Source: an uncultured Pseudomonadota bacterium
GTDB lineage: Bacteria > Pseudomonadota > Alphaproteobacteria > Rs-D84
Assembly (NCBI GenBank): GCA_902762295.1
Contig: CACWNX010000001.1
Span: forward strand, 62,001-126,000
Reading direction: 5' to 3'
Length of the DNA stretch: 64,000 bases
Shown here: positions 1 to 64,000 of the stretch, piece after piece
Layout of the letters: each line of letters begins with the position of its first letter
Position numbering within the stretch: the stretch's first letter is position 1
The notes under the pieces: generated by a model
Seen by the model: the letters and a program-made list of their open reading frames with translations, nothing else
Told to the model about the DNA's origin: nothing
Databases searched by the model: none
Program-made: the position numbers and the translations under genes

Positions 1-3000
1 CAATGTCAACGATTGGGCATCGCCATATTCCGTTGTAATCAGATTTATCGCACCAATTGTTGCACCGGTTGCATCACCAAATGTATCTATTGTACCGGCA
101 CCAATCAAATTGGCATCAACATTCAACGTTCCACCACTGACCGACCCAGTGATTGTATCAATGTTATTGTTTTGTGTATTTACAACACCCGTGCTTGCCA
201 ATATGCCACTGAAATCTGCGCCACTGGCAACATTTATTGTGTTTGACGAAGCCGTATTATTAAATTCTGTGACACCATCATTCAGATTTACGATTCCATT
301 ACCTGTAATCACCGCACCAGCATTGAACACAACACCACTCGCTAAATTCACCGTACCACTGTTTGCCAATGTCGCAGTTGCATCAAATGTATCGGCTGCA
401 AAATTTGCCGTTCCGGTATTTGTTATGGTTCCTGTGTATGTTGTTGGATCCGACAACAACGTTCCGGCATTATCAATATCAACACCTATCAAGGAATCTT
501 TGATATTTAAAACCGCGCCCAATCTGTTTTCAATTTTTTCTGAATCATTTGCCTGGGCCAGAATTGCGTCAGTGATAGATAATGATGAATCCGTATCAAC
601 AATCAAATCACTTGCCAATGTCAATGTATTATCGCCTTCGTCTGTTCCATTCCCAGTGATTACAAAATTCGCATTTTGAATTATATTGTCCAAACCATCA
701 AATGTTTCGTCTGATGTCACGAAATACGCAATTTCGTTATGCACACCTGTTTCCAAATCTGCCGCATCAACCGCCGCATTTATTCCACCCGATGTTCCAG
801 ATACAACCACACTGCCGTCCGCAGCACCCGAAGACGCAAGTGTTAAACCATGACTGCCATCAAACCACGCAAAACCGGTTCCTGCGTTAACGGTGACATT
901 ATTACCGGTTGCAACCTGGATAGTTTTGGATGTTCCATATTGAATACCTATATCCAACGGATTTGCCATACTGTATATAATCGTTGCCCCATCAACCGCG
1001 GAATACAAGTCCGCCAAACCATTTGTATAGTCCAAATCGCCCTTTACAATCGCACCATCAGACAACATAATTGACGAAGCATAATCGTTAATTAAGTTAT
1101 CAATAGTGTTTATTGTTGCACCAGACGCGACATTTATGGTTGATTGATACAAATTATCTTCACCTGTGGTCAGATGCAGTTCACCTTCGTTCAAATTTAC
1201 GGTTTGAAACGCAATATATTCCGACACATCCAAAATACCACTGCCTGTTTTATTTATCGTACCATTGGAACCATCTATACCGGCTAAACTGATTGACCGT
1301 CCAGAACCCGCATTAAGATTTATCGTTCCGCCATAGTTTGTAATATCATTAAGCACATTATTTGCGAAATTACCACTGAACACAACATCATCGTTTACCG
1401 CATTAATATTTACCGTTCCATCATAATTAAATATCGCCCCACCTTCGTCACCTGCTATATTATTTGTAAACGATGCGTCATTAAGTGTGACTGTGCCATC
1501 CATATTAAATATTGCACCACCATATGTAGCACTGTTCTCACTAAACAGTGCACCATTTTGGAATTCAACTTCACCAAATATATCATTACGTAATGCACCG
1601 CCCTCGGTTGTAATCGGAACATAGACAGTTACTATTTGACCATCAACAAGTTTTTTGCGTTCTTTTGGTGGACTGTTGCTTATGGCCTGGTTTCCAATAA
1701 ATGTCGCCATATCAGCAAAAGTCAATGCACCATTATTGTCAATTGCACCACCATGCGCCCCATTGTTTGAATTCACATCAGTTGCGATATTTGAATCAAA
1801 TGTCACCGCGTCATTAAATGTCAATGTACCCGAATTATAGACCGCACCACCTGCGGCATCAAAACCTTCGGCGGTATTTCCTTTGAATGTCGTATCACCA
1901 TTGACGGTTATTATACCATCATTCCATATCGCACCACCAAGCGATGAAAAATTGTATCCATCATCATCCAAATCCGCATAGGCGTTGTTGTTATAGAAAT
2001 TCGTATTATTCAAAACGATATTTCCATCATAAACACCGCCTTGACCACTATTATTGGCAATTGCACCACCCTGTAATGCGCTGTTGCCCGACAACGCGTC
2101 ACCATCTATACCAAAATTTGTATTTGAAATATTTAATATACCTTCGGCGGCCCAATATACATCGCTGTCGCCTTCATACAATTCATCGGCACCGGTATTA
2201 TAAATCGCACCACCCTGAGCCTGTTGCCACGCGCCATTTTCTATGTAAGCCGCGCCCGTGGTATGATTACCGGTAAACAGTGCATTATCAATGGTCGCAT
2301 AACCCGATGTATAAATTGCACCACCTTTTTGCCCGGCGACATTATCTGTGAATATATTTGAAATACCGGTCAAATTCAATTCATTACGTTTTTGCGAAAC
2401 CCAATTATCTTCGGCATCCTGGGTTTCAATCTGTTGCGAAATATTATAAATCGCGCCACCCTTTTCCGCCGCAATATTTCCAGAAAACGTTGATGTACCG
2501 TTAATAGTAAGGTACGCGTCCCTATCTGTGTCAACTGCACGATTCATAATCGCGCCACCATTGGTCGTGGATGTATTTCCACTGAAAGTATTCACACTGT
2601 TCGCATTACCAATTATCATCACGGCATTATTTGTACCGGCACCCGATGCATTTGCAATTGCGCCACCACCGCGTTTATAGTGCTTTTCAACGACCTCGGT
2701 TGTATTCGTTGTCTGATTACCTGTGAACACATTCTGGTCGCCCAATATCGACAAATTACCCACGACATTCAAAACTGCGCCCCCGGCGGTTGATGTTGCG
2801 CTATTATTACTGAACGTAATACTCGTTCCATTTAACTCCGAAACAACATCATCCCCCGCATTTCTGTGTTCATGATACAGCGCACCACCCATCGTTGAAG
2901 TATTATGATCAAACACTAACACAGATGTCGCCGAAGAAGAAATTACAGGTGCGGCAGTATTTCCCCAGACCTGGATTACACCGCGTTGCGAATTATTATT

Positions 3001-3387
3001 TTGAAATGTAAAATTTCCATCCAAATACAGCGCACTTTCCTGAATATTCATAATACCGGCAAGAGTACTGCTTCTGTCAAATCCTGAAATTGTTCCACCA
3101 TTTATCAAATTCAAATACGAACCAGTAAAAATCGAAAGCCCGTTTGCATCACCATCTCCACCAAATAATGTCATACCATTTAAATCAACCGTGTTTGTCT
3201 GGCTGGTCACACCCAATCCGCCTGAAACGGTTATATCTTGATTAACCAAAATATCCGAACCGGCGGTCATAGCCGCATTTAATTCACTTAGTGTTGAAAC
3301 ACTAACTGGATCACCAAACGCGGGCAACACCAGCAATGCCGGCAATACAGAAACGGTTGACATCAGTTTATTTAAATGATGAAACAT
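1..3387 (-). CDS. Pmp-repeat adhesin / autotransporter passenger, 3' part outside the window
   Basis: I translated this strand from the ATG at 3387 to base 1 and found no stop: at least 1129 residues, continuing past the left edge. It begins with a signal peptide (MFHHLNKLMSTVSVLPALL, cleavage near AFG-DP). Residues about 150-730 carry about 14 copies of the paired motifs GGA[IVL]xN and FxxN (GGAIYN, GGAIFN; FSGN, FTGN), the hallmark of chlamydial polymorphic outer-membrane protein (Pmp) repeats, which form beta-helical passengers. The rest is Asn/Thr/Gly-rich beta-helix-like sequence. A C-terminal beta-barrel is expected beyond the window but not seen. A good Shine-Dalgarno (AGGAGAG) precedes the ATG and a promoter lies at 3417-3444. 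Likely a surface adhesin; the ligand is unknown. Confidence 0.85.
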   Translation of the reverse strand, partial: MFHHLNKLMSTVSVLPALLVLPAFGDPVSVSTLSELNAAMTAGSDILVNQDITVSGGLGVTSQTNTVDLNGMTLFGGDGDANGLSIFTGSYLNLINGGTISGFDRSSTLAGIMNIQESALYLDGNFTFQNNNSQRGVIQVWGNTAAPVISSSATSVLVFDHNTSTMGGALYHEHRNAGDDVVSELNGTSITFSNNSATSTAGGAVLNVVGNLSILGDQNVFTGNQTTNTTEVVEKHYKRGGGAIANASGAGTNNAVMIIGNANSVNTFSGNTSTTNGGAIMNRAVDTDRDAYLTINGTSTFSGNIAAEKGGAIYNISQQIETQDAEDNWVSQKRNELNLTGISNIFTDNVAGQKGGAIYTSGYATIDNALFTGNHTTGAAYIENGAWQQAQGGAIYNTGADELYEGDSDVYWAAEGILNISNTNFGIDGDALSGNSALQGGAIANNSGQGGVYDGNIVLNNTNFYNNNAYADLDDDGYNFSSLGGAIWNDGIITVNGDTTFKGNTAEGFDAAGGAVYNSGTLTFNDAVTFDSNIATDVNSNNGAHGGAIDNNGALTFADMATFIGNQAISNSPPKERKKLVDGQIVTVYVPITTEGGALRNDIFGEVEFQNGALFSENSATYGGAIFNMDGTVTLNDASFTNNIAGDEGGAIFNYDGTVNINAVNDDVVFSGNFANNVLNDITNYGGTINLNAGSGRSISLAGIDGSNGTINKTGSGILDVSEYIAFQTVNLNEGELHLTTGEDNLYQSTINVASGATINTIDNLINDYASSIMLSDGAIVKGDLDYTNGLADLYSAVDGATIIYSMANPLDIGIQYGTSKTIQVATGNNVTVNAGTGFAWFDGSHGLTLASSGAADGSVVVSGTSGGINAAVDAADLETGVHNEIAYFVTSDETFDGLDNIIQNANFVITGNGTDEGDNTLTLASDLIVDTDSSLSITDAILAQANDSEKIENRLGAVLNIKDSLIGVDIDNAGTLLSDPTTYTGTITNTGTANFAADTFDATATLANSGTVNLASGVVFNAGAVITGNGIVNLNDGVTEFNNTASSNTINVASGADFSGILASTGVVNTQNNNIDTITGSVSGGTLNVDANLIGAGTIDTFGDATGATIGAINLITTEYGDAQSLTL

Positions 3388-3416
3388 TGGCTCTCTCCTT
3401 CCTGAATTATGAATAA

Positions 3417-3444
3417 ATTCTACAACACATATTTTGAAATGCAA
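3417..3444 (-). promoter_or_regulatory. Promoter of the Pmp-like adhesin
   Basis: On the minus strand TTGCAT (3444-3439), 16 nt, then TAGAAT (3422-3417), about 30 nt upstream of the adhesin ATG. Sigma70-type by sequence only. Confidence 0.5.
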
Positions 3445-3582
3445 GTTTTTTTATGATACATTTGTTCAACAAACCAAGGAACTATCACCCCAAAAAGTTT
3501 TTTACGCTGTCTGTGCAGTTCGCGAGCCGATATTATAATTAAATTCGGACAAGAGATTGAAGAATTTAAAGATAAATTAAGC

Positions 3583-4368
3583 CTATCTTGAATCTTTTTG
3601 TGGTCCAACGACTACAACTGGGTCTGTTTCTTGTTTCAAAACATCGTTCGCATAGTTAAATATATTGGTTTTATTGGTTTTATCTGCTACCAATCTCCCC
3701 TGTCTATCATACTTTCTCTCCGCTAAAATTTTACCACCAGGCGTCATTTCTTCTATTCTATATCCATCTTCACCCACAAAATATTCCCTGGACCCCACAA
3801 ATAAACCATCTATATAAACTCCCTCTCCCATCAAAACTCCATCAGAATATTTCCTGTCCGACAATGGTAAATTTGATCGATTTGTTTCAACCTCGTGTTC
3901 ATACCCATTCCTATCCATATTACGTTTTCTAACGCCAACATACTTACCACTCCTATAAATATGTTCACCGAAAACATTACCCTTTGGATCATAAGTGATG
4001 CCTCGTACAGGTTCCAAATTATGATTGTATTGCACTTCATGCGTATATCCGTCTCTATCTGTGTGATATTCTATACCACCAATAAACACTCCGTTTCTAT
4101 AAACTCCCTCACCGATTAACTTTCCCTCATGATCATATTTTCTATCTGCCAAAGCGATACCACCAGGATTATATTCTACTTCGTGTTCATATCCATGTTT
4201 ATCAAGGTAATGTTTCCTTAATCCCATGTATCGACCGTTTCTATAAATATGCTCACCGAAAACATTACCTTCTGGATCATAAGTTACACCAAACAACGGC
4301 TTGTTTTGTTCATCATATTCTACTTCATGTGTATATCCATCTTTATCTGTAGTAATTTTTTTCACCAT
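3583..4368 (-). CDS. Tandem-repeat protein, MORN/YD-like units, function unknown
   Basis: 261 residues from the ATG at 4368, chosen because AAGGGG lies 6 nt upstream; a start 8 codons earlier has no ribosome-binding site. Almost the whole protein is about five units of about 48 residues, in two alternating types. One contains DPEGNVFGEHIYRNGRY, the other EGKLIGEGVYRNGVF; each is followed by a DxxGYxHEVE segment. The A+B pair recurs at 96 residues (288 bp at DNA level). The pattern recalls MORN or YD repeats but matches neither exactly. No signal peptide or membrane segment is visible, so it looks cytoplasmic or non-classically exported. The last 30 residues are non-repetitive. An extended -10 (TGATATAAT, 4392-4399) is the likely promoter. 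I do not recognise a function. Confidence 0.7.
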   Translation of the reverse strand: MVKKITTDKDGYTHEVEYDEQNKPLFGVTYDPEGNVFGEHIYRNGRYMGLRKHYLDKHGYEHEVEYNPGGIALADRKYDHEGKLIGEGVYRNGVFIGGIEYHTDRDGYTHEVQYNHNLEPVRGITYDPKGNVFGEHIYRSGKYVGVRKRNMDRNGYEHEVETNRSNLPLSDRKYSDGVLMGEGVYIDGLFVGSREYFVGEDGYRIEEMTPGGKILAERKYDRQGRLVADKTNKTNIFNYANDVLKQETDPVVVVGPQKDSR

Positions 4369-4473
4369 TATATACCCCTTTTTCACTGACAATTATATCA
4401 CAAAAAGTTCGAAAATGGTAAAAAATTGCGATTTTTCAAAATCAAACTTTCGAACTCGGTGAAAGTATTAGAA

Positions 4474-4507
4474 AACAAAAGAAAACTTGCCTTGATGGGC
4501 AAGTTTT
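4474..4507 (-). terminator. Intrinsic terminator next to a tRNA 3'-end copy
   Basis: 10-bp stem AAAACTTGCC / GGCAAGTTTT (4482-4491 with 4498-4507) with a 6-nt loop. Read on the minus strand it is followed by TTTTCTTTTGTTTTC. It lies 8 nt downstream of a 12-bp copy of the tRNA-Gln 3' end (4516-4527). Confidence 0.6.
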
Positions 4508-4515
4508 GAAACTAC

Positions 4516-4527
4516 GGTTGGGGCAGC
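4516..4527 (-). repeat. 12-bp direct repeat of the tRNA-Gln 3' end
   Basis: GGTTGGGGCAGC occurs here and again at 4782-4793 inside the tRNA gene. The segment 4528-4753 between this copy and the tRNA terminator has no recognisable gene. A 12-nt perfect palindrome (CGAGGTACCTCG, 4527-4538) abuts the copy. Together these suggest a tRNA remnant or an old integration scar. Confidence 0.55.
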
Positions 4528-4742
4528 GAGGTACCTCGATATACAATAAATAAAATCAAAAAAATCTCCGTTAGTCGATTTTTTAAGATTTTCTTAATTG
4601 TCTATTCTCGTATTCGCTCGCACGGCACAATGTGCCGGCTGCGCGCAACCCGTAACGATTTGCGGGCGCGGTGCTTCGCAAATCTACTTGGTTTCGAACC
4701 TTTTGCAACATTTGTTGCAAATGTTTCAACCATAACCCCAAA

Positions 4743-4773
4743 ACCAAAAACTAAAACACCCTTTCGGGTGTTT
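4743..4773 (-). terminator. Intrinsic terminator of tRNA-Gln
   Basis: Stem AAACACCC / GGGTGTTT with loop TTTC (4754-4773). On the minus strand it is followed by TAGTTTTTGGTTTT. It begins 8 nt after the tRNA CCA end. Confidence 0.75.
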
Positions 4774-4780
4774 GAATTTT

Positions 4781-4854
4781 TGGTTGGGGCAGCTGGATTC
4801 GAACCAACACTGACGGAGTCAGAGTCCGGAGTTCTACCATTAAACTATGCCCCA
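4781..4854 (-). tRNA. tRNA-Gln (anticodon CTG), CCA encoded
   Basis: 74 nt on the minus strand. The acceptor stem TGGGGCA pairs with TGCCCCA, followed by discriminator A and an encoded CCA. The D-arm is GTTT-AATGGTA-GAAC. The anticodon loop CTCTGAC gives anticodon CTG (Gln). The T-arm is GTTGG-TTCGAAT-CCAGC. The U1-A72 pair is typical of tRNA-Gln. The outermost anticodon-stem pair (C27/T43) is a mismatch, but the other stems are good. A promoter lies at 4866-4894 and a terminator directly downstream. Confidence 0.93.
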
Positions 4855-4865
4855 ATGCGGGTTGC

Positions 4866-4894
4866 ATTATATACCGCACTTTACCAATTTGCAA
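4866..4894 (-). promoter_or_regulatory. Promoter of tRNA-Gln
   Basis: Minus strand TTGCAA (4894-4889), 17 nt, TATAAT (4871-4866), ending 11 nt before the tRNA 5' end. Confidence 0.7.
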
Positions 4895-4936
4895 ATAAAA
4901 AATAAAGCACCCCACCCATCGGCGCATTCGTTCCTA

Positions 4937-4965
4937 TTGGGCAACGGCGCGTTACGGCGTATAAT
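4937..4965 (+). promoter_or_regulatory. Promoter of the choloylglycine-hydrolase-like gene
   Basis: TTGGGC (4937-4942), 17 nt, TATAAT (4960-4965), 26 nt upstream of the ATG. Confidence 0.55.
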
Positions 4966-4991
4966 AAGCACAAGCAAAAAAAGGATAAAAA

Positions 4992-6077
4992 ATGAAGAAC
5001 ATACTGCCAATATCTTTTATCGCGGTATCATGCGCGTTGAACTTTTGGGGCGCAGATGCCTGCACCGGAATAACACTGACCACCACCGACAAATCAGTTG
5101 TCGTTGCACGAACCGTTGATTGGTCGGGATCCCAGATGAATAATATATATGTTGTATCGCCACGCGGACACACTGAACATTCGCTGTTGCCAGATGGGAC
5201 AAAAAATGGTATGCCATTTACTGCAAAATATGGATTCGTTGGTCTTGGGATGCAGCAACCCGAATTCGTTGTTGACGGCACGAACGAGGCCGGATTATCC
5301 GCGGCATTGTTTTACTTTCCCGACTTTGGCAAATACCAACCATATTCGCCGGAACTGCGCGAAAAAACGCTTGCAGATTTTCAGGTCGTATCATGGATAC
5401 TGTCGCGTTTTTCAACCATTGACGAAGTCAAAAACGCAATTGACAACGTGCGCATAGTCAATATAGACCCAACCGCATCAACCGTTCATTGGCGCATTAC
5501 CGAACCCAACGGGCACCAGGTCGTTATGGAAATTATTGACGGTGTACCAACATTTCATGAAAACCCCGTTGGTGTTATAACAAACGCACCGAATTTTGAT
5601 TGGCACATGACAAACCTTGATAATTATGTGAACCTGGTTCCGGGTCGTGCAGGTCCCACACCATTTGGTCCAATTAAACTGCGTTCACTTAGTAATGGAA
5701 CTGGGTTACTTGGATTACCGGGCGATTTTTCATCACCATCACGATTCGTTCGGGCGGCATTCTTAAAAACATATTCTATCCAGCAATCAAATGCCGCCGA
5801 TGCCATCGCACAATCGTTTCACATATTAAATAATGTTGATGTTCCGTTCGGCACATCGTACAAAATCGGCACCGCGCCATTTGATATGCCATCGGCGACC
5901 CAGTGGACAATTGCAACCGACATAACGAATCGGATTGTTTACTATCACACGATGTACAACCGCACGATTCGGCGCATAGACATGAACAAAATAGATTTTG
6001 CAACCGTCCCGTTTCAGTGGCATCCACTGGACACGACAAAGCACGAAACAATATTTGATGCAGAAATAGACCAATAA
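4992..6077 (+). CDS. Secreted choloylglycine hydrolase / penicillin V acylase family (Ntn hydrolase)
   Basis: 361 residues. The signal peptide ends ADA just before Cys24, so cleavage would expose Cys24 as the N-terminal nucleophile, as in the linear amide C-N hydrolase family. The catalytic set is present with family spacing: Cys24, Arg40 and Asp43 (ARTVDW; same spacing as C2/R18/D21 of bile salt hydrolase), Asn98 (GTNEAGL), Asn198 (ITNAPNF) and Arg251 (SPSRFVR). It is therefore probably active on amide-linked substrates: conjugated bile salts, penicillin V or acyl-homoserine lactones. Sequence alone cannot choose. The signal peptide places it in the periplasm or outside, as in Gram-negative members. 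AAGGA precedes the ATG. It stands alone, with its own promoter. Confidence 0.9.
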   Translation: MKNILPISFIAVSCALNFWGADACTGITLTTTDKSVVVARTVDWSGSQMNNIYVVSPRGHTEHSLLPDGTKNGMPFTAKYGFVGLGMQQPEFVVDGTNEAGLSAALFYFPDFGKYQPYSPELREKTLADFQVVSWILSRFSTIDEVKNAIDNVRIVNIDPTASTVHWRITEPNGHQVVMEIIDGVPTFHENPVGVITNAPNFDWHMTNLDNYVNLVPGRAGPTPFGPIKLRSLSNGTGLLGLPGDFSSPSRFVRAAFLKTYSIQQSNAADAIAQSFHILNNVDVPFGTSYKIGTAPFDMPSATQWTIATDITNRIVYYHTMYNRTIRRIDMNKIDFATVPFQWHPLDTTKHETIFDAEIDQ

Positions 6078-6123
6078 AAACATGGGCCTGCTACAAGTAT
6101 GCCTGCAATTTGGAAAACTGGGG

Positions 6124-6151
6124 TTGCCTTTTGATTTTTTCGTTCTATAAT
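6124..6151 (+). promoter_or_regulatory. Promoter of the DUF1015 gene
   Basis: TTGCCT (6124-6129), 16 nt, TATAAT (6146-6151), 34 nt upstream of the ATG. Confidence 0.6.
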
Positions 6152-6185
6152 CGGAAAAGTTTGCAAAACAAAAAAAGGAGACCAC

Positions 6186-7424
6186 ATGAAAATAAAACCA
6201 TTTGCAGGCATTCGCCCCCCAAAAGAATTGGCGGCCGAAGTTGCATCACGTCCATATGATGTTCTGAATTCGGTCGAGGCAAAGCAAGAGGCCGGTGAAA
6301 AGTCATTACTGCACATCATCAAACCCGAAATAGATTTTGATCCAATCGCCGATGAACACAGCCAGGCGGTCTATGACAAAGCCGTTGAAAACTTTAAACT
6401 GTGGCAGGACCGCGGTTGGTTGGTTGCCGATGACAAAGAAATGTATTACATCTATGCCCAAACAATGGATGGTCGCACCCAGTATGGCTTGGTCGCAGCG
6501 GCAAATGTTGATGACTATATGACCGGAAAAATTAAAAAGCACGAATTGACCCGCAAAGACAAAGAAGACGACCGTATGATTCATGTGCGTATCCAGAATG
6601 CGAATATTGAACCGGTTTTCTTTGCGTATCCTGATGTTGCCGAGATGAATGAAATCGTCGAAAATTTTGTAAAGAATAATGCGCCTGAATACGACTTTGT
6701 TGCAGCAGATGGTTTCGGGCATAAATTCTGGGCGATTCGTGATGATGCAATAAATGCACGCATTACTGAAATATTTAAAAGCATCCCTGCCCTGTATGTG
6801 GCGGACGGCCATCATCGCACAGCGGCGGCGGCACGTGTTGGGGCCGAAAAACGCGAACAAAACCCGAACCACACCGGAAACGAAGAATACAATTATTTCT
6901 TGGCAGTGATTTTCCCAGAAAGCCAATTAAAAGTTATTGACTATAACCGCGTTGTCAAAGATTTAAACGGTCTGACACCGGAACAGTTTATCGCCGAATT
7001 GGAAAAATCGTTTGAAGTTCATGAAATGGGAACCGAAATTTACAAACCGACAAAACTGCACAACTTTGGCATGTATTTGAACGGAAAATGGTATTCGTTG
7101 ACGGCAAAACCAGGAACCTATAACGACAACGATCCGATTGGTGTTTTGGATGTGACAGTATTGTCCAACCTGGTGTTTGATAAGATATTAAATCTTGGTG
7201 ACCTGCGCACAAGCAAACGAATCGATTTTGTCGGCGGAATTCGGGGTCTGGGTGAATTACAAAAACGCGTTGACAGTGGTGAAATGGCGGTTGCATTCGC
7301 GCTGTATCCAGTCACCATGCGGCAAATTATTGATATTGCCGACACAGGGAACATTATGCCACCAAAGACAACATGGTTTGAACCAAAACTGCGCAGCGGT
7401 TTGGTCATCCACAAATTGTCATAA
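6186..7424 (+). CDS. DUF1015 family protein
   Basis: 412 residues, a normal length for the family. It starts with the diagnostic N-terminus KPFAGIRPP...VASRPYDVLN and has the central motif VADGHHRTAAA (about residue 203), the strongest conserved block of DUF1015 proteins. The function is not firmly established; a link to free-serine metabolism has been proposed for relatives, but nothing here tests it. No signal peptide or membrane segment, so cytoplasmic. A strong ribosome-binding site (AAAAAAGGAG) lies before ATG 6186. Monocistronic: own promoter upstream, strong terminator downstream. Confidence 0.85.
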   Translation: MKIKPFAGIRPPKELAAEVASRPYDVLNSVEAKQEAGEKSLLHIIKPEIDFDPIADEHSQAVYDKAVENFKLWQDRGWLVADDKEMYYIYAQTMDGRTQYGLVAAANVDDYMTGKIKKHELTRKDKEDDRMIHVRIQNANIEPVFFAYPDVAEMNEIVENFVKNNAPEYDFVAADGFGHKFWAIRDDAINARITEIFKSIPALYVADGHHRTAAAARVGAEKREQNPNHTGNEEYNYFLAVIFPESQLKVIDYNRVVKDLNGLTPEQFIAELEKSFEVHEMGTEIYKPTKLHNFGMYLNGKWYSLTAKPGTYNDNDPIGVLDVTVLSNLVFDKILNLGDLRTSKRIDFVGGIRGLGELQKRVDSGEMAVAFALYPVTMRQIIDIADTGNIMPPKTTWFEPKLRSGLVIHKLS

Positions 7425-7446
7425 AATGGTTTAATTACCATGAATA

Positions 7447-7472
7447 ATCGCCCCGCCTTTTTGCGGGGCGAT
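7447..7472. terminator. Terminator between convergent genes
   Basis: 10-bp GC-rich stem ATCGCCCCGC / GCGGGGCGAT with loop CTTTTT. It serves the DUF1015 gene (+) and probably also the MotB-like gene (-), whose stop is at 7496. Confidence 0.85.
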
Positions 7473-7495
7473 ATATTGTTAGAGATTATACATCA

Positions 7496-8617
7496 TTATT
7501 TATTCGTTAATTGTAATTCTATACGGCGATTCTTTTGCATACTTTCTTTATCCGTACCCAATTCCACAGGATGTAAATCGCCAAAGCCACTTGGGACCAG
7601 GCGACGCGGCGACACACCATTTTTTGCCAATTCATCGGCAACCGCACGTGCGCGCAATAACGACAGTTGCATATTATCGCGATATGCGCGATTACCTGTC
7701 ACGACCGGTTTTTTATCGGTGTGCCCATCAACGCGAATAATCCAATCTATGTCCGATGGAATTTTTGATTCAAAATCCCGAATAACATTTGATATTAAAC
7801 GCAGTTGGGTTTTACCCTCGGCGGACAGTTTATACGAACCCGTTGTAAATAAAATATCACTTGGGACAATGAATCGATCACCGTCGGCCATAACCGATGT
7901 GGTATCGCCCAGTGCCATCTTTACCGCACGATAGAATTCAGACTGGTAGTCTTTCATATCTTGCAGTTCGGCAATTTTATCCGCCAATGCACGATTCAAT
8001 TCGTTGGACATTTCAATGTATTTGACCTCTTGTGCCTCGGATTCCTGGCGCGCTGCCGCCAACGCATCATTCAGTTTTTTCAGTTCTGATTGGTATTCGG
8101 CGGTTTTTGCAGCCATCTGTTCGGTCATTTGTGATTGTAATTCGCGCCGCTCTTGTTCTAATTTTTCAAATTCGGCCCGTGCAATTGTTGCCTGATTTAA
8201 TTGTTCACGCAGTTTTTCTATTTGTGCGTTGGTTTCGGCAACCTGTTGTTTTGATTGTTCATCTTGGGCCTGAAGTTTAGAAACCTGGATTTCATATGCA
8301 TTGATTAAATCCAGCATAGATAAATCCTTGGCATCCAAGTCGGCCTGGGCAGATTCCAGACGCGCACGCGCCTGAATCAACAACTGGGTTGCTTCGCGTT
8401 CATCGGCCTGCATTTGGCGGATTTTTTCGGTTTGTTCCGCATTTATTTGCTGTAATTCCGATATTGTTTTTACCCCGGTGCGTTTGTTAAATACACTGGT
8501 CGTTGTCCACAAAAACACGAACACAATCAGCAAAAATATTAATATAATGACCAGATTTGAAAATAAATCTACGAATGCAGGCCATGTATTTGTCTTATCA
8601 CGAAAATTTTTGAACAT
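7496..8617 (-). CDS. MotB-like protein: TM helix, coiled coil, OmpA-family peptidoglycan-binding domain
   Basis: 373 residues. One N-terminal membrane helix (about residues 18-38, NLVIILIFLLIVFVFLW) preceded by Trp-Pro and an Asp (TWPAFVDLFSN), as in MotB/ExbD-type stators. A long Gln/Glu/Ala coiled coil follows (about 55-240). A C-terminal OmpA domain (about 255-373) has DGHTDKKPV and NRRIELQL, the peptidoglycan-contact motifs. The upstream gene encodes a MotA/TolQ-like channel subunit 27 nt away, so the two should form a proton-driven inner-membrane complex anchored to the wall. No other flagellar genes are present, so a non-flagellar role (envelope or division) is as likely. AGAGAGG precedes the ATG. 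Confidence 0.85.
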   Translation of the reverse strand: MFKNFRDKTNTWPAFVDLFSNLVIILIFLLIVFVFLWTTTSVFNKRTGVKTISELQQINAEQTEKIRQMQADEREATQLLIQARARLESAQADLDAKDLSMLDLINAYEIQVSKLQAQDEQSKQQVAETNAQIEKLREQLNQATIARAEFEKLEQERRELQSQMTEQMAAKTAEYQSELKKLNDALAAARQESEAQEVKYIEMSNELNRALADKIAELQDMKDYQSEFYRAVKMALGDTTSVMADGDRFIVPSDILFTTGSYKLSAEGKTQLRLISNVIRDFESKIPSDIDWIIRVDGHTDKKPVVTGNRAYRDNMQLSLLRARAVADELAKNGVSPRRLVPSGFGDLHPVELGTDKESMQKNRRIELQLTNK

Positions 8618-8644
8618 TGTTTTTCCTCTCTCGCACTTTCATTA

Positions 8645-9412
8645 TTATTGTATATCCGAAAACCGTTCGTCAATGTTTTGAACCGCGGTTGCAATTTTTG
8701 CCAGATTTGATTCCATCTTTGGCAACACACCAATTTCCCGATGGGATACACTTGTTTGCTTTGCCAAAACATCTTCCAGTGTCTGGAATATCGCGCCCTG
8801 GGCCAATTGCACCTGGAGTGCAAGGAAACCGACAACCAAACTGCCACCGAGTCCAAGCAGCGAACTGGTAAATGCGGTTGCCATACCCCCCAATGGCATT
8901 GATAAACCCGCCTGCATAGTTTCCAAGACACTTTCATCGTTGAAATTCAAATTACCAATCAGTTCGGCAAATCCACCAACCGTTAAAATCAACCCCAAAA
9001 ATGTTCCAAGTAATCCCAAAAATACCAAAGTATTCACAACATATCGTATGGATTCGCGGTCATCTTCGAATCGGACCAATATCATATCTAATATTCCGCG
9101 CAGCCCGTTTTCATTTAATTTTGCCGTTCGTGATCGCAACAGAACCGCGACCGAGTGCAATAAATGTGGCGGCAATTTCGCATTGCGATTCCCACGCCCG
9201 TACGCATTCAGCCAACGATGTTCCGGTAAAAGTGCAAAAATCTTAATAAAACAAAGGATTATTCCGAACAATGTCGTGCCAATAATCACACCATTAAGGT
9301 ATATGTTTGCAATCGCAATTGAAAAAAATGTGCGATAAAACAAGATAATAATGCACAATACTAATGCCGTGAAAAACGCCATAAGATTAAGGTTTTTGTG
9401 AAATTTATTCAT
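8645..9412 (-). CDS. MotA/TolQ/ExbB-family proton channel subunit
   Basis: About 255 residues from the ATG at 9412, chosen because GAGAG lies upstream; an ATG 7 codons earlier lacks a ribosome-binding site. Two membrane helices near the N-terminus (about 8-60) and two more around residues 125-145 and 175-205. The second pair has the MotA/TolQ look (VNTLVFLGLLGTFLGLILTV; SLLGLGGSLVVGFLALQVQ) with Thr and Gly at helix-packing positions. A coiled tail follows. It forms an operon with the MotB-like gene downstream and should provide the proton path of that stator-like complex. Promoter at 9436-9465. Confidence 0.82.
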   Translation of the reverse strand: MNKFHKNLNLMAFFTALVLCIIILFYRTFFSIAIANIYLNGVIIGTTLFGIILCFIKIFALLPEHRWLNAYGRGNRNAKLPPHLLHSVAVLLRSRTAKLNENGLRGILDMILVRFEDDRESIRYVVNTLVFLGLLGTFLGLILTVGGFAELIGNLNFNDESVLETMQAGLSMPLGGMATAFTSSLLGLGGSLVVGFLALQVQLAQGAIFQTLEDVLAKQTSVSHREIGVLPKMESNLAKIATAVQNIDERFSDIQ

Positions 9413-9435
9413 GATATTTCTCTCGTTACACATGT

Positions 9436-9465
9436 ATCATAGAAAAAACACCAAACCTGTGTCAA
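9436..9465 (-). promoter_or_regulatory. Promoter of the MotA/MotB-like operon
   Basis: Minus strand TTGACA (9465-9460), 18 nt, TATGAT (9441-9436). Confidence 0.65.
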
Positions 9466-9507
9466 ATCTTTTATTATGTGTGTGTACGGAAAGATTACAT
9501 AAAACAC

Positions 9508-9535
9508 TTGATTTTTTATAAAAAATTGTAATAAT
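9508..9535 (+). promoter_or_regulatory. Probable promoter of rpsF-rpsR-rplI
   Basis: TTGATT (9508-9513) followed 15-16 nt later by TAATAAT (9529-9535). The leader is about 55 nt. Confidence 0.5.
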
Positions 9536-9595
9536 TGCGCATGTTCCTGCTGTCGCTAATGGTGGTGACGGCTGACTTAAACCAAAGGAAATAAA

Positions 9596-9934
9596 ATGGC
9601 ATACTATGAAAGTGTCCTGGTTTTTCGCCAGGATTTGACCGAACCGCAGGTCAAAGAAAAAGCGGACAAATACGCAGGTATTATCAAAGAACTGGGCGGT
9701 GATGTTAAATCTACCGAATTTTGGGGATTGAAAAATCTGGCCTATATTATTCGCAAGAATCGCAAGGCACACTATGTTATGATGAACATTGAATTGCCGG
9801 GTAAATCTATTGCGGAATTAGAACGTCGTTGTCGCATTGACGAAGATGTTATTCGTTTCTTGAACGTTCGCGTAGAAAAATTGGCAGATGGACCATCTGT
9901 TATGATGAAAAAGAATACCGAGGAGGCAGAATAA
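9596..9934 (+). CDS. rpsF: 30S ribosomal protein bS6
   Basis: 112 residues, typical length. [15 protein letters not shown] is the classic S6 start, and the ferredoxin-like core ([25 protein letters not shown]) is intact. It binds 16S rRNA together with bS18 in the platform. First gene of the conserved rpsF-rpsR-rplI operon; its stop overlaps the rpsR start by one base (TAATG), implying translational coupling. Confidence 0.97.
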
Positions 9935-10161
9935 TGGCAGTTCGTGCAGCAATTTATCGTAAAAAATCTAACCCATTAAAGGGCAAGGTTATTGATTACA
10001 AAGATGTCAAAATGTTGGGGCACTATATAACCGAACGTGGTAAAATTGTGCCAAGTCGTATCAGCGGCGTTTCCCAGAAAGATCAACGGTTGCTGACAAC
10101 GGCAATTAAACGCGCGCGTCATTTGGGACTGTTGCCGTTTGTACGCAATAACATCGGATAA
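9934..10161 (+). CDS. rpsR: 30S ribosomal protein bS18
   Basis: 75 residues. Contains the S18 core ([34 protein letters not shown]). Partner of bS6 in the 30S platform. It overlaps rpsF by one base and is followed by rplI after 48 nt. Confidence 0.97.
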
Positions 10162-10209
10162 TTTAACTATTTGGGTATAACCCTAACTTAAACAATAAGG
10201 ACAGATAAA

Positions 10210-10794
10210 ATGAAAGTTATTTTAACAGAAAAAATTACTCGTTTGGGGACAATCGGCGATACAGTTGAAGTAAAAACCGGTTATGCGCGCAACTATCTGT
10301 TGCCGAATAACAAGGCGCTGCGTTGGTCGCGTGAAAATGTCGCGTTGTTCGAAGCACAAAAGGCCGAATTACAGGCGCGTCATGAAAATGCTAAGAAAGT
10401 CGCAGAATCCAAGGTTGATGCGGTCAAGAATGCAAAAATGTATATGATTCGCCAGGCGGGCGACACCGGTCAATTATACGGTTCGGTATCCAGCCGTGAT
10501 ATCGCACGCGAATTGAAACAGGTTGCAAATGTTGATGTGTCGTCGGCAATGGTTATGCTGGGGGCACCAATTAAATCAATTGGTGCGTTTGATACAAAAA
10601 TCGCCCTGCACCCGGATGTTATTGTTCCAATTAAGGTCTATGTCGCGCGTACCAGTGACGAAATTGAAGCATTGGTTGCAGGTAAAGTTCTGACATTTGG
10701 TACCAAGAAAGTTGAGGAAGACACCAAAGAAGAACCGGCAAAAGATGCAGAACCAGAAGTTGCATCAGAAACCAAAAAAACTGACGCAGAATAA
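10210..10794 (+). CDS. rplI: 50S ribosomal protein bL9
   Basis: 194 residues, longer than the usual about 150. The L9 N-terminal domain (MKVILTEKITRLGTIGDTVE; GYARNYLLPNNKAL), connecting helix and C-terminal domain are present. The last 28 residues are an added Glu/Lys/Ala-rich tail. A ribosome-binding site (AAGGACAG) precedes the ATG and a terminator follows at 10817. Confidence 0.96.
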   Translation: MKVILTEKITRLGTIGDTVEVKTGYARNYLLPNNKALRWSRENVALFEAQKAELQARHENAKKVAESKVDAVKNAKMYMIRQAGDTGQLYGSVSSRDIARELKQVANVDVSSAMVMLGAPIKSIGAFDTKIALHPDVIVPIKVYVARTSDEIEALVAGKVLTFGTKKVEEDTKEEPAKDAEPEVASETKKTDAE

Positions 10795-10816
10795 TTTGTT
10801 TTTATGTTGTATTTTT

Positions 10817-10842
10817 ACCCCGCGTATTGCGGGGTGTTTTTT
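10817..10842 (+). terminator. Terminator of rpsF-rpsR-rplI
   Basis: Stem ACCCCGC / GCGGGGT with loop GTATT, followed by GTTTTTT. Confidence 0.88.
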
Positions 10843-10855
10843 ACCCTGAATATAA

Positions 10856-10884
10856 TTGACTTTTATTGTATACTTATGTATTAT
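10856..10884 (+). promoter_or_regulatory. Promoter of the glycan operon
   Basis: TTGACT (10856-10861), 17 nt, TATTAT (10879-10884). A second possible -10 (TATAAT, 10891-10896) pairs with TTGTAT 18 nt upstream. Confidence 0.6.
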
Positions 10885-10926
10885 ATTTTGTATAATACTT
10901 CATGTTATGCCAAAGGTGAATTCGGT

Positions 10927-12024
10927 ATGAAAAATTTAATTGTCGGTTGTGGAATTTCAGGTGCAGCACTGGCGCGATTGCTTGCAGAATCTGGAGAAAC
11001 GGTGACAGTTATAGATTCAAAGAATCATATTGCCGGTAATATTTATGATTACTATCAGGATGGAATTTGTGTTCATAAGTATGGGACACATATTTTTCAT
11101 ACAAATAACAAAACAGTATGGGACTTTGTTGGTCGGTTTTGCCAATGGTATCCGTACCAACATCAGGTTCGCGGTCTGGTTGATGGTCAGTTGATTCCGA
11201 TACCCTTTAATTTGAATAGTTTATATATGGTGTTTCCAAATGAATTGGCAATTCGCATAGAGAAAAAATTATTGGATAATTTCGGATTTAATGTAAAGGT
11301 TCCTATATTAGAATTGCGCAAGAAAGATGATAAAGATTTGCAATTTTTGGCACAGTATATTTATGAAAAAATATTTTTGGAATATACATTAAAACAGTGG
11401 GGACAAAAACCCGACGAAATTGACCCATCGGTTTCGGGGCGTGTGCCTGTTTATATCGCACGTGATAATCGCTATTTCCAGGATAAATACCAGGGAATCC
11501 CGATTGGCGGGTACACCCAAATGGTTAAAAAAATGTTAGCCCATGAAAATATAACCGTTAAATTAAACACCGGATTTAAGCCCAGTATGAAATATGACAG
11601 ACTTTTCTGGTCGGGCAGTATAGATGAATTTTTTAATTATGAATATGGCGAATTACCATATCGCAGCGAAAGATTTGAATTCATAACATTTCCATACAAA
11701 AAATTTCAAGATGTTGCGGTGGTGAACTATCCGTGCAACTATGATTGGACACGAATTGGCGAATATAAGCATTTTTTGCGGGATGAATCTGAAAAAACAA
11801 TTGTGTCCTATGAATACCCAGAACCATTTGAAATCGGCAAGAATGAACGGTATTATCCGATTGCAAACGATAAAAATGCCGAATTGTACCAGAAATATTT
11901 GAAATTGGCGGCAAATAAACCAAATGTTTTTTTCTTTGGTCGATTGGGTGATTACAAGTATTATGATATGGACAAGGCCATCGCAAGATGTTTTGAAATT
12001 ATGAAAAATTTGGGGGAAAAATGA
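10927..12024 (+). CDS. glf: UDP-galactopyranose mutase
   Basis: 365 residues from ATG 10927, which has AAGGTGA upstream; the open frame extends further 5' but into the promoter. The N-terminal FAD-binding motif VGCGISGAALAR is clear, followed by the Glf signatures GTHIFHT (about residue 58) and PIPFNLNSLY, and the C-terminal block ending GRLGDYKYYDMDKAIARC. It is a flavoenzyme converting UDP-Galp to UDP-Galf in the cytoplasm, so galactofuranose is predicted in the surface glycan made by the genes that follow. Its stop overlaps the next start by 4 nt. Confidence 0.95.
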   Translation: MKNLIVGCGISGAALARLLAESGETVTVIDSKNHIAGNIYDYYQDGICVHKYGTHIFHTNNKTVWDFVGRFCQWYPYQHQVRGLVDGQLIPIPFNLNSLYMVFPNELAIRIEKKLLDNFGFNVKVPILELRKKDDKDLQFLAQYIYEKIFLEYTLKQWGQKPDEIDPSVSGRVPVYIARDNRYFQDKYQGIPIGGYTQMVKKMLAHENITVKLNTGFKPSMKYDRLFWSGSIDEFFNYEYGELPYRSERFEFITFPYKKFQDVAVVNYPCNYDWTRIGEYKHFLRDESEKTIVSYEYPEPFEIGKNERYYPIANDKNAELYQKYLKLAANKPNVFFFGRLGDYKYYDMDKAIARCFEIMKNLGEK

Positions 12025-13106
12025 CAAAAAAATTACCGAAATTATCTGTGCTAGTACCATGCTATAACGTTAAAAAATATGTTGATCAATGTTTGGCCAG
12101 TATTGCGAACCAGACATTAAAAGATATTGAAATTATTTGCATAAATGATGGTTCTACGGATTCTACATTGGATATAATCAAAAAATATGCAGATTCGGAT
12201 AAACGATTTGTTATCATAGATAAACAAAACGAAGGGTACGGAAAATCGATGAATCGTGGTTTAGATGCGGCGACCGGTGAATATATTGGTATCGTTGAAT
12301 CAGATGACTGGATTGATGCGGATATGTTTGAAAATCTGGTAAAGATTGCAGATGATGCAAATGCAGATGTGGTAAAGAGTAATTTTTTTACCTATACAAC
12401 GACCAATGGTGAAAATAATGTTTTGTGCAAATCGTTAAACCTGTGTCCTATGAATAAAGTCATTAAGCCGATGGAAAATACCGAAGTGTTTTTCTGTACT
12501 CCGTCAATATGGTCGGCCATTTATCGCAGACAATTTTTATTGGATAATCGTATCAGATTCTTGGAATCTCCGGGTGCAAGTTATCAAGATACCGGATTTA
12601 ATTTCAAGGTTTGGGCATGTGCAGAACGTGCATACTTGACCCCGAATGCATGGCTGCATTACCGGTGCGACAATGAAAATTCATCGGTAAAATCAACGGG
12701 CAAGGTTTTTTGCGTATGTGATGAATATGACGAAATTGAACGTTTCTTGGATGAACGCGGTACATACGACAATGATATGCACAAATTGGTTGCATATTTG
12801 AAAATGCGTACATATTTTTGGAATTTAAATCGGTTGGGTGGCGATGCCCGTACAAAGTTCGGCGAACGGTTTGCATCTGAATTTAAGCCGATTATATCAA
12901 ATCGCTATTTGACACACAGGGCTGTGGATGACCGATCATGGTACAAGTTGATGATTCTTATGCACCCACGAAATGTTTTTTATCGCATAATGCGCGGATT
13001 AGTGAATCTAAAGGCGGCATTTCTGAAAAAACGTATATATGGCAAACGTGCAATTTATTACCTGTTTGGGTGTGTGCCGGTATACAACAAAAAGGTAAAT
13101 AACTAG
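12021..13106 (+). CDS. Glycosyltransferase family 2
   Basis: 361 residues. GT-A fold at the N-terminus: LSVLVPCYNVKKY (about 8-20), INDGSTD (about 47) and the metal-binding ESDDW (about 93-97). The C-terminal third (about 230-361) is a Tyr/Arg-rich extension common in capsule and O-antigen transferases. It overlaps glf by 4 nt (ATGA), so it is translationally coupled and may use UDP-Galf, but donor and acceptor cannot be told from sequence. Confidence 0.9.
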   Translation: MTKKLPKLSVLVPCYNVKKYVDQCLASIANQTLKDIEIICINDGSTDSTLDIIKKYADSDKRFVIIDKQNEGYGKSMNRGLDAATGEYIGIVESDDWIDADMFENLVKIADDANADVVKSNFFTYTTTNGENNVLCKSLNLCPMNKVIKPMENTEVFFCTPSIWSAIYRRQFLLDNRIRFLESPGASYQDTGFNFKVWACAERAYLTPNAWLHYRCDNENSSVKSTGKVFCVCDEYDEIERFLDERGTYDNDMHKLVAYLKMRTYFWNLNRLGGDARTKFGERFASEFKPIISNRYLTHRAVDDRSWYKLMILMHPRNVFYRIMRGLVNLKAAFLKKRIYGKRAIYYLFGCVPVYNKKVNN

Positions 13107-13120
13107 TTTGGGGTGGATGT

Positions 13121-15763
13121 ATGTCAAAACGGCCAGATTTATCTGTTATTGTTCCGGTATATAATGTTGAAAAGTATTTGGCGACATGTTTGGATTCCTT
13201 GATTCACCAGACATTAAAAAACATTGAAATTATATGCGTCGATGATGGTAGCACAGATACCAGTCCGAAAATTTTACAAGACTATGCGGCGACCGATAAT
13301 CGTATTAAAATTGTCACCAAGAAAAATGGCGGACTGTCATCTGCACGAAATGCCGGGTTGGCGGTTGCATCGTCGGAATTTGTCGCCTTTGTTGATTCGG
13401 ATGATACGGTTTTACCCAGTGCATATGAACATGCATTATCATGTATGAATGACGATATTGATTTTGTACAGTTTGGAATTCAAATCGTTGACGATTCGGG
13501 GCATATTCAAAAAACGGATGATTATTACAAAATTAAATTTGTTGGTAAAACCAAAATAAATGCAGATGTTTTATCAAAATCAGATGTTTCCGCGTGTAAT
13601 AAGATATTTCGTAAATCGGTGATTGACCGTTGCGACATTCGGTTTCCGGACGGACTGTGGTACGAAGATGCGTATTTCTTTAACATTTATGCGATGAATT
13701 CAATGTTCGGTTTTTATATTCCGGATAATTATTATAACTATGTTCGGCGTGATGGTTCAATAATGCACCAGACATTTTCAAACAAACCGGGGCATAGTAT
13801 TGACCACCTGGTGATTGCGATTCGTATATATGAATATCTGGTCGCGCACAAGATGTTTGAACAATGGCGGCATTATTTTGGAAAAATATTTTTTGAATAT
13901 TTTGATTTTGCGTTGCGATACGAACACAGTGGAATTGGCCGGAAAAATATCTATGATATGGCGATTGATTTCCTGGATAAGCATCCGTTATTGTTTGCAG
14001 ATTTTTCAGAATTTTCGGCAATGGAAAATGTGTTGCGGCAACGGATGTGGCACGAACAGAGAATAAAAAAACTTGGTGGATTGTTAAAAATAAAACAAAA
14101 CCACCTAAATAAAAAATACTACTTTTTGGGTTTGCCGTTAATGCGGGTTAAATTTTGCGATGATACGGTGCGATATTATCCATTTTCACTTTGGTGTGTA
14201 TATAAAAAGAAAATGTTGCGCAGTCCGATGGTATCGGTTTTAATGCCGGTGTATAACGCCGAAAAATATTTGCGTGAATCAATTGATTCTGTTTTGAACC
14301 AGACATATAAAAATTTTGAATTTATTATCATAAATGATGGCAGCACAGATACCAGTCCAGATATTGTCCGTTCATATAATGATCCGCGCATAGTCTTTGT
14401 TGATAACAAGCAAAATTCGGGTTTGGTATCTGTCCTGAACCAGGGGCTGGATTTGGCGCATGGTGAATATATTGCGCGTATGGATGCCGATGATATTTCA
14501 TTACCAAATAGATTTGGAACCCAGATTGAATTTATGGAAACCCATCCAAAGGTCGGTGTTTTGGGCGCATCGTTTCATATTTTCGGTGGAATTGATAGGA
14601 TAGAAACCAAGAAAAAATATCCAAATTTGCGGTATGTTTTGAAAATTTCCCCGGTGGGACATCCGACGGTTATGATGCGTCGTTCGGTTATTGAAAAATA
14701 TGGTCTGCGATACGACCCGCAATATAAACATGCCGAAGATTATGAATTATGGATGCGAATACTTCGGTTTACAAAAATTGCGAATATGAATCGTGTTTTA
14801 TTGAACTATCGTTGGTCGGGCGATAATGTTTCGGCCCGACACGAATTAGAACAATATCAAAATTCGTTAATTATTAAACAAAAGGTTCGTCGCCAAATGG
14901 GGCGGTTTAATCGTCTGACCGGTTTTGTGGTTGATGATACGCAAATTTTGAATTGTTTGCGCGAACTAGGACAATTTACCTATATGCCAAACAGTGGAAA
15001 TGTTGGTGATATGCTGATTGCAAGCGCGACAATGCAATGGTTTGATAAGAATAAATTAAAATATAAACGCGCAAAGCGTAATGAAAATCCAGATGTGCTG
15101 GTTTATGGTGGCGGCGGGGCATGGACCGGTGATTATATAAAGTATATGGGTGATGTAATGTCAATGATGCAGCGGGCGAAACGGGTTGTAATTCTGCCGT
15201 CGTCATTTAATAATGTGCCTGAATTTATAAAGATGTTAGACAAACGATTTGTCGTATTTTGTCGTGAACAGAAATCATTTGATTATTTAAAATCTGCAAA
15301 TACCGGTGCAACAATTTTGCTAGATCACGATATGGCATTGCGTATGCGTAAAGTGCCGATGCGTTCGCCGGTTATATCGCGCACATTGGGACAGAAAATA
15401 AAGTTATTGAATAAATCTGTCAAAAATATCTCGCGGACGGCGAATTTATTCCGGACAGATGCAGAATCATTGGAAACACATGATACAGATTTTGATTTAT
15501 CGGATGCACTGGGTTGGTTTTCGGCATACACACCACGTCGGGTCATAGATACAGTTGCAAATGTGATGTTGCGCGCGGTGAATTGTTTTGATGTTGTTCG
15601 CACCGACCGGTTGCATGTCGGCATTGCGGCATTCTTGGTTGGTGCCGATGTTGAATTTTATGATAACAGTTATGGAAAAATCAGTGGCGTTTATAACAAT
15701 TCACTGATAAAATTAGCAAATGTTAAATTAAAGCAAGACAATAAGGAGAAGCAGTATGTCTGA
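13121..15763 (+). CDS. Three-domain fusion: GT2 - GT2 - polysaccharide pyruvyltransferase
   Basis: 880 residues. Domain 1 (about 7-230) is a GT2: LSVIVPVYNVEKY, VDDGSTDTSP, VDSDD (about 92). Domain 2 (about 372-600) is a second complete GT2: VSVLMPVYNAEKY, INDGSTDTSP, MDADD (about 454). Domain 3 (about 615-875) matches the polysaccharide pyruvyltransferase family: NSGNVGDMLIASA (about 623), YGGGGAWTG, DRLHVGIAAFLVGA (about 829). One polypeptide could thus add two sugars and cap a residue with a pyruvate ketal. It starts 14 nt after the previous gene and overlaps the next by 8 nt. The frame is continuous, so I see a true fusion. Confidence 0.88.
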   Translation: MSKRPDLSVIVPVYNVEKYLATCLDSLIHQTLKNIEIICVDDGSTDTSPKILQDYAATDNRIKIVTKKNGGLSSARNAGLAVASSEFVAFVDSDDTVLPSAYEHALSCMNDDIDFVQFGIQIVDDSGHIQKTDDYYKIKFVGKTKINADVLSKSDVSACNKIFRKSVIDRCDIRFPDGLWYEDAYFFNIYAMNSMFGFYIPDNYYNYVRRDGSIMHQTFSNKPGHSIDHLVIAIRIYEYLVAHKMFEQWRHYFGKIFFEYFDFALRYEHSGIGRKNIYDMAIDFLDKHPLLFADFSEFSAMENVLRQRMWHEQRIKKLGGLLKIKQNHLNKKYYFLGLPLMRVKFCDDTVRYYPFSLWCVYKKKMLRSPMVSVLMPVYNAEKYLRESIDSVLNQTYKNFEFIIINDGSTDTSPDIVRSYNDPRIVFVDNKQNSGLVSVLNQGLDLAHGEYIARMDADDISLPNRFGTQIEFMETHPKVGVLGASFHIFGGIDRIETKKKYPNLRYVLKISPVGHPTVMMRRSVIEKYGLRYDPQYKHAEDYELWMRILRFTKIANMNRVLLNYRWSGDNVSARHELEQYQNSLIIKQKVRRQMGRFNRLTGFVVDDTQILNCLRELGQFTYMPNSGNVGDMLIASATMQWFDKNKLKYKRAKRNENPDVLVYGGGGAWTGDYIKYMGDVMSMMQRAKRVVILPSSFNNVPEFIKMLDKRFVVFCREQKSFDYLKSANTGATILLDHDMALRMRKVPMRSPVISRTLGQKIKLLNKSVKNISRTANLFRTDAESLETHDTDFDLSDALGWFSAYTPRRVIDTVANVMLRAVNCFDVVRTDRLHVGIAAFLVGADVEFYDNSYGKISGVYNNSLIKLANVKLKQDNKEKQYV

Positions 15764-16847
15764 TGATAAGATTGTAAAATTTATTGATTGCTATATTCCT
15801 GTGACGACTTGTAATTTCAGATGCCATTATTGTTATATTACCCAGAATAAAAAATGGGCGGATAAATTACCAACGTTCAAATATCCACCTGCACTGATTG
15901 CAAAGGCACTATCAAAAAAAAGATTAGGTGGCACATGTTTATTAAATTTATGTGGTGGTGGCGAAACATTATTACCACCCCAAATGACAGAAATTACACG
16001 TTGTTTGTTAGAGGCAGGACATTATGTTATGATTGTTACGAACGGAACAGTATCCAAAAGATTTGACGAGATATTGTCATTGGATTCCGAATTGTTAAAG
16101 CGACTGTTTTTTAAATTCTCGTTTCAATATTTAGAACTTAAACGAACAAATTTATTTGATGCATTTTTTAGCAATGTACGAAAGGTAAAAAATAGTCCTG
16201 CATCATTTTCAGTGGAAATGACAACTGTTGATGAATTAGTTCCGCATATCGATGATATCAAAAAAATATGTATGCGCGAACTAGGTGCACTGTGCCATTT
16301 GTCAATTGCACGCGATGAATCAAAACCATCTATGCCCCGTCTGTCAAAATATACAGAAGCCCAGGCACGCAAGATATGGGGTGATTTTGATTCCGCAATG
16401 TTTAAATTTAAATTGCCATTATTTGAAAAAAAGAGAACAGAATTTTGTTACGCTGGTCGTTGGTCTTATTTAGTGGATTTTGGAACGGGTGCGCTTATGC
16501 CTTGTTATGGTTGCGGAGTTGTTCAACATATTTTTGATAATATTTCAGAACCAATAAAATCTTGTCCAATAGGAAAACATTGTCCGAATGCACATTGTTG
16601 GAATAATCATGCATTTTTGTCTTTTGGTGATATTGTCGGGTTTTATGCACCAACATTTGCCGAGATTCGCGACAGAATCTGCACCGATGGATCACATTGG
16701 TTAAAACCAGAATTTCAAAATATATTTAATCAAAGGCTGGATGAAAACAATGAACATCTTTCTGAAAAAGATATATTGAAATATAACCGGTTATATAAAA
16801 GGAATATATTATTTAAGCACTTGAAACATTTGTTTGGTATCAAGTAA
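15756..16847 (+). CDS. Radical SAM enzyme with cysteine-rich C-terminal region, in a glycan cluster
   Basis: 363 residues. The canonical cluster motif C19-x3-C23-x2-C26 (TTCNFRCHYCYI) is followed by CGGGETLL, the SAM-contact GGE element. The C-terminal half has more cysteines (CYAGRW about 231, MPCYGCG about 249, CPIGKHCPNAHC about 271), resembling a SPASM/Twitch auxiliary-cluster region. A strong Shine-Dalgarno (AAGGAGAAG) lies inside the end of the preceding gene; the 8-nt overlap ties it to the operon. The substrate is unknown; the context suggests sugar or lipid-linked glycan modification. Confidence 0.85.
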   Translation: MSDDKIVKFIDCYIPVTTCNFRCHYCYITQNKKWADKLPTFKYPPALIAKALSKKRLGGTCLLNLCGGGETLLPPQMTEITRCLLEAGHYVMIVTNGTVSKRFDEILSLDSELLKRLFFKFSFQYLELKRTNLFDAFFSNVRKVKNSPASFSVEMTTVDELVPHIDDIKKICMRELGALCHLSIARDESKPSMPRLSKYTEAQARKIWGDFDSAMFKFKLPLFEKKRTEFCYAGRWSYLVDFGTGALMPCYGCGVVQHIFDNISEPIKSCPIGKHCPNAHCWNNHAFLSFGDIVGFYAPTFAEIRDRICTDGSHWLKPEFQNIFNQRLDENNEHLSEKDILKYNRLYKRNILFKHLKHLFGIK

Positions 16848-16861
16848 AAAAGGTAATAAAA

Positions 16862-17764
16862 ATGTTTAAAAAAATTATTCGTTTGTTTAAATATTTTTCT
16901 ATAAAACGTTCTGTAAAAAACAATCCGTATCAGGCGATAGTTATGATTGATGGTGGAATATGTTCACAAATTCATCAGTGGCGCATTGGCGAAGCGTTAA
17001 GAGCCAAAGGCATAGATGTTGAATATGATATTTCATGGTTTGATGATTATGGTAAAGATATCAATGGTAAATTTGTCAGAAATTTTGATTTGTTAAAAAC
17101 TTTTCCAAAAATACCATTTAAACGAGCAAGTGATGCGAAAATTTGGTATTTCAAAAAACATTTTTCTTATTGCGAACAAGTTGATGGTGTGTTTGTTTCG
17201 TCAAAATTACCAAAATATTTCGGATATTATTATCCATCGTATTACCAAGATTTATTACCATTTAAATATATTGTGCCTGTGTCTGTGTTGGATGAACGTA
17301 ATGCCAAACTGGCAAGGCAGATAAAAAAGGAACAACATGCAATTGGTGTTCATGTACGTCGTGGTGATATGGCAATTACTCAGCATAATTGGGTTGTTTG
17401 TCCACCGGAATATTTCATAAATGCCGTAAATTATTTTATAAAAAAATATAAAAATGCATCGTTTTATTTCTTTTCGGATGAACCTGATTGGGTTCAAGAT
17501 AATGTATTAGTGCATTTGAATAATATAAAGAATAAAGTTTATTTGGTATCGCATAATGGTTCGGACAAAGGGTATATGGATTTAGCACTTATGTCATATT
17601 GTGAACATTTTGTCGCATCTCAGGGTAGCATGGGTCAGTATGCGAATATGTTAAATCATAATAAGAATAAAATATTAATTGTACCCAAACAACCTGGTGC
17701 TTCAGATATCAAGGTTTGGCATAATTTATCAGATGTAATTGCGCGTCCATCGTTAATCCAATAA
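16862..17764 (+). CDS. GT11-family fucosyltransferase (alpha-1,2-type)
   Basis: 300 residues. Diagnostic family motifs: the N-terminal GGICSQIHQW (family consensus GGLGNQLFQ, here divergent), VHVRRGDM (about residue 164, GDP-fucose-binding HxRRxD), FYFFSDEPDW (about 200) and a C-terminal SQGSMGQYANML. GT11 enzymes transfer fucose alpha-1,2 to galactose, consistent with the galactose-modifying glf in the same operon. No GDP-fucose synthesis genes are in the window. Last gene of the operon; the terminator overlaps its stop codon. Confidence 0.82.
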   Translation: MFKKIIRLFKYFSIKRSVKNNPYQAIVMIDGGICSQIHQWRIGEALRAKGIDVEYDISWFDDYGKDINGKFVRNFDLLKTFPKIPFKRASDAKIWYFKKHFSYCEQVDGVFVSSKLPKYFGYYYPSYYQDLLPFKYIVPVSVLDERNAKLARQIKKEQHAIGVHVRRGDMAITQHNWVVCPPEYFINAVNYFIKKYKNASFYFFSDEPDWVQDNVLVHLNNIKNKVYLVSHNGSDKGYMDLALMSYCEHFVASQGSMGQYANMLNHNKNKILIVPKQPGASDIKVWHNLSDVIARPSLIQ

Positions 17765-17790
17765 ATCGGGCAAATGCCCGATTTATTTTT
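17762..17790 (+). terminator. Terminator of the glycan operon
   Basis: Stem TAAATCGGGC / GCCCGATTTA with loop AAAT, followed by TTTTT. It starts at the fucosyltransferase stop codon. Confidence 0.88.
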
Positions 17791-18646
17791 ATGATGCGAT
17801 GGTTCCCTGAACCGACCAGAATATATTGCATGCCGCCTGGGTAGTAGATACCGGTAATTGGTTACTGATTTTTATCTTTAATCCGGTGGTCGTTCTTTCA
17901 ATCACATGCAAATTAAAGAATGTCATATCGTCCGCAACCGATACAATCTTTGGGGATTCGGCAAGCGTTTTTGGAAATGTTATCCCCGAAACTTCGATGG
18001 TTGAACCAGACCCCAGCGAAAAACTTGATTTTTGGTATATGCCGCCCATTTCAATGCGACCGCTTTTATATTTATTATACCAAGTATAATTATTGTCGGT
18101 GGTTGGCAATTGCGATTCAACAATATAATCGTACCCATTCAGGGTTGTTATTGCGCCTTCCAAATTTGACACCGCGGTGTTCAATGTTTCCAAATCATCC
18201 GCGGTCAGGAAATTTGGAAAACTTTCACGAATCGCGGTCAATTCAGATAATAAATCTGCCAGATTTGGAATAGATGCCAATGAAAGGGTATTTTCTAATT
18301 TTTCCGTCATTTCATTTAATGCCGCCATACATTGGTTAAAATCTTGATTCAATTGATGCGCCAGGGGTTCGGTGGTTGGTTGATAATCTATGTGCCGCAC
18401 CAATTCTATATTGCGAAAAACTTTGATGGTTGCACCGGTCGCTGGGGCGGTTGCGGTTTCAATGTGTCCACCAATGTATTCGGTGTCTGCCGGCTCGGGC
18501 GATGTTTCGGGGTATACAGTAAAATCATCACTGGTCAGTGGAATATCGTTGACTGTCACATGTATATCGGCCGTTCCAAAAAATGGAAATGTAAAGTAAA
18601 ATTTGGTGGTTGAACCATCACCAATGAATGTTTGTGTGTTTGCCAT
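17789..18646 (-). CDS. Phage T7-type tail-fibre N-terminal-domain protein, orphan
   Basis: 285 residues from ATG 18646. This start has AAGGA upstream and is the only one inside the predicted transcript; an in-frame ATG at 18748 lies 3 nt past the -10 box. The N-terminus (FIGDGSTTKFYFTFPFF, then DIHVTVNDIPL and TGATIKVFRNIELVRHIDYQ) matches the T7 tail-fibre attachment domain. A helical region (about 120-190) and a beta-rich C-terminal part follow. No other phage gene is nearby, so it is a relic or domesticated fibre-like protein, possibly displayed at the surface. It converges with the fucosyltransferase gene. Confidence 0.75.
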   Translation of the reverse strand: MANTQTFIGDGSTTKFYFTFPFFGTADIHVTVNDIPLTSDDFTVYPETSPEPADTEYIGGHIETATAPATGATIKVFRNIELVRHIDYQPTTEPLAHQLNQDFNQCMAALNEMTEKLENTLSLASIPNLADLLSELTAIRESFPNFLTADDLETLNTAVSNLEGAITTLNGYDYIVESQLPTTDNNYTWYNKYKSGRIEMGGIYQKSSFSLGSGSTIEVSGITFPKTLAESPKIVSVADDMTFFNLHVIERTTTGLKIKISNQLPVSTTQAACNIFWSVQGTIAS

Positions 18647-18676
18647 AAAAAATCCTTTTTTTTGTTTAATATTAAA

Positions 18677-18704
18677 TAAAAAAACGAACGCACCCAGGCG
18701 TTCG
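18677..18704 (-). terminator. Intrinsic terminator inside the 5' leader of the tail-fibre-like gene
   Basis: Minus strand stem CGAACGC / GCGTTCG (18704-18698 with 18691-18685), 6-nt loop, then TTTTTTTATTT. It sits between the promoter (18751-18779) and the gene. A weaker 5-bp hairpin followed by a T-run lies just upstream (18713-18737). Read-through or attenuation would be needed to express the gene. Confidence 0.7.
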
Positions 18705-18750
18705 GATAAAATAAAAAAACGGGCAATATTCACCGTTCTTTGTGCCATAT

Positions 18751-18779
18751 ATTATATCAAAAAAATCCACAAAAGTCAA
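18751..18779 (-). promoter_or_regulatory. Strong promoter of the tail-fibre-like gene / short leader RNA
   Basis: Minus strand TTGACT (18779-18774), 17 nt, perfect TATAAT (18756-18751). Confidence 0.8.
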
Positions 18780-18806
18780 TGTGTTTTATTTATGGGCCGG
18801 ATAAAA

Positions 18807-18835
18807 TTGACAGAATTTAATTTTTGTGATACCAT
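18807..18835 (+). promoter_or_regulatory. Promoter of the small membrane protein gene
   Basis: TTGACA (18807-18812), 17 nt, TACCAT (18830-18835) with an extended TG. Divergent from the tail-fibre promoter. Confidence 0.55.
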
Positions 18836-18862
18836 CGTTAATGCAGAATAAGGGGTATAGAA

Positions 18863-19546
18863 ATGAAAAAAACATTTGTTGATGATTTAGCAAAAAAATT
18901 TTCACATGCAATGCATCCGCACGCACGCGCCAAAGGTGCCGCACTTGCGTTGGGTTTAGGGGCAACGGTTTATGGATTTGGAATGGGTACAATTGCAATC
19001 CAGGCAGACACTTATGCCAAAGACAAAGGCACAAAATTCGCAACCGCATGGAATAAAATTCGCACAGAGTATGCAAACACATGGCGTAATGGGACACTGG
19101 GGATTATTATCGGGATTTATTTGTTGGTTGAAATGGGAATTGGTGCTTCTAAATCAGAATCTAAACACTATTCAGAATTTGCCATCAAACGTTATTTGCA
19201 TGATTTACACATAGACACATCAAATATGGACAGTCGCGTATTTCGTTATATTGCAAATTTAATATTGGCGAATATGACAGAAACCGAACGCAATGATATC
19301 TTGAGTGTCGGAATTAGTGTCAGCAATGCATTGGATAAGAATACTTTGTTGTCTGTATCGGGCGATAAAACATCGGCCCAAGGGCGCATTTATAGGAAAA
19401 AAATATTAATAGAATCAAAAAATATTATCGCGACATACATTGATATGGTTATTGCCCGGAACTCTGCACTGGAATCTTTGATTATCAGTATGTTAAACGG
19501 AAAAACATACTTTAATCCGACAATATTCAATCAAAAACAAAGATAA
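18863..19546 (+). CDS. Unrecognised membrane protein
   Basis: 227 residues. Two likely membrane segments: about 25-48 (AALALGLGATVYGFGMGTIA) and about 78-95 (GTLGIIIGIYLLVEMGIGA). The remaining about 130 residues are polar and helical with no family signature I recognise. AAGGGG precedes the ATG. The gene has its own promoter and ends at a bidirectional terminator (19561-19580), so it is monocistronic. Function unknown. Confidence 0.7.
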   Translation: MKKTFVDDLAKKFSHAMHPHARAKGAALALGLGATVYGFGMGTIAIQADTYAKDKGTKFATAWNKIRTEYANTWRNGTLGIIIGIYLLVEMGIGASKSESKHYSEFAIKRYLHDLHIDTSNMDSRVFRYIANLILANMTETERNDILSVGISVSNALDKNTLLSVSGDKTSAQGRIYRKKILIESKNIIATYIDMVIARNSALESLIISMLNGKTYFNPTIFNQKQR

Positions 19547-19560
19547 AAATTATCTGAAAA

Positions 19561-19580
19561 AACCCGCCAATCGGCGGGTT
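19561..19580. terminator. Terminator between convergent genes
   Basis: Stem AACCCGCC / GGCGGGTT with loop AATC, between the small membrane protein (+) and the DsbA-like gene (-). Confidence 0.8.
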
Positions 19581-19604
19581 TCTGACTTTAGTGTTTAAAC
19601 ATTA

Positions 19605-20429
19605 TTATTTATCCAATGCGGTCATAATTTGATCGAATGGAATGGCACCTGGGAATGCCTGTTCACCGATAATCAGATACGGTGTACCGCTGATTCCAAA
19701 TTCCTGGGCCAAGTCACGAACATTTTTCAATTCACGTGCGACAACTGCACCTTTCATGTCACGTTCTAATTGTGCAGTATCCAAACCAACACTGGATGCC
19801 AATGCCAAAACGTTCTTTTTCACTTTTTCGCCCAATTTAGAACGATCTTTCAAATCATCCTGGGTAAAGTAATCTTTTTCCATCAATTTCTTATCCAGTG
19901 CAGCCGCTTTTTCATTGCTCTGCAATTTCGCAGCGATAACAGCCTTGGCCGGTGCATCGGATAATTCACCATGGATAGAAAAGTTTTTCAAAACTACGCG
20001 AACATCATCACGAGAATCCATCACACGTGCCAATTCGCTGTGAACACGGCGGCAATATGGGCAGGAATAATCAGACCACAAGAAAATTGTTTTCTTGGCA
20101 TTTTCGTTTCCCCATACCGGTGCATCCGCAACCATTTCATCCATATGTGAACGAACATACGAACGAACGGCTTTGTTCTTTTCGGCATTCTGTTGTTCCT
20201 GCATCGCGGTGACCATTTCCTGTAATATCCCAGGATTGGTGTGTGTCAGGTAAATCGGCGTATACAGACGGCATACGCATCCAGCAATCAACAGAATTGA
20301 CACCAGTTTGATTACTTTATGTACTATGATTTCACTTGCACCCGGTTTTTTGCCGTCCGCCTTGACGAACATGCCGCCAAACAAGAACAGCGCAATACCG
20401 ATAAGCAAAACAATGATTGTCCAAAACAT
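19605..20429 (-). CDS. Membrane-anchored DsbA-like thiol oxidoreductase
   Basis: 274 residues. Two N-terminal membrane helices (about 2-22 and 38-57), then a DsbA/Com1-type thioredoxin domain with active site Cys123-Pro-Tyr-Cys126 (SDYSCPYCRR) and the cis-proline loop SGTPYLI (about 246). The helical insert between these is typical of DsbA. It should introduce or shuffle disulfides in exported proteins. That fits the many cysteine-rich exported proteins at 31-48 kb, although it is not adjacent to them. AAGGAG precedes the ATG; promoter at 20460-20488. Confidence 0.9.
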   Translation of the reverse strand: MFWTIIVLLIGIALFLFGGMFVKADGKKPGASEIIVHKVIKLVSILLIAGCVCRLYTPIYLTHTNPGILQEMVTAMQEQQNAEKNKAVRSYVRSHMDEMVADAPVWGNENAKKTIFLWSDYSCPYCRRVHSELARVMDSRDDVRVVLKNFSIHGELSDAPAKAVIAAKLQSNEKAAALDKKLMEKDYFTQDDLKDRSKLGEKVKKNVLALASSVGLDTAQLERDMKGAVVARELKNVRDLAQEFGISGTPYLIIGEQAFPGAIPFDQIMTALDK

Positions 20430-20459
20430 GTTTTTCTCCTTTTATTGTTGAACGGTTGT

Positions 20460-20488
20460 ATCTTAGAAAGTTTTTTTTCCCCTTGCAA
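20460..20488 (-). promoter_or_regulatory. Promoter of the DsbA-like gene
   Basis: Minus strand TTGCAA (20488-20483), 17 nt, TAAGAT (20465-20460). Confidence 0.6.
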
Positions 20489-20507
20489 CAAATAATTATA
20501 AAATTTA

Positions 20508-21170
20508 TTAAATTTTTTTATTCGCAATAATTCTGCGGAACATTGGAATGTCTGTTCCGGTGTCTGTACAGATTTTTTCCAGAAATTTTAATGTAGTATC
20601 CAGTGAAATAGGCATTTTATAAAGTCGTGAAATATACGGTGCGGCACATTCGTCACATACGGCGCGCCCAGTTTTGGGTGATATATAGTGCAAGTTTTCG
20701 GTCTTTCCACATCCCGAACATCGCGATAAATCTAATGCATATCCCATTTCACCAATCAACGATATTTCCCAATTCAGGTAATCATCAACGGGTTCGGATG
20801 ATAACCCAATTGCAGATAAAAACCCATATGTTTTATTAAAAAGTTTTTCATACGATTCGCGTTCGGGCAAGATAGTAATTATTAAATCAAAGATCGCATT
20901 TACCAGTGCCAGTTTACCAGAATCGTTCATCACCATTGCAATCATATTTCGTTCAGGTTCCCAATGCAACGCACCCAATTCAGATTCAAGACGTGCGTTC
21001 CATGAAAATGTGCCAAATTGCCCAATCAACGGTTTGTTATGTTTTGCAACAACCGCACCACGCATCATTCCGACAATAACCCCAAAGTCGCGTGAAAAAA
21101 TTCGCGCAATTGCATCACGTTCACCGAATGGACGCAGAGATATTAAAATTCCAACCGATTCCAATTTCAT
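20508..21170 (-). CDS. recO: DNA repair protein RecO
   Basis: 220 residues from ATG 21170. The N-terminal OB-fold (ESVGILISLRPFGERDAIAR; MRGAVV) and the zinc-finger cysteines C151-x2-C154 and C172-x2-C175 (RCSGCG; VCDEC) identify RecO, which helps load RecA in RecF-pathway repair. Length is near the family norm. A GTG two codons upstream is possible, but it lies between the -10 box and the expected transcript start. The ATG itself sits 8 nt after TATAAT, so the mRNA is probably leaderless. Confidence 0.92.
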   Translation of the reverse strand: MKLESVGILISLRPFGERDAIARIFSRDFGVIVGMMRGAVVAKHNKPLIGQFGTFSWNARLESELGALHWEPERNMIAMVMNDSGKLALVNAIFDLIITILPERESYEKLFNKTYGFLSAIGLSSEPVDDYLNWEISLIGEMGYALDLSRCSGCGKTENLHYISPKTGRAVCDECAAPYISRLYKMPISLDTTLKFLEKICTDTGTDIPMFRRIIANKKI

Positions 21171-21178
21171 ATACACAT

Positions 21179-21207
21179 ATTATAGAAGTACGCATATCAC
21201 AGTGCAA
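21179..21207 (-). promoter_or_regulatory. recO promoter, giving a leaderless mRNA
   Basis: Minus strand TTGCAC (21207-21202), 17 nt, TATAAT (21184-21179). The expected +1 (about 21172) falls within 0-2 nt of the recO ATG, and no Shine-Dalgarno is present. Confidence 0.7.
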
Positions 21208-21305
21208 GCGGTTAGTGTTTATCCCCCCGCTATCCCGGCATAAAAAATTATCATTTTCCTCCGTTGAAAAAACTGGTCTCTTTGATTCACGTCGTGACCG
21301 ACGAG

Positions 21306-21329
21306 ATACCGACCTGCGTCGGTATGACG
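21306..21329. repeat. REP-like hairpin element, copy 1
   Basis: Stem ATACCGAC / GTCGGTAT, loop CTGC, then GACG. It matches the hairpin at 27021-27044 with paired (compensatory) base changes in the stem. Confidence 0.6.
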
Positions 21330-21330
21330 G

Positions 21331-21357
21331 AAAAAAATGCGGGCGCAGATGCGCCCG
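21331..21357 (-). terminator. Terminator of pgk
   Basis: Stem CGGGCGC / GCGCCCG with a 4-nt loop (21340-21357). On the minus strand it is followed by CATTTTTTT. Confidence 0.85.
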
Positions 21358-21361
21358 TTTT

Positions 21362-22528
21362 TTAATCCATTAAAACACTTATACCCGGTAATTGACGACC
21401 CTCGATAAATTCCAAGAATGCGCCACCGCCGGTTGATACATAACCAATATCATTCATTACACCACACGCATCCAGGCATGCGACCGTATCGCCACCACCA
21501 ACAATACTTTTCAACTTTCCATTCCGCGTGTTTTCTGCAATCGCACGCGCAATCGCAAAAGAACCATGTGACCAAGTCGGCATCCATTCCGCCATTCCGA
21601 CCGTTCCGTTCCAGATTACCGTTGCCGCCCGTCCAATTTCATCAACATCGCGGGCTGCCGTTTTGGGCCCGCCGTCAATAATAACATCATCTGGTAAAAT
21701 TTCATCCATCGTTTTATCGGTGCGCGGTGCATCCGGTTCAAAGACCGGCGCGACCCCTTTATCCAATGGAATTAAAAAACGGCAATTATTTTCGCGTGCA
21801 TATTCCATAATGGAAATCGCATTTTCTTTCTGGTCGGATTCATATAACGAATTTCCAACCTTTTCGCCCATCGCAAAGTTAAATGTTGTCCCCAATGCCC
21901 CCCCGACAATCACCGTATCCGACAAACGAATCAGCGCACGCAGAACATCAATCTTGGTTGAAACCTTGGACCCGGCAACAATAGATAAAACGGGATGAGT
22001 CGGATTTTCCATAACCGCCGTTAAATTATCTATTTCACTTTGCAATAGCATCCCCGCATATGACGGCAAGAATTTCGTCACACCAACGGTACTGGCATGT
22101 GCGCGATGCGAAACCGCGAACGCATCGTTTACAAACAGGTCAAAACCGTTTGCCAGTTTTTTTGCAAATTCTGCATCATTTTCTTCTTCGCCGGCATAGA
22201 ATCGCACGTTTTCCAACAACACCACATCACCATCGTGCATATCCGCCATAAAAGATTTATCCAAACAATCGGAAACAAACGGCAATTTCATATATTCCGC
22301 CACCCCACGCAGCGAATATTTCATATCGCGCGCACCCTTTGGCCGCCCCAAATGCGACACAATCGCAACACGCGCACCGGCACCGCGCAGGAAATCTATT
22401 GTTGGCATGCTGCGCTCTATACGAAATCCTTCGGTAATTTTGCCATCAACAATCTGCACATTAAAATCATCGCGCAGCAAAACGTATTTTCCACGCAAAT
22501 CAATCCCACTAAGTGTCCGCAGTTTCAT
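21362..22528 (-). CDS. pgk: Phosphoglycerate kinase
   Basis: 388 residues, normal length. N-domain substrate motifs LLRDDFNVQ (about 17), SHLGRPKG (about 58) and ENVRFYAGEE; C-domain nucleotide motifs GSKVSTK (about 190) and IVGGGDTVA (about 346); terminal FLEFIEGRQLPGI. Glycolytic ATP-forming enzyme of the cytoplasm. Strong AAGGAG before ATG 22528; own promoter and terminator, so transcribed alone. Confidence 0.97.
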   Translation of the reverse strand: MKLRTLSGIDLRGKYVLLRDDFNVQIVDGKITEGFRIERSMPTIDFLRGAGARVAIVSHLGRPKGARDMKYSLRGVAEYMKLPFVSDCLDKSFMADMHDGDVVLLENVRFYAGEEENDAEFAKKLANGFDLFVNDAFAVSHRAHASTVGVTKFLPSYAGMLLQSEIDNLTAVMENPTHPVLSIVAGSKVSTKIDVLRALIRLSDTVIVGGALGTTFNFAMGEKVGNSLYESDQKENAISIMEYARENNCRFLIPLDKGVAPVFEPDAPRTDKTMDEILPDDVIIDGGPKTAARDVDEIGRAATVIWNGTVGMAEWMPTWSHGSFAIARAIAENTRNGKLKSIVGGGDTVACLDACGVMNDIGYVSTGGGAFLEFIEGRQLPGISVLMD

Positions 22529-22579
22529 ATTTTCTCCTTTTCTTCTGCCATAACAAACTCCTTTTGCTTTAGCAGATAA

Positions 22580-22609
22580 AACATACTAAAAAAAATCCCA
22601 AAAAGTCAA
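22580..22609 (-). promoter_or_regulatory. pgk promoter
   Basis: Minus strand TTGACT (22609-22604), 18 nt, TATGTT (22585-22580). The -35 overlaps the end of rnhB. Confidence 0.5.
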
Positions 22610-23226
22610 GATTCGTTGCCAGATTCCATGGCATTTTTGACCGGACCGAACGACCGCCGATGATATTCCGTTATGCCATATTTTTCAATCGCGGATAAAT
22701 GTTCCGCGGTGGGATATCCGGCATTTTTATCCCAACCATACATTGGAAACCGGACCGCCAAATCATGCATAATTTTATCACGCGTTTCTTTCGCAATAAT
22801 GGACGCCGCCGCAATAGAAAGTGATTTCGCATCGCCTTTTATAATCGCCCTACCCCGCACTCCTGCAGGCACACGATTTCCGTCAATCAAACATATATCG
22901 GGGGCGCATTTCAAACCCGCCACCGCACGTTCCATCGCACGCATAGATGCCCAAAGGATGTTCAATTCGTCAATTTCCACCGCGCTGCATTGACCGGTCG
23001 CCCAAATAGTATTTTTTGTAATCCAATCATACGCGATTGCGCGCATATGCGCCGACATTTTTTTTGAATCCCGTATCACCACCGGAATTTCAATATCACG
23101 ATTTGGAAAAATCACCGCCGCCGCAACCACCGGACCACAGAGCGGACCGCGTCCGGCCTCGTCGCATCCGGCAATAAAATTCATGCCGACCGTGTTTTCA
23201 ATAGAAAAATCAGGAACCACAACCAT
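22606..23226 (-). CDS. rnhB: Ribonuclease HII
   Basis: 206 residues. Active-site acids are present: Asp22-Glu23 in IAGCDEAGRGPLCGP, Asp115 in CLIDGNR and Asp132 in KGDAKSLSIAAASIIAK. It removes RNA from RNA-DNA hybrids and misincorporated ribonucleotides. Nine nt downstream of the lytic transglycosylase stop, with no clear Shine-Dalgarno, so translation is probably coupled. A later ATG at 23184 (MNFIAGCDEAG) is an alternative start. rnhB near ccrM is a familiar alphaproteobacterial arrangement. Confidence 0.94.
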   Translation of the reverse strand: MVVVPDFSIENTVGMNFIAGCDEAGRGPLCGPVVAAAVIFPNRDIEIPVVIRDSKKMSAHMRAIAYDWITKNTIWATGQCSAVEIDELNILWASMRAMERAVAGLKCAPDICLIDGNRVPAGVRGRAIIKGDAKSLSIAAASIIAKETRDKIMHDLAVRFPMYGWDKNAGYPTAEHLSAIEKYGITEYHRRSFGPVKNAMESGNES

Positions 23227-23235
23227 CGCATCACA

Positions 23236-24957
23236 CTAAATTGAATACGGAATTTCATCGGTGCGAACATATTCGTCTTGGCTGTCGTACAGTGGCCATT
23301 CTGAATCCGCCAAAACTTTCAATGTCGTCAATGGCTGGTTCAACCGCGCACGATAAAGCCACAAATTCGCCATAACCCGCTTTATATACCCGCGCGTTTC
23401 ATATGCCGGGAAACTTTCAATATACAGCAGTGGGTCATCCGTCGTAAAAGATTTTTCAAATTTTACCAACGACCCCATACCCGCATTATATGCCACCAGC
23501 ATTTTGATAATATTATTATTCACATTCGGGTGCGCCAACAAATCAACAATATATTGTTGTCCCAAGAACATATTATGTTCTGGATTTGACATATCAATAT
23601 CGGACATATTAACTTTGTTTGCACGCGCAACGCGTTTAGCGGTACTTGGCATAATCTGCATCAGTCCGTTTGCCCCGGCACCCGATTTAACATTTGTACG
23701 AAAACCACTTTCTTGTTTGGTAATTGCCAGTAATAACGCCCGGTCAATTGACCACCCACCCATTGGTTCCCAATCTGGCAACGGATACTGTGCCGTATAG
23801 ATAACATCGTCATCTATTTCCAGTATTCCCCGGTCACAAATCACCCCCGATGCCAGAATTGAAACGCGTGGCATACCATATGCCGTTGCAACCGCATTTA
23901 TCGCATGTAATGTCTTATCTGACACTTTGGATGTAATCATATATTTCAGATATTCTTCGGCACGATCTTTGCGATTAACTTGCAACAATGCCATTGCGAT
24001 TTTTCCGTATCGATCAAGACGCAGTTCATCAATATCTTCGGTGGTAAATTCTTGTTCAAAGAATTCATATTCCGGCACATTTCCCATCATTGTCGCCGCC
24101 AATGCACCATAGAACGCCATCGGATGTGTTGCCGCCACGCGCCAATAGTCCCGTGCCCGCGAATGTTCCCCACGCATATCGGCGGCACGTCCGGCCCAGA
24201 ATGCGGCCTCGGTCTTGCGTGCGTTGTTTATTTGTTTTAACTGTAAAATCTTGCTGAAATATTTTTCGCTCTCGCTGTATTTTTTCTCTTTGAAATAGAG
24301 CAACCCCATCGTCCACAGCCCATATTCCGAATTCGCATCTGATGCAACAAATCCCCACTTTTTCGCCAATTCATATTCACCATTCGTATAATAAACATAT
24401 GCCAAACGTCCGGCAAGACGACCATAATCCGATTCGTTCAGTTTGCGTTTAAACGATTTATCTTCCAATATTGTGCGTGCAGTTTTTGTTGAACCGCTGC
24501 GAATCGCCTTTCTGAATTTTGTAATATTTTTATCGGTTGACCCTGAATACTGTTTTTCCGTCCATGTTTCCGACTGGGCATTTTCAATTGACATTCCGCC
24601 CGATAACATACTTGGCACGCGCGCAGATTTTACCACAACCTTTTTTTTCTTGGATAATTTTTCCATACGCACCGCGCCCGGCATTTCATAGTATTTATCC
24701 ATCCATGATTTTATCTCGGTTCCGGTTGTATGATATGTTTTTGAAAAGTATCGCTGGTATAATACTTCGTTCATCAAAACCGGGTCAGATAATTGTCGCT
24801 GTAATTTTTCGGCGACCGAAAATTTTTCCGAATCTTGCAACATGAAAATCTGGGCATATAAACTTTCATCTGCATCCGACAGGACATCAATCCGCGGTGC
24901 GGCGCATACAACCGCCGGCATAAAAAACGCAACAACAAATATTATGATTTTTTTCAT
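23236..24957 (-). CDS. Soluble lytic murein transglycosylase, Slt70-like
   Basis: 573 residues from ATG 24957, where a signal peptide begins (MKKIIIFVVAFFMPAVVCAA) and GGGGGA precedes the start; the open frame runs further upstream into nrdR. The central part is a long alpha-helical, TPR-like U domain. The C-terminal SLT catalytic domain (about 400-550) has the catalytic Glu in ITKQESGF (about residue 415), then GANGLMQIMPSTAK and LVAYNAGMGS. It cleaves peptidoglycan in the periplasm to 1,6-anhydro products. It follows nrdR by 19 nt and precedes rnhB by 9 nt, forming one transcription unit. Confidence 0.92.
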   Translation of the reverse strand: MKKIIIFVVAFFMPAVVCAAPRIDVLSDADESLYAQIFMLQDSEKFSVAEKLQRQLSDPVLMNEVLYQRYFSKTYHTTGTEIKSWMDKYYEMPGAVRMEKLSKKKKVVVKSARVPSMLSGGMSIENAQSETWTEKQYSGSTDKNITKFRKAIRSGSTKTARTILEDKSFKRKLNESDYGRLAGRLAYVYYTNGEYELAKKWGFVASDANSEYGLWTMGLLYFKEKKYSESEKYFSKILQLKQINNARKTEAAFWAGRAADMRGEHSRARDYWRVAATHPMAFYGALAATMMGNVPEYEFFEQEFTTEDIDELRLDRYGKIAMALLQVNRKDRAEEYLKYMITSKVSDKTLHAINAVATAYGMPRVSILASGVICDRGILEIDDDVIYTAQYPLPDWEPMGGWSIDRALLLAITKQESGFRTNVKSGAGANGLMQIMPSTAKRVARANKVNMSDIDMSNPEHNMFLGQQYIVDLLAHPNVNNNIIKMLVAYNAGMGSLVKFEKSFTTDDPLLYIESFPAYETRGYIKRVMANLWLYRARLNQPLTTLKVLADSEWPLYDSQDEYVRTDEIPYSI

Positions 24958-24976
24958 TATCCCCCCTGCGGCCCCA

Positions 24977-25477
24977 TCAGAACAGTGTAGTCTTTGGTAA
25001 TTTGCAGACAACGGTTTCATCGGTAATTTCGGGAATAGTATCAATAATCTTTTTAAAATCCGAAATCTTAGAAAACTTGCGATAGACCGAAACAAATCGA
25101 ACAAATGCAATCGGATCCAAATTTAACAACGAATCAGAAACCATTTCGCCGACCTGGGCGCTGGTCACCATATCATCAACCGTTTCGGTTTCCAATCTGC
25201 GCTGAATCGATGCGACCAAACGTTCAATTTGTTCATCACCAACATCACGATTGTGACACGCCAATTTAATACTGCGACGAAGTTTTTCACGGTCAAACGG
25301 TTCGGTTTTACCACTGTTTTTACGCACGACCAAATCACGCATTTGCACCCGTTCAACGGTTGAAAACTTTGCACCGCACTGATTACAAACGCGACGGCGG
25401 CGAATAGTTCCGCTTTCCAAATCCGGGCGCGAATCGGCAACCCGGCTGTCGGCATAATTGCAATATGGACATCTCAT
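24977..25477 (-). CDS. nrdR: Transcriptional repressor NrdR
   Basis: 166 residues. Zinc ribbon Cys3/Cys6 and Cys31/Cys34 (MRCPYC; RRRRVCNQCG) with the characteristic DSR...IRRRR spacer, then the ATP-cone domain (LVVRKNSGKTEPFDREKL). It represses ribonucleotide reductase genes according to ATP/dATP level. No nrd genes or clear NrdR boxes were recognised in the window. The ATG at 25477 lies 7 nt past a TAAATT -10 box without a Shine-Dalgarno: a probable leaderless mRNA. Confidence 0.95.
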   Translation of the reverse strand: MRCPYCNYADSRVADSRPDLESGTIRRRRVCNQCGAKFSTVERVQMRDLVVRKNSGKTEPFDREKLRRSIKLACHNRDVGDEQIERLVASIQRRLETETVDDMVTSAQVGEMVSDSLLNLDPIAFVRFVSVYRKFSKISDFKKIIDTIPEITDETVVCKLPKTTLF

Positions 25478-25484
25478 ACAACAT

Positions 25485-25513
25485 AATTTAGCAATCTGAT
25501 GCGCGCCTGTAAA
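25485..25513 (-). promoter_or_regulatory. nrdR promoter, apparently leaderless
   Basis: Minus strand TTTACA (25513-25508), 17 nt, TAAATT (25490-25485). The expected +1 coincides with the nrdR ATG. Confidence 0.5.
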
Positions 25514-25607
25514 GTAATTTTATAATTAAAAAATTGCATTTTTAGAAAAAATCAAGCGCTTTTTTTTATTTTCGCGTATCCAAGGCAAAAAAAATTCATG
25601 TGAAATA

Positions 25608-25616
25608 TGGTATAAT
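25608..25616 (+). promoter_or_regulatory. Extended -10 promoter of ccrM
   Basis: TGGTATAAT at 25608-25616, 19 nt before the ATG. No good -35 box is visible, as expected for an extended -10 promoter. Confidence 0.5.
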
Positions 25617-25635
25617 TGCTTGACCGAGAGAGAAA

Positions 25636-26736
25636 ATGGAAAAATATCTGAACCAGATTTTATTAGGTGACTGCATTGAAATCATGCGCGGAATTCCCGA
25701 TGGCTCGGTTGATGCGGTATTCGCCGATTCACCATATAATCTGCAACTTGGGCAAAAAACATTATACCGACCCGAAGATCAAACCGCCGCACGCGCGGTG
25801 CGCGACGAATGGGATGCATTTGAATCACCGGCGGCATATAACGAATTTACGCGTCAATGGGTTGCGGAATGCAAACGTGTTTTAAAGCCCGATGGTGCAA
25901 TGTGGACAATTGGTTCATATCATAATATTTTCCAAATTGGTGCGATTCTGCAAGAAATGGGTTTCTGGATTTTAAATGATATTGTATGGGTAAAGACAAA
26001 TCCAATGCCGAATTTTCGTGGCACACGTTTTACAAACGCGCACGAAACATTGATATGGGCAACCCCGCGCAAGACCGGAAAATACACCTTTAATTATGAA
26101 ACGATGAAAAAGTTAAATGGTGGTAAACAGATGCGTTCAAATTGGGATATGAATATATGTCTTGGCGAAGAACGATTAAAAGACGAAACCGGCAAAAGTT
26201 TGCACACCACGCAAAAGCCGATGGATTTATTGCGACGGGTTATTTTGGCATCAACCAAGGCGGGCGATATCATACTGGACCCATTTGTTGGTTCGGGAAC
26301 GACGGCGGCGGCGGCACGCGAACTGGGGCGGCAATTTATTGGCATTGACCGCGAAGAATCCTATGTCGCCGCGGCACGCGAACGCGTTGCAAATATTACA
26401 CCAATTGATTTGTCGGAAATCGAGGTTGCAAAGCCGAAACGCGACGAAGTTCGTGTTGCATTTCGCGAACTGATTGATGGCGGATTGCTCTATCCCGGTC
26501 AAACATTGGTCAGTCCGCGCGGCGAACGCGTTATGATTTCATCCGATGGAAACCTGGTGCACAGTTTGTATGGCAAGGCATCTATCCATGTAATGGCGGC
26601 ACGTATCCAGCATTGTACCAGTTTTAATGGCTGGGATTATTGGTCGGCGGAAAAACGCGATGGGAAACTGGTTTCTATTGACGAATTGCGTAAATACGTT
26701 CGCAATATCAAAACCGGCATTAAAAAAGCCGCATAA
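25636..26736 (+). CDS. ccrM: CcrM-type adenine DNA methyltransferase (GANTC)
   Basis: 366 residues, normal for CcrM. Beta-class order: the catalytic motif comes first (FADSPYNLQL, about 29-38), then the SAM-binding motif LDPFVGSGTTAA (about 215). The C-terminal about 80-residue domain (LIDGGLLYPGQTL ... WDYWSAEKRDGKLVSIDELR) is specific to CcrM of alphaproteobacteria and needed for GANTC recognition. The motif reads D31-S-P-Y34 where CcrM usually has DPPY. It methylates hemimethylated chromosomal DNA late in the cell cycle. GAGAGAG precedes the ATG; divergent from nrdR. Confidence 0.93.
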   Translation: MEKYLNQILLGDCIEIMRGIPDGSVDAVFADSPYNLQLGQKTLYRPEDQTAARAVRDEWDAFESPAAYNEFTRQWVAECKRVLKPDGAMWTIGSYHNIFQIGAILQEMGFWILNDIVWVKTNPMPNFRGTRFTNAHETLIWATPRKTGKYTFNYETMKKLNGGKQMRSNWDMNICLGEERLKDETGKSLHTTQKPMDLLRRVILASTKAGDIILDPFVGSGTTAAAARELGRQFIGIDREESYVAAARERVANITPIDLSEIEVAKPKRDEVRVAFRELIDGGLLYPGQTLVSPRGERVMISSDGNLVHSLYGKASIHVMAARIQHCTSFNGWDYWSAEKRDGKLVSIDELRKYVRNIKTGIKKAA

Positions 26737-26819
26737 TATTGAAAATATTTACCACATTTTCCAACAATATTTATATTAAATTGCGCCCTAAAAAGATTAT
26801 ATTCAAATAAAATATCATA

Positions 26820-26840
26820 AAAAAAACGCCCAAACGGGCG
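26820..26840 (-). terminator. Terminator of the 135-residue gene
   Basis: Stem CGCCC / GGGCG (26827-26840). On the minus strand it is followed by TTTTTT. Confidence 0.6.
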
Positions 26841-27020
26841 GATTTCCAGGTGTTTCAAAATTTGCTGTCAAATTTAGTTTGTAAAAATCCCAGCGTTTCT
26901 GGGCGGTTCGGTGTCAAATTTTGATTTTTAAAAACTATTTTTTCCGGTTTTCCGCATATTCCACCGATTCGTTTCCGCCACCGAAGTGCGGTGTTTGTTC
27001 TTGGGCGGTGTAATAAAGAG

Positions 27021-27065
27021 ATCCCGGCATGCGCCGGGATGACGATTTATTCCGCCGGAATGACG
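27021..27065. repeat. REP-like hairpin elements, copy 2 and a small partner
   Basis: ATCCCGGC / GCCGGGAT with loop ATGC, then GACG (27021-27044). A second small hairpin ATTCC / GGAAT also ends in GACG (27049-27065). Related to 21306-21329. Confidence 0.6.
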
Positions 27066-27103
27066 CTTCTTAACTCTGGCGAGTGTGCATGTTGATAAAA
27101 TTA

Positions 27104-27511
27104 TCACTTGCCATATTTTCCGAATAACTCTTTCAAAATATATTTTTTGTTTGCGCGTTCGGTCTCACGGCGTTTCATAATTTCTTGAAAATTACCGGCA
27201 TGTTGGCTTACACGCATTACATCATGCATAAATTGTTGACCACGGTCACGAACACGATAAACATATGTATCATAATGTCTGCTGTGACACCGGTGCAAAA
27301 TAACACCATTTGCGCGACATTTTCGAACTATCTTTGACGCAATCTCATTGTTAGCAAACGCCGGAAAAACATAAAAATACTTTTCACCATGTGGTGTTGT
27401 CACATATTTAATATCATAAGATTCCAATGCAACCTCTAACACATCGCTAACCTGGGGTTCCCATTTTGGAAACAGTCCCGTTTTACTTAAAACATATTTC
27501 ATAAATACCAT
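27104..27511 (-). CDS. Unrecognised small cytoplasmic protein
   Basis: 135 residues, basic (Lys/Arg-rich), with no signal peptide or membrane segment. AGGGGTG lies 5 nt before ATG 27511. It contains a compact block with His/Cys residues (VILHRCHSRHYDTYVYRVRDRG, about 70-90) and a helical basic C-terminus (EIMKRRETERANKKYILKE). No family recognised. Own promoter (27538-27565) and probable terminator (26820-26840). Confidence 0.65.
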   Translation of the reverse strand: MVFMKYVLSKTGLFPKWEPQVSDVLEVALESYDIKYVTTPHGEKYFYVFPAFANNEIASKIVRKCRANGVILHRCHSRHYDTYVYRVRDRGQQFMHDVMRVSQHAGNFQEIMKRRETERANKKYILKELFGKYGK

Positions 27512-27537
27512 ATAACACCCCTATTTCAACCCCGCCA

Positions 27538-27565
27538 ATGTTATGTGAAATAAAAAATAAGTCAA
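27538..27565 (-). promoter_or_regulatory. Promoter of the 135-residue gene
   Basis: Minus strand TTGACT (27565-27560), 16 nt, TAACAT (27543-27538). Confidence 0.5.
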
Positions 27566-27569
27566 GTGT

Positions 27570-30500
27570 TTAAATTCCAACCATATGCGACAATTTCAAC
27601 ATAAACAGCGATTCATTTCCAAATTCATCGGTATTATTTGGATGTATACGATATATAAATCCAAATGCACCATCGGTAAATTCACCAAAGTGATGACGAT
27701 ATGTCGCATTCAAACGCACTTCGCGTGCCACCGGTTTTAAATCTAATAGACGAGTACCAAAATCGGTCACCGCAATATCATACCGCCCATCATCTGATTC
27801 AATAATACCATAATCGGCATATGCATAGTTCATTTCGCCACGATGCACCGCCAATGGCATGGACACACCAAAGTCAAACCGCCCAACATTAACACCAAAT
27901 GCAAATGCGTTTGAATCCAACGCCGATAAACCAAATCCCGAATCAAATTCCATATTCGGCACACTGTGTGCAAATGTTGCACGCGCGCGAACCCGAACAG
28001 AATCCGATAGTTTCCAGAACGCATCTGCATCAACAAATGTTGTATCTGTTCCCGCCAATTCTAATAACCCAGATGCCATCGCACCCATAACCGTATTATT
28101 TTCGCGCATCATACCAACCGATGTATTTATTCCAAACCTGTCGTTTTTCCATCCTATATTTGATACCACGCCATCAACCATTCCCAACCGCATTGGTTCA
28201 TAGTTTGACGAAATCGCCGGGTCGTTTTCTAATAAACCTTCATCGGTAATTGCACCCGAAAACGCACGCGCACCAAACGACCATTTACCATAATTGTATT
28301 CTGCCCCACCCGTCACCGCATTTGATGCCAGTGCCAAAATCGGATTTGCCATGCCACGGAACCGCGATTCGCCGTCGGTCAGATAATGTTGATAGTCACC
28401 GGTTAAATTCCAATTTCCATTTTTGTATCCGAAACGCATAGTATCCAATCCACCCATTCCATCATCATACGCACGTTTAGATTGGGCAAGGCTGAATGAA
28501 AAATTCCCAATCGTTTGCGTTGTATGGTCTGTATCACGAATCTTTAAATCCCCAAGCACATCGCCCATATAGAGTGCATGCCGTCCATTTCCACCCAGAC
28601 GAATTTCATTATTCCAAATACGCGGCAACTGCATTGAACCATCAATACTTTCCAATATATCATATGCCGAAATATTTATTGCGCCATTTCCAAAATTCAG
28701 CGCACCCGACGAACGCAATCCTGTATTCGCCGCTGCACGCCAATATGCATTACTTGGCGAAGAAATAATGTTATTTCCATCATACACATATATATTTGTT
28801 CCGGGTGTTGTTGCACGTTCAAGGTTTATAACCCCATAACCGTAAATCTGTTTAAAATTCGCCAAGTATGTATTAACATCGTCGCTATCATATCCATTTG
28901 GCATAATATACATTAACTTTAAATGTTCAACCAATTGTGCCGGTGTTATAGGCGAATTCAGTGTCGGATTTACCGATATTGCGGTCAAACGCCCCAGATA
29001 TGGTCCATCGGCGGTCAATGCCAACAACATGAAAATCTGTTCTGGGGTCATATAGTAAAATGCCGAACGCAACGCACCCGCCGCACCCGCCGCTGCTGCG
29101 GTCGCCATTTCATCGGTCACACCAACCGCGGAAAAACACCACGGATCAATACCGTTTCCGCCCTGCCCCGCAATACCACATACGCGTGCCTGGTAATTCT
29201 GCGAACCAACCGACCAATCTGCCAAACTATAAAGATTATCCGCAACCGGCATAGATGCACTGTTCGGGGCGATTGTATCGGCACCAAGTGTTGATGCCCA
29301 AACCGCAACAACCGACATAAACTTATGTTCCAAGTTATCAAAAACCAACGGTGCCGAATTTTCAAATGTCGCCTGCGCAACCGGGGGGGTTACACCTGGT
29401 ATTTTTGTGTATTCAGATGCGCCCGTTGAAAATACAACCAACGCCGGCGCAGTTGCACTGGATAAATCATTGAAAAAGTTCTGCGCATCTTCTGTGGCCG
29501 TTGTTGTACCATACGTATTGCCAATAAAAGTACTAAATACATCCGCCGAAAAATTATTTGCGGACATATCAATCAACGTAGGCGCAGATGCACTGTGCAA
29601 TGGTTCAATCACATCAATATTTGCGATAACATCAACCTTTGAACGCCCCAAATTATCCAGTGTTGTATCCGGATAGTTTAAGTCCAAATTCCGTTCTGTT
29701 AATGCATCATTCAATGCGGCAAAATTCTTATAATCAGATGTTTGTAATTTCTTGGTCTGGGTAATAAGACCATCTGACAAAGTATAACCCATATCAACAT
29801 AGCCGTCACCGTCTGAATCCATATACAACAAACCATCGGCACCAATATAGCCATTATATGTATCCGTGCCATCGGTCAGTGAAACCGCATTACCATTAAC
29901 GGTCGCGTTTAATGTTTTATCAAACAATCCAACCGTGTCACCATTCAAAATTGTGTTTCCTGTACATGTACCCGCGGCAACCGGTGTATCCAGGGACACC
30001 ATAACATTTCCACCACCGGTTCGATATATTGTCATCTGACCATTCGGCATAAAACCGACAAAGTCGGCATGATCATATCCACCGGTATATCCACCAACTA
30101 TCTGGGCCGGCAAATTTGCCTCTGTAATTCCGCCCAACATTGAATTGTGTATTGCCGTTCCTGAATTTGACAAATCAAATACCGATAACAATGATGCATC
30201 TTCGGATGCGGTATCATCGGCAATGTCATTATTATTTTCACCAAGGCTTATCACATTATTATAGTATTTGCTAGAAATCATATATTGACTTGCGCCGCCA
30301 CTGGTATTATCACCCGACACCGTTGTCCAAGGTGTTAACACATCGATCAACGATGTATTTGTGGCCGCATCTATGCCATTTGCGGTAACCAACGCGACAT
30401 TAACCGGACGTCCACCGGCAACAGGCGTTGTTCCCAAAAAATAATTTTTAAAATCTGTTAATGGTGTATACGTGCTGGCATTACGTAATGTTCGCATACC

Positions 30501-31247
30501 CAAATACCCACGCGCCAACGGCGAATACCCACGCATCAATAACAGGTAATTTGAAACATCTGAATTTGTCATATATTGAAAGTTTTCATAGTTCTGGGTA
30601 TTTGGAACCTCTTGACCGGTTTCCGGGTCTACTACATTTTCCAAATAGTAAATTCCTAAATTCGTTACATAATTTGTACTTTCCGCCAACGCCGATGGCA
30701 TCGCCGGGCCATATGGCAACCCAGACAGGCCAAATATCGGTGTTCCAGAATCAGACGAGCCACCGCCACCGCCGCCCGATCCACCGCCACCCGATCCGCC
30801 ACCCGATATCGGATTATCATTATCATAGTCAAATATATCGGTCAGTAAAAACAAACCTGCAACAACCGCGCCAGCCCCTAACGCCGTCAGTGTTAAACTT
30901 TGCGCCTGGGACAGGCCACCCCATATTCCTTCGGATTGCCCCGACGAATTGCGTCCACGATAATTCTTGATTTGTCGGTCACATTGGGACGCATCGGCAC
31001 CATACATTTGCAATATCTGGGCGGCACGCAAATCATTATTCATTATCGCCGTGCAAACCAATGACATCCCGGTGGCATCCACATAATTTATGTTTGCGCC
31101 GTTATTCACCAACATTTGCACTTGATAAGTATTTCCGCCCTTGGCCGCCGCCAGCAACCGGGCCGCCATAGTAAAATCATTGGTTGCCGCACCCGCAACA
31201 CATGGGGCAAAAATCAATGCACAGAAAGCCAATCGGGCAAAATTCAT
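27570..31247 (-). CDS. Ankyrin / subtilase-like autotransporter
   Basis: 1225 residues. A signal peptide (ends GAA about 21) and two ankyrin-like repeats (about 26-88: LLAAAKGG...LVNNGANINYVDATG; ILQMYGADAS). A hydrophobic helix (about 119-136) and a Gly/Ser linker (about 149-165). The passenger (about 170-850) resembles S8 subtilase autotransporters: VNVALVTANGID at the Asp position and YGYGVINLERATTPG at the end of the domain. The segment expected to hold GTSxAxP reads DEMATAAAAGAAGALRSA, so the catalytic Ser is not evident. Residues about 960-1225 look like an autotransporter beta-barrel, though the last residue is Ile, not the usual Phe/Trp. GGGAGAGAG precedes the ATG. Probably a surface protein; protease activity is doubtful. 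Confidence 0.75.
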   Translation of the reverse strand: MNFARLAFCALIFAPCVAGAATNDFTMAARLLAAAKGGNTYQVQMLVNNGANINYVDATGMSLVCTAIMNNDLRAAQILQMYGADASQCDRQIKNYRGRNSSGQSEGIWGGLSQAQSLTLTALGAGAVVAGLFLLTDIFDYDNDNPISGGGSGGGGSGGGGGGSSDSGTPIFGLSGLPYGPAMPSALAESTNYVTNLGIYYLENVVDPETGQEVPNTQNYENFQYMTNSDVSNYLLLMRGYSPLARGYLGMRTLRNASTYTPLTDFKNYFLGTTPVAGGRPVNVALVTANGIDAATNTSLIDVLTPWTTVSGDNTSGGASQYMISSKYYNNVISLGENNNDIADDTASEDASLLSVFDLSNSGTAIHNSMLGGITEANLPAQIVGGYTGGYDHADFVGFMPNGQMTIYRTGGGNVMVSLDTPVAAGTCTGNTILNGDTVGLFDKTLNATVNGNAVSLTDGTDTYNGYIGADGLLYMDSDGDGYVDMGYTLSDGLITQTKKLQTSDYKNFAALNDALTERNLDLNYPDTTLDNLGRSKVDVIANIDVIEPLHSASAPTLIDMSANNFSADVFSTFIGNTYGTTTATEDAQNFFNDLSSATAPALVVFSTGASEYTKIPGVTPPVAQATFENSAPLVFDNLEHKFMSVVAVWASTLGADTIAPNSASMPVADNLYSLADWSVGSQNYQARVCGIAGQGGNGIDPWCFSAVGVTDEMATAAAAGAAGALRSAFYYMTPEQIFMLLALTADGPYLGRLTAISVNPTLNSPITPAQLVEHLKLMYIMPNGYDSDDVNTYLANFKQIYGYGVINLERATTPGTNIYVYDGNNIISSPSNAYWRAAANTGLRSSGALNFGNGAINISAYDILESIDGSMQLPRIWNNEIRLGGNGRHALYMGDVLGDLKIRDTDHTTQTIGNFSFSLAQSKRAYDDGMGGLDTMRFGYKNGNWNLTGDYQHYLTDGESRFRGMANPILALASNAVTGGAEYNYGKWSFGARAFSGAITDEGLLENDPAISSNYEPMRLGMVDGVVSNIGWKNDRFGINTSVGMMRENNTVMGAMASGLLELAGTDTTFVDADAFWKLSDSVRVRARATFAHSVPNMEFDSGFGLSALDSNAFAFGVNVGRFDFGVSMPLAVHRGEMNYAYADYGIIESDDGRYDIAVTDFGTRLLDLKPVAREVRLNATYRHHFGEFTDGAFGFIYRIHPNNTDEFGNESLFMLKLSHMVGI

Positions 31248-31303
31248 CTCTCTCCCACTAACCTATGGATTATTCTAACACAGAATAAAAAGTTGTGTCT
31301 AGC

Positions 31304-31340
31304 AAAAAATAAAAAGGGATTCCAAACAAAATCCCTTTTT
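31304..31340 (-). terminator. Terminator of the PKPQ-stalk protein gene
   Basis: 11-bp stem AAAAAGGGATT / AATCCCTTTTT (31311-31340). On the minus strand it is followed by a T-run. Confidence 0.75.
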
Positions 31341-31367
31341 ATACAGTTTTTAATTCATAATTTTGAA

Positions 31368-31859
31368 TTAACGGCAATTACCATTCATAATCACCCATGC
31401 CGCATTCATCACATCATCTGCATCGCCACTGATGATAACACGTGTCCGCGTAGTTTTTGTGACGGTTTTACATTCCGGTTCTGGCTTTGGTTCAACAACC
31501 GGCACAGGCTGCGGCTTTGGCTGTGGCTTCGGCTGCGGTTTTGGTTGTGGCTTTGGTTGCGGTTTTGGTTGCGGTTTTGGCGCAACATTTATATTGCTGT
31601 TGTTATCGTTAATAACATTACCATTACCTTTGTTAACTTTAATATCTGTGTTTTGGCTGTCTTTCACGATAATTGCATCACCATCAACTTTGATTTCGGT
31701 TTTTTCTTTGCAGTTACCATCATAGCAACGACTCGGCTTTTGACAATTGCATCCGCGCAAGCCGGCACAGAACAAAATCATACCTAATACGAACGAACTG
31801 CCCAAAACCCAGACTTCTGGATGAATTCTGCGATTATCATTTGTGTTATTTTGTGGCAT
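31368..31859 (-). CDS. Single-pass membrane protein with (PKPQ)n stalk
   Basis: 163 residues. One membrane helix (about 16-34, VWVLGSSFVLGMILFCAGL), then a Cys cluster (CNCQ, CYDGNC) and an Asn/Asp-rich stretch. About six Pro-Lys-Pro-Gln repeats follow (12-bp DNA units at 31511-31584), like TonB periplasm-spanning stalks. The short C-terminal domain ends VIMNGNC. Probably anchored in the inner membrane and reaching across the periplasm. Excellent Shine-Dalgarno (AAGGAGG) and promoter (31893-31920). Divergent from the first cysteine-rich gene. No family recognised. Confidence 0.72.
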   Translation of the reverse strand: MPQNNTNDNRRIHPEVWVLGSSFVLGMILFCAGLRGCNCQKPSRCYDGNCKEKTEIKVDGDAIIVKDSQNTDIKVNKGNGNVINDNNSNINVAPKPQPKPQPKPQPKPQPKPQPKPQPVPVVEPKPEPECKTVTKTTRTRVIISGDADDVMNAAWVIMNGNCR

Positions 31860-31892
31860 TCTTGCCTCCTTTTGTTGTTTGTTTCTGACACT

Positions 31893-31920
31893 ATTATAGA
31901 CAAATTTTTTACATTGTCAA
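31893..31920 (-). promoter_or_regulatory. Promoter of the PKPQ-stalk gene
   Basis: Minus strand TTGACA (31920-31915), 16 nt, TATAAT (31898-31893): near-consensus. Confidence 0.8.
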
Positions 31921-31942
31921 TACTTTTATTAAAAAATATATT

Positions 31943-31971
31943 TTGCAACAAATATGTTTTTTTGATATAAT
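31943..31971 (+). promoter_or_regulatory. Promoter of the cysteine-rich operon 31996-34924
   Basis: TTGCAA (31943-31948), 17 nt, TATAAT (31966-31971), 24 nt before the TTG start. Confidence 0.75.
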
Positions 31972-31995
31972 GCACCAAAGTAGGCAGAGGAGAAA

Positions 31996-32856
31996 TTGAA
32001 CCGCCCTAATCTGATTTTCATTACTGCACTTGGTATTGCGGCCACGTTTTGTGCGAATGCCGCGGTGCAACAGTGTTCCAAGAATAACCTTTTACGTTGC
32101 CTGGATTCGGGTTGCGCAATAAATATAGGTATGAATCCGGCCGCCCGATGCCAATATTGTGGCACATCCGCCGCCGGGGACGCACCACAAAAAGGTCTGA
32201 ACAATGTCACCGCCGGTCAATCTATGAAGTATACATTAACCGCCCAGGAATTACGTGCGGCACCATCCGACCCCGGAAAGCGCTATATCTGGGCAACAAC
32301 CGAATGTTTAAAGAAATTACCAGATTGCACAACGGACGATGTATCGGCAACCTATGATAAACTGATTGAGCAATCCTGTAAATATGCCGGGGTCAAGATA
32401 CAAATGCAAACCGCGATATCAAATGCCGACCAAAAACCAAGCAAAAATAAATGCTCAACATCATTTACGACATGTATGAACAAAAAATGCGGCACTTCGT
32501 TTGAATTATGCGAATCCGATTCGAACTTTACTGGATTTGTTGGCGAATGCGCGACCGAATCCACGGGATGCGATGAATATATCGCCGAATTTCGGGAATC
32601 GTTCGCAAATGCGCGAAAAAACGCATATGCAAATCGCGAAAAATTGGTTCAAACATTGGCGGACAACTATAAAACCACGCGCGAAAACAAGTTAAATAAT
32701 GCGCGTGCGAATTGCACCAATGGCACCGCATCAAAATCATGCATTGACACCGTCTGTGCAAACAACATGCGTGGCAAATGCGAAACATCAACCGAAAAAG
32801 CAATGGCAACAAACCTGTGCAAGTTCTATGAAACCGCATGCACCGTATTAAAGTAA
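31996..32856 (+). CDS. Exported cysteine-rich protein with a twin-CX6C motif (family member A)
   Basis: 286 residues from a TTG start with AGAGGAG just upstream; no later in-frame start keeps the signal peptide (MNRPNLIFITALGIAATFC..ANA). At least 20 Cys. The key motif is C153-x6-C160-x4-C165-x6-C172 (CSTSFTTCMNKKCGTSFELC). Looser versions occur at 27-55 and at 240-262 (C-x8-C-x4-C-x7-C). The even spacing suggests helical hairpins stapled by disulfides in the periplasm or outside. No known family recognised. First gene of an operon; the next gene starts one base after its stop. Confidence 0.75.
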   Translation: MNRPNLIFITALGIAATFCANAAVQQCSKNNLLRCLDSGCAINIGMNPAARCQYCGTSAAGDAPQKGLNNVTAGQSMKYTLTAQELRAAPSDPGKRYIWATTECLKKLPDCTTDDVSATYDKLIEQSCKYAGVKIQMQTAISNADQKPSKNKCSTSFTTCMNKKCGTSFELCESDSNFTGFVGECATESTGCDEYIAEFRESFANARKNAYANREKLVQTLADNYKTTRENKLNNARANCTNGTASKSCIDTVCANNMRGKCETSTEKAMATNLCKFYETACTVLK

Positions 32857-32857
32857 A

Positions 32858-34924
32858 ATGAATAAAACGATTAAATTTTTATCAGTATATTCCGTTCTGG
32901 CAATCGCCATGGTGACGGGTGGCGCATTTTCTGCAACCACCACAGGTGCGGCACGCCCCAGCATCGCATCAACTGCATCACGGGTCAAGGTTGCCGGTGG
33001 TGCATCAACCATGCGCACACCGACCGCGACCGTGCCAAAGACGACCACCACACCCACCCCGACGGCACCAGAGACAGAGGCGATGCCCGATCCAGAACCT
33101 GAACCCGAACGCGTAATTGTGGTTGATAATAAAACATCACAATTTGATGATGTTTTGTCCGATATCGCCGGCATTGCGCCGGATTCATCGGCATCCGATT
33201 TGGCGGAACGCGTACGACAGCAACGCGCACTGCTTGACGGTGCATCAAATTCAACACTGGAAACATCTGGAATAAAGATGGGTGCCAATGCGTGCGACAG
33301 CGGTCTGCGTAAATGCATGGCGGAAAAATGTGGAAACGATTTTACAAAATGCGCAAATAATTCCACCGCAATCTGGGGCGACAAAATGGATTCGTGTCGT
33401 CGCACAACAAATTGCACCGGACACGAATATAGTCTGTTGGCACCGGAAATTTTGGCAGACCGCGACATGAATGTGCGCATGTCGTATTACAATTCGGTAT
33501 TGAATTGCGGTAATCGGTATAACAGTTGCATATTCAACGAATGCGGAAAGTATATGGATAAATGCCTGGCTAAATCGGATGGCGACCGCGCGGTTGCAAA
33601 GTGCGAATCCATCGCGCGCGAATGTCGCGAACAAGACAGTGGTTTGGCATCACGGGTAATGAGTGCATTCGGCGGTCTGCGTACCATCGCAACCGAACAA
33701 GTCAAAAAAGACGAAGCGCGCCTTTATGAACTGCGCGATTTAATGCGTACACAATGCAACCGATTGGGCGCAATGTTTGACGAACGCACATTGGATTGCG
33801 TATATACGGTGAATTTCTTTGCGGGCGACGACACCGAAACACCAAAGGCATCCAAGAAACTCTATGCCGGCGATACTTTCCAGTGCAATGCAAATTGGTT
33901 TGGTGTTGATGTCACAACATTCAAAGAAAACGCATATCGTTTAACCCGGTCACAAACATCTGCGTCGGCGGCGATGTTGGGTGCCGGTGTCGGAACGGCG
34001 GCGGGGTTAGTATCATCGGGCGCAATAAATCGTGCAATTGATACACAAAATGCGAAAAAGGCCGCCGATGCGGCTGCAAAACAAGATGAATGCGTAAAGG
34101 CCGGCGGCACATACGAAAACGGTGAATGCAAAAAAGACGGAAACAATAATACCCCAGTGAACAACAGCAACAACAATGTTGACAAAAACCAGGGAGGGCG
34201 AGAAAACAAAAACACAAAATCAAATACGAATCCAACAGAAAAGATAACTCAAATTTTAAACGAATCCGGTAAATCCCAAGCAATAGCAGATATATACGAA
34301 TGTACAACACAATACAACACCCAAGAGTTATGCAAGGACCATCAAGATAAATGCACATGGAATGGGACGAACTGTATTGCAAAATCATCAACTTCTGTTA
34401 ATACTACTGCGGCAACCGTTACGACCACAACTGTCAGCGCCGCAGACACCGAAGACAACAGCACCCAACCAACAACAAACAATAACAAATGCAAATCTAC
34501 TTATATTCTTAGTGCCGACGCAAAAACAGTGAATTATACAGCCAGAAAGCTAGAAAACGGCACCTGCAAAACCACCTACCAAACAGAATATCCTCTTCAT
34601 ATAGGTAAAGATATTATATCTGGGATAACTGAAAACGCGGACTTGTGGGATGTAGCAAAAGATCCTGGGGCGGAAGCATGCAAAAACACTTGCGAACAAA
34701 TTGAAAAATCAACACCGACTTTAGGACAAGACATGCAACCGTTATCAAAACCATTATGCCTAAAACAGTGCGCAAAGGCATTTCAAGCATACTGTGATAA
34801 ATTGATTGGAACAAAAAGCAAAATAAATGGCAACAGACCAATATCCGCGGTTACAGTATACTACGAATTCACAGCAAAGCCCCAAGAAAACCCATTTTCA
34901 TACAATTGCCGGCCATCATTTTAG
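32858..34924 (+). CDS. Exported cysteine-rich protein with two twin-CX6C motifs (family member B)
   Basis: 688 residues. Signal peptide (about 1-26), then a Thr/Pro/Glu stalk (about 55-85, ending PDPEPEPER). Two exact C-x6-C-x4-C-x6-C motifs: 146-165 (CDSGLRKCMAEKCGNDFTKC) and 217-236 (CGNRYNSCIFNECGKYMDKC). Next is a module with TFQCNANWFG (about 340-349) and a glycine-zipper helix LGAGVGTAAGL (about 374-384). A low-complexity Asn-rich linker (about 425-460) precedes a CTTQY...C...CTWNGTNC motif (482-506). No Shine-Dalgarno, so probably coupled to the gene upstream. Function unknown; envelope location inferred. Confidence 0.75.
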   Translation: MNKTIKFLSVYSVLAIAMVTGGAFSATTTGAARPSIASTASRVKVAGGASTMRTPTATVPKTTTTPTPTAPETEAMPDPEPEPERVIVVDNKTSQFDDVLSDIAGIAPDSSASDLAERVRQQRALLDGASNSTLETSGIKMGANACDSGLRKCMAEKCGNDFTKCANNSTAIWGDKMDSCRRTTNCTGHEYSLLAPEILADRDMNVRMSYYNSVLNCGNRYNSCIFNECGKYMDKCLAKSDGDRAVAKCESIARECREQDSGLASRVMSAFGGLRTIATEQVKKDEARLYELRDLMRTQCNRLGAMFDERTLDCVYTVNFFAGDDTETPKASKKLYAGDTFQCNANWFGVDVTTFKENAYRLTRSQTSASAAMLGAGVGTAAGLVSSGAINRAIDTQNAKKAADAAAKQDECVKAGGTYENGECKKDGNNNTPVNNSNNNVDKNQGGRENKNTKSNTNPTEKITQILNESGKSQAIADIYECTTQYNTQELCKDHQDKCTWNGTNCIAKSSTSVNTTAATVTTTTVSAADTEDNSTQPTTNNNKCKSTYILSADAKTVNYTARKLENGTCKTTYQTEYPLHIGKDIISGITENADLWDVAKDPGAEACKNTCEQIEKSTPTLGQDMQPLSKPLCLKQCAKAFQAYCDKLIGTKSKINGNRPISAVTVYYEFTAKPQENPFSYNCRPSF

Positions 34925-34936
34925 CCCATTCCCCAT

Positions 34937-34964
34937 TTGACAAATGAAAATAAAATCCTATAAT
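34937..34964 (+). promoter_or_regulatory. Promoter of the SAM-dependent transferase-like gene
   Basis: TTGACA (34937-34942), 16 nt, TATAAT (34959-34964). Confidence 0.75.
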
Positions 34965-35002
34965 TGCCCGCCGGTGAAATAAAAAACATGGGGAATCATA
35001 TT

Positions 35003-35872
35003 ATGTTCTATCCACAAATTGCGCGTCGCGATTATAACACACGAACCGGCAACTATATTCCACTTTGGAAAAAATTGGCACGCGTTCGCAAAGATTTAAA
35101 GGTCAGTGATTTAAACTGGCACATTACAAATTTTGGGCTTTATTCGCCGGCCTATGCAACAACCAATGAAGACTGGCGTTTCGCAATGCACGAATTAAAA
35201 CCGACGGGCAAATCGGTTCTGACCGTCGCCGCCAGTGGCGACCAACCTATTGCATTTCAATTAAACGGTGCATGTGATATTGATGCGTTTGATACCACCT
35301 ATTTTGCCAAGGTCATTATGGACATCAAAACATCTGCATTACAAACAATGGATTGCACACAATATAAAAACATGGTTGCCGAATTACGCAATGCACGTTC
35401 ATCGCGCGATATTACCGCCTATGACAAAATTAAACCGGCATGTCCACGCGAAACATTAACGGCAATTCGTCAAATGGACGGGTGCCGTATATTTAGCATG
35501 GGCACCGGCATTCGCGATGAATACCTGCCAAATGAAGCCGAATACAATGCGGCAAAACAAGTTGTCAGAAAACCAATTCATTTTATATGGTCAGACCTTG
35601 AAAATCTGCATACAAAATTGAACAAGAAATATGATTTGATATACCTGTCAAATATATTTGAATATTATCACGACACAAACAAAATTACCAAAACATTAAA
35701 CGATCTTTACCCATTCTTGAATGAAAACGGCGAAATTATGCTGTTCACATCATGGGTACACACAAATGTATCTGAACAAATTGTTGATGCCGCCGCAAAA
35801 TGTGCATGGGGAAAATTAAAATCACACGAAACCCGTAACGCAATTATGCTGACTATGACGCGCATACATTAA
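35003..35872 (+). CDS. SAM-dependent transferase-like protein (DUF3419/BtaA-like)
   Basis: 289 residues from ATG 35003, chosen for GGGGA 7 nt upstream; in-frame starts at 34988 (ATG) and 34964 (TTG, inside the -10) are less likely. The Rossmann-type core KSVLTVAASGDQPIAF, then IDAFDTTYFAKVIMDIKTSAL, resembles DUF3419 proteins (relatives of the betaine-lipid enzyme BtaA). Later motifs are YDLIYLSNIFEYYH and GEIMLFTSWVH. No signal peptide, so cytoplasmic. Its substrate is unknown; a lipid or small-molecule role is inference. It ends overlapping the convergent gene by 4 nt. Confidence 0.7.
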   Translation: MFYPQIARRDYNTRTGNYIPLWKKLARVRKDLKVSDLNWHITNFGLYSPAYATTNEDWRFAMHELKPTGKSVLTVAASGDQPIAFQLNGACDIDAFDTTYFAKVIMDIKTSALQTMDCTQYKNMVAELRNARSSRDITAYDKIKPACPRETLTAIRQMDGCRIFSMGTGIRDEYLPNEAEYNAAKQVVRKPIHFIWSDLENLHTKLNKKYDLIYLSNIFEYYHDTNKITKTLNDLYPFLNENGEIMLFTSWVHTNVSEQIVDAAAKCAWGKLKSHETRNAIMLTMTRIH

Positions 35873-36798
35873 TTATTTGTCTGATTTTTTATTAAATCTA
35901 ACAATTCGGCGCGATTCATCACAACAACAATTCCATCATCGCGCCATTTTTTAACATTTAATTCAAAGTCCATAATGTTATTTCGTTCAATCAAGAACAC
36001 CGGCACATAACTATTTTCATTACGCACACGCAGTAATTCTGCAATCGGCGATGGCTTTTGCCGACCGGCGGCAAACCAATTAACATCATCCGGTGCCCAG
36101 AAATCATCATCGTCGTGCACCGCAATCGCAACATTATTCACAACAACTAAATTACCCACCTCGGATGTTTCAAATCCCGAATCACGCAAATATTTCTCTA
36201 ACCCAGAATCATCTGAATCGTACATTTGCATGTCATTCTCATTATCATCATCAAAGTTTATATCGGAAAAAACCGGCACATCCGAATTTGTATCGGCGGC
36301 ACCAATATCAAAATCGGTTGGCACCGGGAATTCACCTGTATCTACTATCCCGCCCGACACCGACACAGCATCACCGGCATTTGATGTGACAACATCATCA
36401 ACAAATTCATGTTGCGATTCTAATGTTAGTGGTGCCGCACTTGATTTTATTGGCCCGCCACCGGGACGATTAAATACCGACATCTGACGTGTACCATAAT
36501 TCTTGCGCGCACGCATAAAACTTTCACGCAATTCGGCGGGAACCCCATGCGGCAATTCTGGCAGAGCTTCCTGTTCAACAACAACCGGTTCGGGTGCCGG
36601 TTCTGGTTCCGGGGCCGGGATCGGCGCAAAGCATTTTGGTACCGGAATTTTCAACGGTATCGCTTTATTGCGCACCGTCAACACAGTCGTCGCAACATAC
36701 AACGGAACCGCCGCCAGAATCAACAGCCCAAAAACCAATCCCGCGAATCCATGCAGTTCAACATGCGCTAATCGCGACAGATGCAATGCCGAAAACAT
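35869..36798 (-). CDS. Acidic single-pass membrane protein with Pro/Glu stalk
   Basis: 309 residues from ATG 36798; a GTG at 36813 is an alternative, and neither has a good Shine-Dalgarno. One membrane helix (about 15-38, GFAGLVFGLLILAAVPLYVA), a PAPEPEPAPEPVVV stalk (about 60-75) and a very acidic middle (DDDNENDMQMYDSDD). A compact C-terminal domain (about 215-305) contains FWAPDDVNWF, SYVPVFLIERNNIM and WRDDGIVVVMNRAELLDL. That domain has an alternating alpha/beta look, but I do not recognise it. Convergent with the transferase-like gene, sharing the stop region. Confidence 0.62.
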   Translation of the reverse strand: MFSALHLSRLAHVELHGFAGLVFGLLILAAVPLYVATTVLTVRNKAIPLKIPVPKCFAPIPAPEPEPAPEPVVVEQEALPELPHGVPAELRESFMRARKNYGTRQMSVFNRPGGGPIKSSAAPLTLESQHEFVDDVVTSNAGDAVSVSGGIVDTGEFPVPTDFDIGAADTNSDVPVFSDINFDDDNENDMQMYDSDDSGLEKYLRDSGFETSEVGNLVVVNNVAIAVHDDDDFWAPDDVNWFAAGRQKPSPIAELLRVRNENSYVPVFLIERNNIMDFELNVKKWRDDGIVVVMNRAELLDLIKNQTNN

Positions 36799-36899
36799 AT
36801 TGAAATTAAACACACAAATAAAAATAATAATTTGTCAAACAACTATATAAAAAATAGTAAAAAAATTTTTAAAAAAAACTTTTTTATATGTCTTTTCTG

Positions 36900-36908
36900 T
36901 GGTATAAT
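36900..36908 (+). promoter_or_regulatory. Extended -10 promoter of gene C
   Basis: TGGTATAAT (36900-36908), about 27 nt before the start codon; no clear -35 box in the A/T-rich upstream DNA. Confidence 0.5.
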
Positions 36909-36935
36909 ACCAGAGATAGAAAAGGAGGGATTTTC

Positions 36936-39242
36936 ATGCAAGATATGCTGAAAACATTGAAAAAATGCTTAGTTTGTTTGTCTGTGATAACTGTCACAGG
37001 TACGGTTTTTGCAGACACGCCGGCGCGTGGCTTTGCGGCAACTGGACGCAGCGGACGCGACAACACGACAACGGCACGTATGCCGATTATGCCAATTTTA
37101 CCGGTGAACGCGGTTGGTAATGTTTCGGTCAGTTCGGATAATGTAGAACCGGTAAATCCGAACCCGAATCCAAATCCAAATCCCAACCCGAATCCGAACC
37201 CAAATCCGGAACCCGATACTCCGGTTCCAAATCCGGAATGTCCGGACGGCGGTGTTGCAAATTCAACATACACCGTTGAATCTTGTATGAACGATGTTTT
37301 GGGCTGTGTAAACGGTGGTGCGTTACCGAACGGTATAAATTCATTATTTAATGAAGACCTGCGCAACTCTATTGTGAACGGCATGGGATTATGTCTGACC
37401 CAGGTTGAACACTGCGTGACAACGGTTCGCCGTAATTGCCAAAATGTCTATGCATCGTCATCGGATGTATGGCTTGACTTTAACGCACGCAAAGTCCAAC
37501 CGGAATATTACAGTTTTGTTCTGCGTATGACAGGATTAACCCCGACCCAGGCGGAAAATACATGTCTGTTGCTGGATCGCAACACATACGGTGTTGCGTT
37601 TGATGCGGTGTCGGCGACCGACCAGGTGACATCTGAATACGCCAAGAATGTCGGTGCATACAACAGCCAAATGAACAACACCTTGTCCAAGGCAAATCCA
37701 TTGGGTGCAGAAATTAACAAAACCGGCATAGACGGCAAACGCGGATACTATGCACGTTGGGATGCCGAAAATGCCCAGTGCTTACTGCGCGTTGCGGCAT
37801 ACAACAAAGACGACCACATCACGAACAGTTGGCTGTTTGGTGTTGTCGGCGACGACAGTCCGGCCGAGATATGGCAATCTGCGGGTTCAACATTCACATG
37901 CAACAAAGATTTGTTTGGTTTCTCGCTGATGCCAAAGACCAAAACGACCGCAGCGGTTGCGATTCCGGGCGGAACATTGCTTGGTGCCGGAATTGGTGCA
38001 TTGGCGGGTCATGGCGACCGCGACTTTGATTGCAGTGACGAAGGTATGCGAACCCAATTGTTCAAAAAACTGCAAGAAAGCGGGAAAATTGGTTCATTGA
38101 ATCAGTTTATTGAAACCGATTTGTCCAATGCAGATAAAACGATGAACCTTGCCCAGTGCCGTGAAATCGTAAATCTGTACGATTTGTGGCAGATGGGTAA
38201 AGAAGCACTTAGTATGTGCGACGACAAATCATCGCAGTTAACAATCATACTTGAAAAAATAGAAGAAGAAAGTGTGACAATTTGTGGAACTGGTGCCGAT
38301 TCAAAGAATTGTGGCACAGATTTGAAACAGGATGCATACAACAAAATCTGTGCGGATGCCGAAAAAGATTGCCAAGGTAAAACATTTGCGGACTTCCAAA
38401 ACCTGCAAAAAGCAAAAAAGTGCAGATTCCGCGATTTGAACCTGTCATATCGTGACGGCACCGATGTATATTGTGACGGAACCGGCAAAGATTGTATTGA
38501 AAAAGATAAATTTGACCAAGAACTGAAAACCTTGGCGGGTATATTCAATTCAATTGACTTGCTGGCCGGCCAGAAATCAAATCGTCTGAAAACGACTTTG
38601 ATTGGTGCTGGAACCGGTGCGGCGGTTGGCGGAACGGCAACTGCGATAACTGCATTTGTGGAACGCAACAATATTAACTGTCGCGTGGCGGATGGTTTGG
38701 CACGTGTTGGGTTTGGTAAATCATATACGATTGACCGCCTGCGTGACTTCTATGTAAAATGGGCATTGAATTTACCGAACACGATTGCACCGACTGCGGT
38801 TGTGACGAATTGCGACAACTGGCAGTTGACCTGTGCATTGTTCACCGACGCGAATGAATGCAGCAACGCACAATTCAACTATCGCCCGGGCAACCTGTCC
38901 AGCACGACACTGGTCAAGAACCCGTGCAAACCATCAGGCAGCGCATGTATCGCAAACCTGCCGGTGGCGCAGTCAAATGGCGCATGCTTGGTCACACCGG
39001 TGACACCGGACACCCCAACAGATTATTCAAATGTAGCAAACTGCATTGAATGGAATGATGCATGCCAGGTATATAATAACAATGCCAACGGTTGTGCAAC
39101 GGCCAAAGTTGTATACACACCGGCATCTATGTTGGTATCTAATGCATGCAAATATCAAAGTCGCATAAACGAATGCCGTCCAAGTTTGGCCAAGGTGACA
39201 AAATATATTGAATCACCGGATTGTCCATTCCGTTTAGAATAA
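36936..39242 (+). CDS. Exported cysteine-rich protein with (NP)n stalk (family member C)
   Basis: 768 residues from ATG 36936 (AAGGAGGG upstream; the open frame extends 16 codons further but has no start signal). Signal peptide (about 1-26) and an Asn-Pro repeat stalk (about 74-94). CX6C pairs at C117/C124 and C153/C160. A module CNKDLFG (about 322) with glycine zipper LLGAGIGALAG (about 348) resembles that of gene B. A second glycine zipper LIGAGTGAAVGG lies at about 555. The C-terminus has two WxxxC..(F/Y)...C units (LTCALFTDANEC; DACQVYNNNANGC). No known family. Own promoter and strong terminator: monocistronic. Confidence 0.75.
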   Translation: MQDMLKTLKKCLVCLSVITVTGTVFADTPARGFAATGRSGRDNTTTARMPIMPILPVNAVGNVSVSSDNVEPVNPNPNPNPNPNPNPNPNPEPDTPVPNPECPDGGVANSTYTVESCMNDVLGCVNGGALPNGINSLFNEDLRNSIVNGMGLCLTQVEHCVTTVRRNCQNVYASSSDVWLDFNARKVQPEYYSFVLRMTGLTPTQAENTCLLLDRNTYGVAFDAVSATDQVTSEYAKNVGAYNSQMNNTLSKANPLGAEINKTGIDGKRGYYARWDAENAQCLLRVAAYNKDDHITNSWLFGVVGDDSPAEIWQSAGSTFTCNKDLFGFSLMPKTKTTAAVAIPGGTLLGAGIGALAGHGDRDFDCSDEGMRTQLFKKLQESGKIGSLNQFIETDLSNADKTMNLAQCREIVNLYDLWQMGKEALSMCDDKSSQLTIILEKIEEESVTICGTGADSKNCGTDLKQDAYNKICADAEKDCQGKTFADFQNLQKAKKCRFRDLNLSYRDGTDVYCDGTGKDCIEKDKFDQELKTLAGIFNSIDLLAGQKSNRLKTTLIGAGTGAAVGGTATAITAFVERNNINCRVADGLARVGFGKSYTIDRLRDFYVKWALNLPNTIAPTAVVTNCDNWQLTCALFTDANECSNAQFNYRPGNLSSTTLVKNPCKPSGSACIANLPVAQSNGACLVTPVTPDTPTDYSNVANCIEWNDACQVYNNNANGCATAKVVYTPASMLVSNACKYQSRINECRPSLAKVTKYIESPDCPFRLE

Positions 39243-39263
39243 GTTTCGCATGGTGTCCCTCAG

Positions 39264-39291
39264 AACCGCCCTGTCCCTTGGGCGGTTTTTT
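39264..39291 (+). terminator. Terminator of gene C
   Basis: Stem AACCGCCC / GGGCGGTT with 8-nt loop, followed by TTTT. Confidence 0.85.
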
Positions 39292-39374
39292 ATTGGTGTA
39301 TAGTGATTAGTGCTAGTACTTGGTGGTGGTTGGTGGTTATGGTTGGTTAGTGATGCCATCCCGGTTTCTCTATT

Positions 39375-39695
39375 ATGAACAAGACAGGCGGATATGTTTA
39401 CATTATGACAAATAAACCAAATGGAACATTGTATATTGGTTCTACATCAGATTTAATTGGTCGTGTATTTGAACATAAAAACAAGATTATTCCAAAATGC
39501 TTTATTGCACGATATAACCTGGATAAATTAGTGTATTTTGAATGGCGCAACAAACTAGAAAACATGGCGCAACGCGAACGGCAACTGAAAGAGTGGAAAC
39601 GCGATTGGAAAATTCAACTGATTAAAACTATGAATTCAGAATGGTGTGATTTGTATAGCCAATTATTAACTGATAATGGGTATGAACCGATATAG
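39375..39695 (+). CDS. Small GIY-YIG nuclease-domain protein
   Basis: 106 residues. The GIY-YIG core is present: GGYVYIMTNKPNGTLYIGSTSDL (Tyr pair and Gly), a conserved Arg (GRVFEH) and a Glu in the WRNKLENMAQRERQLKEWKR region. Stand-alone members of this size (YhbQ/UPF0213-like) occur in many bacteria; some act on DNA ends, most are uncharacterised. No clear Shine-Dalgarno or promoter; palindromic DNA flanks it on both sides. It lies between two cysteine-rich genes, probably by chance. Confidence 0.85.
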   Translation: MNKTGGYVYIMTNKPNGTLYIGSTSDLIGRVFEHKNKIIPKCFIARYNLDKLVYFEWRNKLENMAQRERQLKEWKRDWKIQLIKTMNSEWCDLYSQLLTDNGYEPI

Positions 39696-39830
39696 TCGTA
39701 ATTAATGTCGTCACCTCGTGCCTGACACGGTGTCTATTCAGTCTCAGGCGTGTCTGACGGGATCCAGTGTCAAGCACGGGATGACGGGAAAAATAATGGT
39801 GATTAAAAATTATATGACGAATTATATAAA

Positions 39831-39859
39831 CAAAAAAACCACCCGCCAATGCGGGTGGT
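39831..39859 (-). terminator. Terminator of gene D
   Basis: Stem ACCACCCGC / GCGGGTGGT with loop CAAT (39838-39859). On the minus strand it is followed by TTTTTTTG. Confidence 0.85.
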
Positions 39860-39864
39860 ATGTT

Positions 39865-42852
39865 TTAATTCAACAAGTTGATTGTTGTTTCATCTTCTTT
39901 TTCATCTTCCCATTCTTCACAATAATCTTTCTTTGTTTTCGCACATTTTGCCGTTGTCTTGATTTTTGTGCAAACACCGGTTTCATAGTTCGGAATAGTT
40001 ACAATTTTTTCTTTGTAATTCCATTGCCCAGATACCGAACAACCAACCATCTTGTTTCCATTTGCATCCGTTGTGTTTTCGCATTCCTCGATGTTTTCAC
40101 CACCCCTAGCAACTGGATTGTTGGCGGCATCAATACCCAAACCGACATCCGTACCAACACTGGCAACAATACCAACAGCAGTAGCAACACCGGTTATTTT
40201 AATCCCAGCTGCGGTAATTACCGCCCCCACCGGTCCGCCAAATATTGTTAACAATATCCCACCTGCAATAAGCGCACTCGCCACCAACCATTTTCCTGTA
40301 TTACTTGCCTTGGGGCCTTTTGTTACCGGCATACTACCAGAATCGCCATAGGCAATGCACATTTCCACCGCTTTCGCTTTTGCAGTTTCTTCATCTATTA
40401 TTTGTGCAACCTTTACTCCATCTTTCGCCATACGTTCCATTTCTTCATCATATTTTTTCATATAATTATCACGTGCATTTTTTAATGCAGAATTTGCGAT
40501 AATTTGACGCATCTGACTGGTTAAATTCGGGAAACGCGCATCTTCCTTTTTTAGCTCACCATTAGCATCAACCGTACCAAGATATGTTATATTATCATCT
40601 TTGCCACGCGTACCTTGGAATCGGCGCCCGGTCATACAATATTGAACCATTTGGTCCGACTCAATTGCATTTATCGCATTTTCAACCGCCGATGTTAATG
40701 CACGGATTTCTATTCCAAATACACGATCATGTATTGCTTTTTTGTCATCACTCGACAGGGTAATCTTTTGATTCTCTAGTGCCTGCAAATACTCATCCTC
40801 TGTTGTGAAACTAATTTTTGTTGCTGTTTCATAATCTTGGCGATTATTTCTTGGTTTAGTTGCTGTTTCATAATCTTGGCGATTATTTCTTGGTTTATCT
40901 GTATAACCTATATTGCCCCAATATACTAAACCGGACAATTTACCAACTAATCGGATGGCTGGGTCTTTCATTTCTTCTTTCGTATATGCATCTACAGAAT
41001 CTCGGCAATATTGTTCAGTTAAAGTGCCATCAGTACCTACGGTATTTTTGCAAATCTCGTACTTGAAACTTCTTGTACCGGCGCCGTTATCTACGACTAT
41101 GTCATCACAGTTTTCGGTACTGCCGCAGACGCGTATCATTGCGGCATCGGCGGCGCGCTGGCACGCGGTTAACATATTATTATCTATGTTCAAGAATATA
41201 CCTGTGGCTATTTCTGCCAAAGTATCTTGCACTGACTTTTTGTCATTTTTATACTCATAATAACACCCCGGCAGTTTGTCGTCTGGACACATTTTAACAA
41301 TCGTGTCCGTATCCAACCCTATACACTGGGTATAGTCTTTGCCACAACGGTCTTCGGATGTTAAACATTCTTTGAACTCACGCGTACATGAATCTACACG
41401 CATAGATGCCAAACGCGCACGGACATAGTCCATAATATTTGGAATACCGCCTTCACACGGATCTATTTCAACCTTGCATGCTGATCGCAATGTTTCTGGA
41501 CGTGTCAAACACATATCATACGAACCATCGGGGTCGTTCGGGTCCGTATTATCCCGGCATGCTTTCTGGAAACATGACGATATGTTTGCAATACACGATG
41601 TCCGCATATTTGATTCAACAATCAACTCCGCCGATTTGACCTGGGGCGCAACCTCGCGCAGGAAAGTATCCCAAACCTGGTCGCGCACATTCACGCATTG
41701 TTGCGTAACACCCATACACAATTCTTTTTTCCCCAGCAACACATCATATGTCGGCCCCGACAATTCGATATTCGAAAATGTGCCTTTTATGGTTTTCCCG
41801 TTGCCAGATTTATTATTCACCAAACCTTCACGCACAGACCATTCGACACAACCGGTAAAATCTTCGCCACAACCACCGGTTGTTTGCATACACTGTTTAA
41901 ATTGCACGGTGCATTGACCCAAATCATACTTGTTCGCATTGCGATATTGTTCTAATGCAGCCTCGCGCATGGCACCCTGGGCCGCCGCCAGTTTCTGGGC
42001 ACTTTGCGTGCGGCTCTGGCGCAGGCTGTTTTCATAGGCGGTACAATCGGAACGTACACGTTGTTGATACATCAGTTCCATCATCTTGGCCTGAGATGCG
42101 CATTCGGGAACCTGGGCATTACAGAGTTTCGCCGACACACGATACAACGCGTCTCCGGTTTTTCCCTCTATTGAAATTCCATCAGATGTAATTGAAAACA
42201 TATCTTCAACATCGGCATCAAAGTCAACCGCATTTATGTTCCATGCCGACAAATCCAACGATTGCCGTTTAGATTTTGCTTTTTCCGCATCTTTTTCAAT
42301 ACTTTTTGTAATTTCTTGGGTGCGCTTCATAACCGCATCGGCATCATCGCCCATTTCTATGCGTTCCACACCAACGGTCGCCATCTGATAACTCTGTTCA
42401 TCCAACGCCTGAATTTCCGCCAAAATCGCATCATATTCTGCGTTTTTATCACTGCATATACAGCGTCCACCATTGGCATTGTCTAACATACAGAATGAAT
42501 CCATACAGCCACTAAATTTTTCCCAGCAAACTTGGTCAACGGCGGTATTTTGTGCCGCGGCGGCAACCTTGGTTCCGGTACTGATTACGCTCTGTTTTGC
42601 GGCACGCGTTGCCGATGCCGGGGCAACCGCACTGCGCCCACGAACGGTTGACGATGGTGTTGATGTCGGCGCGCTGCGACTTGCCACCGCAGAACGCGTC
42701 GCAGTTTGTGATACCGTATTATTTGATGTAGCACTGCGGCCTGTTGCGGTTCGCGCATTGGATACCGATGCCGAACTACGCGCCGTTGGTACCGCACCAT
42801 ATGCATTAAATCCACTTAAAATTATCGCCGAAATCAGTAATATATTTTTCAA
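39865..42852 (-). CDS. Large exported cysteine-rich protein with repeated CX6C motifs (family member D)
   Basis: 995 residues from a TTG start (42852) preceded by AGGGGGGGAACC. Signal peptide (about 1-20), then a Ser/Thr/Ala/Arg-rich linker (20-105). CX6C units recur through residues 109-530: C109-x6-C116-x4-C121; C314-x6-C321-x6-C328-x6-C335; C379-x6-C386; C420-x6-C427-x4-C432; C489-x6-C496-x6-C503-x6-C510. The third Cys of the four-Cys units is followed by Gly. A hydrophobic Gly/Ala/Ile segment (about 900-950) probably inserts in or packs against a membrane. An exact 13-residue duplication lies at 40820-40897. An extended -10 (TGATAAAAT) sits upstream. No known family. Confidence 0.75.
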   Translation of the reverse strand: MKNILLISAIILSGFNAYGAVPTARSSASVSNARTATGRSATSNNTVSQTATRSAVASRSAPTSTPSSTVRGRSAVAPASATRAAKQSVISTGTKVAAAAQNTAVDQVCWEKFSGCMDSFCMLDNANGGRCICSDKNAEYDAILAEIQALDEQSYQMATVGVERIEMGDDADAVMKRTQEITKSIEKDAEKAKSKRQSLDLSAWNINAVDFDADVEDMFSITSDGISIEGKTGDALYRVSAKLCNAQVPECASQAKMMELMYQQRVRSDCTAYENSLRQSRTQSAQKLAAAQGAMREAALEQYRNANKYDLGQCTVQFKQCMQTTGGCGEDFTGCVEWSVREGLVNNKSGNGKTIKGTFSNIELSGPTYDVLLGKKELCMGVTQQCVNVRDQVWDTFLREVAPQVKSAELIVESNMRTSCIANISSCFQKACRDNTDPNDPDGSYDMCLTRPETLRSACKVEIDPCEGGIPNIMDYVRARLASMRVDSCTREFKECLTSEDRCGKDYTQCIGLDTDTIVKMCPDDKLPGCYYEYKNDKKSVQDTLAEIATGIFLNIDNNMLTACQRAADAAMIRVCGSTENCDDIVVDNGAGTRSFKYEICKNTVGTDGTLTEQYCRDSVDAYTKEEMKDPAIRLVGKLSGLVYWGNIGYTDKPRNNRQDYETATKPRNNRQDYETATKISFTTEDEYLQALENQKITLSSDDKKAIHDRVFGIEIRALTSAVENAINAIESDQMVQYCMTGRRFQGTRGKDDNITYLGTVDANGELKKEDARFPNLTSQMRQIIANSALKNARDNYMKKYDEEMERMAKDGVKVAQIIDEETAKAKAVEMCIAYGDSGSMPVTKGPKASNTGKWLVASALIAGGILLTIFGGPVGAVITAAGIKITGVATAVGIVASVGTDVGLGIDAANNPVARGGENIEECENTTDANGNKMVGCSVSGQWNYKEKIVTIPNYETGVCTKIKTTAKCAKTKKDYCEEWEDEKEDETTINLLN
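40820..40897 (-). repeat. Perfect 39-bp tandem duplication within gene D
   Basis: Two identical 39-bp copies (40820-40858 and 40859-40897), each coding in frame for KPRNNRQDYETAT. Flanking bases differ, so the unit is exactly 39 bp: a recent in-frame duplication. Confidence 0.9.
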
Positions 42853-42916
42853 GGTTCCCCCCCTATTATCTTTTCAATTTTATCATAAAAACATTCAATA
42901 CAAAAGAGAAAAAATA

Positions 42917-42946
42917 TAAAAAAACGGTTGCAATCGCAACCGTTTT
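42917..42946 (-). terminator. Terminator of rpoA-rplQ
   Basis: Stem AAAACGGTTGC / GCAACCGTTTT with loop AATC (42921-42946). On the minus strand it is followed by TTTATA. Confidence 0.85.
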
Positions 42947-42962
42947 TACTAACCACAAAAAA

Positions 42963-43544
42963 TTATTTCCCTGTGGCACGACGTTTAACCGCAACCGCCT
43001 TTTTCGCCGCAGTTGGTTTTTTTGCTGCCGGTTCTTTTGCCGCAACCTTTTTTGTCGCCGGTTTTGTGGCCTTTGGCGCTTTTTCTGCTTTGGCTTCGGA
43101 TTTTGCCTCTGAATCTGTGACAACTGCTTCTTTGGCATCTGCCGCCGCAACCGTTGGTTTTACCGACTTTTTCGCGTTAACATCGCGATCAATAAATTCA
43201 ATAATCGCCATCGGTGCCGCATCGCCATAGCGGAATCCGGCCTTTAACACGCGTGTATATCCGCCTGGGCGCTTTGCATAGCGCGGTCCCAAAACCGTAA
43301 ACAATTTTTTAACCACCGCATCAGACGCATTGCCCAATTCAGATGCAATCAAACGACGATTTGCAACGGTATCAACCTTTGCACGGGTAACCAATTTTTC
43401 TACGACACTGCGCAAATCTTTGGCCTTTGGCAAGGTTGTTTTAATTTGTTCTTTTTCAATCAAGTTTTTCGCCAGCCCGATAAACAAGGCTTTGCGTGCA
43501 TTTGTATCGCGATTAAAAGTGCGACCTGCTTTTTGGTGTCTCAT
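42963..43544 (-). CDS. rplQ: 50S ribosomal protein bL17 with a long basic tail
   Basis: 193 residues. The first about 120 are standard L17 ([48 protein letters not shown]). The last about 65 are an Ala/Lys/Pro-rich low-complexity tail. It lies near the peptide exit tunnel in the 50S. It follows rpoA after a 222-bp spacer in which I see no gene. Confidence 0.96.
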
Positions 43545-43766
43545 CGATTACTCCTTTATTTTTTCTGCCCTGCCCCATTTGGGGGCGGGATTCCACCAAA
43601 TTTCGTGCCCCAAAATTTTCATTCCAGCAACACGCGTTTTTCTCATATAAACTGCCACTGTTAAGAAAACAATTTAGATGAGGTTATTTGGATGCGGTTG
43701 ACGGTTCGCAGTGTAGTAAACCTACATAAGAACCGACAATCGCGACAAGAACCCATATAAATTGCT

Positions 43767-44795
43767 TTATTTATAGGGGTCTTCGTATTTTTTCGCCAAT
43801 TCGGCAATATTTTCTGGTGGCCAACCTGGAACCTCCATCCCCAGGCCCAGCCCCATCGCCTCGAGTTGAATCTTGATTTCATTCAACGATTTGCGTCCAA
43901 AGTTCGGGGTCTTTAACATATCGGCCTCGGTCTTTTGCACCAGTTCGCCAAGCCAATTGATTTTGTCGTTTTTCAGACAGTTATTTGCACGAACCGACAA
44001 TTCCAGTTCATCAACCCGCTTCAACAATTTCGGATCAAATTGCAATGCATCCTTGGCGGTTTCTTCCTCGGTCGGTGCATTGATTTGTGCCGGGTCTTCA
44101 AAGTTGATAAATACGGTCAATTGGTCGGTCAAAATACGCGCCGCAAACGCAATTGCATCTTCGGGTGTGACACTGCCGTTTGTTTTGACGGTCAATTCCA
44201 GTTTATCAAAATCAGTTGACTGGCCTACACGGGTTTCCGAAACATTGCTTGCCACATTCAGAATCGGCGAGAATATTGAATCAACCGGAATCACACCCAA
44301 CGGCAAACCATCGGCATGTGCGGTTGCCGGAACATATCCGCGACCGGTCCCCAACGTGATTTCCATATCCAATGTTGCACCCTTATCCAAATTGCAAATC
44401 TCGGCATCTGGATTCATAATTTCAATTGCCGATGTGCATTCAATCATACCAGCTTTGACAACCGCAGGACCCGTCGCACGCAATGTGACTTTGTGTTGCC
44501 CTTCGGAATTTGCCTTGAAATAAACACCTTTCAAATTCAATAAAATATCTGCGACATCTTCGTGAATACCCTGGATGCTGGAAAATTCGTGCTGAACCCC
44601 ATCGATTTTCACATACAGTGGTGCACAGCCCTGCAACGACGACAACAGCACACGACGCAACGCCGTCCCCAGTGTTAAACCGAAACCTTTTTCCAGTGGT
44701 TCCGCAACCAGTGTCGCCATATTTGGATTATGTTCATCCGGGATAATATTTAACTTTTTTGGCTTGATTAAAGTCATCCAATTTTTTTCAATCAT
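43767..44795 (-). CDS. rpoA: RNA polymerase alpha subunit
   Basis: 342 residues. Alpha-NTD assembly motifs ([31 protein letters not shown]) and the C-terminal promoter-contact domain ([28 protein letters not shown]) are intact. AAAAGGAA precedes ATG 44795. In most bacteria rpoA follows rpsK directly. Here 3.6 kb with three exported-protein genes intervenes, and rpoA has its own promoter at 44869-44897. Confidence 0.97.
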
Positions 44796-44868
44796 TATGT
44801 TTTCCTTTTAGCTTAGTTTATCATTTTCGCCAATCGGCTGCGCACAGTTTCTGCCCACGCGCCCGCGA

Positions 44869-44897
44869 ATTTTATTACTATTTTTTACAAAAGTCAA
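44869..44897 (-). promoter_or_regulatory. Dedicated promoter of rpoA-rplQ
   Basis: Minus strand TTGACT (44897-44892), 17 nt, TAAAAT (44874-44869). It leaves a leader of about 65 nt before the rpoA ATG. Confidence 0.72.
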
Positions 44898-44960
44898 GTG
44901 TAATAGTGCGGTCCCCTTTACGATGTGAAGGGGACGGAAATAATAATTACGGTGAAAAAT

Positions 44961-45653
44961 TTAATACGGATACCTGCTTTGCCGATATTTCAAATCGTAG
45001 TCACTCTTTGCCATTCTGACCTTAACCTGCAAATATTGCACACACTTTTTAATATTATTTTTATTATCTATATTCTTACATTCTGTTGCACCGGTATCGA
45101 TAGTATATGTGCTCATTATTCCCATATCGTTTTTCAATTGTTTTCTTGCATTAGTGGTATCACTGTCCGCTGCCGCCGCAATTTTTGCCAGATTCCGCGC
45201 AAAACAATCATAAACATTCGCCTGATCCATAACATCATAACAATTTTCTGCATTTGCCAATCCGTTGTTATTTACCGCCGAACCCGACGAATAACCACCA
45301 CCATTTGACGATGAATTGTTGCCGGTAAGTACCTCTATTTTACTGGTTAAGACGGCCTTTTCTAACTGTGTCTTGAATCGTTTAATCATAGTATTCAATA
45401 TATCATATTGCTCTTTTAACTGTTGTGCGATAACAGTTGATTTCAATGCAATAATATCGTTCATTTCGGCGGTGCGATTGGCAGATATCGGATTTGTCAT
45501 GTCGCCGACATTATATGCATGCACGCTGCACAGTGCAAACGCCGGCGAAAAGTATTCATAGCCATCACATGCCGACATATCATCGCCACGCGCCGGCATC
45601 ACCAACATAGTCAGTGCAAAAATAACATTAAAAATTTTCATTTTCATTTGCAT
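44961..45653 (-). CDS. Exported helical protein, unrecognised (gene F)
   Basis: 230 residues. Signal peptide (about 1-23), a helical segment (about 60-105, IIALKSTVIAQQLKEQYDIL), a Ser/Gly/Asn linker, then a Cys-containing helical C-terminus (ENCYDVMDQANVYDC; CKNIDNKNNIKKC). The start overlaps the stop of gene E by one base (TAATG), so the pair is co-translated and probably works together. Size and helix content recall periplasmic VirB5/TrbJ-like subunits, but I see no family signature. Part of the insertion between rpsK and rpoA. Confidence 0.68.
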   Translation of the reverse strand: MQMKMKIFNVIFALTMLVMPARGDDMSACDGYEYFSPAFALCSVHAYNVGDMTNPISANRTAEMNDIIALKSTVIAQQLKEQYDILNTMIKRFKTQLEKAVLTSKIEVLTGNNSSSNGGGYSSGSAVNNNGLANAENCYDVMDQANVYDCFARNLAKIAAAADSDTTNARKQLKNDMGIMSTYTIDTGATECKNIDNKNNIKKCVQYLQVKVRMAKSDYDLKYRQSRYPY

Positions 45654-47626
45654 TATAAATTCCTACAAGTCCCCGAGACACCATCTCCACTCCACATACA
45701 TCCTTCATCTTCATAATGATCATTACATACAGACGGCATTTTATAAACAGAGCAACCTGAACCTGTAAGCGCCGGCGCTGGCGCAGCACTTGTAATATGA
45801 GAGTTAGAACCATTACCAGAAGGCATATCCGTACAATAATTCAAAAACCAATAACAACCATTATCCGTGCAAGATTTATTCGTTGTATATTGAGTACAAA
45901 TTGAATTATTCTGCTTTCTTTTCTTGGCTGGCTGACAAGAACCGTTTTTCCATTCACAGAAATCATCCCCATCGCATAAATAAGAAACTGTATATGCCGC
46001 ACAACTCGCCCATCCTATTTCCAAATCAACACTATTAGCCCTGCTATACCCCTCGCCTTCGCTGATGGTTGCGCCACCATCCGAATTTATCATTCGGATT
46101 TCACTGTCAAAACGCCACTTTTTACAATCGGATGGCAACTTCTTGGTATTCGCCGCGGTTTCCAGTTGTTTATAGCGGTTTGATAATGGTTCCACCGCAC
46201 AATATTGGACACCACAATTCAAATCACCACCAACCGCATTTGATGTATTATTACGACACGTCACATACGAATCTTGATTCACCAAGTCACGCAGCGTTTC
46301 AATATCAACCTTGGCCTGTTTATTGCGCCCGCGGAACGCAATCACATCCGATGCACACGCAACCTGGGTTGACCCCGTCAGACCCGAATTTGCATCAATC
46401 CATTCACGGTATATCGTGCTTTTTTCATTCAGTGTTCCAACCAAGCGACAATGCGGTTGCCGCTTTGCGACCGTACCATCTTCGCCGGTCACAACACGTC
46501 GATAACAATTTGAACTGTCGTCACCATAGCAAACACAATCGCCTTCGGTTTTGTTTGTTTCTTCCCTGCTGCACCGGTCGCAAATATACTTTCCCCACAT
46601 ATTACACGAATCCGACAGCAACATTATAACATCACTGACATCGATACCAACCGTCATCGCCAGCATCAGCGCTTCGTACATATTGTCAATAACTTCTTCG
46701 TACGGGTCAAAAAATTCATTTGCCAAATCTTTAAACTTTTTAACACGCCGCGGGCCGGTACAACTGTTTGCCGATGCATCACACCCGGCGTATTCAAGGA
46801 TATTGTCCAATGTTGTTTTTAATTTTTTCATCTGTACCATCGCATCTTCAACCGCGGTTTCAATCTGACCGCCCATTTGTTCACGCACCAAAATATCGGC
46901 ACTGATTCCATTTTTCGCCGCCAACTGTTCGGCAACCGACAGCCCCTCTAGTCCCGCAATCACCGCACCCGTATCACCGGTTGAACTCGTTGCGGTGGTC
47001 GTCGCCGCGGCGGCACTACGCTGTTCCGCCAATGCGTTTTGAATCTGGGCATTCTGGGTTTCCGATTGGGCGCGCATTTGTTCCTGCATCGCCGCCATAG
47101 ATTCCGCCATCTGCGATTGCATTTGCGCCATTTGCGATTGCATCTGCTGTATCTGGGCATTACTCTGCGCCGCCGCGGTGGCATTTGCCTGGGCGGTTGC
47201 TTGGGCCTGGGCCATTGCGATTGCGTTTTCTTGTTCTATTATCTTGGCATTTGACTGTGCAACAATTTGCGCCGATATATATTCAATTAAATCATTTCCA
47301 TATTGTTTGCACGCATTATTTGAATTTACACAGCCGGCAACAATTGGGCGGGCGACCGCCATATCGCTGCACGAACCAGATGAACACTTTGGTGTTGCAC
47401 ACCGCAGAATCACCGCGTTACAGTTTCCAAAATTCGCCGCCGCCGTCGTTGATGACGGCATGTTGCCACGCATATTCATCATGGAATTCCACTGGTTATT
47501 ATTCATCGCACCGGTGCCATTATACGCGGTCAGATTTGAACCTGCCGTTGTTGCAACATTCGCCACCGCCGGCGTAATAAACACAGCGCACACCACACCA
47601 CACAAGAAACGCAATGAAACTTTCAT
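45653..47626 (-). CDS. Exported coiled-coil, cysteine-rich protein (family member E)
   Basis: 657 residues. Signal peptide (about 1-22). CX6C units C69-x6-C76-x4-C81-x4-C86 and C99-x6-C106. A long Gln/Ala/Met coiled coil (about 115-205, e.g. MQSQMAQMQSQMAES). A Cys-rich centre (about 350-500). At the C-terminus three units follow CxxY-x(5)-C...C-x-W...C (CAAYTVSYLC..CEW; CTQYTTNKSC..CYW; CSVYKMPSVC..CMW). The same unit occurs in gene B. AGAAGAGAG precedes the ATG. Probably extracellular or periplasmic; function unknown. Co-translated with gene F downstream. Confidence 0.73.
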   Translation of the reverse strand: MKVSLRFLCGVVCAVFITPAVANVATTAGSNLTAYNGTGAMNNNQWNSMMNMRGNMPSSTTAAANFGNCNAVILRCATPKCSSGSCSDMAVARPIVAGCVNSNNACKQYGNDLIEYISAQIVAQSNAKIIEQENAIAMAQAQATAQANATAAAQSNAQIQQMQSQMAQMQSQMAESMAAMQEQMRAQSETQNAQIQNALAEQRSAAAATTTATSSTGDTGAVIAGLEGLSVAEQLAAKNGISADILVREQMGGQIETAVEDAMVQMKKLKTTLDNILEYAGCDASANSCTGPRRVKKFKDLANEFFDPYEEVIDNMYEALMLAMTVGIDVSDVIMLLSDSCNMWGKYICDRCSREETNKTEGDCVCYGDDSSNCYRRVVTGEDGTVAKRQPHCRLVGTLNEKSTIYREWIDANSGLTGSTQVACASDVIAFRGRNKQAKVDIETLRDLVNQDSYVTCRNNTSNAVGGDLNCGVQYCAVEPLSNRYKQLETAANTKKLPSDCKKWRFDSEIRMINSDGGATISEGEGYSRANSVDLEIGWASCAAYTVSYLCDGDDFCEWKNGSCQPAKKRKQNNSICTQYTTNKSCTDNGCYWFLNYCTDMPSGNGSNSHITSAAPAPALTGSGCSVYKMPSVCNDHYEDEGCMWSGDGVSGTCRNL

Positions 47627-47705
47627 CTCTCTTCTGATATTCTATTGTATCATAAAAAGAATATGTTTAAAAGAAAAAAATAGAGTGTTTTATTATTATT
47701 TAATA

Positions 47706-47733
47706 TAAAAAAATGCGGGGCAAATACCCCGCA
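47706..47733 (-). terminator. Terminator of the small CxxC protein gene
   Basis: Stem TGCGGGG / CCCCGCA, 6-nt loop (47714-47733). On the minus strand it is followed by TTTTTTTAT. Confidence 0.82.
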
Positions 47734-47758
47734 CACTAACCATTAACTAACAACTAAA

Positions 47759-48076
47759 TTAATAATTGCAGCGATTACATGTGTTATTACGAACAACACG
47801 ACGTTCTGAATATGTACCGGCTGGTTCATAAACGGTGACCGGACGATAGACCTGGTAATGATCAATCACTTCGGTGTGTGTTTTAACACGAACCGGCTGG
47901 GCACATGAATTGCATGTTGCAACATATTCTGTGCGTGGTTCCGCATACGCAACCGTTGTGTTATAACGAACACGGTTTGTGTATGTTTCTGTTTCCTGGT
48001 ACAGACCGCCATCCGATGCATTTGCACCAAACGCAACCAATCCAGCAATTACAGATGCTAAAATTGTTTTTTTCAT
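47759..48076 (-). CDS. Small exported protein with two CxxC pairs
   Basis: 105 residues. Signal peptide (MKKTILASVIAGLVAFGANA). The mature part of about 85 residues is rich in Tyr, Thr, Val and Arg in alternating beta-like patterns, with CNSC (about 55) and a C-terminal CNRC. Possibly a metal- or disulfide-stabilised envelope protein. AAAGGGT precedes the ATG. Strong promoter (48105-48132) and its own terminator: monocistronic. No family recognised. Confidence 0.7.
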   Translation of the reverse strand: MKKTILASVIAGLVAFGANASDGGLYQETETYTNRVRYNTTVAYAEPRTEYVATCNSCAQPVRVKTHTEVIDHYQVYRPVTVYEPAGTYSERRVVRNNTCNRCNY

Positions 48077-48104
48077 ATTTGACCCTTTTGGTTATTCGTC
48101 AAGA

Positions 48105-48132
48105 ATTATAGGACGCAAAAACCCGTTGTCAA
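48105..48132 (-). promoter_or_regulatory. Promoter of the small CxxC protein gene
   Basis: Minus strand TTGACA (48132-48127), 16 nt, TATAAT (48110-48105): near-consensus. Confidence 0.82.
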
Positions 48133-48376
48133 GATATATTTATGATTTTTTACTCACCCACATCAACAACGGGGAAATATCCAAAAACCACAAACAATTA
48201 CTTACTATTAGTATAAAATCGGTTATATTATCCCTGCACCATAGTTAATCTTATTCTGGTATATAATACATGCGTTCTATCCATATATTTCCATTATTAC
48301 TATCGGTTTTTTGCATTATACCATAATTTGAAAAATAAAAAAAACAAATTAATCAAAAACTATTGCAAAAACATTA
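48133..48376. other. Non-coding gap between the insertion and rpsK
   Basis: 244 bp of A/T-rich DNA between the small CxxC gene promoter and the rpsK terminator. I see no gene or RNA in it. Confidence 0.5.
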
Positions 48377-48404
48377 AAAAAATCCGCCAATTGGCGGATT
48401 TTTA
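48377..48404 (-). terminator. Terminator directly after rpsK
   Basis: Stem AAAATCCGCC / GGCGGATTTT with loop AATT. On the minus strand it is followed by TTTAATGTTTTT. It ends the secY-side transcript before the inserted genes, so rpoA cannot be read from it efficiently. Confidence 0.85.
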
Positions 48405-48407
48405 AAA

Positions 48408-48785
48408 TTACACGCGACGAACCTTCTTAGGTCTGCATCCATTGTGCGGAATACGCGTTGTGTCGGTAATACTCTGGACAACCAACCCGGCGTTTGCCAA
48501 ACCACGAACCGCCGATTCACGACCCTGACCGATACCACGCATCAAAACATCAACCGTTTTCATACCCATTTCGGCAACTTTTTTGCCAACCGCATCGGCA
48601 ACAACCGTCGCAGCATATGGTGTAGATTTTTTTGCACCCTTGAAATTATTTGCGCCCGCGGTTGCCCATGTCAAAACCGCACCCGACTGGTCGGTAATTG
48701 TGATACGAGTATTATTGTTTGTCGCAACGACATGCGCAATGCCATGCGATACTTTTTTTACAACTTTCTTTTTATTTATTGCCAT
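48408..48785 (-). CDS. rpsK: 30S ribosomal protein uS11
   Basis: 125 residues. Core HVVATNNNTRITITDQSG, MRGIGQGRESAVRGL and the C-terminal IPHNGCRPKKVRRV are diagnostic. Platform protein near the 3' end of 16S rRNA. It follows rpsM; a terminator stands immediately downstream where rpoA would normally be. Confidence 0.97.
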   Translation of the reverse strand: MAINKKKVVKKVSHGIAHVVATNNNTRITITDQSGAVLTWATAGANNFKGAKKSTPYAATVVADAVGKKVAEMGMKTVDVLMRGIGQGRESAVRGLANAGLVVQSITDTTRIPHNGCRPKKVRRV

Positions 48786-48849
48786 TTTTTGTTTTTCCTT
48801 TTATTAGATGTCTTCAATTAACTATCGTGTTAATCTCTACCCAATGGGA

Positions 48850-49227
48850 TTATTTACCCTTGACCGCAGAACCGGCGACAACGATGCGTTTACCTTTGCG
48901 GGTACGTGCATTTGTCTGGGTGCGTTGACCGCGAACCGGCAGACGATTACGATGACGAATACCGCGATATGTTTTTAAATCCTGCAACCGTTTAATATTC
49001 ATCGCAACTTCGCGGCGAACATCACCTTCTACCTTGAAATTCTGTTCGATATAGTTAGAAATTTTAACAACTTCTTCGTCCGTCAGATCTTTCGCGCGCA
49101 GACCATCTTTCAATTTCAAATCTTTACAGATTTTTGCAGCCCGGGTTGGACCGATGCCATGAATATATTGCAGTGCGGCCTCAATACGTTTTTCTGTCGG
49201 AATATTTACACCTGCTATACGTGCCAT
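48850..49227 (-). CDS. rpsM: 30S ribosomal protein uS13
   Basis: 125 residues. [19 protein letters not shown] and the C-terminal [20 protein letters not shown] are classic S13, a head protein contacting the P-site tRNA and 50S. Preceded by its own likely promoter (49326-49353) and an about 90-nt leader with two hairpins. adk and rpmJ, often found here, are absent. Confidence 0.97.
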
Positions 49228-49325
49228 TTTTCTTTTTCCTTTTTATTTTTATCTCTGGGACAATTTTGCCCCGCCCTGTTTTTCCGGCGCTTATTCGCCG
49301 TTCAAACTATTAACTTTGCCGAATA

Positions 49326-49353
49326 ATTTTATATAAATTATCGCAAAAGTCAA
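49326..49353 (-). promoter_or_regulatory. Probable promoter of rpsM-rpsK
   Basis: Minus strand TTGACT (49353-49348), 16 nt, TAAAAT (49331-49326), just after the secY stop. Confidence 0.6.
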
Positions 49354-49374
49354 ATTCTGTTTCGCGCAACCAAA

Positions 49375-50694
49375 CTAATTACGGAAACGCCCTTTCCTTG
49401 CAGTGGCGCCCATAACGCCATGATATTGCTTTGCCACCAGATAGGATTGAACCTGGTTCATGGTATCCAAAACAACACCTGCAACGATTAACACACTGGT
49501 TCCACCAATCATCAGTGGCATACCAAAATGAGTATTCAATATAATTGGCAACACACAAACCACAATCAGGTATAACACACCGATTGCCGTCACCTTGGAC
49601 ACCAACGAATCCAAGAATGTCATTGTTTGTTCGCCCGGACGCACACCTGGGATATATCCACCGGCATTACGCAAATTATTACTGGTTTCTTCGGAATTGA
49701 ACACAACCGCGGTCTGGAAATACGCAAAGAACGCAATCAAAATCGTGTAAAGGATAATATATGACCATGTTCCATATGTAAAGAATCCCATAATACTCTG
49801 CACCACCAGATTTTCACTCTGGGCAAACCGCTGGATAAACGCAGGCAACATCATAATAGACGATGCGAAAACCGGTCCCATAACACCCGACATATTTACC
49901 TTTATTGGCAAATATGACGCATTCGTATTCATCACTCCATTTGCCATAACCTGGCGCGGGTACAAGATTTGAATCCGACGCTGCGCCAATTCAAAGAACG
50001 CAATCAGTGCCACAATACCAATTACAAATGCAATAACCAACATAATCATCGCTGGTGACATCTGACCAACCGACCCCAGCGACACAACTTTCGCGATACC
50101 TTCGGGAACCTGGGCAATAATACCGGCAAAAATCAGCAACGATGCACCCTGACCGATACCGCGCGCCGTAATCTGTTCCGCCAACCACATAACAAAGACC
50201 GTTCCACCAACCAGCGCAATAATCGCCGACAGTTCAAACGAAAATCCCGGATTTACAACCGCCCGTAAACCGTTAACCGGTGCCATCATTTCTAATCCGC
50301 GCACCACCGCCCATCCCTGGACAACCGCCAGCAAAACCGCCAAGTAACGCGTATATTGGTTGATTTTGATACGACCAGATTCGCCTTCTTTGCGCAAATC
50401 ATTTAATGACTTACTTGTTGCGGTCAACAACTGCAACACGATGGATGCCGAAATGTACGGAAAAATGTTTAATGCCAACACCGACATACGCGATAGCGAT
50501 CCACCGGTAAACATATCAAACATGCCCATCATACCACTGCCTTCACCCTGGAACAGGTGCAAAACCGCCGATGCGTTCACACCCGGCAATGGTATAAACG
50601 AACCAATACGATAAACAACCAACGCACCTAACGTAAACAAAATACGTTTCTGTAAATCCGAAAGTTTACCAAAATATTTTGATATGAATTTCAT
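49375..50694 (-). CDS. secY: Protein translocase subunit SecY
   Basis: 439 residues with ten membrane helices. SecY signatures: YRIGSFIPLPGVN at the N-terminus, SALNIFPYISASIVLQLL-type plug and helix-2 region, NLRNAGGYIPGVRPGEQT (cytoplasmic loop) and GGTSVLIVAGVVLDTM near the end. Forms the protein-conducting channel of the inner membrane, through which the many exported proteins in this window would pass. Last gene of the spc-type block, 27 nt after rplO. Confidence 0.96.
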   Translation of the reverse strand: MKFISKYFGKLSDLQKRILFTLGALVVYRIGSFIPLPGVNASAVLHLFQGEGSGMMGMFDMFTGGSLSRMSVLALNIFPYISASIVLQLLTATSKSLNDLRKEGESGRIKINQYTRYLAVLLAVVQGWAVVRGLEMMAPVNGLRAVVNPGFSFELSAIIALVGGTVFVMWLAEQITARGIGQGASLLIFAGIIAQVPEGIAKVVSLGSVGQMSPAMIMLVIAFVIGIVALIAFFELAQRRIQILYPRQVMANGVMNTNASYLPIKVNMSGVMGPVFASSIMMLPAFIQRFAQSENLVVQSIMGFFTYGTWSYIILYTILIAFFAYFQTAVVFNSEETSNNLRNAGGYIPGVRPGEQTMTFLDSLVSKVTAIGVLYLIVVCVLPIILNTHFGMPLMIGGTSVLIVAGVVLDTMNQVQSYLVAKQYHGVMGATARKGRFRN

Positions 50695-50721
50695 GCGTCG
50701 TTCTCTCTTTTTAAATCCCGA

Positions 50722-51180
50722 TTATTTATTTTTGATTGTACCACCGGCCGCGACAATCGCTTTTTCGGCCGCCGCCGACCATTTATCTGCAACAATATTC
50801 ACCGCTGTTTTGATTTCGCCCTTGGCCAACACTTTCAATCCCGACATACGACGATTTAAGATTTTTGCCGCCAATAACGAATCCAACGAGATTTCTTTTT
50901 TTGCGTCAATCTTACCCGATGCAATAAACTTTTCAATATCGCCCAGGTTGATTGTCACATAATTTTTTGCAAACGGATTTGTAAAACCAAACTTTGGAAA
51001 ACGACGCAGAATCGGCATTTGACCACCCTGGAAAGTCGCTTGTTTGCGAGAACCGGCACGTGCCTTTTGTCCTTTGGTTCCACGACCGGCGGTTTTACCA
51101 TAACCCGATGCCATACCACGACCAACGCGTTTAATATTGCTGCGCGCGCCTTTATTATCCATCAATGCATTTAATTTCAT
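50722..51180 (-). CDS. rplO: 50S ribosomal protein uL15
   Basis: 152 residues. KRVGRGMASGYGKTAGRGTKGQKAR is the Gly/Arg-rich N-terminal extension of L15, followed by GGQMPILRRFPKFGF. Standard position between rpmD and secY. Confidence 0.96.
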   Translation of the reverse strand: MKLNALMDNKGARSNIKRVGRGMASGYGKTAGRGTKGQKARAGSRKQATFQGGQMPILRRFPKFGFTNPFAKNYVTINLGDIEKFIASGKIDAKKEISLDSLLAAKILNRRMSGLKVLAKGEIKTAVNIVADKWSAAAEKAIVAAGGTIKNK

Positions 51181-51254
51181 TTCTTTTACTCCTATGAACT
51201 ATATAGTTCGTTTGCGCATGCGGACAAGTATCCGCATACTCGGTTTAAATAAAT

Positions 51255-51437
51255 TTATTCTTCAACGACACTTACCAAATGGGCAACCTTGGCAATCATA
51301 CCACGAATTGATGCACTGTCATCAAGTTCACGCGATTTACCAATACGACCCAAACCCAATGTCGCCAAAATTTTGCGTTGTGATTCCGGACGACCGATAA
51401 CACTTTTGATTTGTTTTACAATTATTTTTTTTGCCAT
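51255..51437 (-). CDS. rpmD: 50S ribosomal protein uL30
   Basis: 60 residues from ATG 51437 (AAGGTGA upstream; a GTG three codons earlier overlaps that site). VKQIKSVIGRPESQRKILATLGLGRIG is the L30 signature. Between rpsE and rplO as usual. Confidence 0.94.
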   Translation of the reverse strand: MAKKIIVKQIKSVIGRPESQRKILATLGLGRIGKSRELDDSASIRGMIAKVAHLVSVVEE

Positions 51438-51452
51438 AACAATCACCTTTTA

Positions 51453-52013
51453 TTATTTGTCTTCCGCTGCAACTTCGTCGGCAACCTTTTTGCCATCACG
51501 GCCGGCGACAATTTCTGCAACTGTTTTCCCACGACGCGCCGCCACAGTTTTCGGCGAATTCATTTTTGAAAATGCCAAGAACACCGCACGAATCATATTG
51601 TTTGGATTGTTTGCGCCCTGGGATTTCACAACAACATCTTGCACCCCCAGACAATCAAACACCGCACGCAATGCACCACCGGCAATGATACCAGTACCAG
51701 GAACCGCACTGCGCAAAACCAATTTACTTGCACCATATTTAACCGCAATATCGTGATGCAATGTACGACCTTCTTTCAACGGAACGCGAATCATTTTCGC
51801 TTTGGCGGCCTTGGTTGCTTTTTGAACCGCCGATTGAACTTCCAGTGCTTTACCTTTTCCAAATCCGACCTTGCCGGCTTTGTCGCCAACGACAACCAGT
51901 GCCGAGAACGACATATTTTTACCGCCCTTCACAGTTTTGGAAACGCGATTGACAGAAACCAATTTATCTACCAAATTATCTGTCTGTAATTTTTTATCAT
52001 CAAAACGTGCCAT
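51453..52013 (-). CDS. rpsE: 30S ribosomal protein uS5
   Basis: 186 residues. [24 protein letters not shown] (double-stranded RNA-binding fold) and the C-terminal [21 protein letters not shown] block are diagnostic. Contributes to decoding fidelity. Confidence 0.97.
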
Positions 52014-52045
52014 TTATATACTCCGTATATTTTAACAATGTTGTT

Positions 52046-52402
52046 TTATATTCTGACGCCACCGGCGCGAATCGCTTCGCACAGTGCTTTGACCCGACCA
52101 TGATAGCGATATGCGCCACGATCAAAGTAGCAGTTATCTGCGATTTTCGCTTTTACTGCGCGTTCCGCAAATGCTTTGCCAACCAATTCTGCACCCTCGA
52201 TATTCCATCCATGACCCTTGAAACCCTTTTCCTTTGATGATGCCGCGCACAGTGTGCAACCCTTCACATCATCGATAGCCTGGATTTCAATATGACGACC
52301 ACTACGAAAAACCGACAGACGGATTTTGCCTGGATTTTTCTTTTTTAACGCAACACGTGTCACCAACTTGCGTCTTTCTTCTGTAGATAAATGTTTCAAC
52401 AT
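52046..52402 (-). CDS. rplR: 50S ribosomal protein uL18
   Basis: 118 residues. RLSVFRSGRHIEIQAIDD and FDRGAYRYHGRVKALCEAIRAGG identify L18, which binds 5S rRNA. A small palindromic element (52421-52440) separates it from rplF. Confidence 0.96.
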   Translation of the reverse strand: MLKHLSTEERRKLVTRVALKKKNPGKIRLSVFRSGRHIEIQAIDDVKGCTLCAASSKEKGFKGHGWNIEGAELVGKAFAERAVKAKIADNCYFDRGAYRYHGRVKALCEAIRAGGVRI

Positions 52403-52420
52403 TTTTTTTCCTTTTTTATC

Positions 52421-52440
52421 ATTCCCGTAACAGCGGGAAT
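52421..52440. repeat. Palindromic spacer element between rplF and rplR
   Basis: Stem ATTCCCG / CGGGAAT with loop TAACAG. Nearly identical to the element at 54356-54371. Confidence 0.55.
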
Positions 52441-52447
52441 TTAAACA

Positions 52448-52999
52448 TTATTTCTTTTTACCTTCTTTGCGACGAATCTTTTCGCCCTTATAGAAAATAC
52501 CTTTGGCTTTGTACGGATCCATTTTGCGAATCTTGTGAATTTTATCTGCAAACAGACCAACCGCACATTTATCATTGCCACTGATGGTAAATTCTGTTGG
52601 GGTTTCGCCCATTGTCACGGTCAAACCATCCGGAATTTCCATAACAACATCATGTGAAAAACCAACAACCAAAGTAAATTTCTTTCCACTGACCGATGCC
52701 TTATAACCAACACCTTTCATATACATCGCCTTAGAAAAGCCCTTGGTCACACCTTCAACCGCATTTTTAATGTTGCGTGTCATGGTTCCCCACATTGCAC
52801 GTGAATCTTTATCCTCTGCATCTTTTGGTTCGACCGAAACATGACCATCTTCAACCTTGATATTTACCAAGTGAGCATTTTTTGTAGACAATGGCACCGT
52901 CAATTCACCCTTTGGTCCTTTGACGACTAACTTGCCTTCTGCGACGGATGCAACCACACCATCACTTAATTTAACTGGATATTTTCCTGCCCTTGACAT
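52448..52999 (-). CDS. rplF: 50S ribosomal protein uL6
   Basis: 183 residues from ATG 52999 (AAGGATG upstream; the frame stays open further 5' into rpsH). MSRAGKYPVKL, VKGPKGEL and the C-terminal DPYKAKGIFYKGEKIRRKEGKK are typical L6. Confidence 0.96.
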   Translation of the reverse strand: MSRAGKYPVKLSDGVVASVAEGKLVVKGPKGELTVPLSTKNAHLVNIKVEDGHVSVEPKDAEDKDSRAMWGTMTRNIKNAVEGVTKGFSKAMYMKGVGYKASVSGKKFTLVVGFSHDVVMEIPDGLTVTMGETPTEFTISGNDKCAVGLFADKIHKIRKMDPYKAKGIFYKGEKIRRKEGKKK

Positions 53000-53018
53000 A
53001 ACTACATCCTTATTTTTA

Positions 53019-53417
53019 TTATATAACCTTGCACAACACTTCACCGCCGACATTCATCAGGCGCGCCTTGTGATCTGTCATAACACCGTGTGGGGTTGAC
53101 ACAATCGCGACACCCAAACCATTCAAAACCCGTGGCATCTTGGCAGACCCCGAATACACACGGCGTCCAGGTTTGGAAACAACCGAAATTTCTTGAATCG
53201 CGCCATTTCCGCCAACATACTTCAATGTGACGATTAAATTACTGCGATGTTCATCAATTTCTTCTTTGCGAAAATCTTCAATAAAACCTTCTTCCTTTAA
53301 TACAGCCAAAACCGCGGCACGCAGTTTGCTGTTTGGGACGGTGATAAATTCTTTACCCGCGTTTTGACCATTACGAATACGGGTCACCATATCTCCGATT
53401 GGGTGTGATAATGACAT
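53019..53417 (-). CDS. rpsH: 30S ribosomal protein uS8
   Basis: 132 residues. PIGDMVTRIRNGQNAG at the N-terminus and NGLGVAIVSTPHGVMTDHKAR at the C-terminus are diagnostic. In other bacteria S8 binds the rplE leader to regulate the spc operon. Confidence 0.97.
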   Translation of the reverse strand: MSLSHPIGDMVTRIRNGQNAGKEFITVPNSKLRAAVLAVLKEEGFIEDFRKEEIDEHRSNLIVTLKYVGGNGAIQEISVVSKPGRRVYSGSAKMPRVLNGLGVAIVSTPHGVMTDHKARLMNVGGEVLCKVI

Positions 53418-53472
53418 CTTTTACTCCTGTTCTAACCGGCTGCATTGTCCACAGACGGCATATTGTTCTACT

Positions 53473-53775
53473 TTACCAACTTGACTTGCGAACGCCCGGC
53501 AATTTACCTTCGGACGCTTGAGTTCTTACCTGCTGGCGGCAAAGGCCGAACATACGCGAATAGCCGCGTGCGCGTCCTGTCACCGAGCAACGATTATGCA
53601 AACGCGTTGGATTTGAATTGCGCGGCAACTTTGCCAGTTTCAGCATCGCTTCCTTGCGTTCTTCGGGTGTCGCGTTCACAGACATCTTTTCCTTGATTGC
53701 CGCACGCTTTTTTGCATACTTGGCAACCAATTTTTTACGTCTTTCTTGTTTGTTTATCAACGCTAATTTAGCCAT
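53473..53775 (-). CDS. rpsN: 30S ribosomal protein uS14 (zinc-free long form)
   Basis: 100 residues. PRNSNPTRLHNRCSVTGRARGY and the ending GVRKSSW are S14; the length and lack of the CxxC pairs indicate the zinc-independent form. Confidence 0.96.
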   Translation of the reverse strand: MAKLALINKQERRKKLVAKYAKKRAAIKEKMSVNATPEERKEAMLKLAKLPRNSNPTRLHNRCSVTGRARGYSRMFGLCRQQVRTQASEGKLPGVRKSSW

Positions 53776-53790
53776 CTTTTTTCCCTTTTA

Positions 53791-54336
53791 TTATTTCAAC
53801 ACCAACGGCAGGCCGATTTTAGTCAGCAATGCGCGCGCTTCATCATCTGTCTTCGCGGTCGTAGCAATCACAATATCCATACCACGAATAGAATCAATTT
53901 TATCAATGGAAATTTCTGGGAATATCAAATGTTCCTTGATACCAAACGCATAATTTCCACGACCATCAAACTTTGATTTTGACAAACCACGAAAATCTTT
54001 AACACGTGGCAACGCAACCGTAATCAGTTTATCCAAGAAATCGTACATACGTTTACCACGCAATGTCACCTTGGTCCCAATCGCCTGACCTTCACGCAAA
54101 CGATATGTCGCAATAGACTTTTTTGCATGTGTAACGACCGGCTTCTGGGCGGCAATTGCCGTCAAGTCCGCCACCGCCGCATCCAATTTCTTTTTATCAG
54201 AAACGGCTTCGCCGACACCCATATTCAAAACAATCTTGGACAGTTTCGGAACCGCCAACATATTTTTGTATCCGAATTCTTTGACCAATTCAGGTACAAT
54301 TTCTTTTTCATAAATTTCACGCAATCTGCTTTGCAT
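53791..54336 (-). CDS. rplE: 50S ribosomal protein uL5
   Basis: 181 residues. [16 protein letters not shown] and [19 protein letters not shown] are L5 hallmarks. Binds 5S rRNA and forms the bridge to S13. Confidence 0.97.
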
Positions 54337-54355
54337 TTTTTTGTCCTTAACTTTT

Positions 54356-54371
54356 TCCCGTACCAGCGGGA
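54356..54371. repeat. Palindromic spacer element between rplX and rplE
   Basis: TCCCG / CGGGA around TACCAG. The 14-nt core CCCGTA[AC]CAGCGGG is shared with 52421-52440. Confidence 0.5.
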
Positions 54372-54379
54372 TGTTTTAA

Positions 54380-54682
54380 TTATAATTCTGTTCCCGATTT
54401 TCTGGCAACACGAACCTTTTTACCCTTTTCCATTTTGTATCCAACGCGTGTCGGCTTTTTGGTTTTTGGATCAACCAGCGCAACATTAGACACATGAATT
54501 GGTGCTTCGCGATCAACGATATGACCTGCTTCGTTCTGGGTCGGTTTTATATGCCATTTATGACGGTTCACGCCGGCAACAACCACGCGGGATTCTGTCG
54601 GACGCGCCTCCAGAACTTCGCCTTTGACGCCTTTGTATTTTCCCGAAATAACTACTACTTCATCGCCTTTTTTGATTTTCAT
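54380..54682 (-). CDS. rplX: 50S ribosomal protein uL24
   Basis: 100 residues from ATG 54682 (AGAGG upstream; the longer open frame overlaps rplN and is rejected). [18 protein letters not shown] is the KOW motif of L24; [17 protein letters not shown] follows. Confidence 0.95.
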
Positions 54683-54695
54683 TTTACGACCTCTT

Positions 54696-55070
54696 TTATA
54701 ACACTTCCGGTGCCAAAGACACAATCTTTTGAACATCATATTTACGACGAACCTCACGGGCAATTGGCCCAAAGATACGCGTTCCAATCGGTTCAAAGTT
54801 GTTCTTGTTTATTAACACAACTGCGTTGTCGTCAAAGCGAATGATTGAACCATCCGGACGTTTGATTGGAAATTTTGTCCGAACGATAATCGCGCGCTGA
54901 ACTGTTCCTTTTTGAACTTTACCGCGCGGAATCGCCTCTTTGATGGCAACAACAATCTTATCACCAACGGTGGCATAGCGGCGGTGTGAACCACCTAAAA
55001 CCTTGATGCACATTGCTTTACGCGCACCAGAATTATCTGCAACCGTCATAACTGTTTCATTTTGAATCAT
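54696..55070 (-). CDS. rplN: 50S ribosomal protein uL14
   Basis: 124 residues. [19 protein letters not shown] and [17 protein letters not shown] are diagnostic. The 114-bp spacer to rpsQ upstream holds no gene. Confidence 0.97.
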
Positions 55071-55184
55071 AACCTTATCCTCGTCCTGCGATTGGGGCGA
55101 TTCCCCAATGCTTTGTTATGGAACCCGACTGGTACACATGTCACAAAGACGCATGCACCCTCAAAGATTCCTGGGTTGATTTGT

Positions 55185-55454
55185 TTACTCTGTTATTTCA
55201 ACATCGTTATCTTTTGACACCCCAACCAATCCCTTGACAACCCAAGATTTTGTTTTGGATATCGGACGATGTTCCTCTATCGCAACGATGTCACCAACTT
55301 TATATTTGTTTTCCTCATCGTGCGCCTTATACTTTTTATTCTGCTTTACGAATTTTCCATACAGCGGATGACGAAAGCGGCGTTCAACTTCTACAACAAC
55401 CGTTTTATCATTTGCCGTACTTCTTACCGTTCCTTGCAGTATACGTCTTGGCAT
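55185..55454 (-). CDS. rpsQ: 30S ribosomal protein uS17
   Basis: 89 residues. [20 protein letters not shown] and [12 protein letters not shown] identify S17. The 95-bp spacer upstream to rpmC contains no gene. Confidence 0.96.
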
Positions 55455-55549
55455 AACCTTATTCCCTTATATACTTTTTCTTGTTTATATTTGCCCAACC
55501 TGGTATATGATACCCAATTTTTTGGAAATCGCAACCAAAATCGGTATTT

Positions 55550-55735
55550 TTATTTTGCCGCGTTCAACTTAGTCTTCACACGTGCAATTTCACGACGCGT
55601 TTTACGCAAAACATGTGTTTTTGGCAATTGACCCGCCGCGTGCTGAAAGCGCTGGTTCATTTGTTCTTTTTTCAAATCAACCAATTTGCTTTCCAATTCT
55701 TCTTTCTTTAAAGATTCTGTCTTTTTTTCTGCCAT
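55550..55735 (-). CDS. rpmC: 50S ribosomal protein uL29
   Basis: 61 residues from ATG 55735 (AAGGTGA upstream; a GTG three codons earlier overlaps it). [19 protein letters not shown] and [12 protein letters not shown] are L29. Confidence 0.94.
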
Positions 55736-55764
55736 ATCGGTCACCTTTTATAATCCAATTATTT

Positions 55765-56178
55765 TTAGTTAACTTTGCGTTCAACCACTTTGGTTTTAAC
55801 CGGCAACTTGGCCGCCGCCAGGGCAAACGCTTCCATGGCGACATCGGGTTTAACACCATCCAATTCAAAGATAATGCGCCCCGGCTTTACACGGCAAATC
55901 CAGTATTCAACGGCACCTTTACCTTTACCCATACGAACCTGGGCAGGTTTAGTTGTGACCGGAACATCCGGAAAAACACGAATCCATAATTTACCCATAC
56001 GTCTCATCCGACGGGTGATTGCACGACGTGCCGCTTCTATCTGGCGCGCGGTGATACGTTCAGGCGACATTGCTTTCAGACCGAAAGAACCGAACGCCAA
56101 TTCACTGCCACCTTTGGCAACGCCGTGAATACGACCTTTGTGCTGTTTGCGAAATTTTGTCTTATTTGGCATTAACAT
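55765..56178 (-). CDS. rplP: 50S ribosomal protein uL16
   Basis: 137 residues. [19 protein letters not shown] and the [19 protein letters not shown] loop near the peptidyl-transferase centre are diagnostic. GAGG lies 8 nt before the ATG. Confidence 0.97.
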
Positions 56179-56205
56179 GATACTAACCTCAACTTTATTT
56201 TAAGA

Positions 56206-56907
56206 TTATTTTGTTCTTCTGTCACTAGTCCCGGCATATTCGGTTGGACGTGCCATTTCCGATGCCAATTTTTCTTTGTTAACAACATCCCCAGTGTAAA
56301 TCCAAACTTTTACGCCGACCACACCGTATGTTGTCTTTGCCTGAACCGCTGCATAATCAATATCGGCACGCAGTGTATGCAATGGGATACGACCTTCGCG
56401 AATTTGTTCGCTACGCGCAATTTCCGCCCCATTCAAACGACCGCTGCACATAACCTTGACACCCTGGGCACCGGCTTTCTGGGCATTTTGAATCGCTTTT
56501 TTCATTGCACGTTTATACGAAACACGACCTTCTATTTGTTGCGCGATACCCTGGGCAACCAATTGAGCATTCAAATCAGGACGACGAACTTCATAGATAT
56601 TCACAACAACCTGATCATTTTTGACCAATTTTTTGATTTCGTTACGCAGTGCTTCAATATCTGCACCGTTCTTACCGATAATCATACCCGGACGCGATGT
56701 ATGAACCGTGATAACAACTTTTTTTGCAATACGGTCAATAACAATTTTTGCAACGCCGGCCTTTCTAAGTTTCTTTTCAATAAATTTACGAATCGTATTA
56801 TCTTCTGCCAAACATTCTGCATAGTGCTTCTTGTCAACAATCCAGCGAGAATCTGGAACTTTGTTAATAGACAAGCGCTGTGCAATTGGCGATACTTTCT
56901 GTCCCAT
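56206..56907 (-). CDS. rpsC: 30S ribosomal protein uS3
   Basis: 233 residues. MGQKVSPIAQRLSI, the KH-domain GMIIGKNGADIEALRNEI, and GVVGVKVWIYTGDV are typical S3, part of the mRNA entry channel. Confidence 0.97.
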   Translation of the reverse strand: MGQKVSPIAQRLSINKVPDSRWIVDKKHYAECLAEDNTIRKFIEKKLRKAGVAKIVIDRIAKKVVITVHTSRPGMIIGKNGADIEALRNEIKKLVKNDQVVVNIYEVRRPDLNAQLVAQGIAQQIEGRVSYKRAMKKAIQNAQKAGAQGVKVMCSGRLNGAEIARSEQIREGRIPLHTLRADIDYAAVQAKTTYGVVGVKVWIYTGDVVNKEKLASEMARPTEYAGTSDRRTK

Positions 56908-56993
56908 TTTTTTCCCTTTTTTTATGCGATTGTGTTCTTGAAACCGTTTGGTTTTATTCCGGGATTATCCCATACCACAATTGCATTGTTCTT

Positions 56994-57395
56994 TTATTTT
57001 TTTGCTGTTTCTTTTTTTGCCGTTTCCTTTTTAGGTGCGACACCTGATTCCAAAACAATTGTCAGATTTGAAAACGGTTTCAAAATCGGACGCGCACTGC
57101 CACGTGGTCCCGGCATGATTCGTTTCATTGTTAACGCTTTACCACACCAAACTTCCTTGACGAACAATGTATCAACCGCCAAGTTTTTGTTGTGTTCCGC
57201 ATTAGCAACCGCCGACAACAAAGTTTTTAAAACTTCCCCGGCAATACGTTTTTTTGAAAACTTTAACACATCAACGGCACGATCCACCGGCAAACCGCGA
57301 ATCATGTCACAGACCAGGTTTAATTTCTGGTGGCTGATGCGTATCATTTTGTTAAACGCACGAACTTGATTATCTTTTATTCCATATCTTGCCAT
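56994..57395 (-). CDS. rplV: 50S ribosomal protein uL22
   Basis: 133 residues from ATG 57395 (AAAGGTG upstream). SHQKLNLVCDMIRGLPVDRAV and the tunnel-loop MKRIMPGPRGSARPI identify L22. A short Lys/Ala tail (KKETAKKETAKK) ends the protein. Confidence 0.95.
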   Translation of the reverse strand: MARYGIKDNQVRAFNKMIRISHQKLNLVCDMIRGLPVDRAVDVLKFSKKRIAGEVLKTLLSAVANAEHNKNLAVDTLFVKEVWCGKALTMKRIMPGPRGSARPILKPFSNLTIVLESGVAPKKETAKKETAKK

Positions 57396-57415
57396 AATCA
57401 GCACCTTTTATTTTA

Positions 57416-57700
57416 TTATTTACCTGCGGCCGCGGCCTTTTTATTCGCAGCGTGTCCTTTGAATGTACGCGTCGGCGCAAATTCACCCAGTTTATGTCCA
57501 ACCATATCTTCAACAATTGACACCGGAATAAATTTGTTTCCATTGTGCACTTCAAATGTCAAACCAACCATTGGCGGAACAATTGTGCTGCCCCTTGACC
57601 AAGTTTTAATTGGTTTGTGGTCATTTTTTTCATTTGCAACCGCAACCTTTTTCAAGATTGACGGATGAACATACGGACCTTTCCAAACAGAACGAGACAT
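57416..57700 (-). CDS. rpsS: 30S ribosomal protein uS19
   Basis: 94 residues. [18 protein letters not shown] and [17 protein letters not shown] are diagnostic; it sits in the 30S head. Confidence 0.97.
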
Positions 57701-57721
57701 TTATAACTCCTCTAGCCTATT

Positions 57722-58555
57722 TTATTTTTTCTTTGCCAAATGTCTGCTACGAATAATCATCTTGGCTGTGCGTTTATTTCTGCGGGTACGATAGCCCTTC
57801 GCCGGGATACCTGTGCGTGACACCGGTTCATGTCCCTTGGAATGACCATTACCACCACCCATTGGGTGATCAACTGGGTTCTGGGCCATACCACGTGTTG
57901 ATGGGCGAATTCCCAACCAACGCGCACGACCCGCCTTGCCCAAATTGACATTGCGTTGGTCTTGGTTAGAAACCGCACCAACCGTTGCCAAACAATCAGA
58001 ATGAACTTTGCGCAACTCGCCACTGTTCATCTTAATCTGGGCATAAACACCATCTTTACCCATCAATTGGGCATAACAACCTGCACTGCGTGCCAACTGC
58101 CCACCGGCACCCGGTTTCAGTTCAACATTGTGAACAATTGTACCAATCGGCATATTTTTTAATGGCATCGCATTACCCGGTTTAATATCCTGACGCAAAC
58201 CCGATACAACGATATCGCCCACCTTTAAATCACGCGGTGCCAAGATATATGAACGCATACCATCTTTGTATTCAATCAACGCAATGAACGCTGTACGATT
58301 TGGGTCATATTCTAAACGAACGACCGTCGCCGGGACATCAAATTTCTTGCGTTTAAAGTCAATTAAACGATATTTGCGTTTGTGACCTCCACCTTGGTGT
58401 GGGACCGTCACATGTCCAAAATTATTACGACCACCTTTTGATTTTAAACCGACCGTTAACGCCTTTTCCGGTGCGCCACGATGCAGTTCGCTGTGATCAA
58501 TCAAAACCAAACCACGTGTTCCGGCGGTTGTTGGTTTATAACTTTTCAATGCCAT
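57722..58555 (-). CDS. rplB: 50S ribosomal protein uL2
   Basis: 277 residues, full length. [19 protein letters not shown], and the conserved [16 protein letters not shown] with the His essential for peptidyl transfer, identify L2. Confidence 0.98.
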
Positions 58556-58620
58556 TTCTTTTACCTTTTGTTCACTTTGACATTAACGTCCATTTTCTGG
58601 ATTATCTGCCAAAGCCGTTA

Positions 58621-58941
58621 TTATATTTCCAGTTTCGCATCTGCCGGCAACGCAACATATGCCTTTTTAACTGTGCGTTGGGTTCCGGTACCACGACCAC
58701 GGAACTGTTTCACTTTACCCTTGACAACAACAATGTTAACCTTGGTCGGTTTGACATTATATATCGCCTGAACCGCGCGTGCAACATCTTGTTTTGTTGC
58801 GCGTGCATCAACTTCGAACGCAACCAAGCCCGCTTCGGACAACTTTACCGCCTTTTCAGAAACAATCGGGCGACGCAAGATGTCGTAAACACCGGCTGTC
58901 ACTGCTGGTTTTTGTTCTGTTTTTACTTTCTTTTCTGCCAT
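58621..58941 (-). CDS. rplW: 50S ribosomal protein uL23
   Basis: 106 residues. YDILRRPIVSEKAVKL and NVKPTKVNIVVVKGK are L23. Docking site for trigger factor and SRP at the exit tunnel. Confidence 0.96.
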   Translation of the reverse strand: MAEKKVKTEQKPAVTAGVYDILRRPIVSEKAVKLSEAGLVAFEVDARATKQDVARAVQAIYNVKPTKVNIVVVKGKVKQFRGRGTGTQRTVKKAYVALPADAKLEI

Positions 58942-58984
58942 CGTTATAACCTTTTTGTCATTTGCAATCCGAACCGATTGTTAT

Positions 58985-59608
58985 TTACGCACCCAAACGA
59001 GCCTCTATTGCCTTAACTGCATCAGCAGTCAAAACCAATTTATCGTGTTTCAGAATATCCAAAACATTCAGACCAATTGTTGGCAATGCATCTACATTAT
59101 TAATATTAGCAACAGATTTTTTGAAGTTTTCATCCAATGTGTCACCACCAACAAACAATGCAGATTTAATATCTAACTTTTTCAACTGTTTTGCGAATGC
59201 CGCTGTCTTGGCCGCTGTCAGTTTTTCAGATTCAATCACAACAAAACTGCCATCTTTGACCTTGGACGACATCGCCATCTTCAGCCCCAGACTGCGAATC
59301 TTTTTCGGTAAATCAATGCTGTGGTCGCGAACAATCGGTCCATGAACCACACCACCACCACGCATATGAACATTATAACGTTCACCTTGACGTGCGTTTC
59401 CTGTTTTCTTCTGTTTAAAGGCCTTTTTACCACTGCCTGCGACATCAGATACGGTCTTTACCGCATGTGTACCTGCGCGCGACTTGGCACGTTGCCATGT
59501 GACGACACGATGCAGAACATCTGCGCGTGCATCCAAACCAAAAATAGAATCCTGCAAATCAATCTTGCCGACCGTCTTGCCATCAAAATTTATAATATTT
59601 ACTTGCAT
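58985..59608 (-). CDS. rplD: 50S ribosomal protein uL4
   Basis: 207 residues. HRVVTWQRAKSRAGTHAVKT and the tunnel loop RGGGVVHGPIVRDHSIDLPK identify L4, which in other bacteria also autoregulates the S10 operon; I cannot identify such a leader here. Confidence 0.96.
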   Translation of the reverse strand: MQVNIINFDGKTVGKIDLQDSIFGLDARADVLHRVVTWQRAKSRAGTHAVKTVSDVAGSGKKAFKQKKTGNARQGERYNVHMRGGGVVHGPIVRDHSIDLPKKIRSLGLKMAMSSKVKDGSFVVIESEKLTAAKTAAFAKQLKKLDIKSALFVGGDTLDENFKKSVANINNVDALPTIGLNVLDILKHDKLVLTADAVKAIEARLGA

Positions 59609-59633
59609 TTTATTTCACCTTCGTTTTCAAAAC

Positions 59634-60356
59634 CTATTCTGCAACAGATTCTGATTTGGTTTCTGTTTGCTCTGAATTACCTGATTCTTTGACAGATGTC
59701 GGAACCGGCAAATCTTTGTGTTCTTTCTTAACTGCGTCCGATACCAGGACAAATGTGCCATTACAACCCGGAACTGCACCTTCTACGAAAATCAAGTTTT
59801 CGGCTTCATCTGTGCCAAAAATCTTCAAATTCTGAACCGTCACAGTTTCATTTCCCATCTGTCCGGACATTTTTTTACCTGGCAAAACACGACCCGGCCA
59901 CTCACGCATACCTGTACCACCCAATGAACGATGCGCTTTTAACACACCGTGTGTGGCCTCTTTACCACCAAAGTTATGACGTTTCATCGCGCCCTGGAAT
60001 CCTTTTCCCTTACTTGTTGCCTGGACATCGACAAATTGACCGGCAACAAAATGAGATGCCATCAGTGGCGTTCCAACCGGAATCACACAATCATCCGAAA
60101 CACGAAATTCTACAATTTTACGATACGGTTTTACACCCGCTTTTTCTGCAGCAACCGCCTGAGGTTTTGCGATATGTTTTGCTTTGGCTTCACGAATTCC
60201 CAAAACATTTGCAACATATCCATTTTTTTCGGCTGTCCGATTTCCAATAACCGTGCAGTCACCCACAGATAAAACCGTCACTGCATGTGCCACACCCGCA
60301 TCATCATACAGACGTGTCATTCCCATTTTTGTTGTAATCAATCCACTACGTTTCAT
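59634..60356 (-). CDS. rplC: 50S ribosomal protein uL3
   Basis: 240 residues. GLITTKMGMTRLYDDAG, KGKGFQGAMKRHNFGGKEATHG and GRVLPGKKMSGQMGNETVT are L3. The last about 25 residues are a Ser/Glu-rich added tail. Confidence 0.96.
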   Translation of the reverse strand: MKRSGLITTKMGMTRLYDDAGVAHAVTVLSVGDCTVIGNRTAEKNGYVANVLGIREAKAKHIAKPQAVAAEKAGVKPYRKIVEFRVSDDCVIPVGTPLMASHFVAGQFVDVQATSKGKGFQGAMKRHNFGGKEATHGVLKAHRSLGGTGMREWPGRVLPGKKMSGQMGNETVTVQNLKIFGTDEAENLIFVEGAVPGCNGTFVLVSDAVKKEHKDLPVPTSVKESGNSEQTETKSESVAE

Positions 60357-60421
60357 TTTTTTGCCTTTTTTTATGTCAGAGGTTAGTATATCGCCCGATA
60401 AACCAACACTAACAAACCATT

Positions 60422-60733
60422 TTACAATTTAATTTTTACATCAACGCCCGATGCCAAATCCAACTTCATCAGTGCATCAACTGTCTGAGGGGTTGGATTA
60501 ACAATATCAACGACCGCTTTATGATTGCGGATTTCAAATTGCTCACGCGATTTTTTATCAACGTGCGGCGAACGATTGACTGTAAATTTCTGAATCAATG
60601 TCGGCAAGCGAACAGGCCCAACGACATCTGCGCCGGTGCGCTTTGCAGTTTTGACAATTTCCTCCACCGATTCAACCAAAATTCTGTGGTCAAAAGCCGT
60701 CAATTTGATGCGAATTTTTGATGCTGGTACCAT
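60422..60733 (-). CDS. rpsJ: 30S ribosomal protein uS10
   Basis: 103 residues. [41 protein letters not shown] and [14 protein letters not shown] are diagnostic; S10 also serves as NusE in antitermination. First gene of the S10 block, after tuf. Confidence 0.97.
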
Positions 60734-60818
60734 TTTGCTTGTTTCCCTTTATTGTCTTGTTCTTTACATTCGTTGGCCGTCCAAACGGTTTCCCGCGGAC
60801 GACCAACAAATTCTGTTA

Positions 60819-62006
60819 TTATTTGATAATCTTCGATACAACACCTGCGCCAACTGTGCGTCCGCCTTCACGGATAGCAAAGCGACGACCTTCGTCCATA
60901 GCAATAGGTGCAATCAATGCAACTGTGATACGAACGTTATCGCCTGGCAGAACCATTTCCTTGTCCGCCGGCAATGTGATTGTACCGGTCACATCGGTTG
61001 TGCTAAAGAAGAACTGAGGACGATAGTTGCTAAAGAATGCTGTATGACGACCGCCTTCTTCTTTGGTCAAGATATAGACTTCGGCTTCAAAGTCTGTGTG
61101 CGGGGTAATAGAACCCGGTTTGCAGATAATCTGACCACGTTCAACTTCTTCTTTCTTGGTACCACGCAACAGCAAACCAACGTTATCACCGGCTTCACCT
61201 TGATCCAACAATTTGCGGAACATTTCAACACCGGTAACTGTTGTTTTCTGGGTTGGTTTCAAACCAACAATCTCGCATTCATCACCGACTTTGATAACAC
61301 CGGCTTCGACACGACCTGTCACAACGGTTCCACGACCTGTGATACTGAACACATCTTCAATTGGCATCAAGAACGGTTTGTCAATTGGACGTTCTGGCAT
61401 TGGGATGTATTCATCGCATGCCTTTAACAATGCATCAATTGATTCTTTACCGAAACCGTCATTCTTTTCTTCCAATGCAGAAATTGCAGAACCACGGATG
61501 ATTGGCACATTTTCACCATCAAAGTCGTTTGCAGACAACAATTCACGGATTTCCATTTCAACCAATTCCAACAATTCTGGATCGTTTGCCAAATCACATT
61601 TGTTCAGATAAACAACGATTTTCGGAATACCCACCTGACGTGCCAACAAAATGTGTTCGCGTGTCTGAGGCATTGGACCATCAGTCGCCGCAACCACCAA
61701 AATTGCACCATCCATCTGGGCCGCACCGGTAATCATGTTTTTAACATAGTCCGCGTGTCCCGGGCAATCAACGTGCGCATAGTGACGCGATGCAGTTTCA
61801 TATTCAACGTGTGCGGTGTTAATTGTTATACCACGTGCCTTTTCTTCGGGTGCGTTATCAATCTGATCAACACCTTTCTGGGCATCTGCACCGACACCAT
61901 AATAGTGAACGATAGCAGCGGTCAATGTTGTTTTACCGTGGTCAACGTGACCAATAGTACCAATATTGACATGTGGCTTGGTTCTAATATATTTTTCTTT
62001 TGCCAT
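60819..62006 (-). CDS. tuf: Elongation factor Tu
   Basis: 395 residues. G1 GHVDHGKTT (about 18), DCPGHADY (G3), NKCDLAND (G4) and GSAISALEE (G5 region) are intact, and domains 2-3 are complete to [10 protein letters not shown]. Delivers aminoacyl-tRNA to the ribosome. AAGGAG precedes ATG 62006; a promoter-like pair lies at 62065-62092. Confidence 0.98.
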
Positions 62007-62064
62007 GGTTTTCTCCTTGGGCTTTTGGGTTTGTTAATTTATTTTTTCTGATTCCCGAAATTGG

Positions 62065-62092
62065 ATATTACACCCAAAATTTGAAATCACAA
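62065..62092 (-). promoter_or_regulatory. Possible tuf promoter
   Basis: Minus strand TTGTGA (62092-62087), 16 nt, TAATAT (62070-62065), in the 99-bp fusA-tuf gap. Confidence 0.4.
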
Positions 62093-62105
62093 ACTTTTTT
62101 TTCTT

Positions 62106-64000
62106 TTATTTTGTCAGCTTTTTTATAACCTCATCTGCGACATTTTGCGGAACTTCGTCATAGTGCGACAATTCCATATACGGATTTGCACGACCTTGGG
62201 ACAAAGAACGCAGTGTTTTGACATATCCGAACAAATTGGCCAGCGGTACATATGCCGAAATCAATTGATTACCAAATTGAGTTTCGATACCGTTAATTTG
62301 TCCACGACGACTGTTCAAATCGCCGATAATGTCACCGACATATTCTTCCGGTGTATTGACCGAAAGTTTCATAATCGGTTCCAATAACTTCGGTGATGCT
62401 TTCTTCATCGCTTCGCGGAAGCAAGCACGCGCCGCTATTTCAAAGCACAACACATTAGAGTCAACTTCGTGATATTTACCATCAACCAATGTTGCCTTGA
62501 AATCCACAGTCGGATAGCCAATCAGAACACCTGTCTGCTGCGCTATCTTTAATCCCTTTTCAACACCGGGGATGTATTCTTTTGGAATCGCACCACCGAC
62601 AATCTTGTTTTCAAATTCGTATCCTTTGCCCGGTTCCAACGGTTCAAATTCAATTTTTACCTGGGCATATTGACCCGAACCACCGGACTGTTTCTTATGA
62701 GTATATTCTTCGGTGACCGGTTTGCGGAATGTTTCACGATATGCAATGCGCGGTTCGCCGACATTAACATCAACCTTGAATTCGCGCAGCAAACGATCAA
62801 CCAAAATTTCCAAGTGTAATTCACCAACACCCGCCAAAATCGTCTGACCCGATTCTTCGTCAACCGACACACGGAACGACGGATCTTCTTTGGCCAATGC
62901 CTGCAACCCCAGTGACATCTTTTCAATGTCCGCCTTGGTTTTCGGTTCAACCGCAATTGAAATAACCGGTTCTGGAACATGGATGTTTTCCAAAATAATC
63001 GGATTATTTTCATCGCACAGTGTATCACCGGTAATTGTTTCTTTCATACCGACCAATGTGATAATGTCACCCGCCGATGCTTCTTTGATTTCTTCGCGCT
63101 GATTGGAATGCATCAATAACATACGACCAACACGTTCACGTTTATCACGTGTTGAATTATATATGTATGAACCAGATGTCAATTTACCCGAATATATACG
63201 AATAAACATCAAATTTCCAACGAACGGATCATTTGCAACCTTGAACGCCAGCGCACTAAATGGTTCTTTTGGATCCGGATGACGTTCTGCGGCGGTTTCA
63301 CGATCCATTTTTGTCCCTTTAATCGCCGGAACATCCAACGGTGATGGCAAGTAATCAACAATCGCATCCAACAGAGGTTGAATACCCTTGTTTTTGAACG
63401 CAGTTCCACACAAAACCGGAACAAAATTCTGGGCAATCACACCTTTGCGCAATAATTTTTTGATTGTATCATGATCTGGGATTTTGCCTTCCATGTATGC
63501 TTCCATAACGGCATCATCCAATGTAACAACTTCTTCAATCATTTTATTGTGCAGTTCTTCGGCTTTCGCTTTCAATTCTTCTGGAATTTCAATGGTAATC
63601 GGATGAGAACCAGTTTCATCTTCCCAAATCAAGCCCTTCATTTCCACGACATCAACAACACCCTTGAAATCTGCCTCTGCACCAATTGGGAAATTCAAGA
63701 CCAATGGATTTGCACCCAAACGTTCGCGAATCATATCAACACAACGGAAAAAGTTTCCACCAATACGGTCCATTTTATTTATAAAGCAAATACGCGGAAC
63801 ATTATATCTGTCGGCCTGACGCCATACGGTTTCTGTCTGTGGTTGAACACCGGACACCGATTCAAACACCGCAACCGCGCCGTCCAAAACACGCAGTGAA
63901 CGTTCCACTTCCATTGTAAAGTCCACGTGTCCCGGGGTATCAATCAAATTGATACGATGGTCGCGCCAAAAGCATGTTGTCGCCGCCGATGTAATTGTAA
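62106..64000 (-). CDS. fusA: Elongation factor G, N-terminal part outside the window
   Basis: About 631 C-terminal residues; the frame is open through the right edge, where it reads [26 protein letters not shown] (end of G2 and G3), so only about 60-70 N-terminal residues are missing. G4 is FINKMDR; domains II-V are complete ([49 protein letters not shown]). GTP-driven translocase. Upstream of tuf as in the classical str operon. Confidence 0.97.

Follow-up and report, generated by a model that had tools for sequence, protein, structure and literature searches.

The alpha operon of Candidatus Enterousia is divided between rpsK and rpoA, with a conserved hairpin in the rpoA leader

Why do rpsK and rpoA, two neighbours in the alpha operon, whose gene order rarely varies among bacteria, lie 3.6 kb apart in a bacterium of a lineage with small genomes? 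The question was raised by the window, the whole 64,000-nucleotide stretch of DNA analysed in this study, which belongs to Candidatus Enterousia (order Rs-D84, Alphaproteobacteria). Enterousia has been placed in Rs-D84, and genomes are reduced throughout this order (PMC12306168). The source genome of the window comprised 836 kb in 4 contigs. Its near relatives in named collections were gut and rumen MAGs, including Candidatus Enterousia excrementavium (L096), and all genomes compared were MAGs or other assemblies. The alpha operon of E. coli has the order rpsM-rpsK-rpsD-rpoA-rplQ; S4 represses the operon, and regulation of the rpoA cistron is reported to be independent of S4 (PMC10931766). Enterousia kept these genes and their relative order where they were contiguous; rpsD is separate in alphaproteobacteria.

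On the minus strand of the window, the order was rpsM, rpsK, a terminator, a CxxC gene with its own promoter and terminator, E, F, the rpoA promoter, rpoA, and rplQ. ORFs and a promoter/terminator scan located the features from rpsK to rpoA where the initial annotation had placed them. The promoter of the rpsM-rpsK unit (TTGACT-16-TAAAAT, 49326..49353) was found by promoter scan and by a conserved k-mer, TTGACTTTT, which was kept 5' of rpsM in 56/66 genus loci. rpsM (S13, 48850..49227) was identified as an ORF with tblastn orthologs, and rpsK (S11, 48408..48785) by a PF00411 match. Directly 3' of rpsK was an intrinsic terminator (48378..48403) of 11 pairs and a T-run, conserved in distinct loci. 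The CxxC ORF (47759..48076) encoded a small exported protein of 105 aa; sequence scans gave its promoter (TTGACA-16-TATAAT, 12/12 with the sigma-70 consensus, 48105..48132) and its terminator (47713..47734). The ORF E (45653..47626) encoded an exported Cys-rich protein of 657 aa with a coiled-coil-like stretch, and the ORF F (44961..45653) an exported protein of 230 aa; the two overlapped by 1 base (TAATG). These were followed by the rpoA promoter (TTGACT-17-TAAAAT, 44869..44897), conserved genus-wide; rpoA (43767..44795; PF01000 match); and rplQ (L17, 42963..43544; orthologs), the second gene of the rpoA unit. The adjacency of rpsK and rpoA was lost, with a terminator and a promoter in the interval, and the rpsM-rpsK and rpoA-rplQ pairs were retained. 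The presence of exported-protein genes inside a normally contiguous neighbourhood was thus borne out. An assembly error, which the initial annotation had considered, is unlikely, since the order rpsK-CXXC-E-F-rpoA also occurred in independent MAGs (L072, L074, L080/G031, L186/G127, and L187/G078).

The distribution of the gap was surveyed with S11 (PF00411) and RpoA (PF01000) as markers in the 139 genus genomes that had both. The markers were on one contig and the same strand in 101/139 genomes. Among these, 94 were split, rpsK and rpoA being 650 bp to 26.5 kb apart, and 7 were contiguous, with a domain-to-domain distance of 252–437 bp; the median distance over all 101 genomes was 1679 bp. rpoA was inverted nearby in 6/139 genomes, and the two genes were on different contigs in 32/139, which are ambiguous as to a split. 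In some species, rpoA was on another contig or 10–26 kb from rpsK, and the two genes were separated on long contigs in G016, G032, and G071. The arrangement was not universal in the order, as the other five families of Rs-D84 were contiguous, with gaps of 37–87 bp at readable loci. Within the same family, the sister genera g18, g19, g24, g27, and g29 included split species, and g21, g22, g23, g25, and g26 were closed.

The break was confined to one junction. A spacing above 500 bp was found at rpsK-rpoA in 65/77 genus loci, with 4 more inverted, compared with 0/79 fetched genus loci at secY-rpsM, 0/79 at rpsM-rpsK, and 3/111 genus loci at rpoA-rplQ. On the tree of rpsK, rpoA, rpsM, and secY, the open/closed state needed at least about 10 changes, about 7–8 of which were forced by well-supported branches. 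The initial annotation had described envelope genes settling here in one insertion and had proposed to date it by comparing intervals in relatives. The comparison confirmed a gap common in the genus and gave no single insertion; the site had been occupied repeatedly across the genus and some sister genera. In the close relatives L076, L077, L079, and L082, the rpoA-rplQ block was inverted relative to rpsK with promoter and leader intact. At the level of sequence, such inversions are natural evidence for rpoA-rplQ as a self-contained unit.

The contents of the gap varied and were mostly unrelated between clades: E-F in the clade of the window; different Cys-rich exported proteins in other loci; and a few non-exported genes, such as a DNA methyltransferase-like gene in G029. 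The CxxC family was the commonest resident (34/79 distinct intervals), frequently immediately 5' of rpoA and on the opposite strand, and was also found in the rpsK-rpoA gap of the sister genus g24. By inspection, CxxC, E, and F each started with a Sec-type signal sequence. A crude signal-peptide count gave 80/132 interval ORFs, compared with 12/33 elsewhere in the window and 2/22 in the r-protein block, which suggests an enrichment of predicted signal peptides among interval ORFs. Searches of Pfam, NCBIfam, and PDB sequences gave weak matches only and no family for CxxC, E, or F, and PHROGs matches of the three covered no more than the signal peptide or a short segment. The predicted structures of CxxC (pLDDT 56) and E (pLDDT 37) were unusable.

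The E profile matched 140/156 genus genomes, with a single copy in nearly all. E occupied the rpsK-rpoA gap in most of the 12-row clade of the window; it adjoined rpsK in the unrelated G090, was 3' of rplQ in G018, G034, and G082, and was elsewhere in the remaining genomes, at a distance of about 300 kb in some. As a single-copy core gene of the genus, E was relocated here and was not newly acquired from outside. Because E is single-copy across the genus at varied positions, E-F is a core exported-protein pair that moved in, and no foreign source need be invoked.

Transcription signals were compared on both sides of the gap. A terminator was found 3' of rpsK in 62/69 distinct loci, compared with 17/69 in reversed sequence, and it started a median of 15 nt after rpsK. 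A TTGACW-17-TAWAAT promoter was present about 50–86 nt 5' of the rpoA start in nearly all 92 distinct genus loci. Promoter-like and terminator-like sites were not much more numerous in the region than in shuffled sequence; the rpsK terminator and the rpoA promoter were taken as real because they were conserved at the same place across the genus. Both were also present in the contiguous species L048, L053, L084, L140, and L141, and the loci with these signals took in the inverted L076, L077, L079, and L082. The uncoupling is thus independent of the insert, and the predicted signals indicate that transcription of the operon is split in the genus whether the gap contains genes or not. Transcription had been annotated as re-engineered on both sides of the inserted genes: the terminator and promoter were indeed reorganised, but not around the insert.

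The most unusual feature of the locus is a conserved hairpin in the rpoA leader, which was absent from the initial annotation. In the window, it was located at 44808..44833 on the minus strand by conservation and covariation, with the stem UUGGC/GCUAA and the loop GAAAAURAUAAACUAA. The Shine-Dalgarno sequence of rpoA (AAGGA, 44803..44807), seen in the sequence and the fold, adjoins the stem. A variable 5' hairpin of the leader (44840..44862), missing in some species, was recognised by leader comparison and folding. All 92 distinct genus rpoA leaders contained GAAAATRATAAACTAAG, 15–20 nt 5' of the start codon, and the 16-nt loop was invariant in 92/92. In the distinct genus-plus-family sequences, pairing was standard at 12-29 (92/92), 11-30 (92/92), and 10-31 (91/92), with 4, 2, and 4 standard pair types, respectively; the closing pair varied among C-G, U-G, U-A, and G-C. 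All 5 stem pairs changed on both sides in a 30-sequence alignment. Covariation was 0.524, compared with 0.261 for shuffled alignments; 0/500 shuffles reached the observed value, and sliding the partner destroyed the signal. Other stems included UUUUGAU/AUCAAAA (g23), CAGU/ACUG (g29), and AUAGU/ACUAU (g21).

The motif occurred once in the genome of the window at 0–2 mismatches and about once in each genome across the genus. It was found in most sister genera, not in g26, and not in other families save one 2-mismatch match at chance level. A covariance-model search of 385 class genomes gave nothing convincing outside the family; the match in L180 lay inside coding sequence and was rejected as chance. 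No Rfam family matched the hairpin. The predicted energies were weak (about −3 kcal/mol, z about −1), and the minimum-free-energy fold of the window leader paired the GG of the Shine-Dalgarno sequence with an upstream CC. Sequestration of this site as a species-specific feature was rejected, as the mean predicted pairing probability of 0.73 was not above the control with swapped flanks (0.69, maximum 0.74). An upstream ORF was also rejected, since many species had no start codon in the leader, e.g., GGCGAAAATAATAAAC.

Covariation in a structured 5' leader of r-protein genes is a mark of ribosomal leader RNAs, and the rpoA leader has it. A likeness to the rRNA site of the protein, which is not universal in that class, was not found: as an rRNA mimic or antisense, the loop performed no better than shuffled loops against 16S/23S rRNA-operon regions. 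Because the loop had no rRNA likeness beyond chance, the usual argument from r-protein mimicry is unavailable. The putative role of the hairpin is translational control of rpoA and perhaps rplQ.

The order of events was considered next to the sister genera. The basal g22 and g23 and parts of g28 and g29 were contiguous, with gaps of 44–166 bp, and the leader hairpin was already there. In G190, G200, and G203, the gaps were 44–55 bp, with the hairpin present and no room for a terminator or promoter. The deepest genus, g26, was contiguous and without the hairpin. The hairpin is probably older than the split, because contiguous operons of sister genera also carry it. The likely, though not proven, order begins with the hairpin, followed by the promoter and terminator and lastly by repeated invasion, inversion, and separation. 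This order rests on the basal g22 and g23 and on parsimony, because some contiguous species may be re-closures.

The preferred reading, given a probability of about 70%, is that the alpha operon was divided at one junction, with the hairpin first, uncoupling after it, and then a neutral landing site for relocating genes. The operon would have come apart into two transcription units, rpsM-rpsK and rpoA-rplQ. The hairpin would have arisen in a contiguous operon and given rpoA, perhaps with rplQ, its own translational control; an RNA-binding protein probably recognises the loop and blocks ribosome access. Together with the later promoter and terminator, the hairpin would remove the cost of lost co-transcription, and insertion at the rpsK-rpoA junction would thereby become neutral. 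E-F and other core exported-protein genes could then enter by local rearrangement, and their proteins would need no functional link with RNA polymerase. The odds are about even for the fuller claim that, in one alphaproteobacterial family, a new cis-regulatory RNA placed RNA polymerase alpha under separate translational control, and both preceded and permitted the repeated break-up of the alpha operon between rpsK and rpoA.

An alternative is that invasion came first: an exported-gene cassette inserted in one ancestor forced the terminator and promoter, and the contiguous species are later cassette deletions. The CxxC gene, as the commonest resident that is also present in g24, could be such an old resident, and invasion followed by separation is known for operon pairs (PMC8046335). 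However, the hairpin in the contiguous basal genera, the many open/closed changes on the tree, and the lack of relation between gap contents of different clades argue against a single cassette, and this explanation is unlikely.

Another account is genome reduction alone, in which random rearrangement is tolerated in small genomes and the rpsK-rpoA break is nothing special. Genome reduction is general in the order (PMC12306168), and the species with a distant rpoA fit such tolerance, but only rpsK-rpoA was opened while neighbouring junctions in the same genomes differed sharply, and other families of the order with the same genome size stayed contiguous. Genome reduction alone is therefore quite improbable. 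Least probable, and very much so, is site-specific integration 3' of rpsK at a hot spot for mobile elements or genomic islands. One junction with variable content and a few non-exported cargo genes, such as that of G029, would suit it. The window interval had none of the marks of an island: neither a recombinase/integrase nor flanking direct repeats were found, and base composition matched the surroundings. Moreover, E is a core gene and not cargo, and no phage family was matched beyond weak partial matches.

Compared with the E. coli alpha operon, rpoA-rplQ of Enterousia stands apart as a unit with a promoter and a leader of its own, and it was split, inverted, or moved. In the large operon cluster of Gammaproteobacteria and Bacilli, operon pairs were broken by invasion, then separation, and the spc-alpha pair was never unlinked in the genomes analysed there (PMC8046335). 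Enterousia is similar in that a few genes invade, rearrangement then fully separates the blocks, and inserts are mostly not from distant transfer; its genomes included every stage, namely contiguous (7), insert-bearing (94), inverted (6), and separated on long contigs. In contrast to those pairs, the break in Enterousia is inside the alpha operon, recurrent in one genus, and uncoupled even without an insert. The new points relative to earlier cases are this recurrent break inside the operon and its tie to a new hairpin 5' of rpoA; neither the split nor the hairpin was found described in open-licence papers, and a search of them turned up no Enterousia strain in culture. The break-up of core operons (such as S10-spc-alpha) is usually inferred from single events far apart in time. 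Here, a single junction can be followed through every stage within one genus, and the junctions next to it serve as internal controls. The comparison suggests that regulatory uncoupling preceded invasion, which is directly relevant to whether co-regulation holds operons together.

Synthesis of RNA polymerase alpha may be controlled directly by this hairpin, which is a new candidate for such a role. Lineage-specific ribosomal leaders are known, including L17 leaders 5' of rplQ and S4 leaders of rpsD-rpoA-rplQ (PMC7247131). The Enterousia hairpin is likewise a lineage-restricted covarying 5'-leader structure adjoining the ribosome-binding site; unlike them, it is 5' of rpoA, single, and small, with an invariant loop and no detected rRNA likeness. 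It is not an L17 r-leader, which is directly 5' of rplQ (PMC7247131), and rplQ in the genus has its own separate conserved leader. The Rfam Alpha_RBS (RF00140), the S4 pseudoknot, is also a regulatory RNA of the alpha operon but sits 5' of rpsM. Its covariance model did not match anywhere in 44800-44840, even with a cutoff of E ≤ 1, and a sub-threshold match was obtained in the window 5' of rpsM, at 49195-49266.

A match to Alpha_RBS, the S4 pseudoknot of Rfam and regulatory RNA of the alpha operon, was found just 5' of rpsM at window 49195–49266, but was sub-threshold (24.5 bits, E 0.06). At the secY-rpsM junction (49228–49374), rpsM directly followed secY, and adk was absent in between. In the related genome G011 (locus L067), an adenylate-kinase-like gene was located about 4 kb upstream of rpoA. 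Weak Rfam matches to the leaders rimP and L20_leader at 48338–48434 and 47701–47786 overlapped the terminators of rpsK and the CxxC gene; these were most likely chance hairpin matches.

In the rpoA-rplQ gap (43545–43766), rplQ was preceded by a separate leader conserved in the genus, with the k-mers GGGCAGAAA and AAAGGAGTAATC 5' of the rplQ start; this is possibly a second ribosomal leader. The inverted repeat TTATGTAGG..CTACACTGCG was located in the same gap at 43707–43729, with a chance expectation of 0. Similar structures, ..TCATGTAC..GTACACTACG.., were present after rpsK in several species without a simple terminator there (e.g., the relatives' loci L093 and L059). In sister genera (loci L158, L164, L172, and L174), long imperfect inverted repeats occupied the otherwise short rpsK-rpoA gap.

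The gene after rplQ (39865–42852) encoded a Cys-rich exported protein of 995 aa with an exact tandem duplication of 13 residues (KPRNNRQDYETAT). Its family repeatedly adjoined rplQ across the genus, frequently as tandem copies and on either strand.
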